Positions 1 to 64,000 of a stretch of 64,000 nucleotides of DNA are shown in pieces. Both the position numbers and the translations under genes were made by a program. Under the pieces are notes generated by a model. It ran no database searches and was not told the DNA's origin. It saw nothing but the letters and a program-made list of their open reading frames with translations. Each line of letters opens with the position of its first letter. Position 1 is the stretch's first letter. Source of the stretch: Lactobacillus kullabergensis (GTDB taxonomy: Bacteria > Bacillota > Bacilli > Lactobacillales > Lactobacillaceae); NCBI RefSeq assembly GCF_000967195.1, contig NZ_KQ033871.1, forward strand, positions 1,750,067-1,814,066, written 5' to 3'.

Positions 1-25
1 CCACTTTAAAATTTCAGAGACTTCT

Positions 26-2278
26 TTATTTTAGTAATCGCAACATAATCTTATTTATCTGACTTCTTAATATATCAAATTCTCCTTCTTTTGTTTTGTT
101 AGACTGGATGACTATAATAGTTTTACCATCATCTGAGCTACGCAAAAACGTATAATAGCCTGCTCCTCCACCATTAGCTTTTTTTATATTATGGGACTTG
201 TCGTTATAAAAGCCACCATTGTAATAAGCTGGTGGAGCAGCTTGATAAAGAAAATTACAACTTGCTTTTGTAAGTAGTTTGCCCGCTAAAATATAATGGA
301 CCGTCTTAGCTAAATCATGATTGGACATCACTACTGATCCTGCCCCCAGTTCGTCATGTGCATTATGCAAGGCCTTTTTAAATTTAAAAGTATTATATTG
401 ACCATTACGATAAACCATTCCTGGAACTAAGCCACTAGCAACAATTTTGTCCGGCTTTGACCACAAAAATTCCGTTTGTTGCAACTTTAATGGTCTGACA
501 TAGGTGTCACGGAATAGCTGCTCATAGCTTTGGCCCGTTATTTTACTCATAATGCCACATAAATAAATATAGTTTAGTGAACGGTAATGCCATTTACCGA
601 GCATTTTAGCATTAAAAACCGTTTTTTTAGCATCACATTGAACATTATCATTATCTGAAATGAAATGTTTTCGCCCTAATCTTGCCCCTGGCTTAAGATC
701 AAGACCTGCCGTCATGTCTAACAGATTTTTCAACTTAACCTTCTTCGCCCCAGCAATTTGCGGATAAAATTTACTCAATTTATCCTGCAGACTTAGCTTG
801 CCCTCCTGCACTAGGTGCATGATAATTGCAGCAGTCATTGATTTTTGTACAGAATTAATTAAATAACTAGTGTTCGTATTATTCTCAGTAGCGTAATCAA
901 GCCAAGTCTTACCATTTTTAATGACTAGAATTGAGCCCTTGATTCCTAAAGCATCAATTTGCTGGCGCACTATTTTCCTTTTTAGTGAATCTGATTTGCT
1001 AAAATCATGTAGCTTTTGGTTTATAGTTCTGATTGCGTATGGCTTTTTTTGCCACTTTTTACTATAAAAATAGTTATGAATATTATAGTTATGCGGCACA
1101 TTTGCTTGCGCCATAAACGGTTTTACTGCCCGGTCGACTGCTACCCAGCCGCGCCAACCTAGGTGAATCGTATCTTCCATGAAGTACTGCTCACCGCCGC
1201 GCTTAGACAAATCGGTGACGTTATCAAAGCCCTGGCTGGCCAGCTGGTACTTAATCTTGGAAACGGCCTTTTGGTACATCGTTTGTGACAAGCCCGTATA
1301 ATTAGACCATTTTTCATTAATCGGCGGGATAATGAACAACACATTGGTATGCTGCTTGGCAAACTGGTGCAACATCAGTTCAAAATCACTGTATTCTACT
1401 GATTTAGTGTAGTTAAAGTGTCGTTGACTGCCCTTCAATTTAACCAATAAACGTTTATTCAAACGCCGCTTAAAAAAGCGGTTATTAATGCCAAAGCTAT
1501 TCGAATTAGTGTTAAGTTCAGCCTGCTCACTTGCCACTTGGTCTAAGGCCTTGACTGAATACGTATTCGGCAATAACTTGGCCTGTTTGTTAATCTTTTT
1601 AATGCGATCGCGCAATTGGAAAGTGCTGAAGAACTTATCTTCATTGTTAAGTATGCGCCGCTGGTTCTCCAAGTAGAAACGCTGAAAACCGGTCAGCTTT
1701 TCCCCGCGGGCAACTCTTTTCATTCCCAGCTTAATAACGCCTTTTACTTCCGGCATCTGCAAGAAGCGTTTAGCCGCATAGCGGTTTGTCGGTGTATCTT
1801 TTTTAATCCCTAACAGAAAATTGCAGGCTTGCAGCGGGGAATAATACAGTGCGAAGGCATCAGGATTTTGCCCCTTCTTGGTAAACCATTGCGGTGAAAC
1901 AATCACCACGGCTTTTTTGCCCTTAAGCTGTTTTGAGGTGCCCTGCATCTCTAAGAAGTGTGCCAAAGACTGGCTACCTGGCCCACCTAATAAAAACGGC
2001 CGGTAATTGCGGTGATATTTTTGCGCAATTACACTCGGGTGCAGCGGGTCAAGCCGTGACAGTTCACTTGAGCCATAAAAAGGCACATAGTCATCTTTAA
2101 AGGCATCCTGTTTCATCAAAGAGCCTTTAAAAATAGTCGTGGTCTGGGAATTAGCTGCTTGGTAAATGGCATCTTGAGAAAAAGTTCGCTCCCACGGCAG
2201 TAAAAAGATGACCAGTAACAAGATAGCGGCGCAGAGTACTGGGCCAAAAATCTGCCACAGCCGGCCTTTGTTACTCAT
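26..2278 (-). CDS. dltD: DltD fused to a C-terminal beta-lactamase-like serine hydrolase
   Basis: This 750-residue protein has two enzyme modules. The first 390 residues are DltD-like: one N-terminal membrane anchor (about 10-28), the catalytic GSSE motif (residues 69-72, Ser70) and the late D-x-x-H-L-G motif (His372). DltD moves D-alanine onto lipoteichoic acid outside the membrane. Residues about 430-750 look like a class C beta-lactamase/esterase: SVQK (476-479, the SxxK nucleophile box), a YRS box (565-567) where YxN is usual, and a Gly-rich GGG box (703-705) where KTG or HxG is usual. The start chosen is the ATG preceded by AGGAGGG; an upstream ATG would place that ribosome site inside the gene. 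It follows dltB by 47 bases. Ordinary DltD is about 420 residues, so the hydrolase is a clear addition. By analogy with DltE-type esterases it may remove D-alanine or another acyl group; that is inference. Confidence 0.88.
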   Translation of the reverse strand: MSNKGRLWQIFGPVLCAAILLLVIFLLPWERTFSQDAIYQAANSQTTTIFKGSLMKQDAFKDDYVPFYGSSELSRLDPLHPSVIAQKYHRNYRPFLLGGPGSQSLAHFLEMQGTSKQLKGKKAVVIVSPQWFTKKGQNPDAFALYYSPLQACNFLLGIKKDTPTNRYAAKRFLQMPEVKGVIKLGMKRVARGEKLTGFQRFYLENQRRILNNEDKFFSTFQLRDRIKKINKQAKLLPNTYSVKALDQVASEQAELNTNSNSFGINNRFFKRRLNKRLLVKLKGSQRHFNYTKSVEYSDFELMLHQFAKQHTNVLFIIPPINEKWSNYTGLSQTMYQKAVSKIKYQLASQGFDNVTDLSKRGGEQYFMEDTIHLGWRGWVAVDRAVKPFMAQANVPHNYNIHNYFYSKKWQKKPYAIRTINQKLHDFSKSDSLKRKIVRQQIDALGIKGSILVIKNGKTWLDYATENNTNTSYLINSVQKSMTAAIIMHLVQEGKLSLQDKLSKFYPQIAGAKKVKLKNLLDMTAGLDLKPGARLGRKHFISDNDNVQCDAKKTVFNAKMLGKWHYRSLNYIYLCGIMSKITGQSYEQLFRDTYVRPLKLQQTEFLWSKPDKIVASGLVPGMVYRNGQYNTFKFKKALHNAHDELGAGSVVMSNHDLAKTVHYILAGKLLTKASCNFLYQAAPPAYYNGGFYNDKSHNIKKANGGGAGYYTFLRSSDDGKTIIVIQSNKTKEGEFDILRSQINKIMLRLLK

Positions 2279-2325
2279 TTTTACCCTCCTATCCATAATC
2301 AAAACTCCTTAGATAAAATTCTTGC

Positions 2326-3570
2326 TTACTTCCAGCCAAACCATAGTTGACTGAGAAAACCTGAGAATATCAGGAAACTAAAACACACTACATTAAAAGT
2401 AACAAAAATTGCCAGCCATTTTGTGTATTTATTAGATGGCAATTTGTCTTTGTGCTTCTTCTTAAACCGCAGCCAGCAATCATTGATGATGATGGCCACA
2501 GCATGAAACAACCCATAAACAATATAATACCAGGTTAGTCCATGCCAGAAGCCCATCACTAAGAATAATAACAGATAAGCTGCTTGAGATAGTCTGACCG
2601 GATTCTTGAACAGCTTTTTCTTCATTGCAAAGAAGGTAAACCGCATATAGATGTAGTCGCGAAACCAAAAGGACAAAGTCATGTGCCAGCGGTTCCAGAA
2701 TTCTTTAATATTTTGGGAAATAAACGGCTTATTAAAGTTCATTGGGGTGTGAATACCCATAAAGTAGGAAATTGACACGGCAAATAAAGAATAGCCGGCA
2801 AAGTCAAAGAACAAATACATGCTGTAGCAGTACATATAAGCCACTAACCACCAGGAAAGTTTTAAACCGCCATTAGCCGTACCTGTTATCATTGCTGCTC
2901 GGGTAATTCGCGGCAGCCAGTAGGTACCAAAGAACCAGCCCAGAACAAATTTATATAAGAATCCTTGAAATAAATAGCGGGTTGCCAGCTCTAAATCGTT
3001 TAAATATTGCTCACGCTTTGGCACCGTGTCACATTCTTTGGCAAATCTGCGGTAGCGATCAATTGGCCCCGATGAAATTGTGGGAAAGAACAAGAGAAAG
3101 CGCAAATACGTTCCCAGATTAAGTTCTTTAATAGCGCCATCGCGCACTTCCATCACAACCTGAACGGTCTTGAACGTAAGATAGGAAATACCCAGAAAGG
3201 CCAAGACCCCCGGAATTTTAGCTTGCGGAAAAGCAGTCTGCACTTTCACTAAAATCAGAGGCACAATTGCTAAAATCACCGCTAGGTAAAAGACCCAGGT
3301 TTTATTCTGACTATTTTTACGCCTGCGATAATAGAGATAGCCATAGGAAACCAGGAGCTGAAACAGAATATAGATGATCAGGCTAACGCCCTGTTGCCAT
3401 TTTTCACCATCAAAAATGAGAAATAAAAAAACTAACGAGAACACAACCTCATATATTTTTAAACGGTGACCCCAATACAGCCCGATGATAATGGGGATTA
3501 AGCCAATCATCAAATACACAAAGTAATGCGGATTAGAGTATGGCTGTAAGTTAATGAAATTAGCGTTCAC
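2326..3570 (-). CDS. dltB: DltB, membrane-bound O-acyltransferase
   Basis: This 414-residue multi-spanning membrane protein belongs to the MBOAT family and matches DltB, the channel that passes the D-alanyl group across the membrane. The family signature is present: FWNRWHMTLSFWFRDY (from residue 291), with His296, and the catalytic His343 in GFWHGLTW. The 47-residue spacing between these histidines equals the family spacing. The start is GTG with GGAGGTC ten bases upstream. It lies between dltX and the dltD fusion on the same strand, so it is probably co-transcribed with both. The usual partners dltA and dltC, which load D-alanine on the carrier protein, are not present in the window. Confidence 0.93.
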   Translation of the reverse strand: MNANFINLQPYSNPHYFVYLMIGLIPIIIGLYWGHRLKIYEVVFSLVFLFLIFDGEKWQQGVSLIIYILFQLLVSYGYLYYRRRKNSQNKTWVFYLAVILAIVPLILVKVQTAFPQAKIPGVLAFLGISYLTFKTVQVVMEVRDGAIKELNLGTYLRFLLFFPTISSGPIDRYRRFAKECDTVPKREQYLNDLELATRYLFQGFLYKFVLGWFFGTYWLPRITRAAMITGTANGGLKLSWWLVAYMYCYSMYLFFDFAGYSLFAVSISYFMGIHTPMNFNKPFISQNIKEFWNRWHMTLSFWFRDYIYMRFTFFAMKKKLFKNPVRLSQAAYLLLFLVMGFWHGLTWYYIVYGLFHAVAIIINDCWLRFKKKHKDKLPSNKYTKWLAIFVTFNVVCFSFLIFSGFLSQLWFGWK

Positions 3571-3712
3571 TACTCGTTGACCTCCTTAATTTTGGTTTTA
3601 CATTAAAGTTAATTTGATACTTGTGCTGTTTTATAACTAAATAGTTTTTAAAAATTAAATCTTGTTATTTCAATAAAGTGCTTGATTAATTTCTTTCATT
3701 TGCGTAGCCCAT

Positions 3713-3835
3713 TTAGAATTCATTATAGATAAAATGAACAGATGTTAATCCACTATAGTGATACAAGTAAATCAAGGCTCCAAAAATGGCGCAATAGACA
3801 ATTGTCATAAAAATAAAACTTACTATTTTCTTCAT
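3713..3835 (-). CDS. dltX: DltX, small D-alanylation membrane peptide
   Basis: A 40-codon gene recognised from its product: an N-terminal MKKIVSF, one hydrophobic membrane span (about residues 5-25) and the C-terminal FIYNEF that is the hallmark of DltX. DltX is the short membrane peptide at the head of dlt operons whose C-terminus is needed for D-alanyl transfer. The ribosome site AGGAG lies at a suitable distance upstream. The gene is 142 bases before dltB and is the probable first gene of this reduced operon. Its presence argues that the downstream pair is a true Dlt-type transfer system rather than another MBOAT pair. Confidence 0.9.
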   Translation of the reverse strand: MKKIVSFIFMTIVYCAIFGALIYLYHYSGLTSVHFIYNEF

Positions 3836-3876
3836 TTATTACTGTCCATCTCCTAAAAAATCTAATATCATATATT

Positions 3877-3904
3877 GTATAATATGACTGAAGACAGTAT
3901 AATA
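3877..3904. promoter_or_regulatory. Direct repeat GTATAATA with 20-bp period
   Basis: GTATAATA occurs at 3877-3884 and again at 3897-3904, in the divergent region between dltX and the DUF4097 operon. A 20-bp period puts both copies on the same helix face, as for response-regulator sites. It may instead be overlapping AT-rich -10 boxes. No regulator is identified. Confidence 0.3.
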
Positions 3905-4031
3905 CATTTAATAATAAATAAGCAAAATTTTTATTATCAAAAAATTTAAAATCTATTTCATACTATTGTAATCAATATAGCTGAAATTCTGAGCATCAGC
4001 TCGTTTAAATTAATGGGGGGGTAACTTTATA

Positions 4032-4883
4032 ATGAAAAAGATTTTTAAAATAATCATTTTTTGCGGCATTGTCGGTCTTCTCGTATTAGCAGGTATCAAA
4101 ATGAACTATGCTTTACAAAAGCCCCAATTAACAGAAGCTCAAACCAATCAAACTACCAAAAAAGTTTACACAGTTAAAAAATTTGATAAAATCAAATTTT
4201 CTTCTTACAGGCCTAATACTGACGTTACTTTAGGTAACAAATACCAAGTCAAAATTAAGGCTAAACGAGGTGGAAATGCACAAAAAATCAAAACCAAAGT
4301 TAAAAATAAGCAACTGACTATTTATGATGAACCAGAAAAGCATTTTAATGATGGCTATTATGAAGTCACTGTTACTGTACCAAGTAAAAACGCTTTGAAA
4401 AAGGTATCAGGCTATTTACGAGGAGGCTCCGTGTACTTAGAAAAGTTAAATATTCCCGATATTAATCTCAAATCAAACATTGCTTATTTTGCCTTTGATC
4501 ATGTCTCTTCTCAAAATGTTAAGTTAAAAATAAAACATGAAGTTTCAGACATAATGGATTCTAATTTAAAGAATTGCTCTATTAATATCGGTAAAGGTAA
4601 TATGACTATTGATGACAGTAAAATCAAAGCTAAAGTGCACATTGATAAGGGTGGCATGACAGTTGTTGATAGCACTTTCCTGGGTGATAGTTCCTTCACT
4701 CTTAATAAAGGATTATTTTTGATGACAGATGCTCCTAAAATAAGTTATGACCTGCGCGTTGATCCTAAGCATAAAATTGAAACTGACAATAAAGATTATC
4801 ATAAACGTCTATCTATTATCGTACCAAACAAGCCAACCGTTAAAGTAACTAGCAAGAATGCAAATATAGAATTTTATAGATAG
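4032..4883 (+). CDS. DUF4097-like membrane-anchored beta-repeat protein 1
   Basis: A 283-residue protein with one N-terminal membrane span (about 5-25) followed by a repetitive beta-strand region. The repeat style (short strands ending in D/N turns, 'VKKFDKIKF', 'VTVTVPSKN') is that of DUF4097/LiaG-like proteins, which are extracytoplasmic and of unknown activity. It is the first of three tandem paralogues, separated by 37 and 22 bases, so one transcript is likely. The start follows a run of Gs (GGGGGGG) twelve bases upstream. The operon is divergent from dltX, which suggests a cell-envelope role; that link is contextual only. Confidence 0.7.
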   Translation: MKKIFKIIIFCGIVGLLVLAGIKMNYALQKPQLTEAQTNQTTKKVYTVKKFDKIKFSSYRPNTDVTLGNKYQVKIKAKRGGNAQKIKTKVKNKQLTIYDEPEKHFNDGYYEVTVTVPSKNALKKVSGYLRGGSVYLEKLNIPDINLKSNIAYFAFDHVSSQNVKLKIKHEVSDIMDSNLKNCSINIGKGNMTIDDSKIKAKVHIDKGGMTVVDSTFLGDSSFTLNKGLFLMTDAPKISYDLRVDPKHKIETDNKDYHKRLSIIVPNKPTVKVTSKNANIEFYR

Positions 4884-4920
4884 ATTCAGTATGTTTTAAT
4901 TAGAAATGAAGAAATTAACT

Positions 4921-5808
4921 ATGAAAAGATTATATAAATTAGGCAGCTTTTTAGGAATCGCTGGATTATTGGTACTCATTGGCGCTAAGGCAAATAATTT
5001 CCTACAAAATCCTCAGTATCAAGATGACAAAGTCGTTTTTGCCAAAAAGTCAAGATCTCAAAATAAAGTCAACAAAAGTTTTAATGTTAAAGATTTTGAT
5101 CAAGTCAAACTTAACACTAATAGGCCTGATATCAAATTCGTTGTAGGTAAGACTTTTAGTGTACAAGCCAACGGAACTAACAGAGCTCATATTGAGCTTA
5201 CCAGAGTCAGCGTTAAAAACAGAAAACTAACTATCTATGACAAACCTACCGGTCATCATAATTATGGCGGATATACAGTTACCATAACGGTTCCTAATAA
5301 GAACTCTATAAAAAAGGTTACCGGAAATTGTGATATCAGTGATATCTACTTCAAGGGTTTGAATATTCCAAGTATTGCTGTCAAAACAGGCTATGGCGAT
5401 GTTATCTTTAATCACGTCAACTCTGAAAATGTTAGTGTCAAGCAAACAAATGGTGACTTAAAAGTCTTAAATTCAACAATTAAAAACAGTACAGTTAAAT
5501 TAAGCGTTGGAGATTTAACAATTAAAAATAGTAAGTTCAAAACAAAGGCCAATTTAGCTTTAGCACCTGACTTCAAATATAGTAGTGTCAAAATTCAAAA
5601 TTCCAGCCTTTTAGGAAATAGTTCAATTAATTTGGCTATAGGTGACTTTGTTATGACGGGTGCTCCGAAAATCAGTTATGATTTGACAACTAAACCAAAA
5701 GGTAAAATCAAATTTCAAAGCAGACATTACACTCATCAATTTTCTAAGACTGTTCCTAATCAACCACTTCTTAAAGTTAACAGCAGAGGAAATATTAAAA
5801 TAGATTAA
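4921..5808 (+). CDS. DUF4097-like membrane-anchored beta-repeat protein 2
   Basis: Second paralogue, 295 residues from the chosen ATG. This start aligns MKRLYKLGSFLG with the first residues of its two neighbours and has GAAG about ten bases upstream; an ATG five codons earlier (4906) is possible. It has an N-terminal membrane span, then the same motifs as its neighbours: 'VKDFDQVKL', 'LTIYDKP', 'VTITVPNKNSIKKV', 'LNIPSI' and 'GAPKISYDL'. The beta-strand body is built of repeats with S/T/N-rich turns, as in a beta-helix. Function is unknown. Confidence 0.68.
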   Translation: MKRLYKLGSFLGIAGLLVLIGAKANNFLQNPQYQDDKVVFAKKSRSQNKVNKSFNVKDFDQVKLNTNRPDIKFVVGKTFSVQANGTNRAHIELTRVSVKNRKLTIYDKPTGHHNYGGYTVTITVPNKNSIKKVTGNCDISDIYFKGLNIPSIAVKTGYGDVIFNHVNSENVSVKQTNGDLKVLNSTIKNSTVKLSVGDLTIKNSKFKTKANLALAPDFKYSSVKIQNSSLLGNSSINLAIGDFVMTGAPKISYDLTTKPKGKIKFQSRHYTHQFSKTVPNQPLLKVNSRGNIKID

Positions 5809-5830
5809 TTAAAATGAAGGTAAATTAGAA

Positions 5831-6778
5831 ATGAAAAAGTTTTATCAAATATGTGGCAGTATCGCTACTTTAGCAGCTCTTCTTTTTGTAGTTGGCAAAG
5901 CAAACAACAATTTTTCGAAAACTGGAATCGTTGATGCAAAAGCCAGTCAAACTACAAAAACAAATAGCTACAAAGCAGTTGTCACAAAAACAAAGAAAGG
6001 CAAAGTCAAGAAAACTTATACTGTTCCCAAATTTAGCCAAATCAAACTTGCTTGTTACAGACCAGATGTGGTCATTGACTTAGGTAAAAAATTTAAAATC
6101 ACTGTTATAGGAGAAAAAGGAGCCGATGTTAATAAAATTAATACAAAAGTGGACAACAATCAGCTTACTGTTTATGATGAACCCGAATATAAATTCAACG
6201 ATGGTGACTATCAAATAAATATTACCGTTCCCCACAAAAATAGCGTAAAAGAAATAACTGGTTTCAATTATGAATATGGTGTCATAATAGATAAATTGAA
6301 TATTCCCAGTATTAATTTAAGCTCAACTGCAGGATCCCTTTTTATTTCAGACGTTAAAGCAAATAATGTGACCTTTACAGTTAAAAACTATGACGCCAAA
6401 CAAAATCATGACGATGATAATGAATGCATAGATGTCTTTGATTCTAAATTAAAAAGCAGTAATTTCAATGTAAATAAAGGAAACATTTATATTTATAGTA
6501 GTAAGCTAAAAACTAATACTTTTATCAATCATGGCAATTTTAATTTTGGCAGCAGTAAAGCTATTGGCCAAAGCACAATCGATCTAAATACCGGTAATTT
6601 TAGTATGTTCGATATGTTTGATTTGCCAAAAATCAATTGTGACCTTACAACTGATTCTACACAAAAAATAAAAGTTGGTAAAAAATACTATCCTCATCAT
6701 TTTTCTACTTCTTCCCAAGCAAACCCATTGCTTAAAGTTACCAGTAAAACTGGCAAAATTTCAATATCTAAGGATTAA
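5831..6778 (+). CDS. DUF4097-like membrane-anchored beta-repeat protein 3
   Basis: Third paralogue, 315 residues, with GAAGG upstream of the ATG. The N-terminal hydrophobic span (about 8-24) is followed by a Lys/Thr-rich linker longer than in the other two copies, then the shared beta-repeat body ('VPKFSQIKL', 'LTVYDEPEYKFNDGDY', 'ITVPHKNSVKEI'). It is the most diverged of the three in its middle, with an acidic insertion near residues 190-200. It is the last gene of the probable three-gene operon. No enzymatic motif was seen. Confidence 0.68.
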   Translation: MKKFYQICGSIATLAALLFVVGKANNNFSKTGIVDAKASQTTKTNSYKAVVTKTKKGKVKKTYTVPKFSQIKLACYRPDVVIDLGKKFKITVIGEKGADVNKINTKVDNNQLTVYDEPEYKFNDGDYQINITVPHKNSVKEITGFNYEYGVIIDKLNIPSINLSSTAGSLFISDVKANNVTFTVKNYDAKQNHDDDNECIDVFDSKLKSSNFNVNKGNIYIYSSKLKTNTFINHGNFNFGSSKAIGQSTIDLNTGNFSMFDMFDLPKINCDLTTDSTQKIKVGKKYYPHHFSTSSQANPLLKVTSKTGKISISKD

Positions 6779-6897
6779 GCTATATAGTCTAGCGTCAAAA
6801 CTCACACAGTAAAATTAGTCAACATAATTTGATATTCTTTGCACCTATTTACAAATTAAATATAAAATAGAATAAAATCATTATTTAGGAGTCCAAA

Positions 6898-7209
6898 TTG
6901 ATCATAGACACTAAGAAACTGCAAAAAGCAGTCATGGAAAATAAGAAAAAACACGGTTTCAATACCACAGATATTGAGTTTGAATTATTGCGCTTACATG
7001 GAGAAGCTAATGAGTTATTTGATGCCTGGCGCAAGAATAATAAGGAAAATATCAATGAAGAATTAGCCGATGTAGGGATATTCTTACTGGGCATTGCAGA
7101 AATGCTTGGCAGTGATTTGGGTGAAGACATTGTTAATAAAATGAAAATAAACGAAAAAAGAATATACAAAAATGGCGTTAAACTTGATCCTGCTGATAAA
7201 GATAAATAG
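6898..7209 (+). CDS. MazG-like nucleotide pyrophosphohydrolase
   Basis: A 103-residue protein of the MazG/all-alpha NTP pyrophosphatase type. The metal-binding signature is visible as E-x-x-E-L-x-D in 'NEELADVGIFLLGIAEML' (about residues 51-68), preceded by an acidic helix with 'LLRLHGEANELFDAW'. Such enzymes split non-canonical or alarmone nucleotides to the monophosphate. The start is TTG, with AGGAG six bases upstream. It stands alone after the DUF4097 operon. It could be a house-cleaning enzyme or a former phage or toxin-antitoxin component; the sequence does not decide. Confidence 0.75.
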   Translation: MIIDTKKLQKAVMENKKKHGFNTTDIEFELLRLHGEANELFDAWRKNNKENINEELADVGIFLLGIAEMLGSDLGEDIVNKMKINEKRIYKNGVKLDPADKDK

Positions 7210-7467
7210 ACCGATAGCTTTAGTTTAATAACAGCATGGTCAAGCTATCAGCTATTTATTCAATTCTTACAAAAGTTTAGGAATAGGCAGATATTTTTTA
7301 CCTGCGTAGGTTTGGTTTTGCTTTTTACAGCTTTAGTGGAACTTATAGATAACCCGAGAAGTGGTTCAGGTCTTGTTTCTATGGAAGCGGGTCTGTTATG
7401 CGTACTATTCCCCCAATGAACATTTAGAAATAGTTATTTCTGAAAAGTGTAATCTTAATTTGACAAA
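7210..7467. other. Intergenic stretch, no gene recognised
   Basis: The stretch after the MazG-like gene holds a weak hairpin (gatagctt / aagctatc) near 7212-7248 that may terminate it. The remainder has no frame longer than a few tens of codons and no similarity that I recognise. Confidence 0.4.
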
Positions 7468-7501
7468 GGTTCCGAAATTTTCTTAATTTCGGGACCTTTT
7501 T
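7468..7501. terminator. Hairpin terminator, 'cgggacc' type
   Basis: GGTTCCGAAAT pairs with ATTTCGGGACC and is followed by a T run. The motif recurs in weaker form at 13361-13392, where it is again followed by the next hairpin type. Confidence 0.75.
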
Positions 7502-7511
7502 ATAATACAAA

Positions 7512-7551
7512 AAATGCACCCAATAGCTAACTTTTACTATTAGGTGCATTT
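7512..7551. terminator. Bidirectional terminator, copy 1 of 3
   Basis: AAATGCACCCAATAG pairs with CTATTAGGTGCATTT around a short loop. It ends the minus-strand SLAP gene at 7582-8691. Near-identical hairpins lie at 10182-10223 and 13433-13472. Confidence 0.8.
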
Positions 7552-7581
7552 AAATTATTTATTTAGTTCTCTTAAAGTAAT

Positions 7582-8691
7582 TTATTTGGCCGTCTTTGGC
7601 TTAGCATTTTGCTGTGCTTCTTCTGCAGTATTAATTGGACTTAATTTCACCCCTGCAATAAATCTAACATCACTTGCTTTTACATAGCCGTCACCAACAT
7701 CAATTGAATCTGGTCCTTTACCACCTGGTAGGTCAGAGGCATAAAACTCATGACCTTTTAAATGGTAAAACAGTTCTGCTTTATTTTCAGCTGGCACCCA
7801 AATGTAAAGCAATTTATCTACCTTTAAATTTCCGCCTTGTTTCCTAATTCTTTGTCCTTTGTGATCTTGCTTGGTGCCATCGGCATTATAGACATCTGTA
7901 TCTTGATAAAATCTAATATAAGAATAGTGCTCATAATCATAGTAATGAGAAGGCAAATCTTTCTTAACTTTAACGTCTAAGCAATACAGCCAATTATTCG
8001 TCCCTTTAATACGATAAATAACTGCATTTGGTATAGCCAATTGGCTAATTTCTTCAGCGTATCCTTGTTCTTCAGCACGATCGACTATGAAGGTAGTGCC
8101 TTTTTTTGCCTTTTTAATAGTTTTAAGACCATTATTGATCTCATAAATTGGAGCACCACCATCTCTTGTTACTGTTGCGATCGTTTCTTCGGTGTTTGAA
8201 GCAGTGATTTTGCCCAAGTTGCTGGCTCTCACATATTGCTTTGAGGGACCACCAATGCGGTAGTAGCGCAAACCATTCTTAAACTTAACGGTACCACCAT
8301 AAGTTGTAATGGAAGTTCCTTTTCTAATTAAACGATAGTCAGCCCTGCGTGAACTGGTAGCGTAAACATAGGAATTATGCTTAACTTCACGTTTAACACC
8401 GTCAATGTTATTAGCTTTGATAAATTGTTTTTTACCGCTAATTCTATAATATGGTGCGTATGGCTCAAAATCTAAGATAACAGGTTTTTTATCAACTTCA
8501 ATCCGGCGAAAAGCTGGATACTTAGCATCTGCCTTTTGTCCGTTCTCATCATATGCTTGTGACGTATACATAACGGTTCTTATAGTGCTGGGAATCTTTG
8601 CTTGAACAGTATGGGATTGCTGATTAAATGTCCAAATTGCAGTAAGTCCTAAAAAACCAGCTGCTAAATAATGAGTAATTTTTTTATTCAT
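7582..8691 (-). CDS. Secreted SLAP-domain surface protein 1
   Basis: A 369-residue secreted protein. The start chosen is MNKKITH, with AGAGAGG nine bases upstream; a longer frame exists but lacks a ribosome site and would bury the signal peptide. A signal peptide (cleavage near VQA-K, residue 31) is followed by SLAP-type repeats ('HNSYVYATSSRRADYRLIR', 'YYRIGGPSKQYV'), a variable middle, and a conserved C-terminal domain ending 'KLSPINTAEEAQ'. SLAP domains bind the lactobacillar cell wall non-covalently, so surface location is likely. The protein is very close to its upstream neighbour, with which it shares signal peptide and promoter region. Function is otherwise unknown. Confidence 0.85.
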   Translation of the reverse strand: MNKKITHYLAAGFLGLTAIWTFNQQSHTVQAKIPSTIRTVMYTSQAYDENGQKADAKYPAFRRIEVDKKPVILDFEPYAPYYRISGKKQFIKANNIDGVKREVKHNSYVYATSSRRADYRLIRKGTSITTYGGTVKFKNGLRYYRIGGPSKQYVRASNLGKITASNTEETIATVTRDGGAPIYEINNGLKTIKKAKKGTTFIVDRAEEQGYAEEISQLAIPNAVIYRIKGTNNWLYCLDVKVKKDLPSHYYDYEHYSYIRFYQDTDVYNADGTKQDHKGQRIRKQGGNLKVDKLLYIWVPAENKAELFYHLKGHEFYASDLPGGKGPDSIDVGDGYVKASDVRFIAGVKLSPINTAEEAQQNAKPKTAK

Positions 8692-8798
8692 ATGTTTTAA
8701 CCTCTCTTCTTCAAAAAATGCTATCTTTATTTTTGATTCTCTAATTTCTGCAATCAAAACAAGAAATTATATAATTTCATTCTGTGCTTTTCTTAACG

Positions 8799-8848
8799 AT
8801 TAATGAAGTTAAAAAATGATGGACTTAATTAGCCAAATATCTTAATAC
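8799..8848 (-). promoter_or_regulatory. Repeated upstream element, copy A
   Basis: A block of about 50 bases, about 110-160 bases upstream of the SLAP protein 1 start. The same block stands at matching distance before SLAP proteins 2 and 4 (10132-10180 and 12606-12654). It probably holds the promoter or a binding site. Confidence 0.6.
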
Positions 8849-8878
8849 AAATAGGAAATAAGTATGTTATGACTTTAA

Positions 8879-10024
8879 CTAATTCCCTGCTCTTTTCTTA
8901 GCAGCTTCAATTACTTCTTTGGTCGTTTTTTGCTTAGCAGCTTGACTTGCTTCTTCAGCTGTGTTGATCGGGCTTAGTTTTACGCCGTCAATAAATCTAA
9001 CATCACTCGCTTTGACATAGCTATCACCAAAATCCACTTCACTACCGCCACTTCCATCTGGCTTATTAGTGGCATAAAACCAATGACCTTTCATATGGTA
9101 AAATAGTTCAGCTTTATTTTCGGCTGGCACCCAAATATAAAGCAATTTATCTACCTTTATATTACCTCCCTGTTTCCTGATTCTTTGTCCATTATTATCT
9201 TGCTTTGTGCCATCAGCATTATAGACGTCTGTATCTTGATAAAATCTAATATAAGAATAATGCTCAGAGTTATAAAAATGATGCGGAAGCTCTTTTTTAA
9301 CTTTAACGTCTAGGCAATTGAGCCAATTATTCGTCCCTTTAATGCGATAAATAACTGCATTTGGAATAGCCATATTGGTTATATCGTCAGCATATCCTTC
9401 TTCTTGAGCTCGGTCGACTATAAAAGTAGTACCTTTTTTAGCCTTTTTAGTAGTTTTGAGACCGTTATTGATCTCATAAATTGGAGTCCCACCGTCTTTT
9501 GTCACTGTTGCGATAGTTTCTTCAGTGTTTGAAGCAGTGATTTTGCCCAAGTTGCCGGCTCTCACATATTGTTTTGCAGGACCACCAATGCGGTAGTAGC
9601 GCAAACCATTCTTAAACTTGACGGTACCACCATAAGTTGTAATTGAGGTTCCTTTCCGAATTAGGCGGTAGTCAGCCCTGCGTGAACTGGTAGCGTAAAC
9701 ATAGGAATTATGTTTAACTTCACGTTTAACGCCATCGATGTTATTAGCCTTGATATATTGCTTTTTACCGCTAATTTTATAGTATGGGGCATAGGGCTTG
9801 AAAGTTAGGATTAATGGCTTTTTATCAACTTCAATCCGGCGAAAAGCTGGATATTTAGCGTCTACCTTTTGTCCATCCTCATCATATGCTTGTGACGTAT
9901 ACATAACGGTTCTTATAGTGCTGGGAATCTTTGCTTGAACAGTATGGGATTGCTGATTAAATGTCCAAATTGCAGTAAGTCCTAAAAAACCAGCTGCTAA
10001 ATAATGAGTAATTTTTTTATTCAT
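8879..10024 (-). CDS. Secreted SLAP-domain surface protein 2
   Basis: A 381-residue secreted protein, the closest relative of SLAP protein 1: the first 60 residues are almost identical. The start (MNKKITH) and its ribosome site are also the same. It has a signal peptide, two SLAP-type repeats, a variable middle ('DRAQEEGYADDITNMAIPN') and the shared C-terminal domain with 'KLLYIWVPAENKAELFYH'. After 'KLSPINTAEEA' it has a longer charged tail (SQAAKQKTTKEVIEAAKKRAGN) than its copy. The pattern points to a recent tandem duplication that included the 5' flank, with later change in the middle and tail. Confidence 0.85.
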   Translation of the reverse strand: MNKKITHYLAAGFLGLTAIWTFNQQSHTVQAKIPSTIRTVMYTSQAYDEDGQKVDAKYPAFRRIEVDKKPLILTFKPYAPYYKISGKKQYIKANNIDGVKREVKHNSYVYATSSRRADYRLIRKGTSITTYGGTVKFKNGLRYYRIGGPAKQYVRAGNLGKITASNTEETIATVTKDGGTPIYEINNGLKTTKKAKKGTTFIVDRAQEEGYADDITNMAIPNAVIYRIKGTNNWLNCLDVKVKKELPHHFYNSEHYSYIRFYQDTDVYNADGTKQDNNGQRIRKQGGNIKVDKLLYIWVPAENKAELFYHMKGHWFYATNKPDGSGGSEVDFGDSYVKASDVRFIDGVKLSPINTAEEASQAAKQKTTKEVIEAAKKRAGN

Positions 10025-10131
10025 ATGTTTTAACCTCTCTTCTTCAAAAAATGCTATCTTTATTTTTGATTCTCTAATTTCTGCAATCAAAACAAGAAAT
10101 TATATAATTTCATTCTGTACCTTTCTTAGTG

Positions 10132-10180
10132 ATTAATGAAGGTAAAAAATGGTGAATTAAATTAGGCAAATATCTTAATA
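10132..10180 (-). promoter_or_regulatory. Repeated upstream element, copy B
   Basis: Second copy of the 50-base block, about 110 bases upstream of the SLAP protein 2 start. The whole flank from 10025 to 10180 closely resembles 8692-8848, so duplication carried the full regulatory region. Confidence 0.6.
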
Positions 10181-10181
10181 A

Positions 10182-10223
10182 AAAATGCATCCAATAGCTG
10201 GCTTTTACTATTAGGTGCATTTT
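10182..10223. terminator. Bidirectional terminator, copy 2 of 3
   Basis: AAAATGCATCCAATAG pairs with CTATTAGGTGCATTTT. It ends the SLAP protein 3/4 transcript and lies directly upstream of element B. Confidence 0.8.
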
Positions 10224-10251
10224 ATTGTAAATTTAATTTCTAAAAAATTAT

Positions 10252-11337
10252 TTATTTGACAGTTTTTTGCTTGGCGTTTTGCTGTGCTTCTTCAGCTGTA
10301 TTGATCGGGCTTAGTTTTACGCCATCAATAAATCTAACATCTTTTTGCTTAACATAGCCATCACCAACATCTATTACAGAGGTTCCTCCTTCTCGTGAGG
10401 CAGAGGCGTAAAATTCATGGCCCTTCAAGTGGTAAAATAATTCCGCTTTCTTTTCAGCTGGTACCCAAATATAAAGCAATTTATTTACTTTTAAAAACCC
10501 ACCTTGTTTTCTGATCTTTTGTCCGTGATGATCTTGCATAGTACCGTCTGCATTGTAAACATCTGTATTTTTATAAAACTTAATGTAAGAATAATGTTCA
10601 GAATCATAGTAATGTACAGGCATTTTCTTTTTGGCTTTAACTTCACTGCTCAGTAACCAATATTTTGTACCCTTAATATGATAAGTAAATATTTGGGGAT
10701 CATCTTCATCCCCTCCATTATTTTCAGCATAGTCTACCGTAAATTTTGTACCCCTTTTGGCTTTCTTGGAATAAGTATCGTCTTTAATAAAATCATAAAG
10801 TCCAGCTCCTTCTTTTGCAGTTACTTTTACAGTTGTTTCTTCTGTATTAGAACTAATAATCTTACTTAAGTTGCTGGCTTTCACATATTGCTTTTTTGGT
10901 CCACCAATGCGGTAGTAACGTTGCCCGTTCTTAAATTTGAAGGAATTGCCATAAGTTGTTATTGTCTTGCCCTTTTTAAGCAAACGGGAGTCAGCCCTCC
11001 GAGAGCTTGTAGCGTAAACATAAGAGTTTCGTTTGACCTTGCGTTTAACACCGTCAATGTTACTTGCCTTGATATATTGCTTTTTACCTTTAATTTGATA
11101 TGCGGGTGCAAACGGCTTAAAAGAAAATGGAATTGGTTGATCATCTAACTTAACCTGAGTGTAAGCTGCATATTTTCCTTTTACTTTATCACCGTATAAA
11201 TCATAAGCCTGGGCATCGTGCATTACGGTCGTAACAATACTTTTAGCTTCTACAGTATTGACTTTTTGGTTCATAACAAAAATTGCACAAACGCTTAAAA
11301 TAGTAGCTGCAACATAATGTAGAAACTGCTTATTCAT
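10252..11337 (-). CDS. Secreted SLAP-domain surface protein 3
   Basis: A 361-residue secreted protein with signal peptide (MNKQFLHYVAATILS..., cleavage near VEA-K), SLAP-type repeats ('VKRNSYVYATSSRRADSRLL', 'YYRIGGPKKQYVKASNL') and the family C-terminal domain ('DVYNADGTMQDHHGQ', 'KLLYIWVPAEKKAELFYHL', 'KLSPINTAEEA'). The start has GGGAG upstream. It lies 32 bases after SLAP protein 4 on the same strand and lacks its own upstream element, so it is probably the second gene of a two-gene operon. The middle (about residues 175-215) is acidic and unlike its neighbours. Confidence 0.85.
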   Translation of the reverse strand: MNKQFLHYVAATILSVCAIFVMNQKVNTVEAKSIVTTVMHDAQAYDLYGDKVKGKYAAYTQVKLDDQPIPFSFKPFAPAYQIKGKKQYIKASNIDGVKRKVKRNSYVYATSSRRADSRLLKKGKTITTYGNSFKFKNGQRYYRIGGPKKQYVKASNLSKIISSNTEETTVKVTAKEGAGLYDFIKDDTYSKKAKRGTKFTVDYAENNGGDEDDPQIFTYHIKGTKYWLLSSEVKAKKKMPVHYYDSEHYSYIKFYKNTDVYNADGTMQDHHGQKIRKQGGFLKVNKLLYIWVPAEKKAELFYHLKGHEFYASASREGGTSVIDVGDGYVKQKDVRFIDGVKLSPINTAEEAQQNAKQKTVK

Positions 11338-11369
11338 ATATTTTCTCCCTTCTAGACATATTTCAAAAA

Positions 11370-12479
11370 TTATTCAGCTTTCTTATTTGTATCCTGTTTT
11401 GCAGCTTGACGCGCTTCTTCTGGTGTATTACTTGGACTTAATTTAAGGCCATCAATAAATTTAACATCTTTTTTCTTAACATAGCCTTGACCGACATTTA
11501 TTACATCCGAACCACTGCTTCCATCTGGTAAATCTGTAGCATAAAATTGATGGCCTGCTAAATGATAAAACAATTCAGCCTTATTTTTGGATTTTATCCA
11601 AATATAAAGCAATTTGTTTACCTTTATAAAACCTCCTTGTTTGATAATTTTTTGCCCATGATGATCTTGCTTTGTACCGTCAGCATTATAAACATCAGTA
11701 TCTTTATAAAACATTATATAAGTATAATGTTCAAATTTATAATCATGTATTGGTATTTTCTTATCTGCTTTGACATCACGGTACCATATCCAAAAGTCTG
11801 TACCTTTTATATGATATTCATATCCATCAGGATCGTCTATATCCATGGAAGAATATTGCGCATAATCAACTTTGAATTTGGTTCCTTTCTTGACTCTCTT
11901 TACAATGTCTTCATCGTCACTATCAATATAAGCATAATCAGTAATATCAGCTCCCTTGGTTTTTACAGTTACAGTTGTTTCTTCTGTATTAGAACTAATA
12001 ATCTTACTTAAGTTGCTGGCTTTCACATATTGCTTTTTTGGTCCACCAATGCGGTAGTACCATAAACCGTTCTTAAATTTGAAGGAATTGCCATAAGTTG
12101 TTATTGTCTTGCCTTTTTTAAGCAAGCGAGAATCAGCCCTCCGCGAGCTCGTAGCGTAAACAAAGGAATTATGTTTGACTTTACGTTTAACACCATCTAT
12201 GTTGCTGGCCTTGATATATTTATTTTTACCGCTAATTTTGTATGCTGGTGCAAACGGTTTAAATCTGAATGAAATTGGGTCATCGTCCACCTTAACTTGA
12301 GTATAAGCTGCATATTTTCCTTTGACTTTATCACCATATAAATCACAAGCTTGAGCATCGTGCATTACGGTTTTAATAATACTTTTGGCTTCTACAGTAT
12401 TAGTTTGTTGGTTAAGCACCAGACTTGCAGAAATGCCCAATATAGCAACTGCTAAATAACGAAAAGGCTTTTTAGTCAT
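11370..12479 (-). CDS. Secreted SLAP-domain surface protein 4
   Basis: A 369-residue secreted protein. The start chosen is MTKKPFRY, with AAAGGAG eleven bases upstream; eleven upstream codons in frame are probably untranslated. It has a signal peptide, SLAP-type repeats closely matching protein 3 ('AYDLYG'-like 'ACDLYGDKVKGKYAAYTQV'), an Asp-rich middle ('DYAYIDSDDEDIVKR', 'YSSMDIDDPDGYEYH') and the common C-terminal domain, here ending 'KLSPSNTPEEARQ'. It heads the two-gene unit with protein 3 and has its own copy of the repeated upstream element. Confidence 0.85.
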   Translation of the reverse strand: MTKKPFRYLAVAILGISASLVLNQQTNTVEAKSIIKTVMHDAQACDLYGDKVKGKYAAYTQVKVDDDPISFRFKPFAPAYKISGKNKYIKASNIDGVKRKVKHNSFVYATSSRRADSRLLKKGKTITTYGNSFKFKNGLWYYRIGGPKKQYVKASNLSKIISSNTEETTVTVKTKGADITDYAYIDSDDEDIVKRVKKGTKFKVDYAQYSSMDIDDPDGYEYHIKGTDFWIWYRDVKADKKIPIHDYKFEHYTYIMFYKDTDVYNADGTKQDHHGQKIIKQGGFIKVNKLLYIWIKSKNKAELFYHLAGHQFYATDLPDGSSGSDVINVGQGYVKKKDVKFIDGLKLSPSNTPEEARQAAKQDTNKKAE

Positions 12480-12605
12480 ATAATTTTTACTCCTTTCTCT
12501 TAAGACAGGCACTGTTGTTACTGCATCGCCCTTATTTCATAAAAATGCAAAACAAATGATAGCGCAAACATACTGGCTATAATTAATTCTGAACCTTTTT
12601 CAGTA

Positions 12606-12654
12606 ATTAATGAAGGTAAAAAATGGTGGGCTTAATCAGGCAAATATCTTAATA
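12606..12654 (-). promoter_or_regulatory. Repeated upstream element, copy C
   Basis: Third copy of the 50-base block, about 127 bases upstream of the SLAP protein 4 start. Here only the core is conserved; the bases nearer the gene differ from copies A and B. That makes the core the best candidate for a functional site. Confidence 0.6.
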
Positions 12655-12739
12655 TATAGGGGGATACTTAATTCTAAACTTTCTTCGTTGAATTTATATG
12701 TATTTATACGTATAATAAGAAACATGGAAGGTTTACTTT

Positions 12740-12927
12740 GTGGCGAAGACGCCAAGAGAAATTATCAAGATTTTAAAAAAGCAAGGCTTTATGAAAAAGT
12801 CTCAAAACGGATCCCATCTGAAATGTATAACCCCATTACAAATGTTACTATTCCTGTTCCCATTCATCCGAAAGAAATGAAAAAAGGACTAGAACAGAGA
12901 ATTCTAAAAGAAGCTGGATTAAAATGA
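12740..12927 (+). pseudogene. hicA: HicA mRNA interferase, frameshifted
   Basis: The GTG at 12740 (GGAAGG upstream) opens a clear HicA toxin: 'AKTPREIIKILKKQGF' and the catalytic-His motif 'NGSHLK'. After Lys at 12821-12823 the frame changes. The rest of HicA ('NVTIPVPIHPKEMKKGLEQRILKEAGLK') continues in another frame to the stop at 12925-12927. Restoring one A in the AAA at 12821-12823 would give a normal product of about 62 residues. The toxin is therefore probably inactive, unless the slip is a sequencing error or is read by frameshifting. Its antitoxin gene follows by 38 bases. Confidence 0.8.
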
Positions 12928-12965
12928 ATTTTTCAGCTAATTTTTACATGTTAGGAGGAATTAAT

Positions 12966-13346
12966 ATGTCTAAACTTTTAGTATACCCTGTTATACTTCA
13001 CCCTGAAGACACTGGCTATACTGTCGAAGTTCCAGATATTACAGGTGGTTTTACTCAGGGCGAAGATTTAACTAATGCTTTGGAAATGGCTTCTGATATG
13101 ATTGGATTAATGTTGGAAGACACGACTAATTATCCTAAACCATCTAAGTTAGAAAGTATCCATGTTGCTGACAATGATATTAAAACTATTGTTGCCATTG
13201 ATATGGATGATTATAGACGCAATAATTCCAAGACAATCCGCAAAACAGTAACTGTACCAGAATATCTGGTAAAAATGGGCAAAGAGAAAAATTTAAATTT
13301 TTCTACTGTATTAACTAAAGCATTAAAAACAGAATTAAATTTATAA
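12966..13346 (+). CDS. hicB: HicB antitoxin
   Basis: A 126-residue antitoxin. The start is ATG with AGGAGG seven bases upstream. Residues 1-60 form the HicB partial RNase H-like fold ('YPVILHPEDTGYTVEVPDITGGFTQGEDL'). The C-terminal region ('KTVTVPEYLVKMGKEKNLNFS') looks like a ribbon-helix-helix DNA-binding domain. HicB neutralises HicA and represses its own operon. Here it outlives a frameshifted hicA directly upstream. Confidence 0.88.
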   Translation: MSKLLVYPVILHPEDTGYTVEVPDITGGFTQGEDLTNALEMASDMIGLMLEDTTNYPKPSKLESIHVADNDIKTIVAIDMDDYRRNNSKTIRKTVTVPEYLVKMGKEKNLNFSTVLTKALKTELNL

Positions 13347-13360
13347 CTAGAAAAAATAAA

Positions 13361-13392
13361 TCCTGGAAGTTAATTAACTTTCGGGACCTTTT
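13361..13392. terminator. Probable terminator after hicB
   Basis: An imperfect hairpin (GGAAGTT / AACTTTC) with 'cgggacc' and a T run, related to the terminator at 7468-7501. Confidence 0.5.
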
Positions 13393-13432
13393 TACAATTT
13401 TTGGACTAATTATTAAATAGCATAATACAAAA

Positions 13433-13472
13433 TAATGCACCTAATAGCTGATTTTTACTATTAGGTTGCATT
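13433..13472. terminator. Bidirectional terminator, copy 3 of 3
   Basis: TAATGCACCTAATAG pairs with CTATTAGGTTGCATT (one extra T). It separates hicB from the convergent LRR protein gene. Confidence 0.7.
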
Positions 13473-13559
13473 AAATTATGAATTTTTTCTCTTGATCGTT
13501 CTTACTCAGTAGTTATAAACAGATTTATGCTGTACTACTGGGCTAATTAACAAAAAATT

Positions 13560-15860
13560 CTAAAAGTTAGCTTTCTTTACATATCGCTTCAATCCGGTGA
13601 TGTAATAATAACGACCTTTCCGTTTTGCTGCACCACCAAATGTTCTAACTTTGCGTCCACGCTTCAGACTGGCATGTCTTATTTTCTTTACTTTTTGATT
13701 ATAGATCAGAGCCTTGTGCTTTAACTTACGCTTTTGGCCTGTAATATTAGTAGCCTTCACAAACGTATTATTACCTAAAAGATAATACTTCTTACCTTTT
13801 ATGTTTTCGGTACCATAAGTAATAATTATCTGGCCTGACATAAATTCGCCTGGTTTCCGCTTACCATTAATATCATAAAGATAAGAATTATGCATTACCG
13901 TTCTTTCAGTCCCGTTAAAGTTAGCTTTCTTCACGTAGCGGTTCAATCCGATGATATAGTAATAGCGACCTTTTCGCTTTACTGCACCGCCATATGTTGT
14001 AACTTTGCGTCCACGTTTCAGAATGGCATGTCTTATTTTCTTTACTTTTTGATTATAGATCAGAGCCCTGTGCTTTAACTTACGCTTTTGGCCTGTAATA
14101 TTATTGGCCTTCACAAACGTATTATTACCTAAAAAATAATACTTCTTACCGTTTATGTTTTCGGTATCATAGGTAGTAATTATCTGGCCTGACATAAATT
14201 CGCCTGGTAACCGCTTACCATCAATATCATAGAGATACGAATTATGCATTACCATTCTTTCAGTCCCTTTAAGGTAAGTAAAAGTTACAGTCTGAGGCTC
14301 ATAGCTGAAGAAGCCTGTCGCATTATAAGGTCTTGCCTTTAATAGATAACCAGCAAATTTCAGTTCTTGGGTAATGTAGCCATCGCCAACATTACCATTC
14401 AAGATTGTATCAGGTGCCAGTTTAAGGCCATTTTTATCTTCATAATGGACTCTGACATCAGCTCCTGCAATCGGCTCTATAGTACCAGATGAATGACTTG
14501 GTGGCGTTGGTGTTGGCGTCGGTGGTGTTGGCGGATTGACTGGTGGCTTATCCTCATCAAAGTGTGTACCCTCGCGAACATAAGTATCGGCATCATTAGC
14601 TGGATCATAATTTGCTATTAACTCTTTTGAGCTCCACCTATTCTTGCCCTGAGGGTCATTAAGTGTACCACCAGCAACATTGCGCCAAGTGCCATCAGCA
14701 TCAAATCCTGTACCCTTGACAATATTATCTTTTCCTAGTTTTAACAAGTTTAAACTTTGCAAATCATTTAGCATATCGGAAATGTATATAATTTTGCTCA
14801 TATCAAAACCGCTAATATCAAGCCTTTGCAACCGAATATCATACTGAAACATGCCGCTCATATTAAAAACATTCGCGGTTTTAAAATTACTGAGATCAAG
14901 CTCTGTGATATTCTCACAGTCATTAAACATGTCATTCATTACAGTTACTTTATCAGTATTAAATTTGCTAACATCAATTTTTGTTAATAACTTACATGAA
15001 GCAAACATTCCTGACATAGTCGAAACGTTAGCAGTTGAAAAGCCGCTAACATCTAGGTCAGTTAAGACAAAGCAATTGTTAAACATCCCGTTCATATCAG
15101 TGACATTATCAGTTTTGAAATCTTTACCAAACTTAATACTTTTTAGTGACCAGCAATTCTGGAACATAGTACTGGTATTAGTCACCTTACTAGTTTTAAA
15201 GTTGCTTAAATCAATTGCATTTAAACTTCTGCATTCTTCAAACATGCCACTTAATTCCGAAACATTTTCGGTATTAAAGGAACTGACATCAATATTTTTA
15301 AGACTTACGCAAGAATAAAACATGCTTGACATTGTGGTAACATTGGCAGTATTAAAGTTTTTTAGATTAACATCGCTCAAACGATAACATGATGAAAACA
15401 TGCTTGTCATATCAGTAATTTTACTAGTATCAAGCTTGTCCAAGCCGTCTATATTAGTTAGATAAGTAAAGCCTTTAAATAGATACCTGACTGACCCACT
15501 AAGTGTCAAGGGACCCTGAATAACAATATGGTTAACATTTTCAGGATCAAGCCTTACATTATATAAAGCATTTGCCAGCGGTTTCGGGTCATTAAAAGCT
15601 GTGGAGTTACCAGGAATAGTTAATGTTTTACTGGTCGAATCATAGCTAAGTGACAGTTCACTATTATCATCAATATCAGTACTGACCCATGGAACTGTCT
15701 TAGTTTCTCTTGTTGCAATTTTCGTTTCTTTTGCTGAATTTGCAGGAGGTGAAGCCGATGCAAATATTGTTTGCGGTTTAATAATACTTAAACCTACCAC
15801 AGTCATAGCAATAATAGCTAAGTACGTTGTAAGTTTAATCCTAAAATGGTGTTTATTCAT
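13560..15860 (-). CDS. BspA-type LRR / MucBP / SLAP surface protein
   Basis: A 766-residue secreted protein. The start has AAAGGAG upstream. The order of parts is: signal peptide (about 1-33); a spacer; about ten BspA-like (DUF285) leucine-rich repeats (about 120-390) of the pattern 'T..V.-MS.MF..C..L..LDLS.F'; a Pro-rich linker ('PPVNPPTPPTPTPTPP'); one MucBP domain (about 465-530, 'GADVRVHYEDKNGLKLAPD'); and two SLAP repeats (about 535-766) that are near copies of each other. The LRR and MucBP parts suggest binding to host proteins or mucin, and SLAP suggests non-covalent wall attachment. No LPxTG motif is present. It ends at the terminator downstream of hicB. Confidence 0.85.
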   Translation of the reverse strand: MNKHHFRIKLTTYLAIIAMTVVGLSIIKPQTIFASASPPANSAKETKIATRETKTVPWVSTDIDDNSELSLSYDSTSKTLTIPGNSTAFNDPKPLANALYNVRLDPENVNHIVIQGPLTLSGSVRYLFKGFTYLTNIDGLDKLDTSKITDMTSMFSSCYRLSDVNLKNFNTANVTTMSSMFYSCVSLKNIDVSSFNTENVSELSGMFEECRSLNAIDLSNFKTSKVTNTSTMFQNCWSLKSIKFGKDFKTDNVTDMNGMFNNCFVLTDLDVSGFSTANVSTMSGMFASCKLLTKIDVSKFNTDKVTVMNDMFNDCENITELDLSNFKTANVFNMSGMFQYDIRLQRLDISGFDMSKIIYISDMLNDLQSLNLLKLGKDNIVKGTGFDADGTWRNVAGGTLNDPQGKNRWSSKELIANYDPANDADTYVREGTHFDEDKPPVNPPTPPTPTPTPPSHSSGTIEPIAGADVRVHYEDKNGLKLAPDTILNGNVGDGYITQELKFAGYLLKARPYNATGFFSYEPQTVTFTYLKGTERMVMHNSYLYDIDGKRLPGEFMSGQIITTYDTENINGKKYYFLGNNTFVKANNITGQKRKLKHRALIYNQKVKKIRHAILKRGRKVTTYGGAVKRKGRYYYIIGLNRYVKKANFNGTERTVMHNSYLYDINGKRKPGEFMSGQIIITYGTENIKGKKYYLLGNNTFVKATNITGQKRKLKHKALIYNQKVKKIRHASLKRGRKVRTFGGAAKRKGRYYYITGLKRYVKKANF

Positions 15861-16116
15861 TATTTGTCTCCTTTAAGCAATATACTTCTACTTAACCAAA
15901 GTGTAGCATAAATAACCTTTAATATAAAATATATTTTTAGAAATATATAAATATATATAATTTTTCTTATTGCTTTTTATATACAAAAGCACTAATATTA
16001 TATAGTAATAAATAAATTATACATATAGCATAAAAGAGCTTAAAAATAAATTTTAGTCTCAAATTTTTACCATAAAGTGACATGCTTTTTCTATGGTCAT
16101 TCCCTTTCACTACTTT
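15861..16116. other. AT-rich upstream region of the LRR gene
   Basis: Very AT-rich sequence that must hold the promoter of the LRR surface protein. No box could be assigned with confidence, and no coding frame was seen. Confidence 0.4.
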
Positions 16117-16335
16117 TTGATGATTACTGAAGAAGCCGAATTGAAGTGGCTAAAGAAATTCATGCACCACTTATGCGGTAATCAAAGAGATAGTATCGGA
16201 GTAATTCCAACGGATACTTAGAAAGCTTCTATCGCAAAATTAAATAAAGTGAGCATACTGCATTTGGCTGCGCCAACTTCCACAATCTGTTAACTAAAAT
16301 CAGATTGTCAGAAAATAAGGCAAAATAAAAAGAAT
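16117..16335 (+). pseudogene. ISL3-family transposase C-terminal remnant 1
   Basis: Broken reading frames spell pieces of an ISL3 transposase tail: 'LKWLKKFMHHLCGNQRD', then in a second frame 'SNSNGYLESFYRKIK', then in a third 'TAFGCANFHNLLTKIRL'. At least two frameshifts and a stop separate them. A second scrap of the same family lies at 18836-18965, beyond the LanFEG genes. Confidence 0.65.
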
Positions 16336-16411
16336 CAAGTAGCTAATAAACTGCTTGATTCTTTTTATTTACATCAACGACAATGAGCAATTATTTATTT
16401 AATTGTCATTT

Positions 16412-17143
16412 CTAATTTTGCCAGTTGTCGAACACTTTTATAATTAACAAAGTTATAACCATAGTTAAAATTAACGGAATAATCATTTCCCAAGCCGTCA
16501 GAGTTTGTACTTGACTGCTAATCGTAGCTTCCCAAAAAGTGATTAATCTTATTTGCCACGCCCAAGGAATCACGGGCCAGATAAAATCAAAAAGACTGGT
16601 AATGCTTAAGCCTGAGATTACAACACCAAAAAAGCCCAGAATCATGGCACCACCAACATTAAGCTTTAATACTATCCATTGTTCTAGTTCGTATTGAATA
16701 AGACCGAAAAGTGCAAAAATAAAACTGGTTAGTAAAATTTTAATAAAGGATATATTATTTATCTGAAAAGCAAATCTTAAAATAAAGAAATAAATTAAAC
16801 TCATTCCGATAATTTCAAAGAAATATAATAACCAATAATAAAATAGCTGCAGCCCAATAGTTAAGCCTTTTTTGCCAGGATTAGCCAACCAATTTTTACA
16901 ATGACCAGCTTTTTCTTCCCGATCAAAAACCAGACCGATAACAATGCTAATAACTAGCGGAGAAATAAGCGCCAGCAATTCGTAAAAAGTTATTATCATA
17001 ACGGATGAGTTTACAATGCTTTTTCTTGTACCATAATAAAATCCCATTAATAATGGATAAGCAATTAAAGTTAACAAATGTAAATATAATAAAAAACTCC
17101 GCTTAAGTTTAACGTTTTCTGACCGAAAAATATTTTTAAGCAT
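16412..17143 (-). CDS. Lantibiotic-immunity type ABC permease (LanG-like)
   Basis: A 243-residue membrane protein with about six hydrophobic spans. It is of the LanE/LanG (MutG/EpiG) permease type, and contains the charged 'FDREEKAGHCKNWLANPGKKG' cytoplasmic loop seen in this family after the second span. It overlaps the upstream permease gene by eight bases and is the third gene of an ATPase-permease-permease operon. Such transporters expel lantibiotics from the producing or a resistant cell. No lantibiotic precursor or modification gene is nearby, so it may be stand-alone resistance. Confidence 0.75.
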   Translation of the reverse strand: MLKNIFRSENVKLKRSFLLYLHLLTLIAYPLLMGFYYGTRKSIVNSSVMIITFYELLALISPLVISIVIGLVFDREEKAGHCKNWLANPGKKGLTIGLQLFYYWLLYFFEIIGMSLIYFFILRFAFQINNISFIKILLTSFIFALFGLIQYELEQWIVLKLNVGGAMILGFFGVVISGLSITSLFDFIWPVIPWAWQIRLITFWEATISSQVQTLTAWEMIIPLILTMVITLLIIKVFDNWQN

Positions 17144-17864
17144 TTTTAATTACCTGCTTCTTAAATGATCTGGCAGCGAGATAACTGAGCAAAATGAAAA
17201 GCAGAATAGCTGCTGCTATAATCAAATAATTATTTGAACCTGCCACATTATGACTTAGAGGTAATCCGTTAATATTCATTTTTATTAGCGGTACTGGGAA
17301 AAGTTCAGACCAGGTAAATGGCCAAATTTTGCCAAGGAAATAACTATTTACTTCTATGCCGCTAAAAATTCCGGCAAAGGCCAATACAATAGTTACATAT
17401 ATATTAGTAAGGCGACTAAGCCAAATATATAATGGAATTTGCCAAAGATTAACTAACCAAATACCCAAAATTGCTAAAAAACAAGAGATCAACGAGACAC
17501 TGATTTCAGAAATAACATAAAGCAAACTTACAAAAAGAACTAAGAATAAAGAAGAAACTAATGTTAAAAGTGCAACGTGTAGAATTCTACCTAATTCATA
17601 ATCAAATAAATTGTAAGGTGAGCTCAAAATCAACTTATAATTCGTGCTATTTTTCTCGTGTCGGTCAATCAGCCCAACAACCAAAGCAAGCAATAAGGGA
17701 AACCAAATGGTACTCCACTGATTAATGACACTTTGAATAGCATAACCAGTAGTGGCAAAAAGCACTGTCACTACAATTATTACTAAAAGAGGATAAAGCC
17801 ACAACAACTGTCTGACTAAAGTTCTTTTTGTTTTTATTATTTCAATAGACAATGAATTAAGCAT
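17136..17864 (-). CDS. Lantibiotic-immunity type ABC permease (LanE-like)
   Basis: A 242-residue membrane protein with about six spans, paralogous in layout to the next gene. It has the family loop 'DRHEKNSTNYKLILSSPYN' after the second span. It overlaps the ATPase gene upstream and the second permease gene downstream by eight bases each, which indicates coupled translation of a three-subunit complex. Confidence 0.75.
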   Translation of the reverse strand: MLNSLSIEIIKTKRTLVRQLLWLYPLLVIIVVTVLFATTGYAIQSVINQWSTIWFPLLLALVVGLIDRHEKNSTNYKLILSSPYNLFDYELGRILHVALLTLVSSLFLVLFVSLLYVISEISVSLISCFLAILGIWLVNLWQIPLYIWLSRLTNIYVTIVLAFAGIFSGIEVNSYFLGKIWPFTWSELFPVPLIKMNINGLPLSHNVAGSNNYLIIAAAILLFILLSYLAARSFKKQVIKNA

Positions 17865-18561
17865 TCGTTACACCAGCATTCATTAAAGTATCATTAAATA
17901 ATTGTTCCAGATTTTCTGTATGATCTATAGTTTTTTCAAGCAAAAGCTGGCCTTTACCGATAATACCAATTTTATCGGCTAGACGCTCGACTTCAGAAAG
18001 CATATGACTAGAAATGATAATAGTAATGCCTTCTTTCTTAAAGCTAGTAATTAAATTCCGCAATTGCTGAATGCCCAGTGGATCAAGTCCATTTGTCGGT
18101 TCATCCAAAATTAACAACTTGGGTTGACCAACTATAGCTAATCCAATTCCAAGTCTTTCTTTCATTCCCAGAGAAAAATTTTTTGTCAGTTTTTTCCCCG
18201 TATCGTTAATGCCTACTTTTTCCAGAATTGGTTGTATTTTATTTTCTTCGACCCCTCTTAAACGACAAACTACCTGGAGATTTTCAGCAGCCGTTAAATT
18301 TCCATAAAGAGGTGCATTTTCAATCAGGGAACCAATAGCAGATAAATCCGCTCTAGACCAATCGTGACCAGCAAACGTAATAGTACCGCTAGTAGCGGGT
18401 ATGGTTCCTGTTAAAATCTTCATTAAGGTAGTCTTACCTGCGCCATTAGGTCCTAGCAGACAATAAACCTGATTTTCTGGGACGTGTAGGCTTATTTGAT
18501 TGAGTACAACTTGATCTTTAAACTTTTTTGTTAGTTTATTTGTTACTATTAAGTCAGACAT
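17857..18561 (-). CDS. Lantibiotic-immunity type ABC ATPase (LanF-like)
   Basis: A 234-residue ATP-binding subunit. It has Walker A GPNGAGKT (about 38-45), signature 'FSLGMKERLGIGLAI' (the LGMK form typical of LanF/BcrA), Walker B LLILDEPT, and the H-loop 'IIISSHMLSE'. It heads the operon with two overlapping permease genes. The complex probably removes a lantibiotic or similar peptide from the membrane. The whole operon lies between two scraps of ISL3 transposase, a sign that it may have been acquired. Confidence 0.85.
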   Translation of the reverse strand: MSDLIVTNKLTKKFKDQVVLNQISLHVPENQVYCLLGPNGAGKTTLMKILTGTIPATSGTITFAGHDWSRADLSAIGSLIENAPLYGNLTAAENLQVVCRLRGVEENKIQPILEKVGINDTGKKLTKNFSLGMKERLGIGLAIVGQPKLLILDEPTNGLDPLGIQQLRNLITSFKKEGITIIISSHMLSEVERLADKIGIIGKGQLLLEKTIDHTENLEQLFNDTLMNAGVTNA

Positions 18562-18835
18562 GTTTTCCCTCTTTTATAATAATTTTTGTTGTTAAAATAT
18601 ACTCAAATAGTTTTTAATGCTAAACTATATAAAAGCAATTTAGCAATATTAAAATTAACTTGTATAACATAATAAAGATGATTATATTATATATAAAAAA
18701 GCAGGTCAATATATTTTGTAATAGTAGATATCAACCTCAGTTTTTATAGCAGGTTTGAATTATGTCTCCTTTTGATGATTATATTAAGATCAAAATATTG
18801 TTTTTGAAAATTGTTTCTTTTTCGTGAATAACATA
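18562..18835. other. Upstream region of the LanFEG operon
   Basis: AT-rich stretch that must hold the operon promoter. No gene was recognised. Confidence 0.4.
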
Positions 18836-18965
18836 GGATCATTCCAACGGATGTTTGGAAAGTTTCAATCTAAAAATTAAACAAATTGGGCACACATCTT
18901 TTGGCCACGCCAATTTCAAAAATCTTCTGATGAGGATCAGATTGGAAGAAAAAATGAAAAGAGCC
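18836..18965 (+). pseudogene. ISL3-family transposase C-terminal remnant 2
   Basis: A single frame reads 'HSNGCLESFNLKIKQIGHTSF' interrupted only by its own end, then 'GHANFKNLLMRIRL'. This is the last part of an ISL3-type transposase (compare the fuller but frameshifted scrap at 16117-16335). The catalytic part is absent. Confidence 0.65.
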
Positions 18966-19369
18966 TAGCGATTTATTATATATTTTATTCTTTTCATTTA
19001 CTCTTTATAAACAAAATTTGACAAAGAACTGTTTTTGCCTTTTCTTTCGGATTTTAAAGCAATAGCAAAAGTTGCAATTTCATTTTGATCTCACATACTT
19101 AAATGAACACTTTCCTTTCTCAAATGATATTCTATTTGCACTATTATTTGAGTACTACTTATACTTCTTAGGTTCTTTTTAAATGATTTACTTGGCCGTA
19201 TTTTACTCATAAATTATCAGCAAATTTGATATTTAGTGAAATTTGCAAAGTCAATTTATACGGTCATAATTTTTTTGTTGTTTTATAAGTTTTAATATAT
19301 AAACGAATTAGCTATACTAGTGCATCTTTGTATAACTAATCCATTTCTTGTGTTACCATAGAATACAAC
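18966..19369. other. Intergenic region before nox
   Basis: No gene seen. The nox promoter should lie here; TATACT at about 19313-19318 is a possible -10 box, without a convincing -35 partner. Confidence 0.35.
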
Positions 19370-19390
19370 GAAAGTGCTACAAGCGCTTTC
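19370..19390. promoter_or_regulatory. Dyad GAAAGTGC-N5-GCGCTTTC before nox
   Basis: The two 8-base arms match at seven positions. The dyad ends 28 bases before the nox start. It resembles but does not match a cre box, and could be an operator or an mRNA hairpin. Confidence 0.4.
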
Positions 19391-19418
19391 AGATATTGAT
19401 AAAAAGGGGATTTTCTCA

Positions 19419-20771
19419 ATGAATCAAAAAGTAGTCATCATTGGTGCTTCTCATCCAGGTCATGAAGCAGCCATCGAGTTATTAGACAGATATCAAGATC
19501 TTGATGTCACTATTTATGAAGCAAGTGATTTTGTTTCATTTATGTCTTGTGGAATGAAGCTCTTTTTAGAAGAAAAAACTACCGGACAAGACAATGTACG
19601 CAATTTTTCACCTTCTGATTTAGAAAAATTAGGTGGTAAAATTGTCAATAATTCGCAAGCAGTTGCCTTAAATCCGGCGAATAAGGAAGTTACAATTAAA
19701 AATACCCAAACTGGTCAGACTGAAGAAGTTAATTATGACAAATTAATTTTGTGTCCAGGAGTTGATCCACTCCAATTACCTGTTCCAGGGGCAGATTTAG
19801 ACTACGTTTATTTAATGCGGGGCTATAGTTGGGCTAAAAAGATCAATGAAGCTCTTCATAATGATGAAGTCAAAAATATAGTTGTTGTAGGTGCTGGTAA
19901 CGGAATTGCTGCCGTTGAAGCTGGTGTTTTAGCTGGTAAACACATGACTTTGGTTGATGCCAGCAACCATATTTTGGCTAATTATTTTTCAAAAGACTTT
20001 ACCGATGTTTTTGAACAAGAAATGCGAGACAAGGGTGTCGATTTAAAGCTTGATACAAAAGTTACTGGTTTTACCAATGATCACCTAGTCCAAACTGATC
20101 ATGGTGACATTAAAGCTGATTTAGTCATTGTTGCTGCAGGCATTGTTGCTAATACAGACTGGCTTAAAGATACTATTAATTTAAACCAACGGGGTTATAT
20201 TGAAACAGACGAATATTTAAGGACTAATCAAAAAGATGTTTATGCTTTGGGTGATGCTATTTGGCCACTGTCAATCCCGGCTAATAAAAGGATGCCAATT
20301 CCATCAGCAGTCGCTGCTCGCCACGAAGCAAATTACTTAGTACAACATTTGTTTGAAGAAAAACCAAGCCGTCCATTCCCAGGCTTAGTTGGCGGACAAT
20401 TACTAGAATTTGGTGATGTACATGCAGTAGTTAGCGGTCTCCCACAAAAATCTGCTGAATTTGCCGGCATTAATGCTGCAACTAGCATCTACATCGATCA
20501 TTTGCGTCCAGACTTTATTCCTGCAAATGATAATCCGTTAGGATATATTTCCTTAACTTATAATAAGGACACTCATCAGATTCTTGGAGGTGCAGTTATG
20601 TCCAAGCATGATATCACCGCTCAAGGCAATGTCTTAAGTTTAGCAATTGGTCATAAATTAACATTAGAAGATTTAGCTGAGCAAGACTTCTTCTTCTCAC
20701 CAAGTTTTGATCGGCAATGGAATATTTTAAACTTAGCCGCACAACATGCGCTAGGTTTACACAAGTTTTAA
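19419..20771 (+). CDS. nox: NADH oxidase (FAD-dependent, probably water-forming)
   Basis: A 450-residue flavoprotein of the pyridine nucleotide-disulphide oxidoreductase family. It shows an N-terminal FAD fold (VVIIGASHPGHEAA), the redox-active single Cys44 in 'FMSCGM', an NAD-binding fold ('VVVGAGNGIAAVEAGV', about 160-176), the second FAD motif ('VYALGDA'), and a C-terminal dimer domain. The single active Cys is typical of enzymes that reduce O2 to water with NADH. The start chosen is ATG with AAAGGGG upstream; an earlier GTG in frame overlaps a dyad. It is a single-gene unit and helps regenerate NAD+ and remove oxygen. Confidence 0.87.
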   Translation: MNQKVVIIGASHPGHEAAIELLDRYQDLDVTIYEASDFVSFMSCGMKLFLEEKTTGQDNVRNFSPSDLEKLGGKIVNNSQAVALNPANKEVTIKNTQTGQTEEVNYDKLILCPGVDPLQLPVPGADLDYVYLMRGYSWAKKINEALHNDEVKNIVVVGAGNGIAAVEAGVLAGKHMTLVDASNHILANYFSKDFTDVFEQEMRDKGVDLKLDTKVTGFTNDHLVQTDHGDIKADLVIVAAGIVANTDWLKDTINLNQRGYIETDEYLRTNQKDVYALGDAIWPLSIPANKRMPIPSAVAARHEANYLVQHLFEEKPSRPFPGLVGGQLLEFGDVHAVVSGLPQKSAEFAGINAATSIYIDHLRPDFIPANDNPLGYISLTYNKDTHQILGGAVMSKHDITAQGNVLSLAIGHKLTLEDLAEQDFFFSPSFDRQWNILNLAAQHALGLHKF

Positions 20772-20935
20772 TTAATTTTAATAGGTGCCAAACCTTGTGA
20801 AATACCCCATTTTAGTGTCTTACTATGTTTAGTAAATTTAATAAAAAAAAGAAGTTTTGTAACTCTTTAAAAATAATTAGCCGCTTGATGTGTGGTTAGT
20901 TGATGAAGAAATAAAAGACTGTCCTTAACTACGAA

Positions 20936-20974
20936 ATGAGTCCCGAAAGTTTTCTAACTCTCGGGACTCATTTT
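20936..20974. terminator. Strong hairpin terminator downstream of nox
   Basis: ATGAGTCCCGAAAGTT pairs with AACTCTCGGGACTCAT and is followed by TTTT. The remainder of 20772-21144 holds no recognisable gene. Confidence 0.75.
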
Positions 20975-21144
20975 AATGATTTTCTTCTTTTTTCTTAACT
21001 TGGACTATTTATCATATCACATATTTTTGTAAAAAAAGCTTTGATACAACCCTCTATTTTTAAATAGCCACTTAATTATTTTTTCCCATAACTAAATTAT
21101 CAGCATTAGCAATCAAAATCCGGTATAATTTTATTCCTGTACTT

Positions 21145-22731
21145 TTAACTAATTGGGATTAGCTGCTTATCTTCTAATTTGTAAGTATGGGTGAACTTAC
21201 TTTGCAAATCCTCTGGAATATGGTGATCAATCTCAACCACTGTCAAGTCGGAAGATAAAATCATTTCATGAATTTCATGAGCAGTTTGTGGGTCTAATGA
21301 TGCGGTACCCTCATCAATCAATAAAAAGTTACGATTATATAAAAGGGCACGCGCAATTTCTATACGTTTCTTTTCCCCACCTGACAAGTTAGTTCCGTCT
21401 TCTTGAATTACGGCGTCAAGGCCAATCTTTTGCATTAATGGCGTTAAACCCGCTTCTTGAATGGCATGCTCAATCTCTTGGTCTGAAAAGTCCCGTCCCA
21501 AAGTCAGGTTAAAGCGCAAGGTATCATGAAAAATATTCGAATCCTGATTGACTTCTCCAAAGTAATCAGGCTGAGGAGAAACAGCTTTACCATTTGGTTC
21601 AACTAATTCCACTGTTCCCTTATTTGGTTGGATAATATTTGCCATTAATCTGAGCAAAGTGCTCTTACCCTGGCCACTGCGACCAGTCAGCAGAATTTTA
21701 TCACCGCGATTAACCGTCAAGCTGGCATTTTGAATAATAGTCTTATCCTGATAGCCAAAAGTCACATCATTAAGTTGCAAGTCTTTGAAATTTATTGTCG
21801 TCATCTCGTCACTGAGAGTAGACTGTGGTAATTCCTTGATATTAGTCAGTTTCGTTAACAAGGGCTTAGCTGAGTTAATCGTTGTCATTGACCTGTTGAT
21901 GGCCAAGATAGAATTCACGATCCAAGAACTGGAATACTGAACCATAATAAAGGAAGAAAGAGGCAAGCGCTTGTCTAAAACAAATAAAATACCAATCCCA
22001 ATGGGCAGAAATGATAAGGTATAAGCCAAAATACCAGCCAGTAAATTGCTCATGGCAATCGTATTTTCCCGTTTCTGCTTCGCTTCAGCTGTTTCAGTAA
22101 TTGCCTTCTTACCTTTCAGTAAAAAGAAAGGCATCGCATTATAATCCAAGATTAGGTCAATGTGCTTGAGATAATCCGACATAAATCCTGTGTATTTGCC
22201 AACACTAGCACTCCAGGCTTTAGAACTTTCCATAACCCGTTTGGCCATAATTTTTGGAGCAATTGCTGAAATAACTGAGAAAAGCATAAAAACAAGAGTC
22301 AGGATAAAGTTCGCATTGATAGCCATAGCCAAACATAGCAGCAGGTTAACAATAGAAGTGATTAAATTAAATACTTCTTTGACGTAATTATTTTCTACCA
22401 ACTCTAAATCATTGGTGACAAATGATAACTTATCAGAAACTGGTCCTTGCTGTTTAACAAAATCTGAAGATAGCAGATCACTGCGCACGTTTTTATTGAA
22501 GAGGTAGATGTTCCGATTTAGTGTCCTCTCGTAAAAGTAGCGGGCAACAGTTAATAAGAAAATAATCAGAACAATCAAACAGACTTCTAGAACTACTCGT
22601 CTTTTATCACCAGCTTCAACCATGGCAAAGATTTGCGAATAAGACCACGTATTAAAAGGAGTAGCAAGACCTACGATCAGGGTCAACAAAAAACATAGGA
22701 TTATGCTTTTGTTATCAAAATATTTTTTCAT
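21145..22731 (-). CDS. ABC exporter, fused permease-ATPase
   Basis: A 528-residue half-transporter: about six membrane spans in residues 1-290 and an ATPase domain in 310-528. The ATPase shows Walker A 'GRSGQGKST', signature 'LSGGEKKRIEIARAL', Walker B 'FLLIDEGTASLD' and the H-loop 'VVEIDHH'. It is of the lipid A/peptide exporter type and works as a dimer. It stands alone; substrate is unknown. The family is common in lactobacilli near bacteriocin loci. A similar-size exporter at 27220-28806 is only distantly related. Confidence 0.85.
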   Translation of the reverse strand: MKKYFDNKSIILCFLLTLIVGLATPFNTWSYSQIFAMVEAGDKRRVVLEVCLIVLIIFLLTVARYFYERTLNRNIYLFNKNVRSDLLSSDFVKQQGPVSDKLSFVTNDLELVENNYVKEVFNLITSIVNLLLCLAMAINANFILTLVFMLFSVISAIAPKIMAKRVMESSKAWSASVGKYTGFMSDYLKHIDLILDYNAMPFFLLKGKKAITETAEAKQKRENTIAMSNLLAGILAYTLSFLPIGIGILFVLDKRLPLSSFIMVQYSSSWIVNSILAINRSMTTINSAKPLLTKLTNIKELPQSTLSDEMTTINFKDLQLNDVTFGYQDKTIIQNASLTVNRGDKILLTGRSGQGKSTLLRLMANIIQPNKGTVELVEPNGKAVSPQPDYFGEVNQDSNIFHDTLRFNLTLGRDFSDQEIEHAIQEAGLTPLMQKIGLDAVIQEDGTNLSGGEKKRIEIARALLYNRNFLLIDEGTASLDPQTAHEIHEMILSSDLTVVEIDHHIPEDLQSKFTHTYKLEDKQLIPIS

Positions 22732-23129
22732 AATTATTTTTACCTTTCACTTATATTTAACATATTTTGCTAAAATGGTCTTGTTCCATAGAAGCAATAT
22801 GATTTATCTTGTTTAAATCTTTTCCGTTGCTGTTTGTTCTTTTAATTTAATCATAATTTTATTTTAAAGTATATATTTATTTTGTAAGAGGTATTTTTTT
22901 TAGACTAAGTGGTTATTACTAAAAACTAAAAAGCTTCCGTCATTAAAAATAAATTTAACTAGCAGAAGCAATTAGGAATTGTTTAGTTCAAAAATACTAA
23001 CGTTTCTACCTTTAGAATTTAAATATTATATTAAAAATCTTGATTCTAATTACCGAGATAATTTAGGCAAAATAATACACTCAAATTTATTCTAAATTTG
23101 AGTGTATTATTAAGACCTATAATTCTTTT
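22732..23129. other. Intergenic region with a small inverted repeat
   Basis: It contains a hairpin near 23073-23113 (ACACTCAAATTTATTC / AAATTTGAGTGTATTA) that can terminate transcription in both directions. No gene was recognised. Confidence 0.5.
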
Positions 23130-23330
23130 TTAGTTTAACTTGGTAATTTTTCTGCTACTTAGTTTATAAATATTATCATGTAATGCCGCAATTTTTTTGT
23201 CATGCGTGACTGTCAAAATTGCTTTTGCTCACCTGATAGTGTATTTGGTTTCCTTTTTAAAAGAGATTCTATGTTCAAATATTTGTTCAACTTATGCATT
23301 CTGCTTTTAATTTCATTCGCCATATTGTCG
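23130..23330 (-). pseudogene. ABC transporter ATPase remnant
   Basis: On the minus strand the end of an ABC ATPase can be read in two frames: 'LLKRKPNTLSGEQKQ', containing the signature motif, then after a frame change 'ILTVTHDKKIAALHDNIYKL' with the H-loop and a normal end. The roughly 30 residues with Walker B that should separate the two are missing. This is a deletion-damaged gene of the MacB/LolD type, with nothing upstream left of Walker A. Confidence 0.65.
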
Positions 23331-23586
23331 ATCCAACTATTATTCGTATAAATTTCTCTTCTTTCGTACTTTCATCTAAATGATATATATAAAGAAGAGT
23401 AATGGCATTAACAAAAATTGGGATGAATATAACAAGGATATCGCTATCAAAAATCAGCTGCAAAATACCATGAATATCCTTCAGAACAAGATCATTTAAA
23501 ACATATATTGCAATTACAAAGTTATTTAATAATTCAATCAAAAAGCTAAAACAAAAATCTGTTAATTTAAGAACATTTTTAGTCAC
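23287..23586 (-). CDS. Small hydrophobic protein, doubtful
   Basis: A 99-codon frame starting at GTG, with two or three hydrophobic spans ('LIFDSDILVIFIPIFVNAITLLYIY'). No good ribosome site is near the start. Its end overlaps the ABC ATPase remnant in another frame. It may be a leftover of the associated permease or immunity gene rather than a living gene. I do not recognise it. Confidence 0.35.
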   Translation of the reverse strand: MTKNVLKLTDFCFSFLIELLNNFVIAIYVLNDLVLKDIHGILQLIFDSDILVIFIPIFVNAITLLYIYHLDESTKEEKFIRIIVGSTIWRMKLKAECIS

Positions 23587-23709
23587 TAATAAATCAAAAC
23601 CTTACATATATTATAAATAACCCTAAAAAGAGAATACCGCATTTCATAAAATTAATAATATCCTTGCATTTGTCTCTTCATTAAATTATGACTAATTTTT
23701 TCACCTCCT

Positions 23710-24804
23710 TTAATTATTAGTAGCTGATTCTGCTTGAGCTTGGGCTTCGACTTCTGCTTTTGTGTTACTTGGCTTTAATTTGATACCATAACCATATTTA
23801 ACATCACTAGCTCTAACATAGGCATCTCCCAGCTCCATTTTTTCGCTTTTATTGGAATAAATCTGATGAATGGTCAGATTGTAAAACAATTCTGCCTTTT
23901 GATCAGCTGGCACCCAAAGATATAGTAATTTTTCAACTCTTAAGTAATTGACTTTTTTAGAAATCTTTTGCCCATTATGGTCTTGCATGCTGCCATCTGC
24001 ATTATAAACATCAATATCTTTATAGAGACTAACATAACTGAAATTTTCTGCATTATAGTCATGGACTGGCAATTTCTTTTTAGCTTTAACATTTGAAAAC
24101 CATAACCAATGATCTGTTCCCTTAATACGGTAAATTTTAGGCTCAGGCACGAACTGCCCTCTTTGATTCATAATATATGCAGCGGGTGATCCAGTTTCTA
24201 AACGATCTACTTTAAATTTAGTACCAGCTTTCGCAATTTTTACTTTTTTAGTACCATAAATCGCTGTACCTAACTGTGCAATTGCCGTCACAGTAGTTTC
24301 TTCAGTTGGTGAGCCAATTACTGCTCCAACATTACCAGCCTTTAGGTATTGCTTTATTGGGCCCCCAATTCGGTAGTACCGTTTACCGTTTTTAAAACGT
24401 AAAGCACTCCCATAGGTAATTATTGTTCGGCCCTTTCTGATTAAATTTAAACTGGCTTTACGAGTACTAGTGGCATAAACATAGGAGTTATGTTTAACTT
24501 TGCGCTTAACCCCATCTATATTGGACGCTTTGAGGTAGCGATTTTTACCTTTAAGCTTGTAGTAAGGCTGTTTTTTAATTATTACCGGCTCATCTTCAAC
24601 TTTGACAGTTGTAAAGGCACGGTATTTATTTTTAGTACGCTTGCCAGCTTCAGTATAAGCTACCGATTTATGCATAATAGTTTTGGTAAGAGTGTGATTA
24701 GCTGCTTGGACAGTTGGTGCTGCTTGACTAGTTATTGTAAAGATTATTGCTGTACTAAACAAGCCAGCGACCAGCAGAGCAGCTATTTTCGTCTTTACTT
24801 TCAT
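23710..24804 (-). CDS. Secreted SLAP-domain surface protein 5
   Basis: A 364-residue member of the same family as the four genes at 7.6-12.5 kb. It has a signal peptide (cleavage near VQA-A, residue 34), SLAP-type repeats ('VKHNSYVYATSTRKASLNLIR', 'YYRIGGPIKQYLKAGNV'), a middle with 'GTKFKVDRLETGSPAAYI', and the C-terminal domain ('VYNADGSMQDHNGQ', 'KLLYLWVPADQKAELFYNL') ending 'KLKPSNTKAEVEAQ'. The start has AAAGGAG upstream. It lacks the repeated upstream element and stands alone, 11 kb from the tandem array. Confidence 0.85.
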   Translation of the reverse strand: MKVKTKIAALLVAGLFSTAIIFTITSQAAPTVQAANHTLTKTIMHKSVAYTEAGKRTKNKYRAFTTVKVEDEPVIIKKQPYYKLKGKNRYLKASNIDGVKRKVKHNSYVYATSTRKASLNLIRKGRTIITYGSALRFKNGKRYYRIGGPIKQYLKAGNVGAVIGSPTEETTVTAIAQLGTAIYGTKKVKIAKAGTKFKVDRLETGSPAAYIMNQRGQFVPEPKIYRIKGTDHWLWFSNVKAKKKLPVHDYNAENFSYVSLYKDIDVYNADGSMQDHNGQKISKKVNYLRVEKLLYLWVPADQKAELFYNLTIHQIYSNKSEKMELGDAYVRASDVKYGYGIKLKPSNTKAEVEAQAQAESATNN

Positions 24805-24849
24805 TTATAAACTCCTTTCTAACTTACTTTTAATATTATTATATCTTCT

Positions 24850-24950
24850 TTTTGCTTTGTCTTCGGCTTTTGTGTTGCTTGGCTTTGATTTGATACTATG
24901 AACAAACTTGACATCATTTGTTTTCGCATAGCCATCGAGTACTTCAATTC
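24850..24950 (-). pseudogene. C-terminal remnant of a further SLAP-family gene
   Basis: Directly upstream of SLAP protein 5, the minus strand reads 'EVLDGYAKTNDVKFVH' and 'SIKSKPSNTKAEDKAK', which parallels the end of protein 5 ('ELGDAYVRASDVKYGY...LKPSNTKAE'). A stop just before it and the absence of the rest show that only the tail of a lost tandem copy remains. The rest of 24951-25122 holds nothing that I recognise. Confidence 0.75.
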
Positions 24951-25122
24951 ATTAAGTATGCATGGTTACCTATAGATACTTTTAACTCTTTCTCTTGCTA
25001 ATCCTGAGATGTCAACAACATAATTCTAGCCTACTACCAGCCAAATACTGAATAAATCAAAAAAGTACACGCAACAGCGACAATCATATACGAAATACGA
25101 CAAATAATATATAATCTCTTTA

Positions 25123-25527
25123 CTAATTTTGCCCGTTTTGCATTATAAATATAGGGAATACTTGTATAATGCTTTCTTGCTTTTTAGTTAAATCTGCATT
25201 CATATACATTTCTGCTAACACAGTAACAATGAAAATCAAATTTCCTATAAATAGAATAACAACTTCTGATGTAAAAAAAGCCCAGCTTAATAACAGAACA
25301 ATAGCCGCAATAAACCGGCTGGCATTTATCATCACCACTTCTCTCTCAATTCCAGGCTTTGCTACAAACTCTACTGTAGAAGCTGCGACTTCTTTTCGTG
25401 ATTCCAAATTAAGCTTATGCCAAGCTTTTAACTTGAGATAAATCATATATAGCGATGTTATAAATACAATAGTAACGAATATTAAAATAATAATCTCGTA
25501 AATCAAAACGTAAATCGTAGTATCCAT
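25123..25527 (-). CDS. Small membrane protein, unknown
   Basis: A 134-residue protein with three hydrophobic spans (about 7-29, 70-90 and 92-108) and a charged loop between the first two. The start has AGGAG upstream. I do not recognise a family. It lies alone between a SLAP-family remnant and the SLAP-CAP gene, on the opposite strand to the latter. Confidence 0.6.
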   Translation of the reverse strand: MDTTIYVLIYEIIILIFVTIVFITSLYMIYLKLKAWHKLNLESRKEVAASTVEFVAKPGIEREVVMINASRFIAAIVLLLSWAFFTSEVVILFIGNLIFIVTVLAEMYMNADLTKKQESIIQVFPIFIMQNGQN

Positions 25528-25950
25528 AAAAAGCTCTCCTAGTTTATCATGTTTTGCAAATATTTAAAGGGTTGCGATGTTTTGATTATTTTAGCAGGTT
25601 AAATACTGTAAACTTTTTTATTTCATACACTATACACTGCCTTAAGCTTTAGCATATCATTTTTTATTGATATAACAAATACCCATTGAAATAAAATAAT
25701 TACAAAAAGTCTAAGATCGCTAAAACTTCGAGAAATTTTTTGCTCTGCTACTTCTACAAAAGATAAGTAATATTACTATCTTTAGATTAGACCGTTCTTT
25801 AAAGGATTTTTATTCCATATAAAAAGAAGCATCCATGCGAATATATAGAAAGAAATTAATTTCTGCTCTACTTTTAAAATCCATAGAAATTCATTTATAC
25901 TTTTATGATAGTCATGTAAACAATATTCTTAACTATCATAAGGAGGAAAA
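25528..25950. other. Divergent intergenic region
   Basis: AT-rich stretch between a minus-strand and a plus-strand gene, so it should hold both promoters. The ribosome site AGGAGG of the following gene is at 25940-25945. Nothing else was recognised. Confidence 0.4.
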
Positions 25951-26934
25951 ATGAATTTCAAAAGGAAAGTGATTAAATTAAATAGTAGCATTGCTTTATC
26001 CCTGGCATTACTTAGTTGCGTAGAAGTGGAAACAAACAGTCTTCATACTGTCCAAGCTTCTAGCTACCAGAAAGCAAAGCTTACTCATAATGCTTTTATT
26101 TACGATAGCAAAGGAAGAAGAAAAATTGGCTTTATTTTTAAAAAGGGCAAATTAATAAAAGTCTATAATAGGAAAAAAATAAAAGGAAAAAGCTTTGTTA
26201 GAATTGGTAAGAATAAGTACATAAAAAAGGTCAATATTAGAAAAATAAAAAAGTGCCTATTTACTATTAACCTCGAAAATTATGTTAGTGCGCACGTTAT
26301 ACCGCAAAAAGACAGTGCATTTGGAAATGATTTTATTGGCAATCAGAAAATATATAAAACACAAAAGGATTCAGATGGTAATCAATGGCTGGCAGTAAAT
26401 AAGGATAATTGGCTATTAAAAACTGACGTTGAAAATTCAAATAAAAAAGATAAGGATGTTGCGGACCAAGAAAATAGACCTATATTATCAAATAGTCCAA
26501 AAAAAACTATTGCTGAAATTACAAATAATAAATACGTAAAAGCTATTGAAGACAGCTTTCTCAACCAGTTAAATACCTTGCGAGAAAGTAAAGGCATTAG
26601 ACCTTTTAGCTACGATGAGACTTTACACTCATATGCCAAATTACGTGCTAAGGAAACTCTTCGAAACTATAGCCATGTTCGACCTAACGGCGAAAAAACA
26701 AAGTTTGGTGAAGTTTTAGCTGGTGGCACAGCGAGTGCTTATGGTTCACCTGAAATAACTGCAAAAGAAATTTTAGATTGTTTTATTTATTATGATGCTG
26801 CTTCTAACTGGCAACACCGTGATTTATTGCTTAATCCCAATTATACAAAAATGGGTGTAGGCATAGCATGGGATAAAAACACAGATTATGCTGATGCGGC
26901 TGTGGGTTTCAATCTTATCGCAAATTTTTATTAA
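25951..26934 (+). CDS. Secreted SLAP-CAP domain protein
   Basis: A 327-residue secreted protein. After a signal peptide (about 1-36) comes one SLAP-type repeat (about 40-110: 'LTHNAFIYDSKGRRK', 'GKNKYIKKVNI'), a linker, and a CAP/SCP domain (about 195-327). The CAP domain shows 'FLNQLNTLRESKGIRPFSYDE' and 'YSHVRPNGEK', then a late 'LNPNYTKMGVGIAW', as in the bacterial YkwD type. CAP proteins are secreted and of varied function. The typical His and Glu pocket residues seem partly kept (His in YSHV, Glu in KFGEVL). A SLAP anchor at the N-terminus would hold the domain at the wall. Confidence 0.82.
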   Translation: MNFKRKVIKLNSSIALSLALLSCVEVETNSLHTVQASSYQKAKLTHNAFIYDSKGRRKIGFIFKKGKLIKVYNRKKIKGKSFVRIGKNKYIKKVNIRKIKKCLFTINLENYVSAHVIPQKDSAFGNDFIGNQKIYKTQKDSDGNQWLAVNKDNWLLKTDVENSNKKDKDVADQENRPILSNSPKKTIAEITNNKYVKAIEDSFLNQLNTLRESKGIRPFSYDETLHSYAKLRAKETLRNYSHVRPNGEKTKFGEVLAGGTASAYGSPEITAKEILDCFIYYDAASNWQHRDLLLNPNYTKMGVGIAWDKNTDYADAAVGFNLIANFY

Positions 26935-27219
26935 GTACATTAAGCAGCTGCTATAAATTATTAATGGACAATAAATTTTGAAATTGATTTTAATCATTTG
27001 TTTCCATATCAAAATTATTGTTTTAGCCACAGACACATGATCTGCTTTATTCCGTCTTATAAGATTGCCCGCTATTCTATAAATCAGAATGCTATTCTAT
27101 AAATCAGAATATAGTTTAATAACTTAAGCTGATAATATATAATAAAGGAATACAAAAGATTTTAAACTTATTTTATTCTAATATTTTGGCTATTAAAAAG
27201 TATCTATGGGGGTATGTGA
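26935..27219. other. Intergenic region with tandem repeat
   Basis: No gene seen. It contains the two-copy 20-bp repeat listed separately and must hold the promoter of the following exporter. Confidence 0.4.
27071..27110. repeat. Perfect tandem 20-bp repeat with internal dyad
   Basis: GCTATTCTATAAATCAGAAT occurs twice, head to tail. Each copy contains ATTCT-N7-AGAAT, an inverted repeat, so two sites for a dimeric regulator would lie on one helix face. The block is about 110 bases upstream of the ABC exporter start. Confidence 0.7.
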
Positions 27220-28806
27220 GTGAAATATATTTTAAAAAAAGACTCAAAAAGAGTAATAGTTTACTTTATTTTAACAATTATTTTGGCGCTATTAATGGTT
27301 TCGAACTCGCTTGTATTAAAGTACATTATGGATGTAGCTTCAAGCAAAGGTTTGAATAAATATGTGTCTTTGGTTATAAATGTATTGTTATTTATTTTGG
27401 TTCAGTCTCTGGCATATTATTTGCAGCAGCTAAATTCACAATTTTTAGCAAAAGAAGCTGTTTCGGTCTATCGTAATGTGGTTTTTGAACGTTTGTCAAA
27501 GCAAAGACTGCTAACACTTAATTCAAATGAATCCGGTCAATACATTTCATTATTAACTAGCCAAATGGACAATTTAGGACAAAACTACTTTTATACATTT
27601 TTTTGGGGTTTATATTTACTACTACAATTTCTTGCTGCTAGTTTGCTATCTTGGATAATAAATCCTGTTATGGCGATTTTTGCTATTATTTTAAGTATTC
27701 CTAATATCCTTATCCCGTTAATTTTTAAAACAAAATTACAAATTAAAAAAAGTAAAACAATAGAGGCAACTAATAATTATATCAATGAAACAAATGACTT
27801 ATTTTCTGGTTTGACAGATTGGAAAGTGAATCGTTCTGAAGCCGCGGTGGTTTCAGAAGAAAAAATGATTAACAAAAAATTGTTACATTGTGAAAAAGAC
27901 GAGCTAAAGACTGAAAATACAGTGACGGTTTTCAATAAAACTTTTTCTGACTTTTTATATTTTGGTACGTGGTTAATTGGAACTTTTTTCATCATAAAGA
28001 GCAATTTATCAATTGGTCAAATTGTGGCGTTTACCCAACTAGTTACGAATATTTCTTTTCCTATTTATAGTTTTTCTGATCTTTTTTCTCAATGGATTGG
28101 TGGAAAAAAAGTATTTGATTCAATTGAAAATGAAACAAATAAAGAAACAATTACCTCGGACAATGAAAAAAACATTGATGCTTTTTCTAGTATAGAATTA
28201 AAGGATGTAAGTGTTTCTTTTGAAGAAAAAAATGTTATTGATTCACTGAATCTTAAAATTAAAGCTGGGAAAAAATATCTAATTGTTGGTAAAAGTGGCA
28301 GTGGTAAATCTACTTTCATCAAGCTTATTACCAAACAATTAGATAATTATGGAGGAGAGATTCTGTTAAATGGAATAAATATTTCAAAACTCACAGATAA
28401 TCAAATTTATCAAAATTTCAGTTACTTACCACAAGATGGCCATGTTTTTGCAACCACATTGCGTAATAATCTGACTTTATATAAAAGTTATCCGGATGAA
28501 ATTATAATTAAAGCATTAAAGTTTGTAGAATTGGATAAGTGGGCCAATGCTGAATCGTTGAGTATGAAACTAGGAAATTCAGATACAAAAGTATCTGGTG
28601 GAGAGGCTAAAAGAATTGAATTAGCAAGATTACTACTTAGGGAAAAAAGTGTGTTAATTTTGGATGAATTTTCTTCTGGAATAGATAAGGCTACTTTACA
28701 AAAAATTGAAAGCAAGCTTTTAAGTTTACCTATTACGTTATTATACGTAACCCATACTTATAATAACGACTTGATAGCTAAAGCAGATGAAGTTATTAAG
28801 TTTTAA
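27220..28806 (+). CDS. ABC exporter, fused permease-ATPase
   Basis: A 528-residue half-transporter with about six spans (1-290) and an ATPase domain: Walker A 'GKSGSGKS' (about 355), Q-loop 'YLPQDGHVF', signature 'VSGGEAKRIELARLL', Walker B 'VLILDEFSSGID', H-loop 'YVTHTY'. The start is GTG, with GGGGG upstream. It is AT-rich and codes for many Lys/Ile residues, unlike the second exporter at 21145-22731, so the two probably have separate origins. Substrate is unknown. Its promoter region holds a 20-bp tandem repeat. Confidence 0.85.
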   Translation: MKYILKKDSKRVIVYFILTIILALLMVSNSLVLKYIMDVASSKGLNKYVSLVINVLLFILVQSLAYYLQQLNSQFLAKEAVSVYRNVVFERLSKQRLLTLNSNESGQYISLLTSQMDNLGQNYFYTFFWGLYLLLQFLAASLLSWIINPVMAIFAIILSIPNILIPLIFKTKLQIKKSKTIEATNNYINETNDLFSGLTDWKVNRSEAAVVSEEKMINKKLLHCEKDELKTENTVTVFNKTFSDFLYFGTWLIGTFFIIKSNLSIGQIVAFTQLVTNISFPIYSFSDLFSQWIGGKKVFDSIENETNKETITSDNEKNIDAFSSIELKDVSVSFEEKNVIDSLNLKIKAGKKYLIVGKSGSGKSTFIKLITKQLDNYGGEILLNGINISKLTDNQIYQNFSYLPQDGHVFATTLRNNLTLYKSYPDEIIIKALKFVELDKWANAESLSMKLGNSDTKVSGGEAKRIELARLLLREKSVLILDEFSSGIDKATLQKIESKLLSLPITLLYVTHTYNNDLIAKADEVIKF

Positions 28807-29118
28807 AACTTTTGCGGCATTAGTTATTGTCAACTGACGGTTATCTGAATATTATAATTTTTGTTCAAGAGGAGTTCTATTGATAGTAGAGCTTCTTTTT
28901 ATATTAATTCATAATAATATCCAAAGTTTAACCCACTGTTTAGCTGAAAAACATTAAAAATAGAAATAACTAATTTAGTTTCCTGGCTTTATGCATAATT
29001 TTGGTTTAAATACTTTCAAAACATCTTTACTTGATTTATATTTTTGAAAGCCTATTCAAAGACAGCTTATTATTATATACTGTATGTAAAGTATTTAATC
29101 AATTTTTGAGGTGATTAC
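28807..29118. other. Intergenic region before SLAP protein 6
   Basis: An imperfect hairpin at about 28867-28900 with a T run may end the exporter transcript. TATACT at about 29076-29081 is a possible -10 box for the next gene. Confidence 0.4.
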
Positions 29119-30564
29119 ATGAAATTAAATAAAAAGTTTGTTTATGCTTCCATAGCAAGCATTCTTGCTATTAGTCCTATGCTACCCGCAGTAATGCCAA
29201 GCAATACAGAAGTATTAGCTGCTAAGACTGATACTCTCACGTTGAATCATAATTCTTATGTTTATACGGCTCAGGGCAAGCGCACCTATTATAACGGTAA
29301 AGGGACATTGCGTATGGGCACCACTGTAAACGGTAGTGCCAAAACAACTTCAATTAATGGTAAAAGCTACTATCCTTTAACCGGTGGTGCCTACGTTAAG
29401 GCGGCTAATGTTGGTGTTGTCAACAAACAGGTACAAGATGGCAACTTGGAGCTCAATTACAATTCTTATGTTTACGATAAGAATGGTAAACGGCTATACA
29501 AATTCCGTGGCAGTAAAAAGAATACGCATTTGCGCAAAGGCACCCCTTTGAAATACTCTGGCTCTGTAGAAAAAATTGACCGGAATAGCAAACAGTATTT
29601 CCTAGTCAATGATGACAACTATAATCAGTCATGGCTCCCCTATGAAAAAATTGGCGGCAAATACTACTACAATATTGGGGCTGGCGGCTATGTTAATGCG
29701 GCAAATGTTGGGCAGATAGATAATAAACCACTTTACACAACTGATGTAAGTGTGAAAGTTAATACAACTAGTGCTATACGGGTTGGCACCGGTAAAGAGC
29801 GTACAAGTATTAAACCTGGAGAAAAGGTCAAAGTTGATCGCGTCTCTCAAGTATTGTCTGGACCATCATACAGAGCTAGTTATCGCATAAGCGGAACAAA
29901 GACAGGCTTTTTCGCCACATCAATAGTAAACAAAAAGCCCAGACAGCAGCTTCTAAACTATACATATTTTACTTATGTTTCTGCCAGCAAGAATACTGAT
30001 GCTTATGATGCCAACGGACAGGTTCGTTCAAACCTAACGGCAACAAATAGTGCAACTACTTCTTTTGCTAAAGGCACTTTCATACCCGTTGATGAAGAAC
30101 TATACATTTGGAATAACAATGAAAACAAGGCTGAGTTATATTACCACCTTGCTCCAAATACAACTGTGAGTGACATTTTTTTCCAGAGAATTAACAAAGA
30201 CAGTATGACTTTTGTTAAAGCAGCTGACAGCAAATTTGTTTCTGGACCATTGTTAAAGCCTGTTAATACAGTAGATGAAGCCAAAACAGATGCCAAGGCA
30301 GCTACTGAAACTGATAAACAAGACTTGCAAAAAGCAATCAATCAAGATGAAAAAGTTAAAGCAAGTGAGAATTATCAGCAATACAGACATGAAACATATG
30401 ATGCAGCTTTAGCATATGCAAAGCAAATTAATAGTTCAAATACAGCCAGCCTGCAAGAGGTTAAACAAATTACACTCACCTTAAAGAATCAACAGAATAG
30501 TTGGTTTCTTCCAGCTGATGAATTAAAAGTTAATAGTGAGTTGGCTTTAACGAAACCATTCTAA
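29119..30564 (+). CDS. Secreted SLAP-family protein 6 with FIVAR-like tail
   Basis: A 481-residue secreted protein. It has a signal peptide (cleavage near VLA-A, residue 35), two or three SLAP-type repeats ('LNHNSYVYTAQGKRTYYNGKG', 'LNYNSYVYDKNGKRLYK', 'YYNIGAGGYVNAANV'), a middle domain ('GEKVKVDRVSQ'), and the family C-terminal domain in altered form ('NTDAYDANGQ', 'ELYIWNNNENKAELYYHL', 'LLKPVNTVDEA'). A further 95 residues resemble a FIVAR helical repeat. The last part replaces the short charged tail of other members. The gene is on the opposite strand to the main array and is preceded by GAGGTG. Confidence 0.78.
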   Translation: MKLNKKFVYASIASILAISPMLPAVMPSNTEVLAAKTDTLTLNHNSYVYTAQGKRTYYNGKGTLRMGTTVNGSAKTTSINGKSYYPLTGGAYVKAANVGVVNKQVQDGNLELNYNSYVYDKNGKRLYKFRGSKKNTHLRKGTPLKYSGSVEKIDRNSKQYFLVNDDNYNQSWLPYEKIGGKYYYNIGAGGYVNAANVGQIDNKPLYTTDVSVKVNTTSAIRVGTGKERTSIKPGEKVKVDRVSQVLSGPSYRASYRISGTKTGFFATSIVNKKPRQQLLNYTYFTYVSASKNTDAYDANGQVRSNLTATNSATTSFAKGTFIPVDEELYIWNNNENKAELYYHLAPNTTVSDIFFQRINKDSMTFVKAADSKFVSGPLLKPVNTVDEAKTDAKAATETDKQDLQKAINQDEKVKASENYQQYRHETYDAALAYAKQINSSNTASLQEVKQITLTLKNQQNSWFLPADELKVNSELALTKPF

Positions 30565-31158
30565 ATACTTTTTACCCAGTTTGATAAGCAAAATTATCAA
30601 AAATTTAGTTAGATGAGCCATAGAACAAGTTCACATTTTATTAAAAGGAATAATTCTTTGATAGTGTGCTGTAATTTGGGACTGTTTATTAGATTCCAAT
30701 TGAGGATTAATTTCCGATATTTAACGAAGTTAGTCCTTGAAGTGACCTCCAAATTTAGGACAAATTTGGGGGTTATTTTTTAAGCTTTTTAAAAAATTTG
30801 CGACATTCATTTTTGAGCGAAAAAGGAAATGAGTTTGGCAGCTAGATCATACAGCTTATCGCCAAGAAGTTGCCCATTTGATAGGGAATCAGGTGTAAAT
30901 AAAATATACCCGAGGACAATAAAAAGGTTTACAAGGATCAAATCAGGCAAGCTGATGTTAGTAGGCTAAAAGAGAATAAAAAATAAATATATAAAAAGCG
31001 ATCCTCGTGGACCGTCTTAGACGTCTTACAAGTGACTGAACTTGCTTACACGTTTAGTTAAACATGTCTGACGTTATCTAATTCTCTTGTATCATGTAAT
31101 TACCACAATTCGAGATGTGTTTAATATCGTCAAAGATATTTTTAACGAACTACTTAAG
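30565..31158. mobile_element. IS3-like left-end debris and non-coding sequence
   Basis: At about 30741-30760 the sequence TGACCTCCAAATTTAGGACA resembles the reverse complement of the right end seen at 34308-34328 (TGAACCCTAAAATTAGGACA). It may be the left end of an IS3-type element. Downstream lies a decayed frame ('MSLAARSYSL') which I could not assign. No intact gene was found. Confidence 0.35.
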
Positions 31159-31203
31159 TAGTATAAAAGTGAGACCTAAGATTTTATCTTAGGCTACTTT
31201 TAT
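31159..31203. terminator. Hairpin terminator
   Basis: TATAAAAGT...CCTAAGAT pairs with ATCTTAGG...ACTTTTATA. It isolates the downstream gene from the debris upstream. Confidence 0.6.
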
Positions 31204-31266
31204 AGGTGTAAATAATTGAGCAAAATTAATTAAAGATATATAATCTCTATATTAAAATATTAATTT

Positions 31267-31298
31267 ATTAAAATGTTATATTATTATAACATTTTAAT
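31267..31298. promoter_or_regulatory. Perfect 14-bp inverted repeat, 4-base spacer
   Basis: ATTAAAATGTTATA pairs perfectly with TATAACATTTTAAT. It ends ten bases before the AGGAG of the next gene. It could be an operator over the promoter or a 5' mRNA hairpin; no T run suggests a terminator. Confidence 0.65.
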
Positions 31299-31320
31299 AT
31301 ACATTATAGGAGAATTAATT

Positions 31321-32004
31321 ATGAAATTTAAGTATATTGTTGGATTAAGTGTTGCTGCTGCAACCTTTGCGACAGTTGCAACTCCATTAGCAGTAACAAG
31401 TGTCAAAGCTGAGGCAACAAGTGATAGTGTAAGCAATAATTATGTACCTGTTAAGGCAGCTGACGTAAGTGATACAAACACTCTAGTTAATAATCAGGAT
31501 GTGTCTGATAAAACATGGTCTAACAAATTAGCCAAGGCTGGCTATGTTTTCAAGTTAGCTAAAAATGTAGCTACTGCTGATGGCGGATTGTATCAAAGAA
31601 AAAATGGCTTACTTAAAAAATATAGTTTGAGGTATGCTAAAAAAATTTTTGCTAAAAACATGTTATTCAAAATAGATCGTGTTGAATCGGAAAAAAATGG
31701 TTCCTTAGTTCATATTGTGTCGCAAAATGGCAAATATAAGTTTTGGACTAACTTTTTAACCGGGACATACAATGTAAATGGTCTTAGAAAATCGCTTAAA
31801 CCATTAATAAAAACCGAAGCAGAAATAATCACTAATACTCCTAAAGAGAAAATAGCAAAAAAGCTAGTTACTGCCGAAAAATTGGCTGATAAATTAAAGG
31901 GTTTAGATAAAAAATTGGCTCAAGAATCAATTACTCAACTGAAGCAATGGACTAATAACGAAGTTTATGCTAATATACCTGTTCTTCTAATTGGTAGCCT
32001 GTAA
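31321..32004 (+). CDS. Small secreted protein with SLAP-family middle domain
   Basis: A 227-residue secreted protein. The start chosen has AGGAG upstream and opens a clear signal peptide (cleavage near VKA-E, residue 31); an ATG 16 codons earlier lies in the inverted repeat. Residues 95-140 ('AKNMLFKIDRVESEKNG') resemble the middle domain of the SLAP-family proteins ('GTKFKVDRLETGS'). The C-terminus is a Lys-rich helical region. No SLAP repeat or wall-sorting motif is present, so the product may be released. Function is unknown. Confidence 0.65.
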   Translation: MKFKYIVGLSVAAATFATVATPLAVTSVKAEATSDSVSNNYVPVKAADVSDTNTLVNNQDVSDKTWSNKLAKAGYVFKLAKNVATADGGLYQRKNGLLKKYSLRYAKKIFAKNMLFKIDRVESEKNGSLVHIVSQNGKYKFWTNFLTGTYNVNGLRKSLKPLIKTEAEIITNTPKEKIAKKLVTAEKLADKLKGLDKKLAQESITQLKQWTNNEVYANIPVLLIGSL

Positions 32005-32148
32005 GATAAGTGAACAAGTTTTTTATTTACTGCTGCTATCAAAGTGATTTCTTATTAATTTTCGAAGCACATGGAGCAGCTTAAAGTTGAAGGACTAAAA
32101 GTAGCAAATAGGCTAATTGGTCTAATTGTGAAATTACCAGGTAACGAA
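32005..32148. other. Short non-coding stretch
   Basis: A 30-codon frame (32070-32162) runs into the following terminator and has no ribosome site. It is not accepted as a gene. Confidence 0.4.
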
Positions 32149-32182
32149 AAAAGGGAAGACTGATTTAACAGCCTTCCCTTTT
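32149..32182. terminator. Hairpin terminator after the small secreted protein gene
   Basis: AAGGGAAGACTG pairs with CAGCCTTCCCTT around ATTTAA, followed by TTTG. The sequence to 32412 holds only the promoter region of the next gene. Confidence 0.8.
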
Positions 32183-32412
32183 GCTATACGGCTTCAAATT
32201 CACAAACATTTATTTGCTGCAGTTTTAAACCTTGTAGCTCTATGTTTCGTAGCAACCTCACTAAATGTATATTATGTCAACTAGTGATTGGTCTAATTAG
32301 GCTTTTAACTTTTTAATTATAGGTTGGAAAGAATAACATATGTTGAAATAAATGGGAATTAGCAGACATTAAAGAAAATAACTATTAAAATTTTAACAGA
32401 GAGGTAATTAAA

Positions 32413-33345
32413 ATGAGAAAAAAGAAATTATTTATTAGCATAGCAGCTGGAATATTGGCAGCTACTTCTATATCTACTTTAACAATAGATGGATACCAAG
32501 CTCATGCAGCACAAGCTACTAACCAAGATGAAAATAATGAGCAAGGCACTTTAGTCTTAAATCATAAGACACGTGTCTATAATAAAAAAGGGCAAAAAGT
32601 ATATTCATATCTTAAAACCAAAGGCTTGCTACAAAAAGGCAGCTCAATTCAGTATGCTGGCAAGGTTCAAACGACAACTGATGCAATGGCTGAACGTTAT
32701 TCATTTCATGATATTAACTGGAATTGGTTTTATTTACCTTATGTAACCATTAAAGGTAAAGAGTATTATAATATCGGTCATGGTGGTTATATCAAAGTTG
32801 TCAATGTTGCAAAAATAAATGGCAATGATTTATATACTAATGAAGCTTCTGCGACTACTAAGCTCTGGTCAACACAAACTAAAATACCTCTTTACGATAA
32901 TCAAGGTAAACAGCTTGATAAATATTTAAGTGGTGGGCAAAAGATAATTCTAGATAAAGAAACTAATTCAGAAGAGTTTGGTCCAAAACGTATTAATACC
33001 CCACCTGCTATACAAAAATTATACCGGATTAAGGGTACAGATGAATTTATTGGTAATGTCTATATTAAGATCACTCCAAGACAGCTATTACCTTTCTATA
33101 GTGTTTTTACACAAGTATATGCTGTAAACGATGCAAAATATTATGATAAAGATGGCAAAGCATTTACGGGTACACTCCTTCGAAAAGGAAAAAGCATATC
33201 AGTAAGTACGGCTATTAAAATAATTAATCCAGATAGCAAAAAAGAGGAGCTATATTATCAGCAGGCAGATAATCCTAGATGTTTCTTTAAAGCGTCAGAT
33301 ATCAAGTATCTAGCTGGGCCTAAGTTATCGGAGCCGAATAAATAG
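32413..33345 (+). CDS. Secreted SLAP-family protein 7
   Basis: A 310-residue secreted protein with signal peptide (cleavage near AHA-A, residue 33), SLAP-type repeats ('LNHKTRVYNKKGQKVYSYLK', 'YYNIGHGGYIKVVNV'), a middle with 'GGQKIILDKETNSEEFG' and 'LYRIKGTDEFIGNVYIK', and the family C-terminal domain in reduced form ('AKYYDKDGKAF', 'KEELYYQQADN', 'GPKLSEPNK'). It stops where other members begin their NTxEEA tail. It is closest to SLAP protein 6. The start has GAGAGG upstream. Confidence 0.78.
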   Translation: MRKKKLFISIAAGILAATSISTLTIDGYQAHAAQATNQDENNEQGTLVLNHKTRVYNKKGQKVYSYLKTKGLLQKGSSIQYAGKVQTTTDAMAERYSFHDINWNWFYLPYVTIKGKEYYNIGHGGYIKVVNVAKINGNDLYTNEASATTKLWSTQTKIPLYDNQGKQLDKYLSGGQKIILDKETNSEEFGPKRINTPPAIQKLYRIKGTDEFIGNVYIKITPRQLLPFYSVFTQVYAVNDAKYYDKDGKAFTGTLLRKGKSISVSTAIKIINPDSKKEELYYQQADNPRCFFKASDIKYLAGPKLSEPNK

Positions 33346-33366
33346 TTTTAAAGTTTTAACTTTTAA

Positions 33367-33405
33367 TAAAAGGCAAGAAATTTCATGAAAATTTCTTGCC
33401 TTTTT
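33367..33405. terminator. Strong hairpin terminator
   Basis: AAAAGGCAAGAAATTTTC-type arms pair across ATGA and end in TTTTT, directly after SLAP protein 7. Confidence 0.85.
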
Positions 33406-33415
33406 GCTTGCTTAA

Positions 33416-33742
33416 TTGTGGATCTATGATCAACAGGAATTTAAGTAAATCTCCACCAATGAACTTATATGGTTCAGGTGCTTATAATGCTGGTGGACAT
33501 ACTCAAACTTAGGAATATACAAATAGATCAAGATCATGGCTGGTAAGTACTAAACCTAAAGACAGTTGGTAATCACAAATTGCTAGAGTTCAATTTCCTT
33601 CTTCTAGCAGAGTAAGTCATTATTATAATACTGAAATGCCAAGATTATCTTAGCTTAATCGTGCTAGTCGAGAATTTGGTATTAGTTATCAAGACTTGCT
33701 TATTGTGTTATCAATGCAAATAAAATACCTTGATTGCCAATG
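33416..33742 (+). pseudogene. Decayed gene with three in-frame stops
   Basis: One frame reads through about 100 codons if three stops (TAG, TAA, TAG) are ignored: 'MNLYGSGAYNAGGHTQ', 'IARVQFPSSSRVSHYYN', 'ASREFGISYQDLLIVL'. The composition is protein-like, but I do not recognise a family. The segment ends before the IS3 remnant and is probably the tail of a lost surface protein. Confidence 0.45.
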
Positions 33743-33925
33743 AGGATAATCAGGGTATGAAAGAAAGCTAATCTCTAACTTTTGCAGGGTCATAGATTAG
33801 CTTTATCAAATAAATCAAGTATAACAAAGATACTAAAAATTCAAGTAATGAAGTTAAAAGACCTACTTATCACCTATAATTGATGTGTGTACCCAAGAGA
33901 TTATTTCCTATACTATTTCTTTTAA

Positions 33926-34328
33926 TCATAATCTTAAGCAAACAATGGACATGTTAAACTAGGCTTGGTACAAATATCCGGTCTAGATTGGTTTAATCTT
34001 CCACACCGATCAAGGCTAGCAAAACCAAAATGCCTAGTTTCAAGCCTGCCTGAAAAACTATGGCATTAGCCAGTCAATGTCACGTAAGGGCAATTCGCTT
34101 GATGATGGGCTAATGGAAAGCTTCTTCGGGATACTCAAACGAGAAATGTTTTATGATTTTGAAAAGCAGTTTAAAAATCTCACTGAACCGGAAGATGCAA
34201 TCAGAGACTACATTGAGTATTACAATTAGAAAAGAATCAAAATCAAACTAAAAGGACTAACTCCGCTTGAATATTGAAAGTTAGTCCTTACTTAGCAGTT
34301 AATAAAATGTCCTAATTTTAGGGTTCAA
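33926..34328 (+). mobile_element. IS3-family (IS150-like) OrfB remnant with right end
   Basis: The frame spells the end of an IS3 DDE transposase: 'GLIFHTDQG', 'FQACLKNYGISQSMSRKGNS', 'DDGLMESFFGILKREM' (with the last catalytic Glu), 'YIEYYN' and 'LKGLTPLEY'. It is broken by several TAG codons and frameshifts. The right inverted repeat is at about 34308-34328. Related right ends occur at 50697-50735 and 51868-51908. The rest of the way to 34603 is non-coding. Confidence 0.8.
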
Positions 34329-34603
34329 ATTACCTTTTTGTTTTGTTCGAGTTCATTTTAACTGAGACTTTTTATAACTATCATTTGCTATTTACAATAA
34401 AAACAGAAATTAGCCTGATGATCTGATTATAGATTGTGATCTCCAAAATTAGAAGAAGTTTATATCCATCTAAATAGGTTATTTGTTTAATTTTAGGTTG
34501 GTTTTCAGATTATTTTGACTTTTAATTATTTATCTGCCTATAATTTATCTATTAATCACAGGCTAGTTATATTATATGTAATTTTATTTGTAAGGACTTA
34601 CTT

Positions 34604-35260
34604 ATGGCAAATAATCAGAATAACGAAAAAAATGAGAAGACAAAACAATTTTATGATTTTTTAAAATATACAATAGTCTTATTTGCGATTTTTATTTTAA
34701 TTAATTTTTTACTGACAAAATATTTAATAGTTAAATGTTCCGTGTCTGGCATCTCGATGCAACCAACCTTTGAAAATCAAGAAAGAGTTATAGCTAATCG
34801 CAATAGCAAATTGAAACGAAATGAAATTGTCATTTTAAAGGCTCCGGATGAACGTAATTCCTTTTATATAAAAAGAATTATAGGATTACCAGGTGAAACT
34901 GTTACTGGAAAAAATAATAAGATTTATGTTAATGGCAAAAAAATAAATCAAGACTATTTAAAACCAGGATTTAAGCTGACGGATAATGAAGACGGTTTTT
35001 ATGGTACTAAATATTCTTATACTGCTGACTTTTCAATTCGTTCTTTAGCAAGAACAAAAGAATATAAAAGTATTTATTCCCCTTCTCAATTAAAAGAAAT
35101 GAAAAGTACCAACAAAGTTCCCAAAGGTTCATATTTTGTAATGGGTGATCATAGGAGCGTTTCAAAAGATAGTCGTTATATAGGCGCAATCCCTAGAAGT
35201 AAAATTGAAGGCGTTGTTAAATATCGCTATTGGCCACTTAACAGAATCAAAGCATATTAA
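34604..35260 (+). CDS. lepB: Type I signal peptidase
   Basis: A 218-residue membrane-anchored serine protease. One N-terminal span (about 19-40) is followed by the catalytic Ser51 in 'SGISMQPTF', Lys90 in 'FYIKRIIGLPGE', and the box 'GDHRSVSKDSR'. It removes signal peptides of exported proteins outside the membrane. An insert of about 40 residues before the last box ('TKYSYTADFSIRSLARTKEY') is typical of lactobacillar forms. It lies beside many signal-peptide-bearing surface genes and may be an extra copy. A strong terminator follows at once. Confidence 0.92.
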   Translation: MANNQNNEKNEKTKQFYDFLKYTIVLFAIFILINFLLTKYLIVKCSVSGISMQPTFENQERVIANRNSKLKRNEIVILKAPDERNSFYIKRIIGLPGETVTGKNNKIYVNGKKINQDYLKPGFKLTDNEDGFYGTKYSYTADFSIRSLARTKEYKSIYSPSQLKEMKSTNKVPKGSYFVMGDHRSVSKDSRYIGAIPRSKIEGVVKYRYWPLNRIKAY

Positions 35261-35299
35261 AAAGGATTAAGTCCAAATTTAGGACTTAATCCTTTTTCC
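35261..35299. terminator. Terminator after the signal peptidase gene
   Basis: AAAAGGATTAAGTCC pairs with GGACTTAATCCTTTTT. It also ends the convergent ABC operon. Confidence 0.85.
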
Positions 35300-35308
35300 T
35301 TTCACTTT

Positions 35309-36097
35309 TTATAACTCTGCTAATCGTTTTTCATCCAAATGAAACATAATCATACAATAAAGTAATAATATTGCAGTCATAAACACCACCACATAGATGT
35401 TAGTCATAATTCCAGGGAGTTCACGTAAGAAATCAGCAGGTGAATAACTTATGAAATATGGCAAACGGATAGTTGCATTCATTAATAATAAAACTATTTG
35501 CAAAACTAAACCTGTACACATGGCAGCAAACTTATTTTTAATCCATAAAGAAGTAACCATTGCGAATACAGAGAACAATCCACCCCAAAGAGAAGAAAAT
35601 ATAATTGACAAAATAGCGTGGACAAATGGATGGGAATAATAAAGGGAGACAAACAGCATAGTAAAATTTCTAGCACCAATATTAATATTAAGTAAGTTAT
35701 CGGGCTTAATATTAGGTAATATCATAAACCAAGATAAGAAGTTAAACAGCAAAGGAACAGCGATCACAATAAAACCTGTCATAAATGCGATTTTTAGGTA
35801 TCCTAACAAGATTTGTTTAATGGACTTCCCCATCTTTAATTTATAAAAATAGCCGTTGGTAAAATCTTCTTTTAACAATGTACTGGCAGGTAAACTCGCT
35901 ATTAAAGGTAACAAGATAAAAAATATAGTAGGTACAAAAGTAAATTGATCTATTGATATCCACATAGTATAAGGTGAGTTTGTCGCAGGAATATTTTTAG
36001 ACGCAGAAATGCCACATTGTACAACGCTAATACTTATTCCTATAACCAATGCCAAAAACAACCATAATTTATTCAAACGTGACCACAAAAATTTCAT
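35309..36097 (-). CDS. ABC-2 type membrane subunit (third of operon)
   Basis: A 262-residue protein with six hydrophobic spans. The loop 'LLKEDFTNGYFYKLKMGKS' after the second span is that of ABC-2 permeases, which usually have a charged/aromatic coupling helix there. It is the last gene of the unit and follows the small anchored protein by ten bases. With the two permeases upstream, it makes three integral membrane proteins for one ATPase. Confidence 0.7.
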   Translation of the reverse strand: MKFLWSRLNKLWLFLALVIGISISVVQCGISASKNIPATNSPYTMWISIDQFTFVPTIFFILLPLIASLPASTLLKEDFTNGYFYKLKMGKSIKQILLGYLKIAFMTGFIVIAVPLLFNFLSWFMILPNIKPDNLLNINIGARNFTMLFVSLYYSHPFVHAILSIIFSSLWGGLFSVFAMVTSLWIKNKFAAMCTGLVLQIVLLLMNATIRLPYFISYSPADFLRELPGIMTNIYVVVFMTAILLLYCMIMFHLDEKRLAEL

Positions 36098-36107
36098 TTT
36101 ATTCTCC

Positions 36108-36632
36108 CTATTCTAGCAGAAGCGAATATTTAACATAGTGCTTTTTAGCTGGTACCAAGAAACTGAAACGTAACTTTTGATTGCGCATGTCATATGAATA
36201 GCGCGGAATAGTAAAGTCCATTGTAAAAGGCTGCTTGCCGTGTGCTAATGCTTTATAAGGATTAATACTGTGGTGACTTTTGTCATACAACTTTACTGAG
36301 GGATTGCTTGTACCATAAGAATTATTTAGATACATATTTTCTATAAACTTAGGATTGTTTTTTCTCTCGCCATAGAATGGCCGGCCAGTTTGACGTATAT
36401 GAAATTTGACTTTGGCTTGTACAACATCCTTACTTTTCTTAACTGCAGCTTCATGAACAATAAAGTTAACATGATAGGCTTTTACCAATTCATTTTTGTG
36501 AAAAAGCTGTTCTTTAGTCACACCATACTGCTGAGGATGGGCGTTTACCTGGCGGTAGCGATAAAAGCCCACGCAGCCAACTACAATTATTATCGCAATG
36601 AAGAAACTCCATAATAATTTTTTATTTTTCAT
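36108..36632 (-). CDS. Membrane-anchored extracellular protein of the ABC operon
   Basis: A 174-residue protein with one N-terminal span (about 7-24) and a soluble extracytoplasmic domain of beta character ('FIVHEAAVKKSKDVVQAKVKF', 'FTMDFTIPRYSYDM'). The start chosen is ATG with AAGGAAC upstream; it overlaps the end of the ATPase gene by eleven bases. I do not recognise the domain. Its place between ATPase and permease suggests an accessory, such as a substrate-binding or immunity partner. Confidence 0.65.
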   Translation of the reverse strand: MKNKKLLWSFFIAIIIVVGCVGFYRYRQVNAHPQQYGVTKEQLFHKNELVKAYHVNFIVHEAAVKKSKDVVQAKVKFHIRQTGRPFYGERKNNPKFIENMYLNNSYGTSNPSVKLYDKSHHSINPYKALAHGKQPFTMDFTIPRYSYDMRNQKLRFSFLVPAKKHYVKYSLLLE

Positions 36633-37257
36633 GATTAATTGTTCCTTCTTGTACATATAGCTTTTGCGTGGCGACTTTGTTTACAAATTCATGATCATGC
36701 GAAGCAATAACAAAGGTTGAACCTTTATGGTTATATCCATCAATCAATCTGATTAATTTACCAATACTTTCATGATCCAGCGCATTGGTGGGTTCATCCA
36801 GAACAATTAACGGATAGGCTCCAAGAAAAGCCTGTGCAATTCCTAATTTCTGCTTCATCCCCAGTGAAAATTTCTTAACTTTTTGTTTAGGAAACCTGGT
36901 TAAATCAAAGTACGCCAATAAATCATTAATCTGCTTTTCTTGAATATCTGGGTCTAATTTCGCTAATAGTTCTAAGTTTTTATAAGCAGTAAATTCTTCT
37001 ATTAAACTGGGATTTTCAATTAAAATTCCCGCTTTAATTGGATAAGGCTCTTGGACCTTCATCTTCTTACCATTAACTATGACTTCCCCACTGGTATTTA
37101 TTAAACCTAAAATTGCTTTTAAGATTAACGTTTTACCAGAACCATTTATTCCTTCTAAAACAGTGATACTACCTTCTGGAATATCTGCACTAACATCATG
37201 CAATAGTGGCCGTCTTTTCACTATTTTTCCTACTTGCTTTAATTCAATAAAACCCAT
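36622..37257 (-). CDS. ABC transporter ATPase
   Basis: A 211-residue ATP-binding subunit. Walker A is 'GINGSGKTL' (about 37-44), the signature 'FSLGMKQKLGIAQAF' is of the bacitracin/lantibiotic (BcrA) form, Walker B is 'LIVLDEPTNALD', and the H-loop 'FVIASHDHEF'. It is short for the family and lacks a long C-terminal tail. It lies ten bases after a permease and overlaps the next gene. Confidence 0.85.
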   Translation of the reverse strand: MGFIELKQVGKIVKRRPLLHDVSADIPEGSITVLEGINGSGKTLILKAILGLINTSGEVIVNGKKMKVQEPYPIKAGILIENPSLIEEFTAYKNLELLAKLDPDIQEKQINDLLAYFDLTRFPKQKVKKFSLGMKQKLGIAQAFLGAYPLIVLDEPTNALDHESIGKLIRLIDGYNHKGSTFVIASHDHEFVNKVATQKLYVQEGTINHEK

Positions 37258-37267
37258 TTTTTACTCC

Positions 37268-37972
37268 TTAATCTACACTAAAGAAATGGTCAATAATCCC
37301 ATAAACAATCACCATAATCAAAGTTGCCAGCAATAATAATAAAAAACCAGGGAAATTAAATCTCATAATTATCAAGTTATTTAAAGGATTTAATTGCCAT
37401 TTTAAAAGAGAGGTCATTATCAAAAATGAAGCTGGAATAATCAGACCCAATGCCGAATTAAACTTTCCAATTGTACCTTGCAAAAGAAGCGTCAGATATA
37501 TTCCAAAAAAATTGTTGATGAAAAGTAGTGGGATCGCCTGCCAGTCAGTTAAATTAAAAAAAGACAAAGAGGGCAATTTAAGTAAAGCCGTAACAAGCAA
37601 CATAACTAAAAGTGTAACAAACACATAGGCAAAAGCTATTACTCCCATTAACAACATAGTGACAACAGTAAAATTTTTCGGTGGAATTTGTAATCCTCTT
37701 AGGTGCATAATGGTAGTTTGCCAAAGCTGTTTAAAGCTATTTAGCACAATAAGCAGTGGTATTAAGAAATAGACAAGCCACAAAATAAAATTAAAAGATG
37801 CACCTTGACTGGTATCGGCAAAGAAAAGATTAAATATAGAAGTATGTGAACTATTAATTAGCTGCGTACTGAGAAAAATAATTGAAAAGCAGATCAAACA
37901 TAGCCAGCAAATAAAACGGAAGCGGATTATTTGCCATAAATATAGTAATTGATTCCAAAACAAACGTTTCAT
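37268..37972 (-). CDS. ABC-2 type membrane subunit (second of operon)
   Basis: A 234-residue protein with six spans, clearly paralogous to the next upstream gene: both start 'FWxQxLxLWQ', and share 'FKQLWQ' and an 'LRGL' loop after the second span. The start has AAGGTC upstream in a suitable place. Its role is probably half of a permease pair. Confidence 0.72.
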   Translation of the reverse strand: MKRLFWNQLLYLWQIIRFRFICWLCLICFSIIFLSTQLINSSHTSIFNLFFADTSQGASFNFILWLVYFLIPLLIVLNSFKQLWQTTIMHLRGLQIPPKNFTVVTMLLMGVIAFAYVFVTLLVMLLVTALLKLPSLSFFNLTDWQAIPLLFINNFFGIYLTLLLQGTIGKFNSALGLIIPASFLIMTSLLKWQLNPLNNLIIMRFNFPGFLLLLLATLIMVIVYGIIDHFFSVD

Positions 37973-38133
37973 AAAGACCTTCTTTTTAAGAGTGAGGACA
38001 GCCGCAACAATAAAGATAAATTAATTTGACTATTATAAATAGCCAGTTTTTGTTTCTTATTTTTTAATTATCGTTTAATTCTATACGTTCATAGTACCAT
38101 TTTAGAATTATTAAAAATAGTAGAATTAGACTT

Positions 38134-38877
38134 TTAATAATCCGGTTCACTGTAACGGTCAGTAATTAAATAGACAATTAGCATTAATAGCGTTGTAGCT
38201 AATAACAGCAGAATATTGTTCTTATTGACACGCAGAAGCATTAAACTATTGAGCAGATTATATTTCCAAGTGGTGTAAACAGTCATTATAAGCCAACTAA
38301 AAGGAATAATTATGCCCAGTGGAGCATTGAAGCGACCGATAGTTGTCTGAACTATCAACAACAGAAATATTCCTAAAAAATTATTAATGACCAGTACTAA
38401 TAAAGCTGATAATCCGTAAAATTGCATTAGTTTAAAACGTCTTAGCCAGGAAAAATCAGTCACTAAAGCCATAATTCCTTCTGTTAGTACCACATAAATG
38501 AGGGAGATCAATCCCATTAACCCAACATTAACTACAGCAAAACTTAATGGTGAATATCGCAGCCCTCGCAATTGCATTCCCCTTACTTGCCACAATTGTT
38601 TAAAACCGCTTAAGACTATTAATAGCGGTACTACAAAATAAACAAACCAAAAAACAGGCAAAATAACTTGGCCTGATTTAACAGCGTTAAAATCAACACC
38701 CATGAAAAAAATAGGAACTATAGCAGAATTCGGCATTAATTTCAACATCAGTATTACAAAGCTTATTAAGCCTAACCAAAAAAGAAAGCGCGATTTTATT
38801 AGTTGCCACAAAAATAAAAATTGGTCCCAAAATAAATTTACAAGAGATGCTTTTGAGTCTACCGCTTTAGAATGCAA
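38134..38877 (-). CDS. ABC-2 type membrane subunit (first of operon)
   Basis: A 247-residue protein with six spans. It shares 'FWDQFLFLWQLIKSRFLFWL', 'FVVPLLIVLSGFKQLWQ' and 'LRGL' with its downstream paralogue. The two are separated by 161 bases, a gap long enough for a second promoter. The set of five genes is not a standard type that I can name. Its BcrA-like ATPase suggests peptide or lipid export or self-protection. Confidence 0.72.
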   Translation of the reverse strand: MHSKAVDSKASLVNLFWDQFLFLWQLIKSRFLFWLGLISFVILMLKLMPNSAIVPIFFMGVDFNAVKSGQVILPVFWFVYFVVPLLIVLSGFKQLWQVRGMQLRGLRYSPLSFAVVNVGLMGLISLIYVVLTEGIMALVTDFSWLRRFKLMQFYGLSALLVLVINNFLGIFLLLIVQTTIGRFNAPLGIIIPFSWLIMTVYTTWKYNLLNSLMLLRVNKNNILLLLATTLLMLIVYLITDRYSEPDY

Positions 38878-38961
38878 TTGTTCTCTCCTTATTTGTTTAC
38901 ACTCGCACTAGTCAAAAATGAAAAAGCTTATACTAATGATACCACTTGTTCAGAATTAAAA

Positions 38962-39005
38962 AAACACTATTAAATTTGGCAGTACAACTTTAATAGTGCT
39001 TTTAT
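38962..39005. terminator. Hairpin in the gap before the acetyltransferase gene
   Basis: CACTATTAAA pairs with TTTAATAGTG, flanked by A/T runs on both sides. No gene is seen on either side that obviously needs it. Confidence 0.5.
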
Positions 39006-39099
39006 TATGTCTAGACATACAAAAGAGCTTCCTAATTATTATTGAGAGCGCTAAAATAACTTTAACTCATAAAGCAATAAATATAAGAAAGGAATTTTC

Positions 39100-39537
39100 A
39101 TGATTAGAAAATGTGAAGTTGCTGACAGTCCAGCTATTCAAAAAATCAATCAAATTGAACTAGGTTATGATTATCCTGTAGAAAAAACGGCTGCCAACAT
39201 TAAAAGGTTGCTAAATGATCCTGCGCATCATTATCTCTGGGTCTTTGAAGATGATAGTACCAAAAAAGTTGAAGGTTATTTGCATGCAGAAGTTTTTGAA
39301 GAAACCTATTTTGACCCCATGTTCAACGTTTTAGCTTTAGCCGTAGATTCTTCTGTGCAAAAGAAAGGCATTGGCAGTCAACTTATGCACACTTTGGAAA
39401 AACAAGCTAAAAATTTAGGCATGAAAGAAATTAGGTTAAATTCAGGAGAATCACGTTTAGGTGCTCATAAATTTTACGAAAAACTGGGCTATACTAGCAA
39501 TAAAATGCAAAAACGATTTGGTAAAAAGTTGGATTAA
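39100..39537 (+). CDS. GNAT family N-acetyltransferase
   Basis: A 145-residue cytoplasmic protein with the GNAT fold. The acetyl-CoA-binding motif is 'VDSSVQKKGIGSQLMHTLE' (the Q/R-x-x-G-x-G/A loop, about 88-97) and the late 'LGAHKFYEKLGY' (motif B). The ATG has AAAGGAA upstream. The substrate cannot be told. It is a single-gene unit. Confidence 0.85.
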   Translation: MIRKCEVADSPAIQKINQIELGYDYPVEKTAANIKRLLNDPAHHYLWVFEDDSTKKVEGYLHAEVFEETYFDPMFNVLALAVDSSVQKKGIGSQLMHTLEKQAKNLGMKEIRLNSGESRLGAHKFYEKLGYTSNKMQKRFGKKLD

Positions 39538-39579
39538 CAACTTAATAATATAGCACTTTAATTTAAAATATTTTCCAAA

Positions 39580-39620
39580 CAAAAACCCGCCTTATCCACA
39601 TGATCAAAGACGGGTTTTTA
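39580..39620. terminator. Bidirectional terminator
   Basis: AAAAACCCGCCTT pairs with AAGACGGGTTTTT. It ends the acetyltransferase gene and the convergent mle operon. Confidence 0.8.
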
Positions 39621-39639
39621 TAACATGAATTTTTATTAA

Positions 39640-40605
39640 TTATATTAGCATTTGCGTGATTTCCAAAACTACTGGTACAACTATTACGAATAAAACTGTT
39701 GAGGTGGTCACAACGTTGGTAGCGTATTGCACATCCCCGTGCGATTCACCCACTAAGATTGGCAAAACTGCCAAAGCAGGAGTAGCTGATTGCACAACTA
39801 AGGTTTGTTTAGCTAGACCTGTCAAGGATGGCAGCCAATTTGCACCAACAACAATTAAAATCATCATTAAAGCAGGTACTAAGATAAAACGGCCAAGCAA
39901 TGCCCAAATGGTATCGCGGTCAAGGTGGATTGACTTCAAACCGGCATCTGCCAATATAATACCAATATAAATCAATGACATCGGCGTGACGATGCCGCCA
40001 ACCATACTTAACACAGCCGTAATCCAACTAGGAATTGGTACTTCAACTAATAAGCAAATTAAGGCAATTAGAAAACCAACTAATGGTGCTGGCAACAATT
40101 TTTTCCAGTTGAATTTTTGTTGTTTTCCTTTTTGTTCAGTTGGGTCATCGCTAGAAATGAAGAAGACACCAATTGCCCATGTAGAAACCGTATTTAACAC
40201 ATAATAAATTAAAAAGTACGGCATACTTTTTTGTCCAAATAAGGCAATATTTAATGGTAAACCAATAAAAATGGTATTGGCATTCGTAATGGCGTTAATA
40301 AAAGTACCTCGGCGACCTTTGCGGATCCGCAGAAGCTTACATAATATCCATGCGAACAAATAGCTGAGAGCAAAACAGATAATGGCATAGATCAATCCAC
40401 CTGTTAAGCCAAATAATTTTTGCCTGTTTAAATATTTTAAGACGGAAACAAAAATTGAAGCTGGTAAAGCAATATTCATAATTAAATAAGAAATATTGCC
40501 CTTAAACTGATCGCCTAGTTTGCCACTGGTTCGCAGCCAATACCCTAAAGCAATTACAAGCAACAGTTCAACAACGCTAGTTAATGAAGTAATAAAGGCT
40601 TGCAT
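39640..40605 (-). CDS. mleP: Malate permease, AEC family
   Basis: A 321-residue membrane protein of the auxin efflux carrier (AEC) family: two halves of five spans, a central charged loop (about residues 155-165) and the 'NTIFIGLPLNIALFG' motif. It is six bases after mleS on the same strand, the usual mleS-mleP order of malolactic lactobacilli. It probably imports L-malate and exports lactate. Confidence 0.85.
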   Translation of the reverse strand: MQAFITSLTSVVELLLVIALGYWLRTSGKLGDQFKGNISYLIMNIALPASIFVSVLKYLNRQKLFGLTGGLIYAIICFALSYLFAWILCKLLRIRKGRRGTFINAITNANTIFIGLPLNIALFGQKSMPYFLIYYVLNTVSTWAIGVFFISSDDPTEQKGKQQKFNWKKLLPAPLVGFLIALICLLVEVPIPSWITAVLSMVGGIVTPMSLIYIGIILADAGLKSIHLDRDTIWALLGRFILVPALMMILIVVGANWLPSLTGLAKQTLVVQSATPALAVLPILVGESHGDVQYATNVVTTSTVLFVIVVPVVLEITQMLI

Positions 40606-40611
40606 TTATTC

Positions 40612-42255
40612 TCACTCCTGCTCATCTTTATATTCAGGCGCCCAGCGAAGTGCAGCCACTGCCTTGTCACCATCTTGAAAATCATTTTGATTGAGGTGAT
40701 CGGCAATTGCCTTGTTAGCCACAGCTTTTGCTACAGTTTGAGAAAAGACATTTAGTTTTTCAACTGGTGGCAAAACTGCTGCGCCTGGTTTACTTGAATC
40801 AACAATGCCGCCAAGTGAGTGGGCCGCTACACTAATCATTTCATCACTTAAAATCTTAGCATTAACTGCCAGAGCGCCAAGACCAAGTCCCGGGTAGACC
40901 AAAGCATTGTTGGCTTGTCCGATTTCATACTTAGTGCCGTTATAATCAACTGGATCAGCGGGAATACCAGTTGCTACTAAAGCCTTGCCTTTAGTCCAAT
41001 GAATTAAATCTTCTGCTTTTGCCTCTGCTAATTGAGTTGGGTTTGACAATGGGAAAATGATTGGTCGCTCGGTATGAGTTGCCATTTCCGTCACAATATC
41101 TTGAGTGAAAGCACCTGAACGAGTTGAAGTTCCCACTAAAATATCAGGATGAACTGCTTGCACAACGCTCTTTAAATCTTTAAGCTGGTCAGCATTGCTG
41201 AATTCAGAACGTTTCCTGACAAATGGTTTCTGCGCTGGTGTTAGTTCAGGCGTATCTTCAAAGAGCAGACCTTGTTTATCTACCAAGTAAAAATGCTTGC
41301 GTGCTTCTTCAGGTTGTAAGCCTGCTTGCAGCATCTCGGCATAGACTTGCTCCACGATTCCTGTGCCAGCTGTTCCTGCACCAAAACAGACATACTTTTG
41401 ATCTGTTAATTTCTGACCACTAATCTTCAATGCTCCCAAGATACCTGCCAAAACAATGACACCGGTACCTTGAATATCATCATTAAAGGTTAAAATGTGA
41501 TCACGATAGTGTTTTAAAATATTATCAGCATTATCCCGACCAAAATCTTCAAAATGTAAATATAGTCCCGGAAATAATTTTTCTACAGCTTGCACAAAGA
41601 GATCAACAAATTGATAATATGGTTCACCATTTACGCGACGCTGATGGTTGCCTAGGTAGAGGAAATCATTAAGTAATTTGTCATTATTAGTGCCAACATC
41701 CAGCACTACTGGCAATACACACGCCGGGTCAATACCAGCTGCAGCAGTATAAACCATCAACTTGCCAACAGAAATGTCAACTCCCTGTGTACCCCAGTCA
41801 CCAATTCCTAAAATTTCTTCACCGTCAGTAACCACTATTAGTTTTATATCACGGCCATCAGCCGCATTTTTCAAACTATCTTCAATTTGATCAGGTTCAT
41901 TAATTGACAAAAATGCGGCATATTGCGGATTTACAAACAAATGACTGTAATTTTCGATAGTTTCAGCTATCGTGGGATCATACACAATCGGCATAAATTC
42001 TGTGACATGCTCACTGAAGACCTTAAAAAACAGCACCCGATTAGTATTAAAAACGGTCATCAAAAAAATTCGCTTTTCCAAATTAGTTGATTTTTCTTGA
42101 TACTGCAGGTAAACTTCCCGCGCCTGCTCTTCTAATGACTGCACCTTAGGAGGTAACATCCCTGCCAGTTGATACTTTTCTCGCTGCTCTTCTGTAAAAG
42201 CAGTACCTTTGTTTAAAAATGGGTCATTCAACCTATCTTGTCCTGTTTTAGCCAT
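40612..42255 (-). CDS. mleS: Malolactic enzyme
   Basis: A 547-residue cytoplasmic enzyme of the malic enzyme family. It contains '[15 protein letters not shown]' (active-site region), 'FEDFGRDNA' (metal site), '[15 protein letters not shown]' and an NAD-binding fold '[12 protein letters not shown]'. The malolactic enzyme decarboxylates L-malate to L-lactate with NAD+ and Mn2+. Distinguishing it from NAD-malic enzyme rests on length and on the adjoining AEC permease. No mleR regulator is in the window. Confidence 0.87.
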
Positions 42256-42408
42256 TTTTTCACTCTCCGTCTATTTAATTATTATTAGCACGTACTATAT
42301 GATTAGACTATAACCAGTATGTAAAAAGTGCAATAAATTAAGCTTATATCAATAGTGTATAGTATATAGTAAATAATTTAATATAGTTTTTATAAAAAAT
42401 TGTGCAAA

Positions 42409-42446
42409 TAAAAAACCAGTTCAAGTTAATGAATTGGCTTTTTATT
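42409..42446. terminator. Terminator after nagA
   Basis: AAAAACCAGTTCA pairs with TGAATTGGCTTTTT. Confidence 0.75.
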
Positions 42447-42470
42447 CTATATAATAATTAATAAACTGCT

Positions 42471-43625
42471 TTATGCCTGGTAGCGTGACTCACCATTTAA
42501 ATAAGTTTCACTTAAAGTCATGTCAGGGTTTAATACTAAGAAATCAGCGTCCTTATCAGGTGCAATTGAACCACATTTATCGAGTACGTGCGCACTCTTA
42601 GCCGGAACATAAGAAGCCATCATAACAGCTTCTTCAGGAGTAGCAACGTTCCAGTCAACAACATTCTTGACTGCAGTCTTTAATTGCAAAATACTACCGG
42701 CTAAATTATTGCCACCTTTCAAACGAGCCATGCCCTCTTTAACATAAACAGGCAACTCACCTAACATATAGTCACCGTCAGGCATCATACCGGCTTCCAT
42801 GCAATCTGTGATTAAGCAAATATGTTCGGCACCTTTAAGCTGAACCAATGCCCGTACCATTTCCTTTTGAACATGGTGACCGTCACAGATTAGCTCATCT
42901 GTCACATTATGCAGAGCCATCGCAGCGTTGGAAATTGATGTATCGTGGTGTGAAGGATCAGGCATCCCGTTAAAAGTATGAGTAAACATAGTTGCACCAG
43001 CTTCAACACCGGCTTTAGCTTCGTCAAAGTTAGCACTGGAGTGTCCCAAAGAAACAACTACACCCTCTTTAACAGCAGCACGGATAAATTCCCGGGCACC
43101 TTTTCTCTCAGGCGCAAGAGATATTTTATTCAGCAGCCCTTTAGATTCTTCGCGCCACTCATTAAATTGATTAATATCAGGATCAAGCAAATATTTAGGG
43201 TTTTCTGCACCAGCATGTTCAGCGGTAAAGTATGGTCCTTCAAAATGCAACCCTTGAATTTTAGCACCAGTTTCTTCACCTTTATGGGCGCCAAACATTT
43301 GGCAAATTTTGCTTAATGTATCTGCACCAGCAGTATAAGTCGTTGGCAGCCAGCTGGTAACGCCAGACTGTAAAAAGCCTTCTGACAGGCGGTTAATCCC
43401 CGCCCAATCACTTTTCATCACGTCTTCTTTTAGTGAACCGTGTACATGCGTGTCAACCAGTCCTGGTGCAATCCATTTGCCTTTATAGTCTACGATTTTG
43501 CCTGCAGGTTTCTGATCTTCAGTATAGTAAAAGCCAAACTTGCCGTCATCTTGAACTTCTAAGTAACCACCTTGTTCTGTCACATTTTCAAGAAAGAATT
43601 TATCTGCATGAATATAATAAGTCAT
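42471..43625 (-). CDS. nagA: N-acetylglucosamine-6-phosphate deacetylase
   Basis: A 384-residue amidohydrolase. The metal-site motifs are 'APGLVDTHVHGS' (about 52-63), 'LHFEGPYFTAEHAGA', 'SLGHSSANFDEA', 'HTFNGMPDPSHH' and 'LITDCMEAGM' (catalytic Asp). The start has AGAAAGG upstream. It deacetylates GlcNAc-6-P in amino sugar and cell wall recycling. It is divergent from the GH31-like gene, and a NagR-type operator lies between the two. Confidence 0.93.
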   Translation of the reverse strand: MTYYIHADKFFLENVTEQGGYLEVQDDGKFGFYYTEDQKPAGKIVDYKGKWIAPGLVDTHVHGSLKEDVMKSDWAGINRLSEGFLQSGVTSWLPTTYTAGADTLSKICQMFGAHKGEETGAKIQGLHFEGPYFTAEHAGAENPKYLLDPDINQFNEWREESKGLLNKISLAPERKGAREFIRAAVKEGVVVSLGHSSANFDEAKAGVEAGATMFTHTFNGMPDPSHHDTSISNAAMALHNVTDELICDGHHVQKEMVRALVQLKGAEHICLITDCMEAGMMPDGDYMLGELPVYVKEGMARLKGGNNLAGSILQLKTAVKNVVDWNVATPEEAVMMASYVPAKSAHVLDKCGSIAPDKDADFLVLNPDMTLSETYLNGESRYQA

Positions 43626-43685
43626 AATATTTTTGCCTTTCTTTTTAAAATAACCTCGTATTTATAGCTTAATTTTAGCTTAATC

Positions 43686-43703
43686 AACTGGTATTTACCA
43701 GTT
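43686..43703. promoter_or_regulatory. NagR-type operator (dre-like)
   Basis: AACTGGT-ATTT-ACCAGTT is a perfect 7-base dyad between nagA and the GH31-like gene. The TGGT-N4-ACCA form is that of GntR/HutC regulators such as NagR (YvoA), which release DNA on binding GlcN6P/GlcNAc6P. Neither repressor gene nor effector is shown here. Confidence 0.65.
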
Positions 43704-43780
43704 CAATTTCAAATAGTACGGAAACTTTTTATTTTTTAGTTATAATAGTGGTATAGGTAACTAATTAGGAAACAAGAAAT

Positions 43781-46768
43781 ATGATTCAAAATACGCAAAT
43801 AAATCAACATCAACTAGGAGCACTTACTGGTGCCAGCAAGTGTGACCACTATTACGAATTACATTTTGCCACGGGCGAAATTGCGCGCTTTTACGTCTTA
43901 GCTGACGGCATTTTTCGTCTTTTAATTGATCCGGAGCAAAATTTTACTGAAAATCGAACGGAAACTATTCAATTAACCCAGTTTGATAATTCTGCCTTTG
44001 CAAAGTCGCAGGTCAGAGCCACCAATGATTCCTTAATTATTCATACTGGCAATTACCAAATTATTTTTGGGCAAAATCCAGCTGTTATAAGTATTTTTGA
44101 TGAATCATTGCACCACAACAGGATGCACCAATCTCAACCTCTTGAACTTAGTTCAACCAAAACCCGTGAGTTTTTAACAGAAAATAAAAATGAATTTTTT
44201 TATGGTGGCGGCTTGCAAAATGGCTACTTTAGTCACAGAGGACACAAAATCGCAATTAAGCATGACCAAATAACCGGTAAAGGCGGGGTCATTATGCCTG
44301 TTCCTTTTTTCTGGTCGAATGCTGGTTATGGCGAATTAAGAAACACTACTGCAGCAGGAACTTATGATTTTGGCAAAACCAAGAGAGGAGTCACTGTTCT
44401 CACCCACCAAGATGCAGTCTTTGATGCATTTTACCTTCTTGGTACTAATCCTCAGGAAATTTTGCAGCGCTACTATACTTTGACTGGCAAACCGATGTTA
44501 TTGCCAAAATATGCCTTAGGTCTGGGTCATATCGGCAATTTCTGTACAACCTTATGGCAGCCAAGTCAGGCTAAAGAGCGTAATGCCAGTAAAATTGGCA
44601 ATAATTATTATACTCGTACAAAAGATGAAAAAGCCGCATCGGGCAAGGCTTCGCTTAACGGTGAAGAAAACTACCAGTTTTCCGCGCGGGCACTAATTGA
44701 TCGCTATCACGCCATGCATTTTCCTTTGAGCTGGTTTGTGCCCAATTATGGTGTTCAAGCCAACAATCAACAAGCTCTTAGTTTCTTTAATGAATATGCG
44801 TTAAACCAAGACGTTCATCCCGGATTTTGGCACCAAAGCGAAGTCGAATTACCGGAAAAAACTGCTTTTACTTTTACTACTAATGAAATAGCGACTAAAG
44901 ATAAAGCACAGCTTCAAAGCGATTCACAAACAAAGCGTTCACTAGTGCTTGCTGATAGCGGCAGTACAGGCATGCAAAAAAACGCCGCACTGATCTTCGG
45001 TGATGTTGGCGGCAACTGGGGCAATGTTGCTACACAAGTAGCTGGTATGCTCGGAGCAAATCTTTCAGGTCAGCCTTTAGTTGGTGCAGCGGTTGATGGA
45101 CTAGAAGGCGGTGGCAATGCACAAATCAATGTCCGTGATTTTGAATGGAAATGTTTTACCCCACTGCTCTTTAACTTCGATGATCAGGGCAACTTCAGTA
45201 AAAACTCGTTTGCTTATAATAGGAAAATAACCGACATTAATTTGGCTTACCTCAAATTGCGCCAGCATTTGACTAACTACCTATATACACTAAATGAACA
45301 GGCAAAAAATGGCGCATTAATCATGCGTCCCCTTTTCAGCGACTTTCCAGACGAGCCGGCTAATTACACAGCACAGTTTGGCAATGAATTCATGTTAGGT
45401 TCCGATCTGTTAATTGCACCAATTACTAATGGCCGCGAAGATGAAAACGGAGATTCACGCAAAGATAATCTGTATTTACCTGGGAAGAAGACAATGTGGA
45501 TTGATCTTTTTACAGGTAAAAAATATGCCGGTGGCAAGGTCTACAACAATTTATCTTTTCCATTATGGCACCTGCCAGTCTTTGTTCGGGGTGGGAGTAT
45601 TTTTGACTGGGGTAAGCGTGATTTTCTGTTTTACCCACAGGACCAAAGTGAGACAGCTATTTACAACGATAACTCTCAAGTCGCTGAATCCAATAATTCC
45701 ACCACAAAAATTTTCAGTAAAACTGAAAATGAAACGTTGCTGGTAACTATTCCACCAGTTGCAGGCAACTGGGAAAGCCAAGATGTTGAACAGCCTACTA
45801 AGCTGACTATTATGTGTGATTCTTACCCTGATCGCATCACTATTAAAATTAACGATCAAGTTGTCCCAGTGGAAGAATACGGATCGCTTGACGCTTTCAA
45901 TCATGCTCGTGAAGGCATTTTTTACAATACTAATTATGGCTTGGATGAATTTAAACAATATCACAAGAACACGCAAACTGCCCTGCAAATAAAATTAGCA
46001 AGTCGAGACATTACCACAACTAAAATCGAAATTACAGTGCACAATTTTAATTATGGCAAGAAAGTTTTAGTACATGAAATTACCAGTGGCGTATTGCCTT
46101 CACCTAAATTGCCGGCAGTTGATTCAAGCAAAATTTCAGCTCATTCGTTCGAGCTTGCCTGGCCTCATGAAAGTGCAGTTCAGATAGAAGTTAATAATCT
46201 CCTTTATGTAGGTATTACCGGTAAAAATTTCACTTTTCACGAATTAACCCCTAATACTCGCTATATCATTAGAATGCGGTATGTAATAGGAAATAAAGTT
46301 TCTGAATGGTCTGATCTTTTCGGCGTTATTACCAAGCACGCTGCTAAAGATTATGCTATTGAAAACATTGATGTGACTTGCAACTATACCAGCAAAGAAA
46401 ATCATCCCCTGCCTTATTTAACTGATCTTAAACTGGCAAGCGAATGGCAAACGGATCAATCAATTTCACCTGAACAACCACTGGAACTAACCTTTACTTT
46501 TGAAAAAGTTGAGAAATTAAGCAGAATGGTCTATGTGCCACGAAATATTGATCATAATGGTGATCCTCTTGTCGTTTCAATTGCTGTTTCAACGGATGGC
46601 GAGCAATATACTACCTATGCAGACCACTTGCAGTGGAAAGCTGACACGAAAAACAAGGTGGTTGGTCTGCGAGATGTCCGTGCAAAAAAAGTGCATTTGA
46701 CTATCTATCAATCATCTGGTCCGATTATTGCTGCAAGAGAAATTATCTTTTTCAGAGCAAAAAGATAA
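43781..46768 (+). CDS. GH31-like protein with FN3 and F5/8-like domains, nucleophile apparently lost
   Basis: A 995-residue protein without signal peptide. It has an N-terminal beta domain ('FFYGGGLQNGYFSHRG'), a TIM barrel like that of the GH31 alpha-glycosidases of gut bacteria (from 'ASLNGEENYQFSARALIDRY' to 'NVRDFEWKCFTPLLF'), beta domains, an FN3-like part (about 770-855) and a C-terminal galactose-binding-like domain (about 870-995). The barrel is odd. Relatives carry a 'KTDVAWVG'-type nucleophile segment; here the match is 'FTTNEIATK' (Asn368) with a deletion after it. The acid/base Asp408 in 'FGDVGG' remains. It may be a non-catalytic or altered enzyme. Co-regulation with nagA points to amino-sugar glycans. 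Confidence 0.8.
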   Translation: MIQNTQINQHQLGALTGASKCDHYYELHFATGEIARFYVLADGIFRLLIDPEQNFTENRTETIQLTQFDNSAFAKSQVRATNDSLIIHTGNYQIIFGQNPAVISIFDESLHHNRMHQSQPLELSSTKTREFLTENKNEFFYGGGLQNGYFSHRGHKIAIKHDQITGKGGVIMPVPFFWSNAGYGELRNTTAAGTYDFGKTKRGVTVLTHQDAVFDAFYLLGTNPQEILQRYYTLTGKPMLLPKYALGLGHIGNFCTTLWQPSQAKERNASKIGNNYYTRTKDEKAASGKASLNGEENYQFSARALIDRYHAMHFPLSWFVPNYGVQANNQQALSFFNEYALNQDVHPGFWHQSEVELPEKTAFTFTTNEIATKDKAQLQSDSQTKRSLVLADSGSTGMQKNAALIFGDVGGNWGNVATQVAGMLGANLSGQPLVGAAVDGLEGGGNAQINVRDFEWKCFTPLLFNFDDQGNFSKNSFAYNRKITDINLAYLKLRQHLTNYLYTLNEQAKNGALIMRPLFSDFPDEPANYTAQFGNEFMLGSDLLIAPITNGREDENGDSRKDNLYLPGKKTMWIDLFTGKKYAGGKVYNNLSFPLWHLPVFVRGGSIFDWGKRDFLFYPQDQSETAIYNDNSQVAESNNSTTKIFSKTENETLLVTIPPVAGNWESQDVEQPTKLTIMCDSYPDRITIKINDQVVPVEEYGSLDAFNHAREGIFYNTNYGLDEFKQYHKNTQTALQIKLASRDITTTKIEITVHNFNYGKKVLVHEITSGVLPSPKLPAVDSSKISAHSFELAWPHESAVQIEVNNLLYVGITGKNFTFHELTPNTRYIIRMRYVIGNKVSEWSDLFGVITKHAAKDYAIENIDVTCNYTSKENHPLPYLTDLKLASEWQTDQSISPEQPLELTFTFEKVEKLSRMVYVPRNIDHNGDPLVVSIAVSTDGEQYTTYADHLQWKADTKNKVVGLRDVRAKKVHLTIYQSSGPIIAAREIIFFRAKR

Positions 46769-46797
46769 TAAATATAAGCGCAAAGTTAATATATACT

Positions 46798-46833
46798 GAG
46801 CCTTTAAAAGTTGTCATAACTTGGGGCTCTTTT
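46798..46833. terminator. Terminator after the GH31-like gene
   Basis: GAGCC...TTAAAAGTT pairs with AACTTGG...GGCTC, then TTTT. The rest of the gap to 47073 shows no gene. Confidence 0.7.
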
Positions 46834-47073
46834 ATTTAAAAATTATATTAGACATATAATTAAGCTTTTGACTCATGATTTGTCTATATATTTTAGTCTT
46901 AAGGCTTTATCGCATTGAAAATATGATTATGACTTCTATTATTTATGCTAAATAGCTGTTAAGACTATATTGCTGCTTAAAATCGAAATCGCCTAAATTA
47001 TGGAGAGACATAATCGAAATCTCATCGGGTGCGGTGTATACTTGTACTAACATAAATTAGGGAGCTAATATTA

Positions 47074-47331
47074 ATGAAAAAGAAACTGGGTAACTTTGTT
47101 GCTAGAAAAGTTAGTAATTCTATAGCACTCACGGTCCCGAGTAAGGCTGGAGTTAAACCTGGACAACGATTTGAATTGATTCAGGAAGATAATAGCACTT
47201 TAATCTATAAGGCTATTGACTCTAATCCGTGGTTTAATGGAGAATATGATGATATTGACTTTAAAAAAGAAACTGAAAAAGTAGGTAACCCTGATACTAT
47301 GCAGTTTGGTAAGGAGAATATTCCGTGGTAG
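47074..47331 (+). CDS. MazE-type antitoxin 1
   Basis: An 85-residue protein with an AbrB/MazE-like swapped-hairpin N-terminus ('ARKVSNSIALTVPSKAGVKPG') and an acidic C-terminal tail ('GEYDDIDFKKE'). It overlaps the toxin gene by seven bases, so the two are translationally coupled. It should bind and neutralise the toxin and repress the operon. Confidence 0.8.
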   Translation: MKKKLGNFVARKVSNSIALTVPSKAGVKPGQRFELIQEDNSTLIYKAIDSNPWFNGEYDDIDFKKETEKVGNPDTMQFGKENIPW

Positions 47332-47693
47332 CACCCAAACAAGGAGACATTATTCGGATAGATGCTGAACCACATGCAGGACGAGAAGAAGGCGGTCATA
47401 ATCCCCAATCTGGCAATATTCAAAGACCAGCGATAGTTATATCAAATAATGCATATAATCAAAAAACAGGACTCGTTATCTGCATGCCTCTTACGCATGA
47501 TCTTAAAAAAGATAATCGTGGTCTATACTATCGTCTTCCAGATATCAGCAGTGGGTTATCTGGTAGTGTAGTTACTTTTCAAATGCCTAATTATGATTTT
47601 TCCGGTCGAAATGGTAAAATTGTTGGACATGTTAGTGATAAAGATTTGGATAACTTGCTATCTAAAGCATATCAAATTTTAGATAAGCGTTAA
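47325..47693 (+). CDS. mazF: MazF-family mRNA interferase 1
   Basis: A 122-residue toxin of the MazF/PemK family. It starts at GTG overlapping the antitoxin stop. Family features are 'KQGDIIRIDAEPHAGREEG' and 'RPAIVISNNAYN' (the RPA/V strand), and 'GSVVTFQMPNYDF' with the conserved acid near the active site. MazF cuts mRNA at short sequences. The basic 'HNPQSGNIQ' loop is longer than the common form. Confidence 0.87.
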   Translation: MVAPKQGDIIRIDAEPHAGREEGGHNPQSGNIQRPAIVISNNAYNQKTGLVICMPLTHDLKKDNRGLYYRLPDISSGLSGSVVTFQMPNYDFSGRNGKIVGHVSDKDLDNLLSKAYQILDKR

Positions 47694-47753
47694 TTTTTAT
47701 CAAAATGTTGCTTAATTCAAACCACTCAAATAATAAAAATAGTTTCACTTTAA

Positions 47754-47790
47754 AAGCACCTCAGGTTTAACCTGAGGTGCTTATGTTTTT
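47754..47790. terminator. Near-perfect palindromic terminator
   Basis: AAGCACCTCAGGTT and AACCTGAGGTGCTT pair with a one-base loop, followed by a T run. It ends mazF and the convergent gene. Confidence 0.85.
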
Positions 47791-47804
47791 TTTACTTATC
47801 CGTA

Positions 47805-48128
47805 TTATTTTTTGAAAAACCAGTGATACATTTTCCCATTGAGAAAGTCACCAATCACAAATATCAGCGTCCACAAAACAATTCCAATAAAGCGCACAAA
47901 CAAGGATGTTACATAATTATTCCAGCTATTATCATATGGCAGAAGAAATAAAACAATAGGAACTACAAGGAAGAAGTACTTAACTTTAGTCCACCGTAAA
48001 TGTTGGTGCTGATAAAATTGTATAAGTTTAGAATTCTGCGGTGTTTTGTGTGTTAATCTGACGCAAACTAGATATATTAAGTAAATAGCATCAACTATTA
48101 GCAAAATCAAAACAATATCATTAAGCAT
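47805..48128 (-). CDS. Small membrane protein, unknown
   Basis: A 107-residue protein with three hydrophobic spans (about 3-22, 50-66 and 75-95). A strong AGGAGGGG site precedes the ATG. No family is recognised. It stands alone. Confidence 0.65.
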   Translation of the reverse strand: MLNDIVLILLIVDAIYLIYLVCVRLTHKTPQNSKLIQFYQHQHLRWTKVKYFFLVVPIVLFLLPYDNSWNNYVTSLFVRFIGIVLWTLIFVIGDFLNGKMYHWFFKK

Positions 48129-48307
48129 AAATAATCCCCTCCTATTTACAATTTAAGTCAAAAAAATTTTTAAACAGATGATATTTTATTATTTACTGTT
48201 TAACATGATTTTAAAGACAAACCTATACTTTTACAATATTAAGTAAAAATAAATTTGCTATGCAAAATATAATAAACTGCTTTTTCAAAGCAGTTTTTAA
48301 AATCATA

Positions 48308-48341
48308 AAAAAACCAGCTTATAGCACAAAAAGCTGGTTTA
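48308..48341. terminator. Terminator
   Basis: AAACCAGCTT pairs with AAGCTGGTTT. It lies downstream of the minus-strand gene that ends at 48365. Confidence 0.7.
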
Positions 48342-48364
48342 TGATTTAAAACTTTTTCTGGTTT

Positions 48365-49294
48365 TTAAACGAATCTGTCCTTTTTAATTACCCGGTAAAC
48401 TGAAATAACTAAAACTAAAATTGCGCAAAGCATTGCCACATAGGCCATAGGTCCGACACTAACAGCAGCCTGTGCCTGACTGCTGGCCATACGATTTTCG
48501 ACAGCGTATTCTACGATCCACTTACTCAATAAACGAGGAGTTAAAACAAAGCTGATAGTAGCTATGATTGAAGCTACCAAGGCCGTATTGCGCGAATATG
48601 GTTCACGGAAAAATTGTGCTAAAACGCAAAATGCTGGTGCAATCATTAAGAGCAGAACCCACATGATAATTAGTCGTCCTGCGCCACTGCTCATCATTTG
48701 GGCACTGTTAGTCGCATAACGATATTTACCCCACAGCTGTCCACCAGTTAGGGTATTCAATAAACTCAAGAAGTATGATCCCTGTTGACCATAGACGCCA
48801 CCACGATTAGACAAGATGCCCTGAACGACTTGCAAGCCATCAGTCGAACCAGCTGTGGAAAAATTAACTGTTACCACTTTTTTCATATAAGTGGCCAGAA
48901 ACATGATAATCGAGCCACCAAATTGCAAAGCTCGTAACATGCTTAATTTCCGGGATGACTTCATTTTAAATTCGAGACTAAGTACCCGGTTAGGATGATG
49001 ACTGCGACCAATCACAAAGATGCCAATTGCGACCACAATTGCTAGTGCAGCAAGAAGCCACCAGAGTTTAGCCATAACTAAGAAAATTGCCAAAACAACA
49101 ATGGCCACTGCAACATATGGTCGATCTGCAAAAATATCCCAGAAATTTAGTTTTAAATGGCGGTAGTCAGCACGAGTCTGAGAGATGTCATGCCCCCTGA
49201 GTGCTGTTTTAGTCATTCCTTTATTTTGAAGCTGGGATTTTTGGCTGTATTTTTCACGATATTCCTGCCTGGTCAAGTGTGAATTTCTTTCCAT
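48365..49294 (-). CDS. Conserved-type membrane protein, unknown
   Basis: A 309-residue protein. A basic cytoplasmic N-terminus ('MERNSHLTRQEYREKYSQ') precedes about seven hydrophobic spans in pairs (60-95, 125-140, 205-220, 235-260, 290-305). The N-terminal basic segment resembles those of lactobacillar YtxH/YvlB-like membrane proteins, but no family is recognised. The site GGAAGGGG precedes the start. Confidence 0.65.
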   Translation of the reverse strand: MERNSHLTRQEYREKYSQKSQLQNKGMTKTALRGHDISQTRADYRHLKLNFWDIFADRPYVAVAIVVLAIFLVMAKLWWLLAALAIVVAIGIFVIGRSHHPNRVLSLEFKMKSSRKLSMLRALQFGGSIIMFLATYMKKVVTVNFSTAGSTDGLQVVQGILSNRGGVYGQQGSYFLSLLNTLTGGQLWGKYRYATNSAQMMSSGAGRLIIMWVLLLMIAPAFCVLAQFFREPYSRNTALVASIIATISFVLTPRLLSKWIVEYAVENRMASSQAQAAVSVGPMAYVAMLCAILVLVISVYRVIKKDRFV

Positions 49295-49444
49295 ACCAGC
49301 ACCCCTTCCTTTCAGAAATAATATCCTAACATGATTAATATGAAAATATCAGCTATTTAGCAAATTCTTAGCAAATTTATTGTGCTAAAATAGAAAAGAT
49401 ATCATATTTTTTAGAAAAATATTAAAAAAGAAAGCGAGGACGTT

Positions 49445-50683
49445 TTGACAGTTTCCGAAAAATTTCCGGCTGGCTGGCATAAAGCTTTTGTCACTTTATG
49501 GCTAGGCTGCTTTATCACAGGTATGGGTTATTCCATGACAATGCCCTTTATCTCACTATTTATCGCTGATCTGGGCCACTACAGCAAGTTGCAGATTAGC
49601 ATGTATTCCGGTCTTGCATTTGCCATGACATTTATTGCTCAGGCAATTGTTTCACCTTATTGGGGCAACTTGGCTGACCGCAAGGGTCGTAAATTAATGT
49701 GCATGCGGGCATCTGGGGTCATGGCTTTAACTATTACTGCTACCGGTTTTGCTCCTAACGCTATTTACATAATTGTCATGCGTTTTATTCAGGGTGCTTT
49801 TTCCGGCTACATTAACAATGCTACCGCCCTGATCGCAGGAGAAACTCCCCACAGAAAAAGTGGCTGGGTAATGAGTCAAATGATGACTGCCGGTACTGCT
49901 GGAAACTTAGTCGGACCACTTTTAGGTGGTGTTTTGTCAAATTTCTTCGGTAATTGGCTTGGTGGCGTCTGGGGCTACCGGATTCCATTCTTCATCACCG
50001 GCTTTTTGATGGTGCTCGTCTTTTTAGGGTCGACTTTCCTAGTTCATGAAAACTTTACCCCAATTTCCCGCGAAGAAATGAAGCCAATGAAAGAAATCAT
50101 GCGTTCTCTACCCAACGTTAAACTGATTGTGGTAATGTTCGTGACTACTCTCTTAGTGCAAGCCGCTAATATGTCAATTGACCCAATTGTTTCTTTGTAT
50201 GTCAAGTCAATGATGCCTAACAGTAAAAACATTGCATTTGTAGCGGGGATTGTGGCCGCAACCCCAGGTCTCGGAACGCTGCTGGCTGCTTCCAAAATCG
50301 GACACAAAATGGATGAAATTGGACCACTAAAAATTTTACGCCTAGGTTTAATAGTAGGAGCTGTTCTCTTTATTCCTATGGCCTTAACTCATTCGCCTTG
50401 GGTGCTGGCAGGATTGCGTTTTCTGCTGGGAATTGCCAGTGCTGCCATGTTACCGGCTGCACAGACTGTTTTGACACTGAATACTCCAGCCGAAAGCTTT
50501 GGCCGTATCTTTAGCTACAATCAATCTTTCCAAGCAGTTGGCTCTGTGTTTGGTTCACTAATGGGCTCTACTATCTCGGGACTGTTCAACTATGCTACAG
50601 TTTTCTGGACTACAGGCTTCACTCTACTGATTAACTTTATTCTGATTATCTTTTTCAGTTTGAGAAAAAGTCCTAATAAATAA
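49445..50683 (+). CDS. MFS multidrug-type efflux transporter
   Basis: A 412-residue protein with 12 predicted spans. MFS motif A is 'GNLADRKGRKLMCMR' (after span 2) and motif C-like 'GNLVGPLLGGVL' lies in span 5, as in drug/proton antiporters of the PmrA/MdtG type. The start is TTG with AGGA six bases upstream. It is a single gene, followed by an IS3 right-end sequence. Substrate is unknown. Confidence 0.85.
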   Translation: MTVSEKFPAGWHKAFVTLWLGCFITGMGYSMTMPFISLFIADLGHYSKLQISMYSGLAFAMTFIAQAIVSPYWGNLADRKGRKLMCMRASGVMALTITATGFAPNAIYIIVMRFIQGAFSGYINNATALIAGETPHRKSGWVMSQMMTAGTAGNLVGPLLGGVLSNFFGNWLGGVWGYRIPFFITGFLMVLVFLGSTFLVHENFTPISREEMKPMKEIMRSLPNVKLIVVMFVTTLLVQAANMSIDPIVSLYVKSMMPNSKNIAFVAGIVAATPGLGTLLAASKIGHKMDEIGPLKILRLGLIVGAVLFIPMALTHSPWVLAGLRFLLGIASAAMLPAAQTVLTLNTPAESFGRIFSYNQSFQAVGSVFGSLMGSTISGLFNYATVFWTTGFTLLINFILIIFFSLRKSPNK

Positions 50684-50696
50684 AAACTAACTTACA

Positions 50697-50758
50697 ACTA
50701 ATAAAGTATCCTAATTTTGGTGGTCACATCATATTTCGTTCAGGATGCTTTTTTGTTT
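50697..50758. mobile_element. IS3 right-end scar, also terminator-like
   Basis: ATAAAGTATCCTAATTTTGG is almost the same as the sequence at 51886-51905 and the 34300 right end. The arms AGTATCCT / AGGATGCT followed by TTTTTT can form a terminator. Confidence 0.55.
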
Positions 50759-50840
50759 TGCTTGATCTCCGTAGATAAACATTGTATAATTTTATTACAT
50801 TTCAGGATATACATTGTTTATTTTTTATAGGGGGAAAATT

Positions 50841-51092
50841 ATGATTCGGGCTACTATATCTAAATGGGGTAATTCTAAAGGCATCCGATTAAACCAAGCA
50901 GTCTTGCAAGCATTAAACGCTACTATAGGAGATCAGTTAAACTTTAAAATTGAGGACAACAAAGTAATAATGTCAAAGCAAGATGATACACCTGATTTAA
51001 CTTTTGAAGAACTTTTTAAAGATTATTCAGGTGAAAAATTTGATACTGAAATTAAGTTACCAGATGAGAGAAAAGGAAATGAAAAATGGTAA
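50841..51092 (+). CDS. mazE: MazE-type antitoxin 2
   Basis: An 83-residue AbrB-like antitoxin ('MIRATISKWGNSKGIRLNQA' is the classic MazE opening). The start chosen has GGGGG upstream; nine earlier codons in frame are not needed. An acidic C-terminal tail follows. It overlaps the toxin gene by seven bases. Confidence 0.9.
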   Translation: MIRATISKWGNSKGIRLNQAVLQALNATIGDQLNFKIEDNKVIMSKQDDTPDLTFEELFKDYSGEKFDTEIKLPDERKGNEKW

Positions 51093-51418
51093 TTAAGCAA
51101 GGATCTATTCTATTAATGAATTTAAGTCCTAAACAGGGGCATGAACAATCTGGCAAACGACCTTATTTATATTTAAGCTATAAAGGGGTTGAAAAATACG
51201 CTCATATTGCTGTGTTTGCTCCTATATCTACTACTAAAAGACGCTACCCATTATATCAAGAATTACCTGCTGCATCTCAAACAAAAGGCGTAGTCATGCT
51301 AGACCAGCTAGTTACAATCGATTATCATAACCGACCATTTCATTATTTAGAGCAACTACCTGATGATTATATGGAAAAGATACTCAAAATTGTAAAAGTA
51401 GTTTTTCAGAAAGATTAG
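51086..51418 (+). CDS. mazF: MazF-family mRNA interferase 2
   Basis: A 110-residue toxin. Family features: 'KQGSILLMNLSPKQGHEQSGKRPYLYLSY' in the N-terminal SH3-like barrel, then 'FAPISTTKRRYPLYQELP' and 'VVMLDQLVTIDY'. It is only distantly related to the first pair, so the window holds two independent mazEF loci. The unit lies between IS3 right-end sequences. Confidence 0.9.
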   Translation: MVIKQGSILLMNLSPKQGHEQSGKRPYLYLSYKGVEKYAHIAVFAPISTTKRRYPLYQELPAASQTKGVVMLDQLVTIDYHNRPFHYLEQLPDDYMEKILKIVKVVFQKD

Positions 51419-51716
51419 CCAAGCGGTTTTTCTGTAGATAATTCCATGATATGTTGTGAAGCTAAGATTGGTCCTTTTTTTAACACGGTTTTAATAGTTC
51501 CTATATCTTCACCAAAGAAATATAGAGTAGCAGAAAAGTTTGTTAAATCACCTTTATTTATTAGATGAAATCTATGCTGCAGCCTTACTACAGCATGTTA
51601 GGGCAATAGATCCAACTGTGAGAATGAAAGGTAATATCAAAGTAAGATTAGACGAAGCTAATATGAAAAAATCAGAAAAATTTAAGTTCAATTTTTTTAA
51701 AAAGCAAAAACTGTAC
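51419..51716. pseudogene. Fragments of two unrecognised genes
   Basis: On the minus strand, 51419-51545 reads 'LYFFGEDIGTIKTVLKKGPI' with a natural end. On the plus strand, 51553-51719 reads 'HLLDEIYAAALLQHVRA' and 'LDEANMKKSEKFKFN' to a stop. Neither has a start. They look like broken tails of flanking genes lost when IS elements recombined. Confidence 0.4.
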
Positions 51717-51908
51717 TGAACCCCAAACATTATCCAACTTTTGGGGCTTTTTTATGTCTAAATTATCTAAACAAGATAAAATTATAATCTATCAGCTTTG
51801 GCATAATTATCAAATTAAGACCAAACTAAAAGAACTAACTCCGATCAAATAACGGCAATTAGTTCTCAGTTAACAACCATAAAGTATCCTAATTTGGTGA
51901 TTCACACC
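51717..51908 (+). mobile_element. Internally deleted IS3-type element (mini-IS)
   Basis: About 190 bases with left end TGAACCCCAAACATTATCCA and right end like those at 50.7 and 34.3 kb. Inside, one frame joins the start of OrfA ('MSKLSKQDKIIIYQLWHNY') to the end of OrfB ('QIKTKLKELTPIK'). So the transposase middle has been deleted, leaving a MITE-like unit. The rest of the way to 51988 has no gene. Confidence 0.65.
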
Positions 51909-51988
51909 ATTATCTTGGTGGCTTTTTATATCTGGCTTAGAAAAATGCTGGCAAAAAGCAACTGCAAGTTTACCAGCTAAATGGCTAT

Positions 51989-53233
51989 TTATTGCGCTTT
52001 TTGTGCGGATTTTCTCATCACCAATACGGTAATTGCAAAGAGCAAAATACTGACGATTAATAATCCTAGAAGAGAATATTGCACGTTTGTCACAGCTGAT
52101 AGAGTAGTAAAGGCAGTTGTCATTAAGGGACTGGCAATTAATAAAATCGTATTAATCAGACCAACAGAGGACGCCAAAATTTTACGATCAACTGCACCTA
52201 CCATCCATTGGGTTAATTTTGGAGTAGCAGTACCTGCAAAGAAGCCTAGGATACAATAAGTTATTAAACAGAACCAAATTTGTTTGCTTAAAATAGCAAT
52301 TATGACACTGGCACCAGCAATATTGGCAAATATAATGATGATATAAAGGCTAACATTTTTAAATAGATTAGTACCAAAAATGCTACCTAAGGCAGCGCCT
52401 ATTCCTGCCATAGCGCCAATTAACGCGATTGTAAAACTATAGGTTCCGATGACCATCTCCTGACGATTGCCCGCAATTACAATAGAAATCAGGGGTTCGA
52501 TCGTGCTGAGAACTCCGTTTAAAACGGCGATTACCAGTACTGTAGTAATTAGGCCACTAGCCTTTTTCACTTGCTTTAATGCTAAAACCAAGGTAGCCCA
52601 AAAACCGCGATCATCGACTTCTTGTGTAACAGTTGCAATACCTTTTTTACGCTGACTTCCAGCAATATTGTAATAAATCAACCCAGCCACAATGAAAGTC
52701 AGACCGTTAATCACAGCCAGTGCAGAATATGACATAAATAGCAAAAGTCCTGACCCAACAAACTGACTAACCAAAGTAATTACCTGTGAGACACCGCTGG
52801 TAAAGCCTTCGGCTTCAGCAATCTCATCTTTTTTAACCAGACTGATAACTAAAGGCGTTGTTAAACCACCAGAATAAGTTCCGGCCGTATCAGAAATAAA
52901 GTTGATGATAATCACCATTATTACTAAATTCCAACCGGCAATATTTTGGCTAAAAAGAAAGCCGACTAGCAAATAGAGCGCTCCTCTAATCATGGCCATC
53001 CAGACTATTTTTTGAAATTTATTCTGTGTCCGGTCAGCTAGATAGCCACCAACACTGGAAAACAGCCGGGGAACTGACTCTGAAATGGCGATTAATGATA
53101 AGGCCAGCGAATAATTTTTAAGCCGACTAGCGTAAGTCATCAGCGCTAAATAGAATAAAATATCTCCAGCACTGGATAAAATACTGGCAATTGAAAACTT
53201 GCGATATTCTTTATTTTTAAAAAAGATAGTCAT
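51989..53233 (-). CDS. MFS transporter (macrolide-efflux type)
   Basis: A 414-residue protein with 12 spans. The opening 'FFKNKEYRKFSIASILSSAGD' and 'GGYLADRTQNKFQKIVWM' (motif A) match the MFS_3/MefA-like efflux group. It is divergent from an Rgg-type regulator with only 106 bases between, a layout in which the regulator often controls the transporter. Substrate unknown. Confidence 0.82.
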   Translation of the reverse strand: MTIFFKNKEYRKFSIASILSSAGDILFYLALMTYASRLKNYSLALSLIAISESVPRLFSSVGGYLADRTQNKFQKIVWMAMIRGALYLLVGFLFSQNIAGWNLVIMVIIINFISDTAGTYSGGLTTPLVISLVKKDEIAEAEGFTSGVSQVITLVSQFVGSGLLLFMSYSALAVINGLTFIVAGLIYYNIAGSQRKKGIATVTQEVDDRGFWATLVLALKQVKKASGLITTVLVIAVLNGVLSTIEPLISIVIAGNRQEMVIGTYSFTIALIGAMAGIGAALGSIFGTNLFKNVSLYIIIIFANIAGASVIIAILSKQIWFCLITYCILGFFAGTATPKLTQWMVGAVDRKILASSVGLINTILLIASPLMTTAFTTLSAVTNVQYSLLGLLIVSILLFAITVLVMRKSAQKAQ

Positions 53234-53339
53234 AATTTTTTCTCCTTTTTAGCTTTCTTTATTTTCAATTGTACTTGAGCTAAAATTGAGAAAAGAAAAG
53301 TGTCATATATGAAACAAAAAAATTTAATGAGGTTAAATT

Positions 53340-54188
53340 ATGACTATCGGTGCATTACTTAGACAATACCGTTTAGAAGCTGGCAAAACTCAACGCGCAT
53401 GGATTGGCGACGTTATCAGCCCTTCTTTTTACTCCAAAGTAGAAAAAGATCTGACGCGCATTTCAGCGGCAGACCTAATTGAATTATTACGGCAAAATCA
53501 CGTTAAAATTGCTGATTTTTTTAAACAACTTGATTACCAGTCTGAAAGTGAAGATAATCTCAAAAAGAAGATTGTTGCCCAAATGACGGACGCTTATTAT
53601 AATTTTGATACTAAGCGTTTAAAAGAAATTAAGCAGGCCATTGCGGGTAGCGAGCTTACCAGTAAAAATGATTTAATGCTAAGTGTGAACTCAATCTTAG
53701 CTATTATAGATGGTAATAGAGAAAGATTGAGTGCTGCAGAAATCCAACAACTTAAAAATAAATTCTTTAATGAAGAGAATTTTGACTGGAAAACTATCAA
53801 AATTTTCCTGAACTGCATGGTTTTTTATGATTTTGCCAGTGATATGATCATTACTAACAAAATTTTTCAACAATTTAAAGATAGCGATAATGACAATATA
53901 CAATTTATAGTGTTGGGAATATTAATCAATATGATTAGTATGTGTCTGGAAAAAGACAAGTACCAGGAAGCAAAGCAGTTGGTGGAAAAATCCCATGAGA
54001 TTCACACCCAGCCACTAACCTTCTTTAATAAGATGGTTCTGTTATTTTTGGAGAACATTATTAACTATCATTTTGATCCCCAACAGGTTTATCTGGATAA
54101 TTGCGCAAGGCAAATAGAAGAGTTTGCCTTAATCGGCATGACTGAATTTAGTAAGCAGTTGCAAAAAACTGTGCAAGAAAACAAATGA
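53340..54188 (+). CDS. Rgg/GadR/MutR-type transcriptional regulator
   Basis: A 282-residue regulator: N-terminal XRE helix-turn-helix (about 3-60, 'LLRQYRLEAGKTQRAWIGDV') and an all-helical TPR-like C-terminal peptide-sensing domain of about 220 residues. Rgg proteins respond to short peptides or act alone. The HTH carries the Rgg-type 'SPSFYSKVEKD' recognition segment. No peptide gene is seen in the gap to the divergent MFS gene, so the signal is unknown. Confidence 0.85.
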   Translation: MTIGALLRQYRLEAGKTQRAWIGDVISPSFYSKVEKDLTRISAADLIELLRQNHVKIADFFKQLDYQSESEDNLKKKIVAQMTDAYYNFDTKRLKEIKQAIAGSELTSKNDLMLSVNSILAIIDGNRERLSAAEIQQLKNKFFNEENFDWKTIKIFLNCMVFYDFASDMIITNKIFQQFKDSDNDNIQFIVLGILINMISMCLEKDKYQEAKQLVEKSHEIHTQPLTFFNKMVLLFLENIINYHFDPQQVYLDNCARQIEEFALIGMTEFSKQLQKTVQENK

Positions 54189-54334
54189 TGGAAAGCACTA
54201 GAGTCAAATACTATTGTTACTTCTTCGCTTCTTCCTTTACGACCTAATGTTAATTTAACCTTTTTTCCAATTAGCTTATTGAATTCACTTGCAGCAACTT
54301 GTAAAAGATCTTGCCCTCTCCTGTGTATGTACAT
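54189..54334 (-). pseudogene. Fragment of a probable PBECR4-like toxin or endonuclease gene
   Basis: The minus strand reads 'ASEFNKLIGKKVKLTLGRKG' and 'IVFDSSAFHHL', which resembles the PBECR4 domain class. The frame runs straight into the antisense of the Rgg gene end, so only a piece is left. The family assignment is from memory of its pattern and is uncertain. Confidence 0.4.
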
Positions 54335-54360
54335 CTATCTTAGATATTTCTTTCAAAAAA

Positions 54361-54391
54361 ATAGGAACTCCTTTAAAGAGTTCCTTTATTA
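54361..54391. terminator. Terminator
   Basis: AGGAACTC pairs with GAGTTCCT around CTTTAAA, with T runs. The stretch 54392-54579 has no gene. Confidence 0.7.
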
Positions 54392-54579
54392 TTTGCAACA
54401 ATGAATGTTTTACTATTGGCTCGAGGTGTTCACACAATCCTATCAAGACTCCTTGAGTGAGTGCAACTAAGTCCAATCTACCCATCTCAAATCAACATCT
54501 AGCAGATACTTTAGTTACCCGCTTTCATATATTATGAAACATTGCCTTAATTTAATAGTCAACCTTTAAATCAAGTCAT

Positions 54580-58023
<3,444 letters not shown>

Positions 58024-58032
58024 CTAAATATC

Positions 58033-58102
58033 AAAACCCGAGGACCTCAAGAAAGCACCTCACTAATTTATTGTGAGATTTTCACCTGAAGTTCTCGGGT
58101 TA
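58033..58102 (-). terminator. Terminator controlled by LicT, before bglP
   Basis: On the minus strand, AACCCGAGAACTTCAG pairs with CTTGAGGTCCTCGGGTT and is followed by TTTGAT. It overlaps the end of the adjacent RAT, so the two structures exclude each other. Confidence 0.8.
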
Positions 58103-58125
58103 ATGCCTGTAAACAGTAACACACC
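58098..58125 (-). promoter_or_regulatory. Ribonucleic antiterminator (RAT) before bglP
   Basis: The minus strand reads GGTGTGTTACTG, six bases, then CAGGCATTAACCC: the LicT/BglG RAT pattern. Binding of LicT would prevent the overlapping terminator. Confidence 0.82.
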
Positions 58126-58159
58126 GTTTAAACTTATAAATTATTAAAATATAGTAAAT

Positions 58160-59029
58160 TTAATTCTTCTGCGATTGAGCATCTTTTTGTCTATGCGTTA
58201 CCCGCCAGACATGAAGAGTTAAATATACCTGATCGTCAGGCTGCAGTTGCCAGCCTGCCTGCTTGTATAAGTACGTGCCGATTTTTTGGACAGTATCATA
58301 AGCCTTTTTGTACTTGACTTTCATTAATTCAATTAAGGAATGATCAAGCTCACTGCCTGAATCCTGGTCACTTTCGCCACACATATGCCTTACCATAAAG
58401 GCACGTAAATGGGTCATGAACCTGTTGAAGTTAAACGATTCAGTGTCTAGCTGCATCCCATATTGATACTGGATAATATCAATTACTCCCTTAATCAGTT
58501 TAGTAATTTTAATTGTATCCTGCAGCTTTGTTTGACCAGAACCTGCATTAATGAAGTGATATGTCAGATAAGCTGCTTCACTTTGAGGAAAATTAAGCTT
58601 AGTTTTTTCCTTCATTAACTTTAAGGCTGCCTGAGCTGTACTATATTCCTTCGGAAATATTTTTTTCATTTCCCAGCCAAGCGTATCTTGGCCTAATTCA
58701 ATATTTCCTGTAGCACGGGTTAACATAAAATCAATGTGGTCAGCTAACACTAAAAATTCATAATCAGAAAAAGTGATCTGTAATTTTTGGCTTGCCAAAT
58801 TAATCACAGCAGTCGTTAACTTCAAGGTTCGCTGATCAATATCTCTTACGCTGTCAATCATCTTAAGGTTTTCGCCAACAGCTACAAAACGGCGCGAAAT
58901 TTTGTCCTCATCAATGGGATCACCGACTTTTTTGCCAAAGCCAATCCCGTTGCCAATCACCACCCAATCTACTCCGGCTTTATCAGACACCAAGGCAGCG
59001 TTGTTGTTAAAATTTTTAACAAATTTCAC
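58160..59029 (-). CDS. licT: LicT/BglG-type transcription antiterminator
   Basis: A 289-residue antiterminator. Residues 1-55 form the RNA-binding CAT domain ('VKNFNNNAALVSDKAG', 'VVIGNGIGFGKKVGD'). Two PRD domains follow (about 60-170 and 175-280) with the conserved His in 'LADHIDF', 'YLTYHFIN' and 'LTLHVWRVTHR'. The PTS phosphorylates these His residues to set activity. The start chosen is GTG with AAGGAAG eight bases upstream. A longer frame upstream starts in what is clearly a terminator hairpin and should be discarded. The gene is under its own RAT/terminator control. Confidence 0.9.
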   Translation of the reverse strand: MKFVKNFNNNAALVSDKAGVDWVVIGNGIGFGKKVGDPIDEDKISRRFVAVGENLKMIDSVRDIDQRTLKLTTAVINLASQKLQITFSDYEFLVLADHIDFMLTRATGNIELGQDTLGWEMKKIFPKEYSTAQAALKLMKEKTKLNFPQSEAAYLTYHFINAGSGQTKLQDTIKITKLIKGVIDIIQYQYGMQLDTESFNFNRFMTHLRAFMVRHMCGESDQDSGSELDHSLIELMKVKYKKAYDTVQKIGTYLYKQAGWQLQPDDQVYLTLHVWRVTHRQKDAQSQKN

Positions 59030-59050
59030 TTCAACTACTTCCTTTCCAAT

Positions 59051-59093
59051 AAAAAAACCTACAAACAGTACCAAAAAAGTATTGTTCATAGGT
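59051..59093 (-). terminator. Terminator controlled by LicT, in the licT leader
   Basis: On the minus strand ACCTATGAACAATAC pairs (12 of 15) with GTACTGTTTGTAGGT, followed by seven T. It overlaps the RAT at 59091-59117. Confidence 0.78.
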
Positions 59094-59117
59094 AATGCCT
59101 GATCAAGTCAGTAACAC
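59091..59117 (-). promoter_or_regulatory. Ribonucleic antiterminator (RAT) before licT
   Basis: The minus strand reads GTGTTACTGACTTGATCAGG followed by CATTACC. It matches the RAT pattern of the copy before bglP, so LicT should control its own gene. Confidence 0.78.
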
Positions 59118-59134
59118 GTCTACTTACAGCTGAT

Positions 59135-59163
59135 ATTATAAATCAGTATTAAAGCGATTTCAA
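59135..59163 (-). promoter_or_regulatory. Sigma-A promoter with overlapping cre, bgl operon
   Basis: Minus strand TTGAAA (59158-59163), 17-base spacer, TATAAT (59135-59140). The cre box TGAAATCGCTTTAA (59149-59162), 13 of 14 bases of the consensus, overlaps the -35 box, so CcpA should repress in glucose. Transcription would begin just before the RAT. Confidence 0.8.
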
Positions 59164-59279
59164 TACTTATTTGATTATTTTTTTTAAGTGTTTAATTCAA
59201 GATAAATAATTGTGCTTTACGCAAATTTATACTTAAATAGTAGCAGAAGCCTAATAGCAGTTTAAAGGAAAAGAATCAA

Positions 59280-60233
59280 ATGGCAAATAAAAAGCAAGCA
59301 AAATCTTTAAAAACACAAATATGGTCCACTATTCGTGTGTTACTTTTAGGTGCCCTGTTTTATCTGGGAGTGACTTTAATCTTTTTCGGCTCCGGTTTTG
59401 GCAACTCATATGTAGTGCAGCAAAATGCGGAAAAAGCAAATACCACTTTAACACAAAAGAAAGCAGATAGAAATAAAAAACGCAAAACAAGTTATGATGC
59501 CAGCAAAACCAAATCAGTTAGTGCAGCCAGCGTCCTTAGAGCCAAGCAAATCAAGGCGTATGCTATTGGTCGCATTGCTATTCCTGCTGTTAATATTCAT
59601 AATCCCCTTTTTGCCGGTTATGGCGATCAAAACCAAAACTTAGAATACGGTGTCGTTACCTGTCTGCCGGACCGCGTCATGGGCGGTGCTAATAATTATG
59701 TGCTTGCAGGACACTATATGGGGTCTTATGGTCCTGCAGTTTTGGATAATTTACATCTGGCACACCCTGGTGACCTCATCTATGTAACAGACTTGCATCA
59801 TATTTACGTGTATAAAATAAAAAATATTTCTTTTGCCATCAAACCTACTCAAGTCGAAGTCGAAAATAATGTGCAGGATAAGAGCATGATTACCCTAATT
59901 ACTTGTTCTGATTTTAATACTTCCAAATACGGCTACGGTCAACACCGTACAGTTGCACAGGGCGACTTAATTAGTAAAATGAAAGCAAATCAGCATAATT
60001 TGGTTCTTAGCGAATTGACTGCTAAGCCAAAGCATAGTAAAAAAGAACATCAAGTATCTTTGAAAGACAGTAAACAGCACAAGGCAATTAACAAGACTGT
60101 TCAAGTCCGTGCAAATGCTAAACCAAGATTTTACCAAAATATGACTTTCATCAGAACAGTAATTATTATCTTTAACATTGTTTTTGTCCTGGCCATAGGC
60201 TGGCGACTTATTCACATCTGGGTTTTGAAATAG
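59280..60233 (+). CDS. srtA: Sortase with N- and C-terminal membrane segments
   Basis: A 317-residue sortase. The catalytic residues are His145 in 'YVLAGHYMG', Cys209 in 'TLITCSDF' and Arg223 in 'QHRTVAQ'. There is an N-terminal span (about 17-38) and, unusually for class A, a C-terminal span (about 292-312) after a Lys-rich linker. TLITC fits the class A family. It attaches secreted proteins to peptidoglycan. The gene for a surface LRR protein with a C-terminal span follows, although that protein has no classical LPxTG motif. Confidence 0.88.
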   Translation: MANKKQAKSLKTQIWSTIRVLLLGALFYLGVTLIFFGSGFGNSYVVQQNAEKANTTLTQKKADRNKKRKTSYDASKTKSVSAASVLRAKQIKAYAIGRIAIPAVNIHNPLFAGYGDQNQNLEYGVVTCLPDRVMGGANNYVLAGHYMGSYGPAVLDNLHLAHPGDLIYVTDLHHIYVYKIKNISFAIKPTQVEVENNVQDKSMITLITCSDFNTSKYGYGQHRTVAQGDLISKMKANQHNLVLSELTAKPKHSKKEHQVSLKDSKQHKAINKTVQVRANAKPRFYQNMTFIRTVIIIFNIVFVLAIGWRLIHIWVLK

Positions 60234-60492
60234 CGATTACAAGTTTAACTATATACTACTAGTAAAATTACCAATTTCGAAATAGTCATCTTTATTAATC
60301 CATGCTATACTGAGGGTAACACAATATCATGAGAATAATATTTGACTGCGGTTACTTTTACATACAAAATAGATAGTTAAATTTTAAAAAGGAATTTCAT
60401 TTAAGCATTACAATTGCTATTGTTAGTTCTAAGTAAGCGCTCTTAGCATCAAATATACTGCTATTTGGATTAGTAAAGAAGATGGTGACTAA
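60234..60492. other. Intergenic region, possible damaged signal-peptide leader
   Basis: An AAAAAGGAATTTC site near 60388-60400 has no usable start next to it. A cre-like TAAGCGCTCTTA occurs at 60434-60445. Hydrophobic codons ('ALQLLLLVLS') in several frames may be the wreck of a signal peptide for the next gene. Confidence 0.35.
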
Positions 60493-62355
60493 ATGACGAC
60501 TAAAACCCGAGAATCAAGCGACTTGAATGATACAATTGAGCCTGCATTTAAACTGCAAAATTCTGTCGCAAATTCCCACACACTTGACAGTTGGATGCCA
60601 GATAAAGTTTTACAAAAAATCGTGGCCGCTAATTTAGGTCAACCAATTAAGCAAATTACCAAAGAAAGTCTTGCCAATCTGACAGAACTCAGCTTAATCG
60701 CACCAAACGAAATGCCTGTTGTTCATGGCAAACGGAAATATGCTATTTCTCCTGCCGAATATCGCTTGCGTTTGCGACTTAAATCACTCACTGGATTAGA
60801 ATATGCAACTAATCTGGTCAAAATAAATCTGGCTCCTGACTGTCAGCTAAACAATGATTGGTGCCACCGAGCTGTTCTTAATTCAACTTTAGCGGATATT
60901 TCTGCTTTGCAAAATTTGCATAAATTAACCAATATTAATTTGGAAATGTGCAACTTGCATGATATATCTGCCTTGGCAAATAAACCACAATTGGTTCAAC
61001 TAAATCTTTCATATAATGCAATTACTGATTTTTCACCATTAAAATCGAATAAGCAATTAATTGAAAGCGGCAGTCTAAAGCTAAGAAAACAGATAATTTT
61101 GGCAGAGCCAATTCACCTAACTGCAGGGACTACTTCTTATACATCCGGCCCCTATCAGCTGCTTGATTTTAATGGCAAAAACATGACACTTAAGGTTGAG
61201 ACTGGTAAGCACCTTAGTTCTAAATATCCAGTCAAGCAATATTCCAGTAATTGGAATGATCATGTCGGTCAAGTCAATGGTAAACAAACCGTAACATGGG
61301 ATCTTTCAGGATTACAGTCAGATGACAGTGCAGCAATGACCGTTAAGTTCCACAGTAGGAATTCAGCGCAAGAGCCAATAATTTCAGGCTGGTACATTAT
61401 TCCGTTTAGGATTGTCAGCGGGCAGCCTATTACTATTCACTTTAAAGATGATGCAGATAATACAATTGCGTGTCAGCAAAAACTATATGGTAGTGTTAAT
61501 ACCAGCAGCACTATTACTATTCCGACATTTACTGGTTATTCAATTAGTTCCAAAGCAGTTGATGGTACTACGTCGCCAATTAGTCAGGGCTCTGTCACTG
61601 CTACTATTACCGCCCAACCACAAGAAATCACTCTAATTTATACTCGTAACAAGGCAGCAGATATCACCGTCCATTCTCAAGATGAAACTGGTAAACCAAT
61701 CGCTCCTGAAAGCACAATTAGCGGCGTCTTTAGTGAACAAAAAATAATTCAACCGCAGGACATTTCTGGCTATACACCGGGTCATTATCAAATTGACCAC
61801 AATGGTATTTCACACCATCCGGGAAGCGTAGCTATTGTACTTAACAATCAGCCGCAAGAAATTACCTTCTATTATAATAAGGAAAAAGTTTCAAATGTAA
61901 TTGTTCATTATCAAGATACTGCTGGCAAAAAAGTTGCCCCAGATGAAATTTTAAGTGGCTTTGTTAATGATCAGCAAACTGCTCCGGCATTGAAACTACC
62001 AGGATATACTGTTAAACTTAAAGACTTTAACGGTTCACATATTGATACTGATTTAAATGCAACTGCAATTACACTTAAACAAAAGCCACAGGAGCTAACC
62101 TATATTTATACTAAAAATATCTTAAGTAGTAAAAATACCGTTAAAGAAGAGAAATCGCAAAAATATAAACATAGTCAAAAACCTCATCTTAATAGGAAGT
62201 TACAATCACTAGTTAATAAGAAAAAAGACGTTCGCCAACCTAGTGCTAAAGCAATAAAAGGCTGGCAATTAGGTCTGTTAGCACTGGGTTTAATATCATT
62301 ATTCAGTGTTTTAGGATTAGCCATTATTTATTACAATAGAAAAAGCAAACATTAA
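60493..62355 (+). CDS. LRR / triple MucBP surface protein, no signal peptide
   Basis: A 620-residue protein. A leucine-rich repeat region (about 30-195: 'SWMPDKVLQKIV', 'LEYATNLVKINL', 'ISALQNLHKLTNINL', 'NITLSYNAITDFSPL'-like) is followed by a beta domain and three MucBP-like repeats (about 315-550, each with 'PQEITxxY' ends), then a basic linker and a C-terminal span 'GLISLFSVLGLAIIYYNRKSKH' with no LPxTG. It resembles its neighbour downstream, which has a signal peptide and the same 'SWMPDK' start of the LRR. The first 30 residues have no signal peptide, so the 5' end may be truncated, or the product may be unsecreted. Confidence 0.75.
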   Translation: MTTKTRESSDLNDTIEPAFKLQNSVANSHTLDSWMPDKVLQKIVAANLGQPIKQITKESLANLTELSLIAPNEMPVVHGKRKYAISPAEYRLRLRLKSLTGLEYATNLVKINLAPDCQLNNDWCHRAVLNSTLADISALQNLHKLTNINLEMCNLHDISALANKPQLVQLNLSYNAITDFSPLKSNKQLIESGSLKLRKQIILAEPIHLTAGTTSYTSGPYQLLDFNGKNMTLKVETGKHLSSKYPVKQYSSNWNDHVGQVNGKQTVTWDLSGLQSDDSAAMTVKFHSRNSAQEPIISGWYIIPFRIVSGQPITIHFKDDADNTIACQQKLYGSVNTSSTITIPTFTGYSISSKAVDGTTSPISQGSVTATITAQPQEITLIYTRNKAADITVHSQDETGKPIAPESTISGVFSEQKIIQPQDISGYTPGHYQIDHNGISHHPGSVAIVLNNQPQEITFYYNKEKVSNVIVHYQDTAGKKVAPDEILSGFVNDQQTAPALKLPGYTVKLKDFNGSHIDTDLNATAITLKQKPQELTYIYTKNILSSKNTVKEEKSQKYKHSQKPHLNRKLQSLVNKKKDVRQPSAKAIKGWQLGLLALGLISLFSVLGLAIIYYNRKSKH

Positions 62356-62357
62356 AA

Positions 62358-62398
62358 ATCAGCGCTCTATAAATGTACTTTATGGGGTGCTTTTTATA
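62358..62398. terminator. Probable terminator
   Basis: AGCGCTCTATAAA pairs with CTTTATGGGGTGCT, followed by TTTTTATA. Confidence 0.55.
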
Positions 62399-62504
62399 TA
62401 CAGTTTTGATTAAAGTATAGTTGTTTCCTGTTGCGATTATTATATTATGGATATACAATGATAGTGTAAATTGTTATTTGTTAATAATTTAAGAGGTAAA
62501 ATTT

Positions 62505-63635
62505 ATGAATAAACACATAGAATTAAGTAAACAAAGCAAGAAATTGCTATTTAGTGGAATTACTGCTGCTGCACTTGCATTAGTTGTTGCTGGTCCACAT
62601 GCAGTTAAAGCTGACAGCGTATCTGGAAGCACATTAGCAGCAAGTAGTTTGAACATCAAAGCAACTGACAAGAAGCAAGTTGTTGGCTTGAATCAGACTC
62701 CTGATAAAAGCTCAGAAAATAACACAGTTTTAATTAATGGAAAAAGCTTGAAAAAAGAAAGCAATCATATGCTTCCTAAACAAACTCAAAACCAAAAGCC
62801 AAAAGTTGCTACTAAAGCAAGTGAATCGGTTGATTCCTGGATGCCTGACAAAAATTTACAACGTGTAGTTGCTTATAACCTTTATTCTAATGAATCCGCA
62901 ACAAGTAGAATTAATAAGCAAGATTTATCAAAACTTACTACATTGCAATTAACCGGTGATTACGAACGTAATAATAGGGATTACTATTCTGCTGCTCTCA
63001 ATATTGAATCATTAGAAGGTCTGCAATATGCAACAAATCTAGAAGTACTTGATCTTTCCCCTGATATTGATTCAAACATTAATTTCTTTGGAACAGCATA
63101 TTGGCACAGTCACTTACAAGATATTAGTGCATTAAAGAACCTTAATAAATTAACTGATGTCTACATGGAAATGTGTAGTATTTATGATATTAGTGCTCTA
63201 AGCAACAAACCTAAATTAAAGAATTTGGGTATTTCATATAATGGGGTCACAGATTTTTCTCCTTTAAAGACTGATACTAATCTACCAACTTATGTCACAG
63301 CCTATTATCAAACGATAGTTAATCCCCAAATAATGGTTAATAAAGTTAGGCCTTATATTACCGCAACATATAATTTTAAAGATATAGATGGAAGTAATAT
63401 ACCTATCCGTATAGCAAATGATAAAAATAAAGACTATTATGTTTCAAACTATCTCAGTAATTGGAAACAAAATCCTGGAACAATTTTGACTGATGGTAAA
63501 ACTGTAGAATGGGATCTTTCTGGATTACCTTCTGGATATCAAGGCTATATGACTGTAAATTATAAGGGTAAATTTTTGGGTCAGTCAGGTTATGAATCCG
63601 GTGGCTGGTTGATTATACCTTTTAAGATATATTAA
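62505..63635 (+). CDS. Secreted LRR protein, no wall anchor
   Basis: A 376-residue secreted protein with signal peptide (about 1-36, cleavage near VKA-D). After a linker it has the same LRR module as its upstream neighbour ('SWMPDKNLQRVVAYNLYSN', 'LEGLQYATNLEVLDL', 'ISALSNKPKLKNLGISYNGV', 'VTDFSPLKTD') and the same beta domain up to 'GGWLIIPFKIY'. It ends exactly where the neighbour's MucBP repeats begin. The ATG is preceded by AAGAGG. Being anchor-less, it would be released or bound otherwise. Confidence 0.82.
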   Translation: MNKHIELSKQSKKLLFSGITAAALALVVAGPHAVKADSVSGSTLAASSLNIKATDKKQVVGLNQTPDKSSENNTVLINGKSLKKESNHMLPKQTQNQKPKVATKASESVDSWMPDKNLQRVVAYNLYSNESATSRINKQDLSKLTTLQLTGDYERNNRDYYSAALNIESLEGLQYATNLEVLDLSPDIDSNINFFGTAYWHSHLQDISALKNLNKLTDVYMEMCSIYDISALSNKPKLKNLGISYNGVTDFSPLKTDTNLPTYVTAYYQTIVNPQIMVNKVRPYITATYNFKDIDGSNIPIRIANDKNKDYYVSNYLSNWKQNPGTILTDGKTVEWDLSGLPSGYQGYMTVNYKGKFLGQSGYESGGWLIIPFKIY

Positions 63636-63672
63636 TAACATAATCAAAATAAAACAAAAATAACTAAGTCTA

Positions 63673-63712
63673 AACGTCCTATTATAGATACTATAATTTA
63701 GGACGTTTTTGT
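63673..63712. terminator. Terminator after the secreted LRR gene
   Basis: AAACGTCCTA pairs with TTAGGACGTTT, followed by TTT. Confidence 0.82.
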
Positions 63713-63816
63713 TATCTCCTCACAACTTAAGCTTAACAATAATCAACTTGATTTTCATTGTACCCAGACATATACTGATTTTATAATGTTATTTAGGTAA
63801 GAAGAGGAAAATTAAT

Positions 63817-64000
63817 ATGAATATTTATACAAAGTCAAGTAAGCAGAAAGAAAAAGTGTTACTTGGCGGAGTAGCAGCTGCAGCACTAGGTTTAATTAAT
63901 GCCAAACCTAAAATTGTTAAAGCAACTACTTTGTCTAATAATAAAGTAACTAGGAATAGTCAGAAAAAACAATTTGAAACTAAAATAAACTATAAAACAG
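63817..64000 (+). CDS. Third surface protein of the LRR cluster (partial, 3' end outside window)
   Basis: The first 61 codons of a gene that runs off the window. The start has GAAGAGGAAA upstream. A signal peptide is clear ('KEKVLLGGVAAAALGL', cleavage near VKA-T). The lead-in is like that of the neighbour ('SKQ...K..LL.G..AAAL'), so it is probably another LRR-family member, but the diagnostic part is not in the window. Confidence 0.65.
   Translation, partial: MNIYTKSSKQKEKVLLGGVAAAALGLINAKPKIVKATTLSNNKVTRNSQKKQFETKINYKT

Follow-up and report, generated by a model that had tools for sequence, protein, structure and literature searches.

Most of the dltD loci examined in the genus Lactobacillus probably give rise to a DltD-DltE protein by programmed -1 recoding. 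A dltD-dltE gene of Lactobacillus kullabergensis would represent the hard-wired form of this arrangement, because over 27 residues its junction equals the frameshift product predicted for the complete dlt operon of the same genome. A backward slip of the ribosome is probably required for the joined protein in most of the Lactobacillus species that were examined. The domain architecture, the frames, the slippery heptamers, the lack of an anchor, the lack of a start in part of the species, the repeated in-frame fusion and the provision of dltA and dltC in trans are read from the sequences described below.

A reduced dlt unit with a two-domain DltD

The window (the whole stretch of 64,000 nucleotides that was analyzed) carries a dltX-dltB-dltD unit on its minus strand (Table 1). 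As stated in the preliminary description, the unit consists of these genes and lacks dltA and dltC. DltB and DltD score above the cut-offs of their family models. An NCBIfam search with the window DltX gave no match. The fusion gene is a single open frame of 760 codons from stop to stop without internal stops, and the frame stays open upstream of position 2278 as far as two further codons, ATG (2296) and TTG (2302). TIGR04092 matched its DltD part with 465 bits (cut-off, 150; residues 10 to 388), and PF00144 matched the hydrolase part with an E value of 9e-31 (residues 435 to 734; first Met not counted in either range). The GSSELSR and DTIHLGW motifs of DltD presumably contain its catalytic residues. 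The SxxK motif, which had been described as intact, is indeed present as SVQK at residue 476 (Met counted).

Table 1. Features of the dlt unit in the window
Feature	Position	Strand	Description
dltX	3713..3835	-	40 aa; PF12459, E 2e-14; 67% identity to dltX of the complete operon
dltA scar	3571..3590	-	last ~20 bases of dltA, identical to the dltA end in the complete operon
dltB (MBOAT acyltransferase)	2326..3570	-	414 aa; TIGR04091, 541 bits (cut-off 375)
dltC scar	2291..2311	-	ribosome-binding site and first codons of dltC; from sequence comparison
dltD-dltE fusion gene	26..2278	-	750 aa
DltD domain (PF04914)	1112..2152	-	GSSELSR and DTIHLGW motifs retained
Junction	967..988	-	TCACTAAAAAGGAAAATAGTGC; one extra A compared to TCTTTAAAAGGAAAATAGTGC of the complete operon
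DltE-like serine hydrolase domain (PF00144)	74..973	-	SVQK active-site motif

The possibility that the fusion was an artefact of assembly or of a missing stop codon was rejected. A second genome (G037) harbors a 93% identical fused frame with the same junction phase (602 codons, ended by the contig end), which makes a missed stop or a single base-call error unlikely, and unfused relatives differ in frame and not in the stop alone.

We then compared the hydrolase domain to solved structures. Its best relative was DltE (8agr; E 3e-40), which bears out the proposed link to DltE-type esterases, and the second best was FmtA of Staphylococcus aureus (5zh8; E 3e-16). In the alignment to DltE, SVQK is matched by SIQK and the Tyr of YRS by Tyr213, and both the serine motif and the catalytic Tyr are invariant across 22 aligned domains. 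Among the DltE ligand residues, numbered by counting along the aligned chain, Tyr338 is kept, while Arg345 is replaced by Lys and His347 by Asn, two active-site differences that speak against our reading. The window domain thus shares with DltE of Lactiplantibacillus plantarum the fold family at the sequence level, SxxK, the motif 2 Tyr, Tyr338 and the motif 3 Gly, and both are encoded by dlt-linked genes. However, L. plantarum DltE is described as a stand-alone protein that has a membrane segment and is encoded by the first gene of its operon, and FmtA as likewise separate, with its gene lying outside the dlt operon (PMC10241514), whereas the window domain is joined to the C terminus of DltD. 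We infer an esterase or transferase function on D-Ala for this domain. The earlier suggestion that the fusion unites a transfer and a removal activity on the same polymer is doubtful in its simple form, since the loss of DltE in L. plantarum is reported to give less, not more, D-Ala on lipoteichoic acid (LTA) (PMC10241514). FmtA is described as a teichoic-acid D-Ala esterase that is needed for D-alanylation of wall teichoic acid (PMC12505958).

Slippery heptamers at the end of dltD in Lactobacillus

The comparison within the genus started from 75 genomes. Eight had no match at an E value of 1e-30, all eight being 57 to 87% complete, and one (G031, a 235-codon dltD fragment) was left out, so that 69 dltD loci in 66 genomes were counted. 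The hydrolase follows dltD as an unfused open reading frame (ORF) in 52 of these loci, is fused to it in 11 and is missing from the fetched stretch in 6. Hence, the fusion that had been presented as the standout of the window is real and in frame, but not unique. On well-supported branches, the fused state changes at least six times. The unfused hydrolase lies in the -1 frame relative to dltD in 49 of 52 loci and in the +1 frame in the other 3. The junction pattern was found in 13 of 25 genomes of the genus versus 0 of 372 other genomes of the family. Further hydrolase-like matches with longer open frames occur away from dltD (e.g., in G072, G058, G020, G042 and G036, and one in G000).

A slippery heptamer ends dltD in 47 of the 49 -1-frame loci (38 U_UUA_AAA and 9 A-runs), the full heptamer being wanting in 2. 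After removal of near-copies, it was present at 39 of 41 dltD ends, compared to a mean of 7.4 and a maximum of 16 when the same residues were recoded according to gene usage (2,000 draws), and elsewhere in the genes it was found in 161 of 16,933 windows. Synonymous conservation was computed on rows not selected for the heptamer. T precedes UUA in 37 of 41 cases, although the codon concerned encodes ten different residues. Where Asp stands two codons ahead of the stop, its codon is GAC in 13 of 14 cases, compared to 51 of 250 elsewhere; a GAT at this position would usually create a -1-frame stop. Such a stop lies directly ahead of the heptamer in 5 of 47 loci. The A-runs comprise nine consecutive A in the johnsonii-type (A_AAA_AAC) group and ten in L. 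jensenii. A_AAA_AAA also ends one of the six dltD genes without a hydrolase. In the window, the extra A fixes the -1 frame, and the slippery heptamer is lost.

We also considered a downstream hairpin as a stimulator and rejected it for the main group, where RNA structure was not above chance (mean z, 0.07 to -0.67); in the A-run group, z fell to -1.95, on 8 near-identical sequences. Some proven cases of -1 frameshifting lack a stimulatory structure (PMC4066793). The 18 motifs that were selected in E. coli for being shifty and under-represented do not include U_UU.A_AA.A, and A_AA.A_AA.C was rated there as having low efficiency (PMC4066793). Both the occurrence of recoding and its efficiency are inferences from the sequences.

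Starts and anchor of the unfused hydrolase

None of the 52 unfused hydrolase ORFs of the genus encodes a hydrophobic anchor segment. For comparison, the best 80 of 90 relatives (79 loci) were taken, which included 38 more distant homologues (37 from other genera and one, L186, from Lactobacillus equicursoris). Among these best 80 of 90, all 38 homologues have the anchor and 7 have dltD upstream; the heptamer was found at the dltD end in 0 of these 7 loci.

Translational coupling commonly relies on a stop codon that overlaps a start in the -1 frame. Ribosomes might stop at UAG and restart at an overlapping GUG, yielding a free cytoplasmic hydrolase, with the heptamer incidental and the window fusion a later accident. 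We consider this improbable, though it is the strongest of the alternatives. In its favor, GTG overlaps the dltD stop (TAGTG, extended to TAGTGCG) at 41 of 49 junctions, and a fair Shine-Dalgarno match precedes the overlapping GTG in 8 of 40, above the random rate (7%). However, coupling leaves unexplained the heptamer, the -1 frame that is open upstream of the GTG and the repeated fusion. Furthermore, none of the 49 -1-frame ORFs has an ATG start, and 6 of 8 ORFs in the johnsonii-type group have no ATG, GTG or TTG start in the stretch scanned. Finally, a cytoplasmic DltE would not reach LTA, and all 38 of the distant homologues carry an anchor segment. Programmed -1 recoding thus remains our preferred reading.

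Origin of the window copy and remaining alternatives

A search for a second full operon had been recommended, and a complete dltXABCD operon is present approximately 200 kb from the window unit. It contains the only dltA and the only dltC of the genome. The window DltB and DltD are 97% and 89% identical to its copies. Additionally, the unit bears scars of both missing genes: that of dltA doubles as the ribosome-binding site of dltB, and that of dltC now lies directly ahead of dltD and in frame with it. Judged by its sequence, the unit is an additional dlt operon in reduced form (dltX-dltB-dltDE), from which dltA and dltC have been lost. It resembles the canonical dltXABCD operon in its dltX, dltB and dltD but differs by this loss and by the extra domain on DltD. 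Because of the complete operon and the scars, dltA and dltC can be predicted to act in trans.

The loss of dltA and dltC could also mark a decaying duplicate without function. This is very unlikely, since the three genes are all open, their motifs are intact and their ribosome-binding sites are retained. Moreover, comparison with the complete operon gave dN/dS values of 0.024 for dltB, 0.062 for dltD and 0.113 for the hydrolase, which indicate purifying selection on the window copy.

It is similarly improbable that the shift arises by slippage during transcription rather than on the ribosome. Runs of nine A, as found in the johnsonii-type group, are described as slippage-prone in bacteria (PMC5009743), and L. 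jensenii has ten, but in the 38 loci of the main group the sequence is just TTTAAAA, whose four A are too short. Slippage could apply to the nine A-run loci only, and the fused protein would be the same. The proposal that the reduced set, having no dltA or dltC, draws on another acyl donor can be set aside, given the complete operon in the same genome, which supplies both, and the scars of both genes in the window unit.

Predicted products and significance

According to the proposed recoding, ribosomes near the end of dltD would meet U_UUA_AAA or an A-run just ahead of the stop codon. Some would slip back by one base and continue into the DltE-like domain, which itself lacks an export signal. 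Two products, DltD-DltE and DltD alone, would thus be made side by side. DltD of S. aureus is reported to have an N-in/C-out topology (PMC3783018). The N-terminal anchor of DltD could therefore take the DltE domain outside the cell, standing in for the missing anchor, and there the domain would act on the D-Ala esters of LTA next to DltD. The window unit could be supplied with D-Ala-loaded DltC by the complete operon in the same cell, and its fusion may take part in D-alanylation.

We think it likely that a frameshift conserved across the genus makes a bifunctional DltD-DltE, uses the DltD anchor to export the esterase and determines how much DltD is made relative to DltD-DltE. On this view, permanent fusions such as that in the window have repeatedly taken the place of the slip, and a +1 shift may have done so in one clade. 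Since D-alanylation in L. plantarum needs DltE activity and is not counteracted by it, the joined protein could serve as an acyl relay, passing on D-Ala from where DltD puts it.

For dnaX, copA and cso2, chromosomal -1 frameshift genes of bacteria, a slippery heptamer and two products per gene are described (PMC5009743); here the heptamer is present and the two products are predicted. Unlike in these genes, an entire exported enzyme domain would be gained by the shift, and no stimulatory structure was found. Our literature search found no report of DltD-DltE made by -1 recoding. Few chromosomal, non-mobile bacterial genes add a working domain in this way, and we found none for the cell envelope. 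If our reading is true, the free cytoplasmic "serine hydrolase" that annotations of many Lactobacillus genomes may list would not be made in that form. The finding would tie DltE physically to DltD. It would offer a handle on why an esterase is needed for D-alanylation of LTA in L. plantarum, as reported in PMC10241514, and of wall teichoic acid in S. aureus, for which the acyltransferase is described as unknown (PMC12505958). As D-alanylated LTA is a signal sensed by the host, the ratio of DltD to DltD-DltE could matter for commensals.

The window unit and the complete operon

As the preliminary description proposed, dltX and dltB are accompanied in the window by a dltD gene fused in frame to a region encoding a beta-lactamase-fold serine hydrolase, and our analysis confirmed that the fusion is one open frame (see table). 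In sequence searches, the best solved relatives of the first part of the protein were DltD structures, and that of the second part was 8agr (E 1e-39 with the whole protein and 3e-40 with the domain as query), the DltE of L. plantarum (PMC10241514). The Ser and Lys of the SxxK motif, the motif-2 Tyr, Tyr338 and Gly348 of DltE are retained, whereas Arg345 and His347 are not.

A second full dlt operon, for which a search had been suggested, was indeed found. The genome (2.1 Mb, 6 contigs, 99.98% complete) encodes a single DltA and a single DltC, both inside a complete dltX-A-B-C-D operon located on the same contig, about 200 kb from the window unit, and followed by its own hydrolase ORF. The window unit preserves, in the expected places, the start of dltC and the 3' end of dltA, which is the ribosome-binding site of dltB, indicating that its ancestor was a complete operon that has since lost two genes. 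In the DltD tree, the window protein is separated from the complete-operon DltD of its own genome and instead clusters with its counterparts in L. melliventris and the MAG G037 (support 97/93). Synonymous distances of dltB and dltD agree (0.43-0.49 to L. melliventris versus 0.83-0.92 to the own operon), and together these data indicate that the unit probably came from, or was exchanged with, the L. melliventris lineage. The dN/dS values against the own complete operon (dltB, 0.024; dltD, 0.062; hydrolase, 0.113) indicate that the unit is maintained by selection.

Coordinates of the window features and of two second dlt units in related genomes
Sequence	Position	Strand	Feature	Remark
Window	26..3835	minus	dltX, dltB, dltD-hydrolase fusion	
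Window	4032-6778		Three related tandem genes	DUF4097/DUF2807 matches; directed away from the dlt unit
Window	7582-12512		Four tandem SlpA (surface-layer) domain genes	ORFs 1 and 2 share a long N-terminal peptide
Window	13560-15860		Larger SlpA/MucBP/DUF285 protein	After the four SlpA genes
Locus L046 (genome G056)	2770-6763		Second unit: dltA, dltC, fused dltD-dltE	
Locus L047 (genome G040)	5187-9144		Second unit: dltA, dltC, fused dltD-dltE	

The end of dltD in the genus

Searching the genus gave a match in 67 of 75 genomes, and 69 dltD loci from 66 genomes were examined: 11 are fused, 52 have an unfused hydrolase directly after dltD, and 6 have no hydrolase in the stretch fetched. The unfused ORFs begin at the catalytic domain, and a hydrophobic stretch precedes it in none of the 52. 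Such a stretch (19-residue hydropathy of at least 1.66) was present in all 38 more distant homologues, 37 from other genera and one from L. equicursoris, drawn from the best 80 of 90 relatives.

The unfused ORF lies in the -1 frame relative to dltD in 49 of 52 loci. Here, dltD ends in ...NNT TTA AAA ... TAG (38 loci) or ATA AAA AAA AAC TAG (8 loci); L. jensenii (n=1) has ten A, and two loci lack a full heptamer, the proposed slippery site. After removal of copies more than 95% identical, 39 of the 41 remaining loci carried a heptamer within their last six codons, against a mean of 7.4 and a maximum of 16 in 2000 synonymous-codon draws from each gene's own usage, which serve as a yardstick and not as a probability because the loci are related sequences. 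Elsewhere in these genes, a heptamer occurs in 161 of 16,933 six-codon windows. The codon preceding TTA is T-final in 37/41 loci despite ten different encoded residues. As controls, one of six dltD genes without a hydrolase ends in A_AAA_AAA, and none of seven dltD genes from other genera whose downstream hydrolase is a separate anchored protein has a heptamer. At the family level, the pattern TTTAAAAGNNNANTAGTGCG was found in 13 of 397 genomes, all among the 25 Lactobacillus genomes, with a single occurrence per genome that lies at the dltD junction; in L. acetotolerans, this junction is already fused. It was absent from the 372 genomes of the 39 other genera, and the reversed pattern from all 397.

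Within the stretch scanned, ATG is absent from all 49 -1-frame ORFs, and in six of them, all belonging to the A_AAA_AAC group, GTG and TTG are missing as well. The GTG of TAGTGCG is present in 41 of these ORFs. Shine-Dalgarno matches ahead of this GTG are weak, reaching -5 kcal/mol or better in 8/40 cases, compared with 39/49 before the dltD start (best of several starts taken) and 7% of random 15-mers. The Asp two codons ahead of the dltD stop is encoded by GAC in 13 of 14 genes, versus 51 of 250 Asp codons in the same genes; at this position, GAT would create a -1-frame TAA in most of them. In five loci, a -1-frame stop directly 5' of the heptamer confines the frame change to the heptamer or later. 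We infer that the -1 frame is read 5' of its only possible start.

Several observations speak against recoding. TAGTGCG at the dltD stop is kept in 41/49 unfused junctions even where the proteins are less than 60% identical, and TAATG never occurs. No stimulatory RNA structure was found at the junctions, and U_UUA_AAA is absent from the list of chosen shifty motifs in an E. coli study (PMC4066793). In the three remaining unfused loci (L087 of G038 L. rodentium, L086 of G043 and L084 of G045), the DltE-like ORF is in the +1 frame and a -1 heptamer is missing; an ATG is present upstream in G045. These loci form one clade, whose ORF lacks a common start codon and may be reached by a +1 shift or by another route.

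The literature searched describes neither recoding nor fusion at dltD, and the main text of a genome-wide frame-transition study mentions neither dltD nor teichoic acid nor D-alanyl (PMC3711429).

Fused junctions

When the complete operon of the window genome is read with a -1 slip through the heptamer, it gives ...SLKRKIVRQQIDALGIKGSILVIKNGK, and the window fusion is identical over these 27 residues. Relative to that operon, the window junction contains a single additional A that fixes the frame, and its heptamer is lost. Other fused loci (L. acetotolerans, L. colini, L. hominis and several MAGs) have different junctions. Mapping the fused state onto the DltD tree requires eight changes, at least six of them forced by well-supported branches, an approximate number with some fused rows on long branches. 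Each of the two deep divisions of the genus includes loci with U_UUA_AAA, which is consistent with an old origin.

G037 carries a window-like fused allele in a unit (L050) that has dltC and a dltB sharing 99.5% identity with the L. melliventris gene; this suggests recombination that carries the fused 3' end from one operon to another, or else a chimeric contig. G032 has two complete dltXABCD operons (L048 and L049), each with U_UUA_AAA and a -1-frame hydrolase. The second units of L046 and L047 encode a highly divergent DltD; no dltB was found between their genes, nor a DltB-like gene nearby in the ORF list of L046, and their reduction is opposite to that of the window unit.

Proposed role of the joined protein

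In S. aureus, DltD is anchored with its N terminus inside and its C terminus outside (PMC3783018), so that a C-terminal extension would be exported along with DltD. DltE is a D-Ala esterase acting on LTA, yet LTA D-Ala falls by about 70% upon loss of DltE and about 93% with the S128A mutation (PMC10241514). The related esterase FmtA is required for WTA D-alanylation (PMC12505958). On the basis of these two precedents, we favor a partner role, in which D-Ala would be placed by DltD and, as we infer, freed or relayed by the joined DltE domain.
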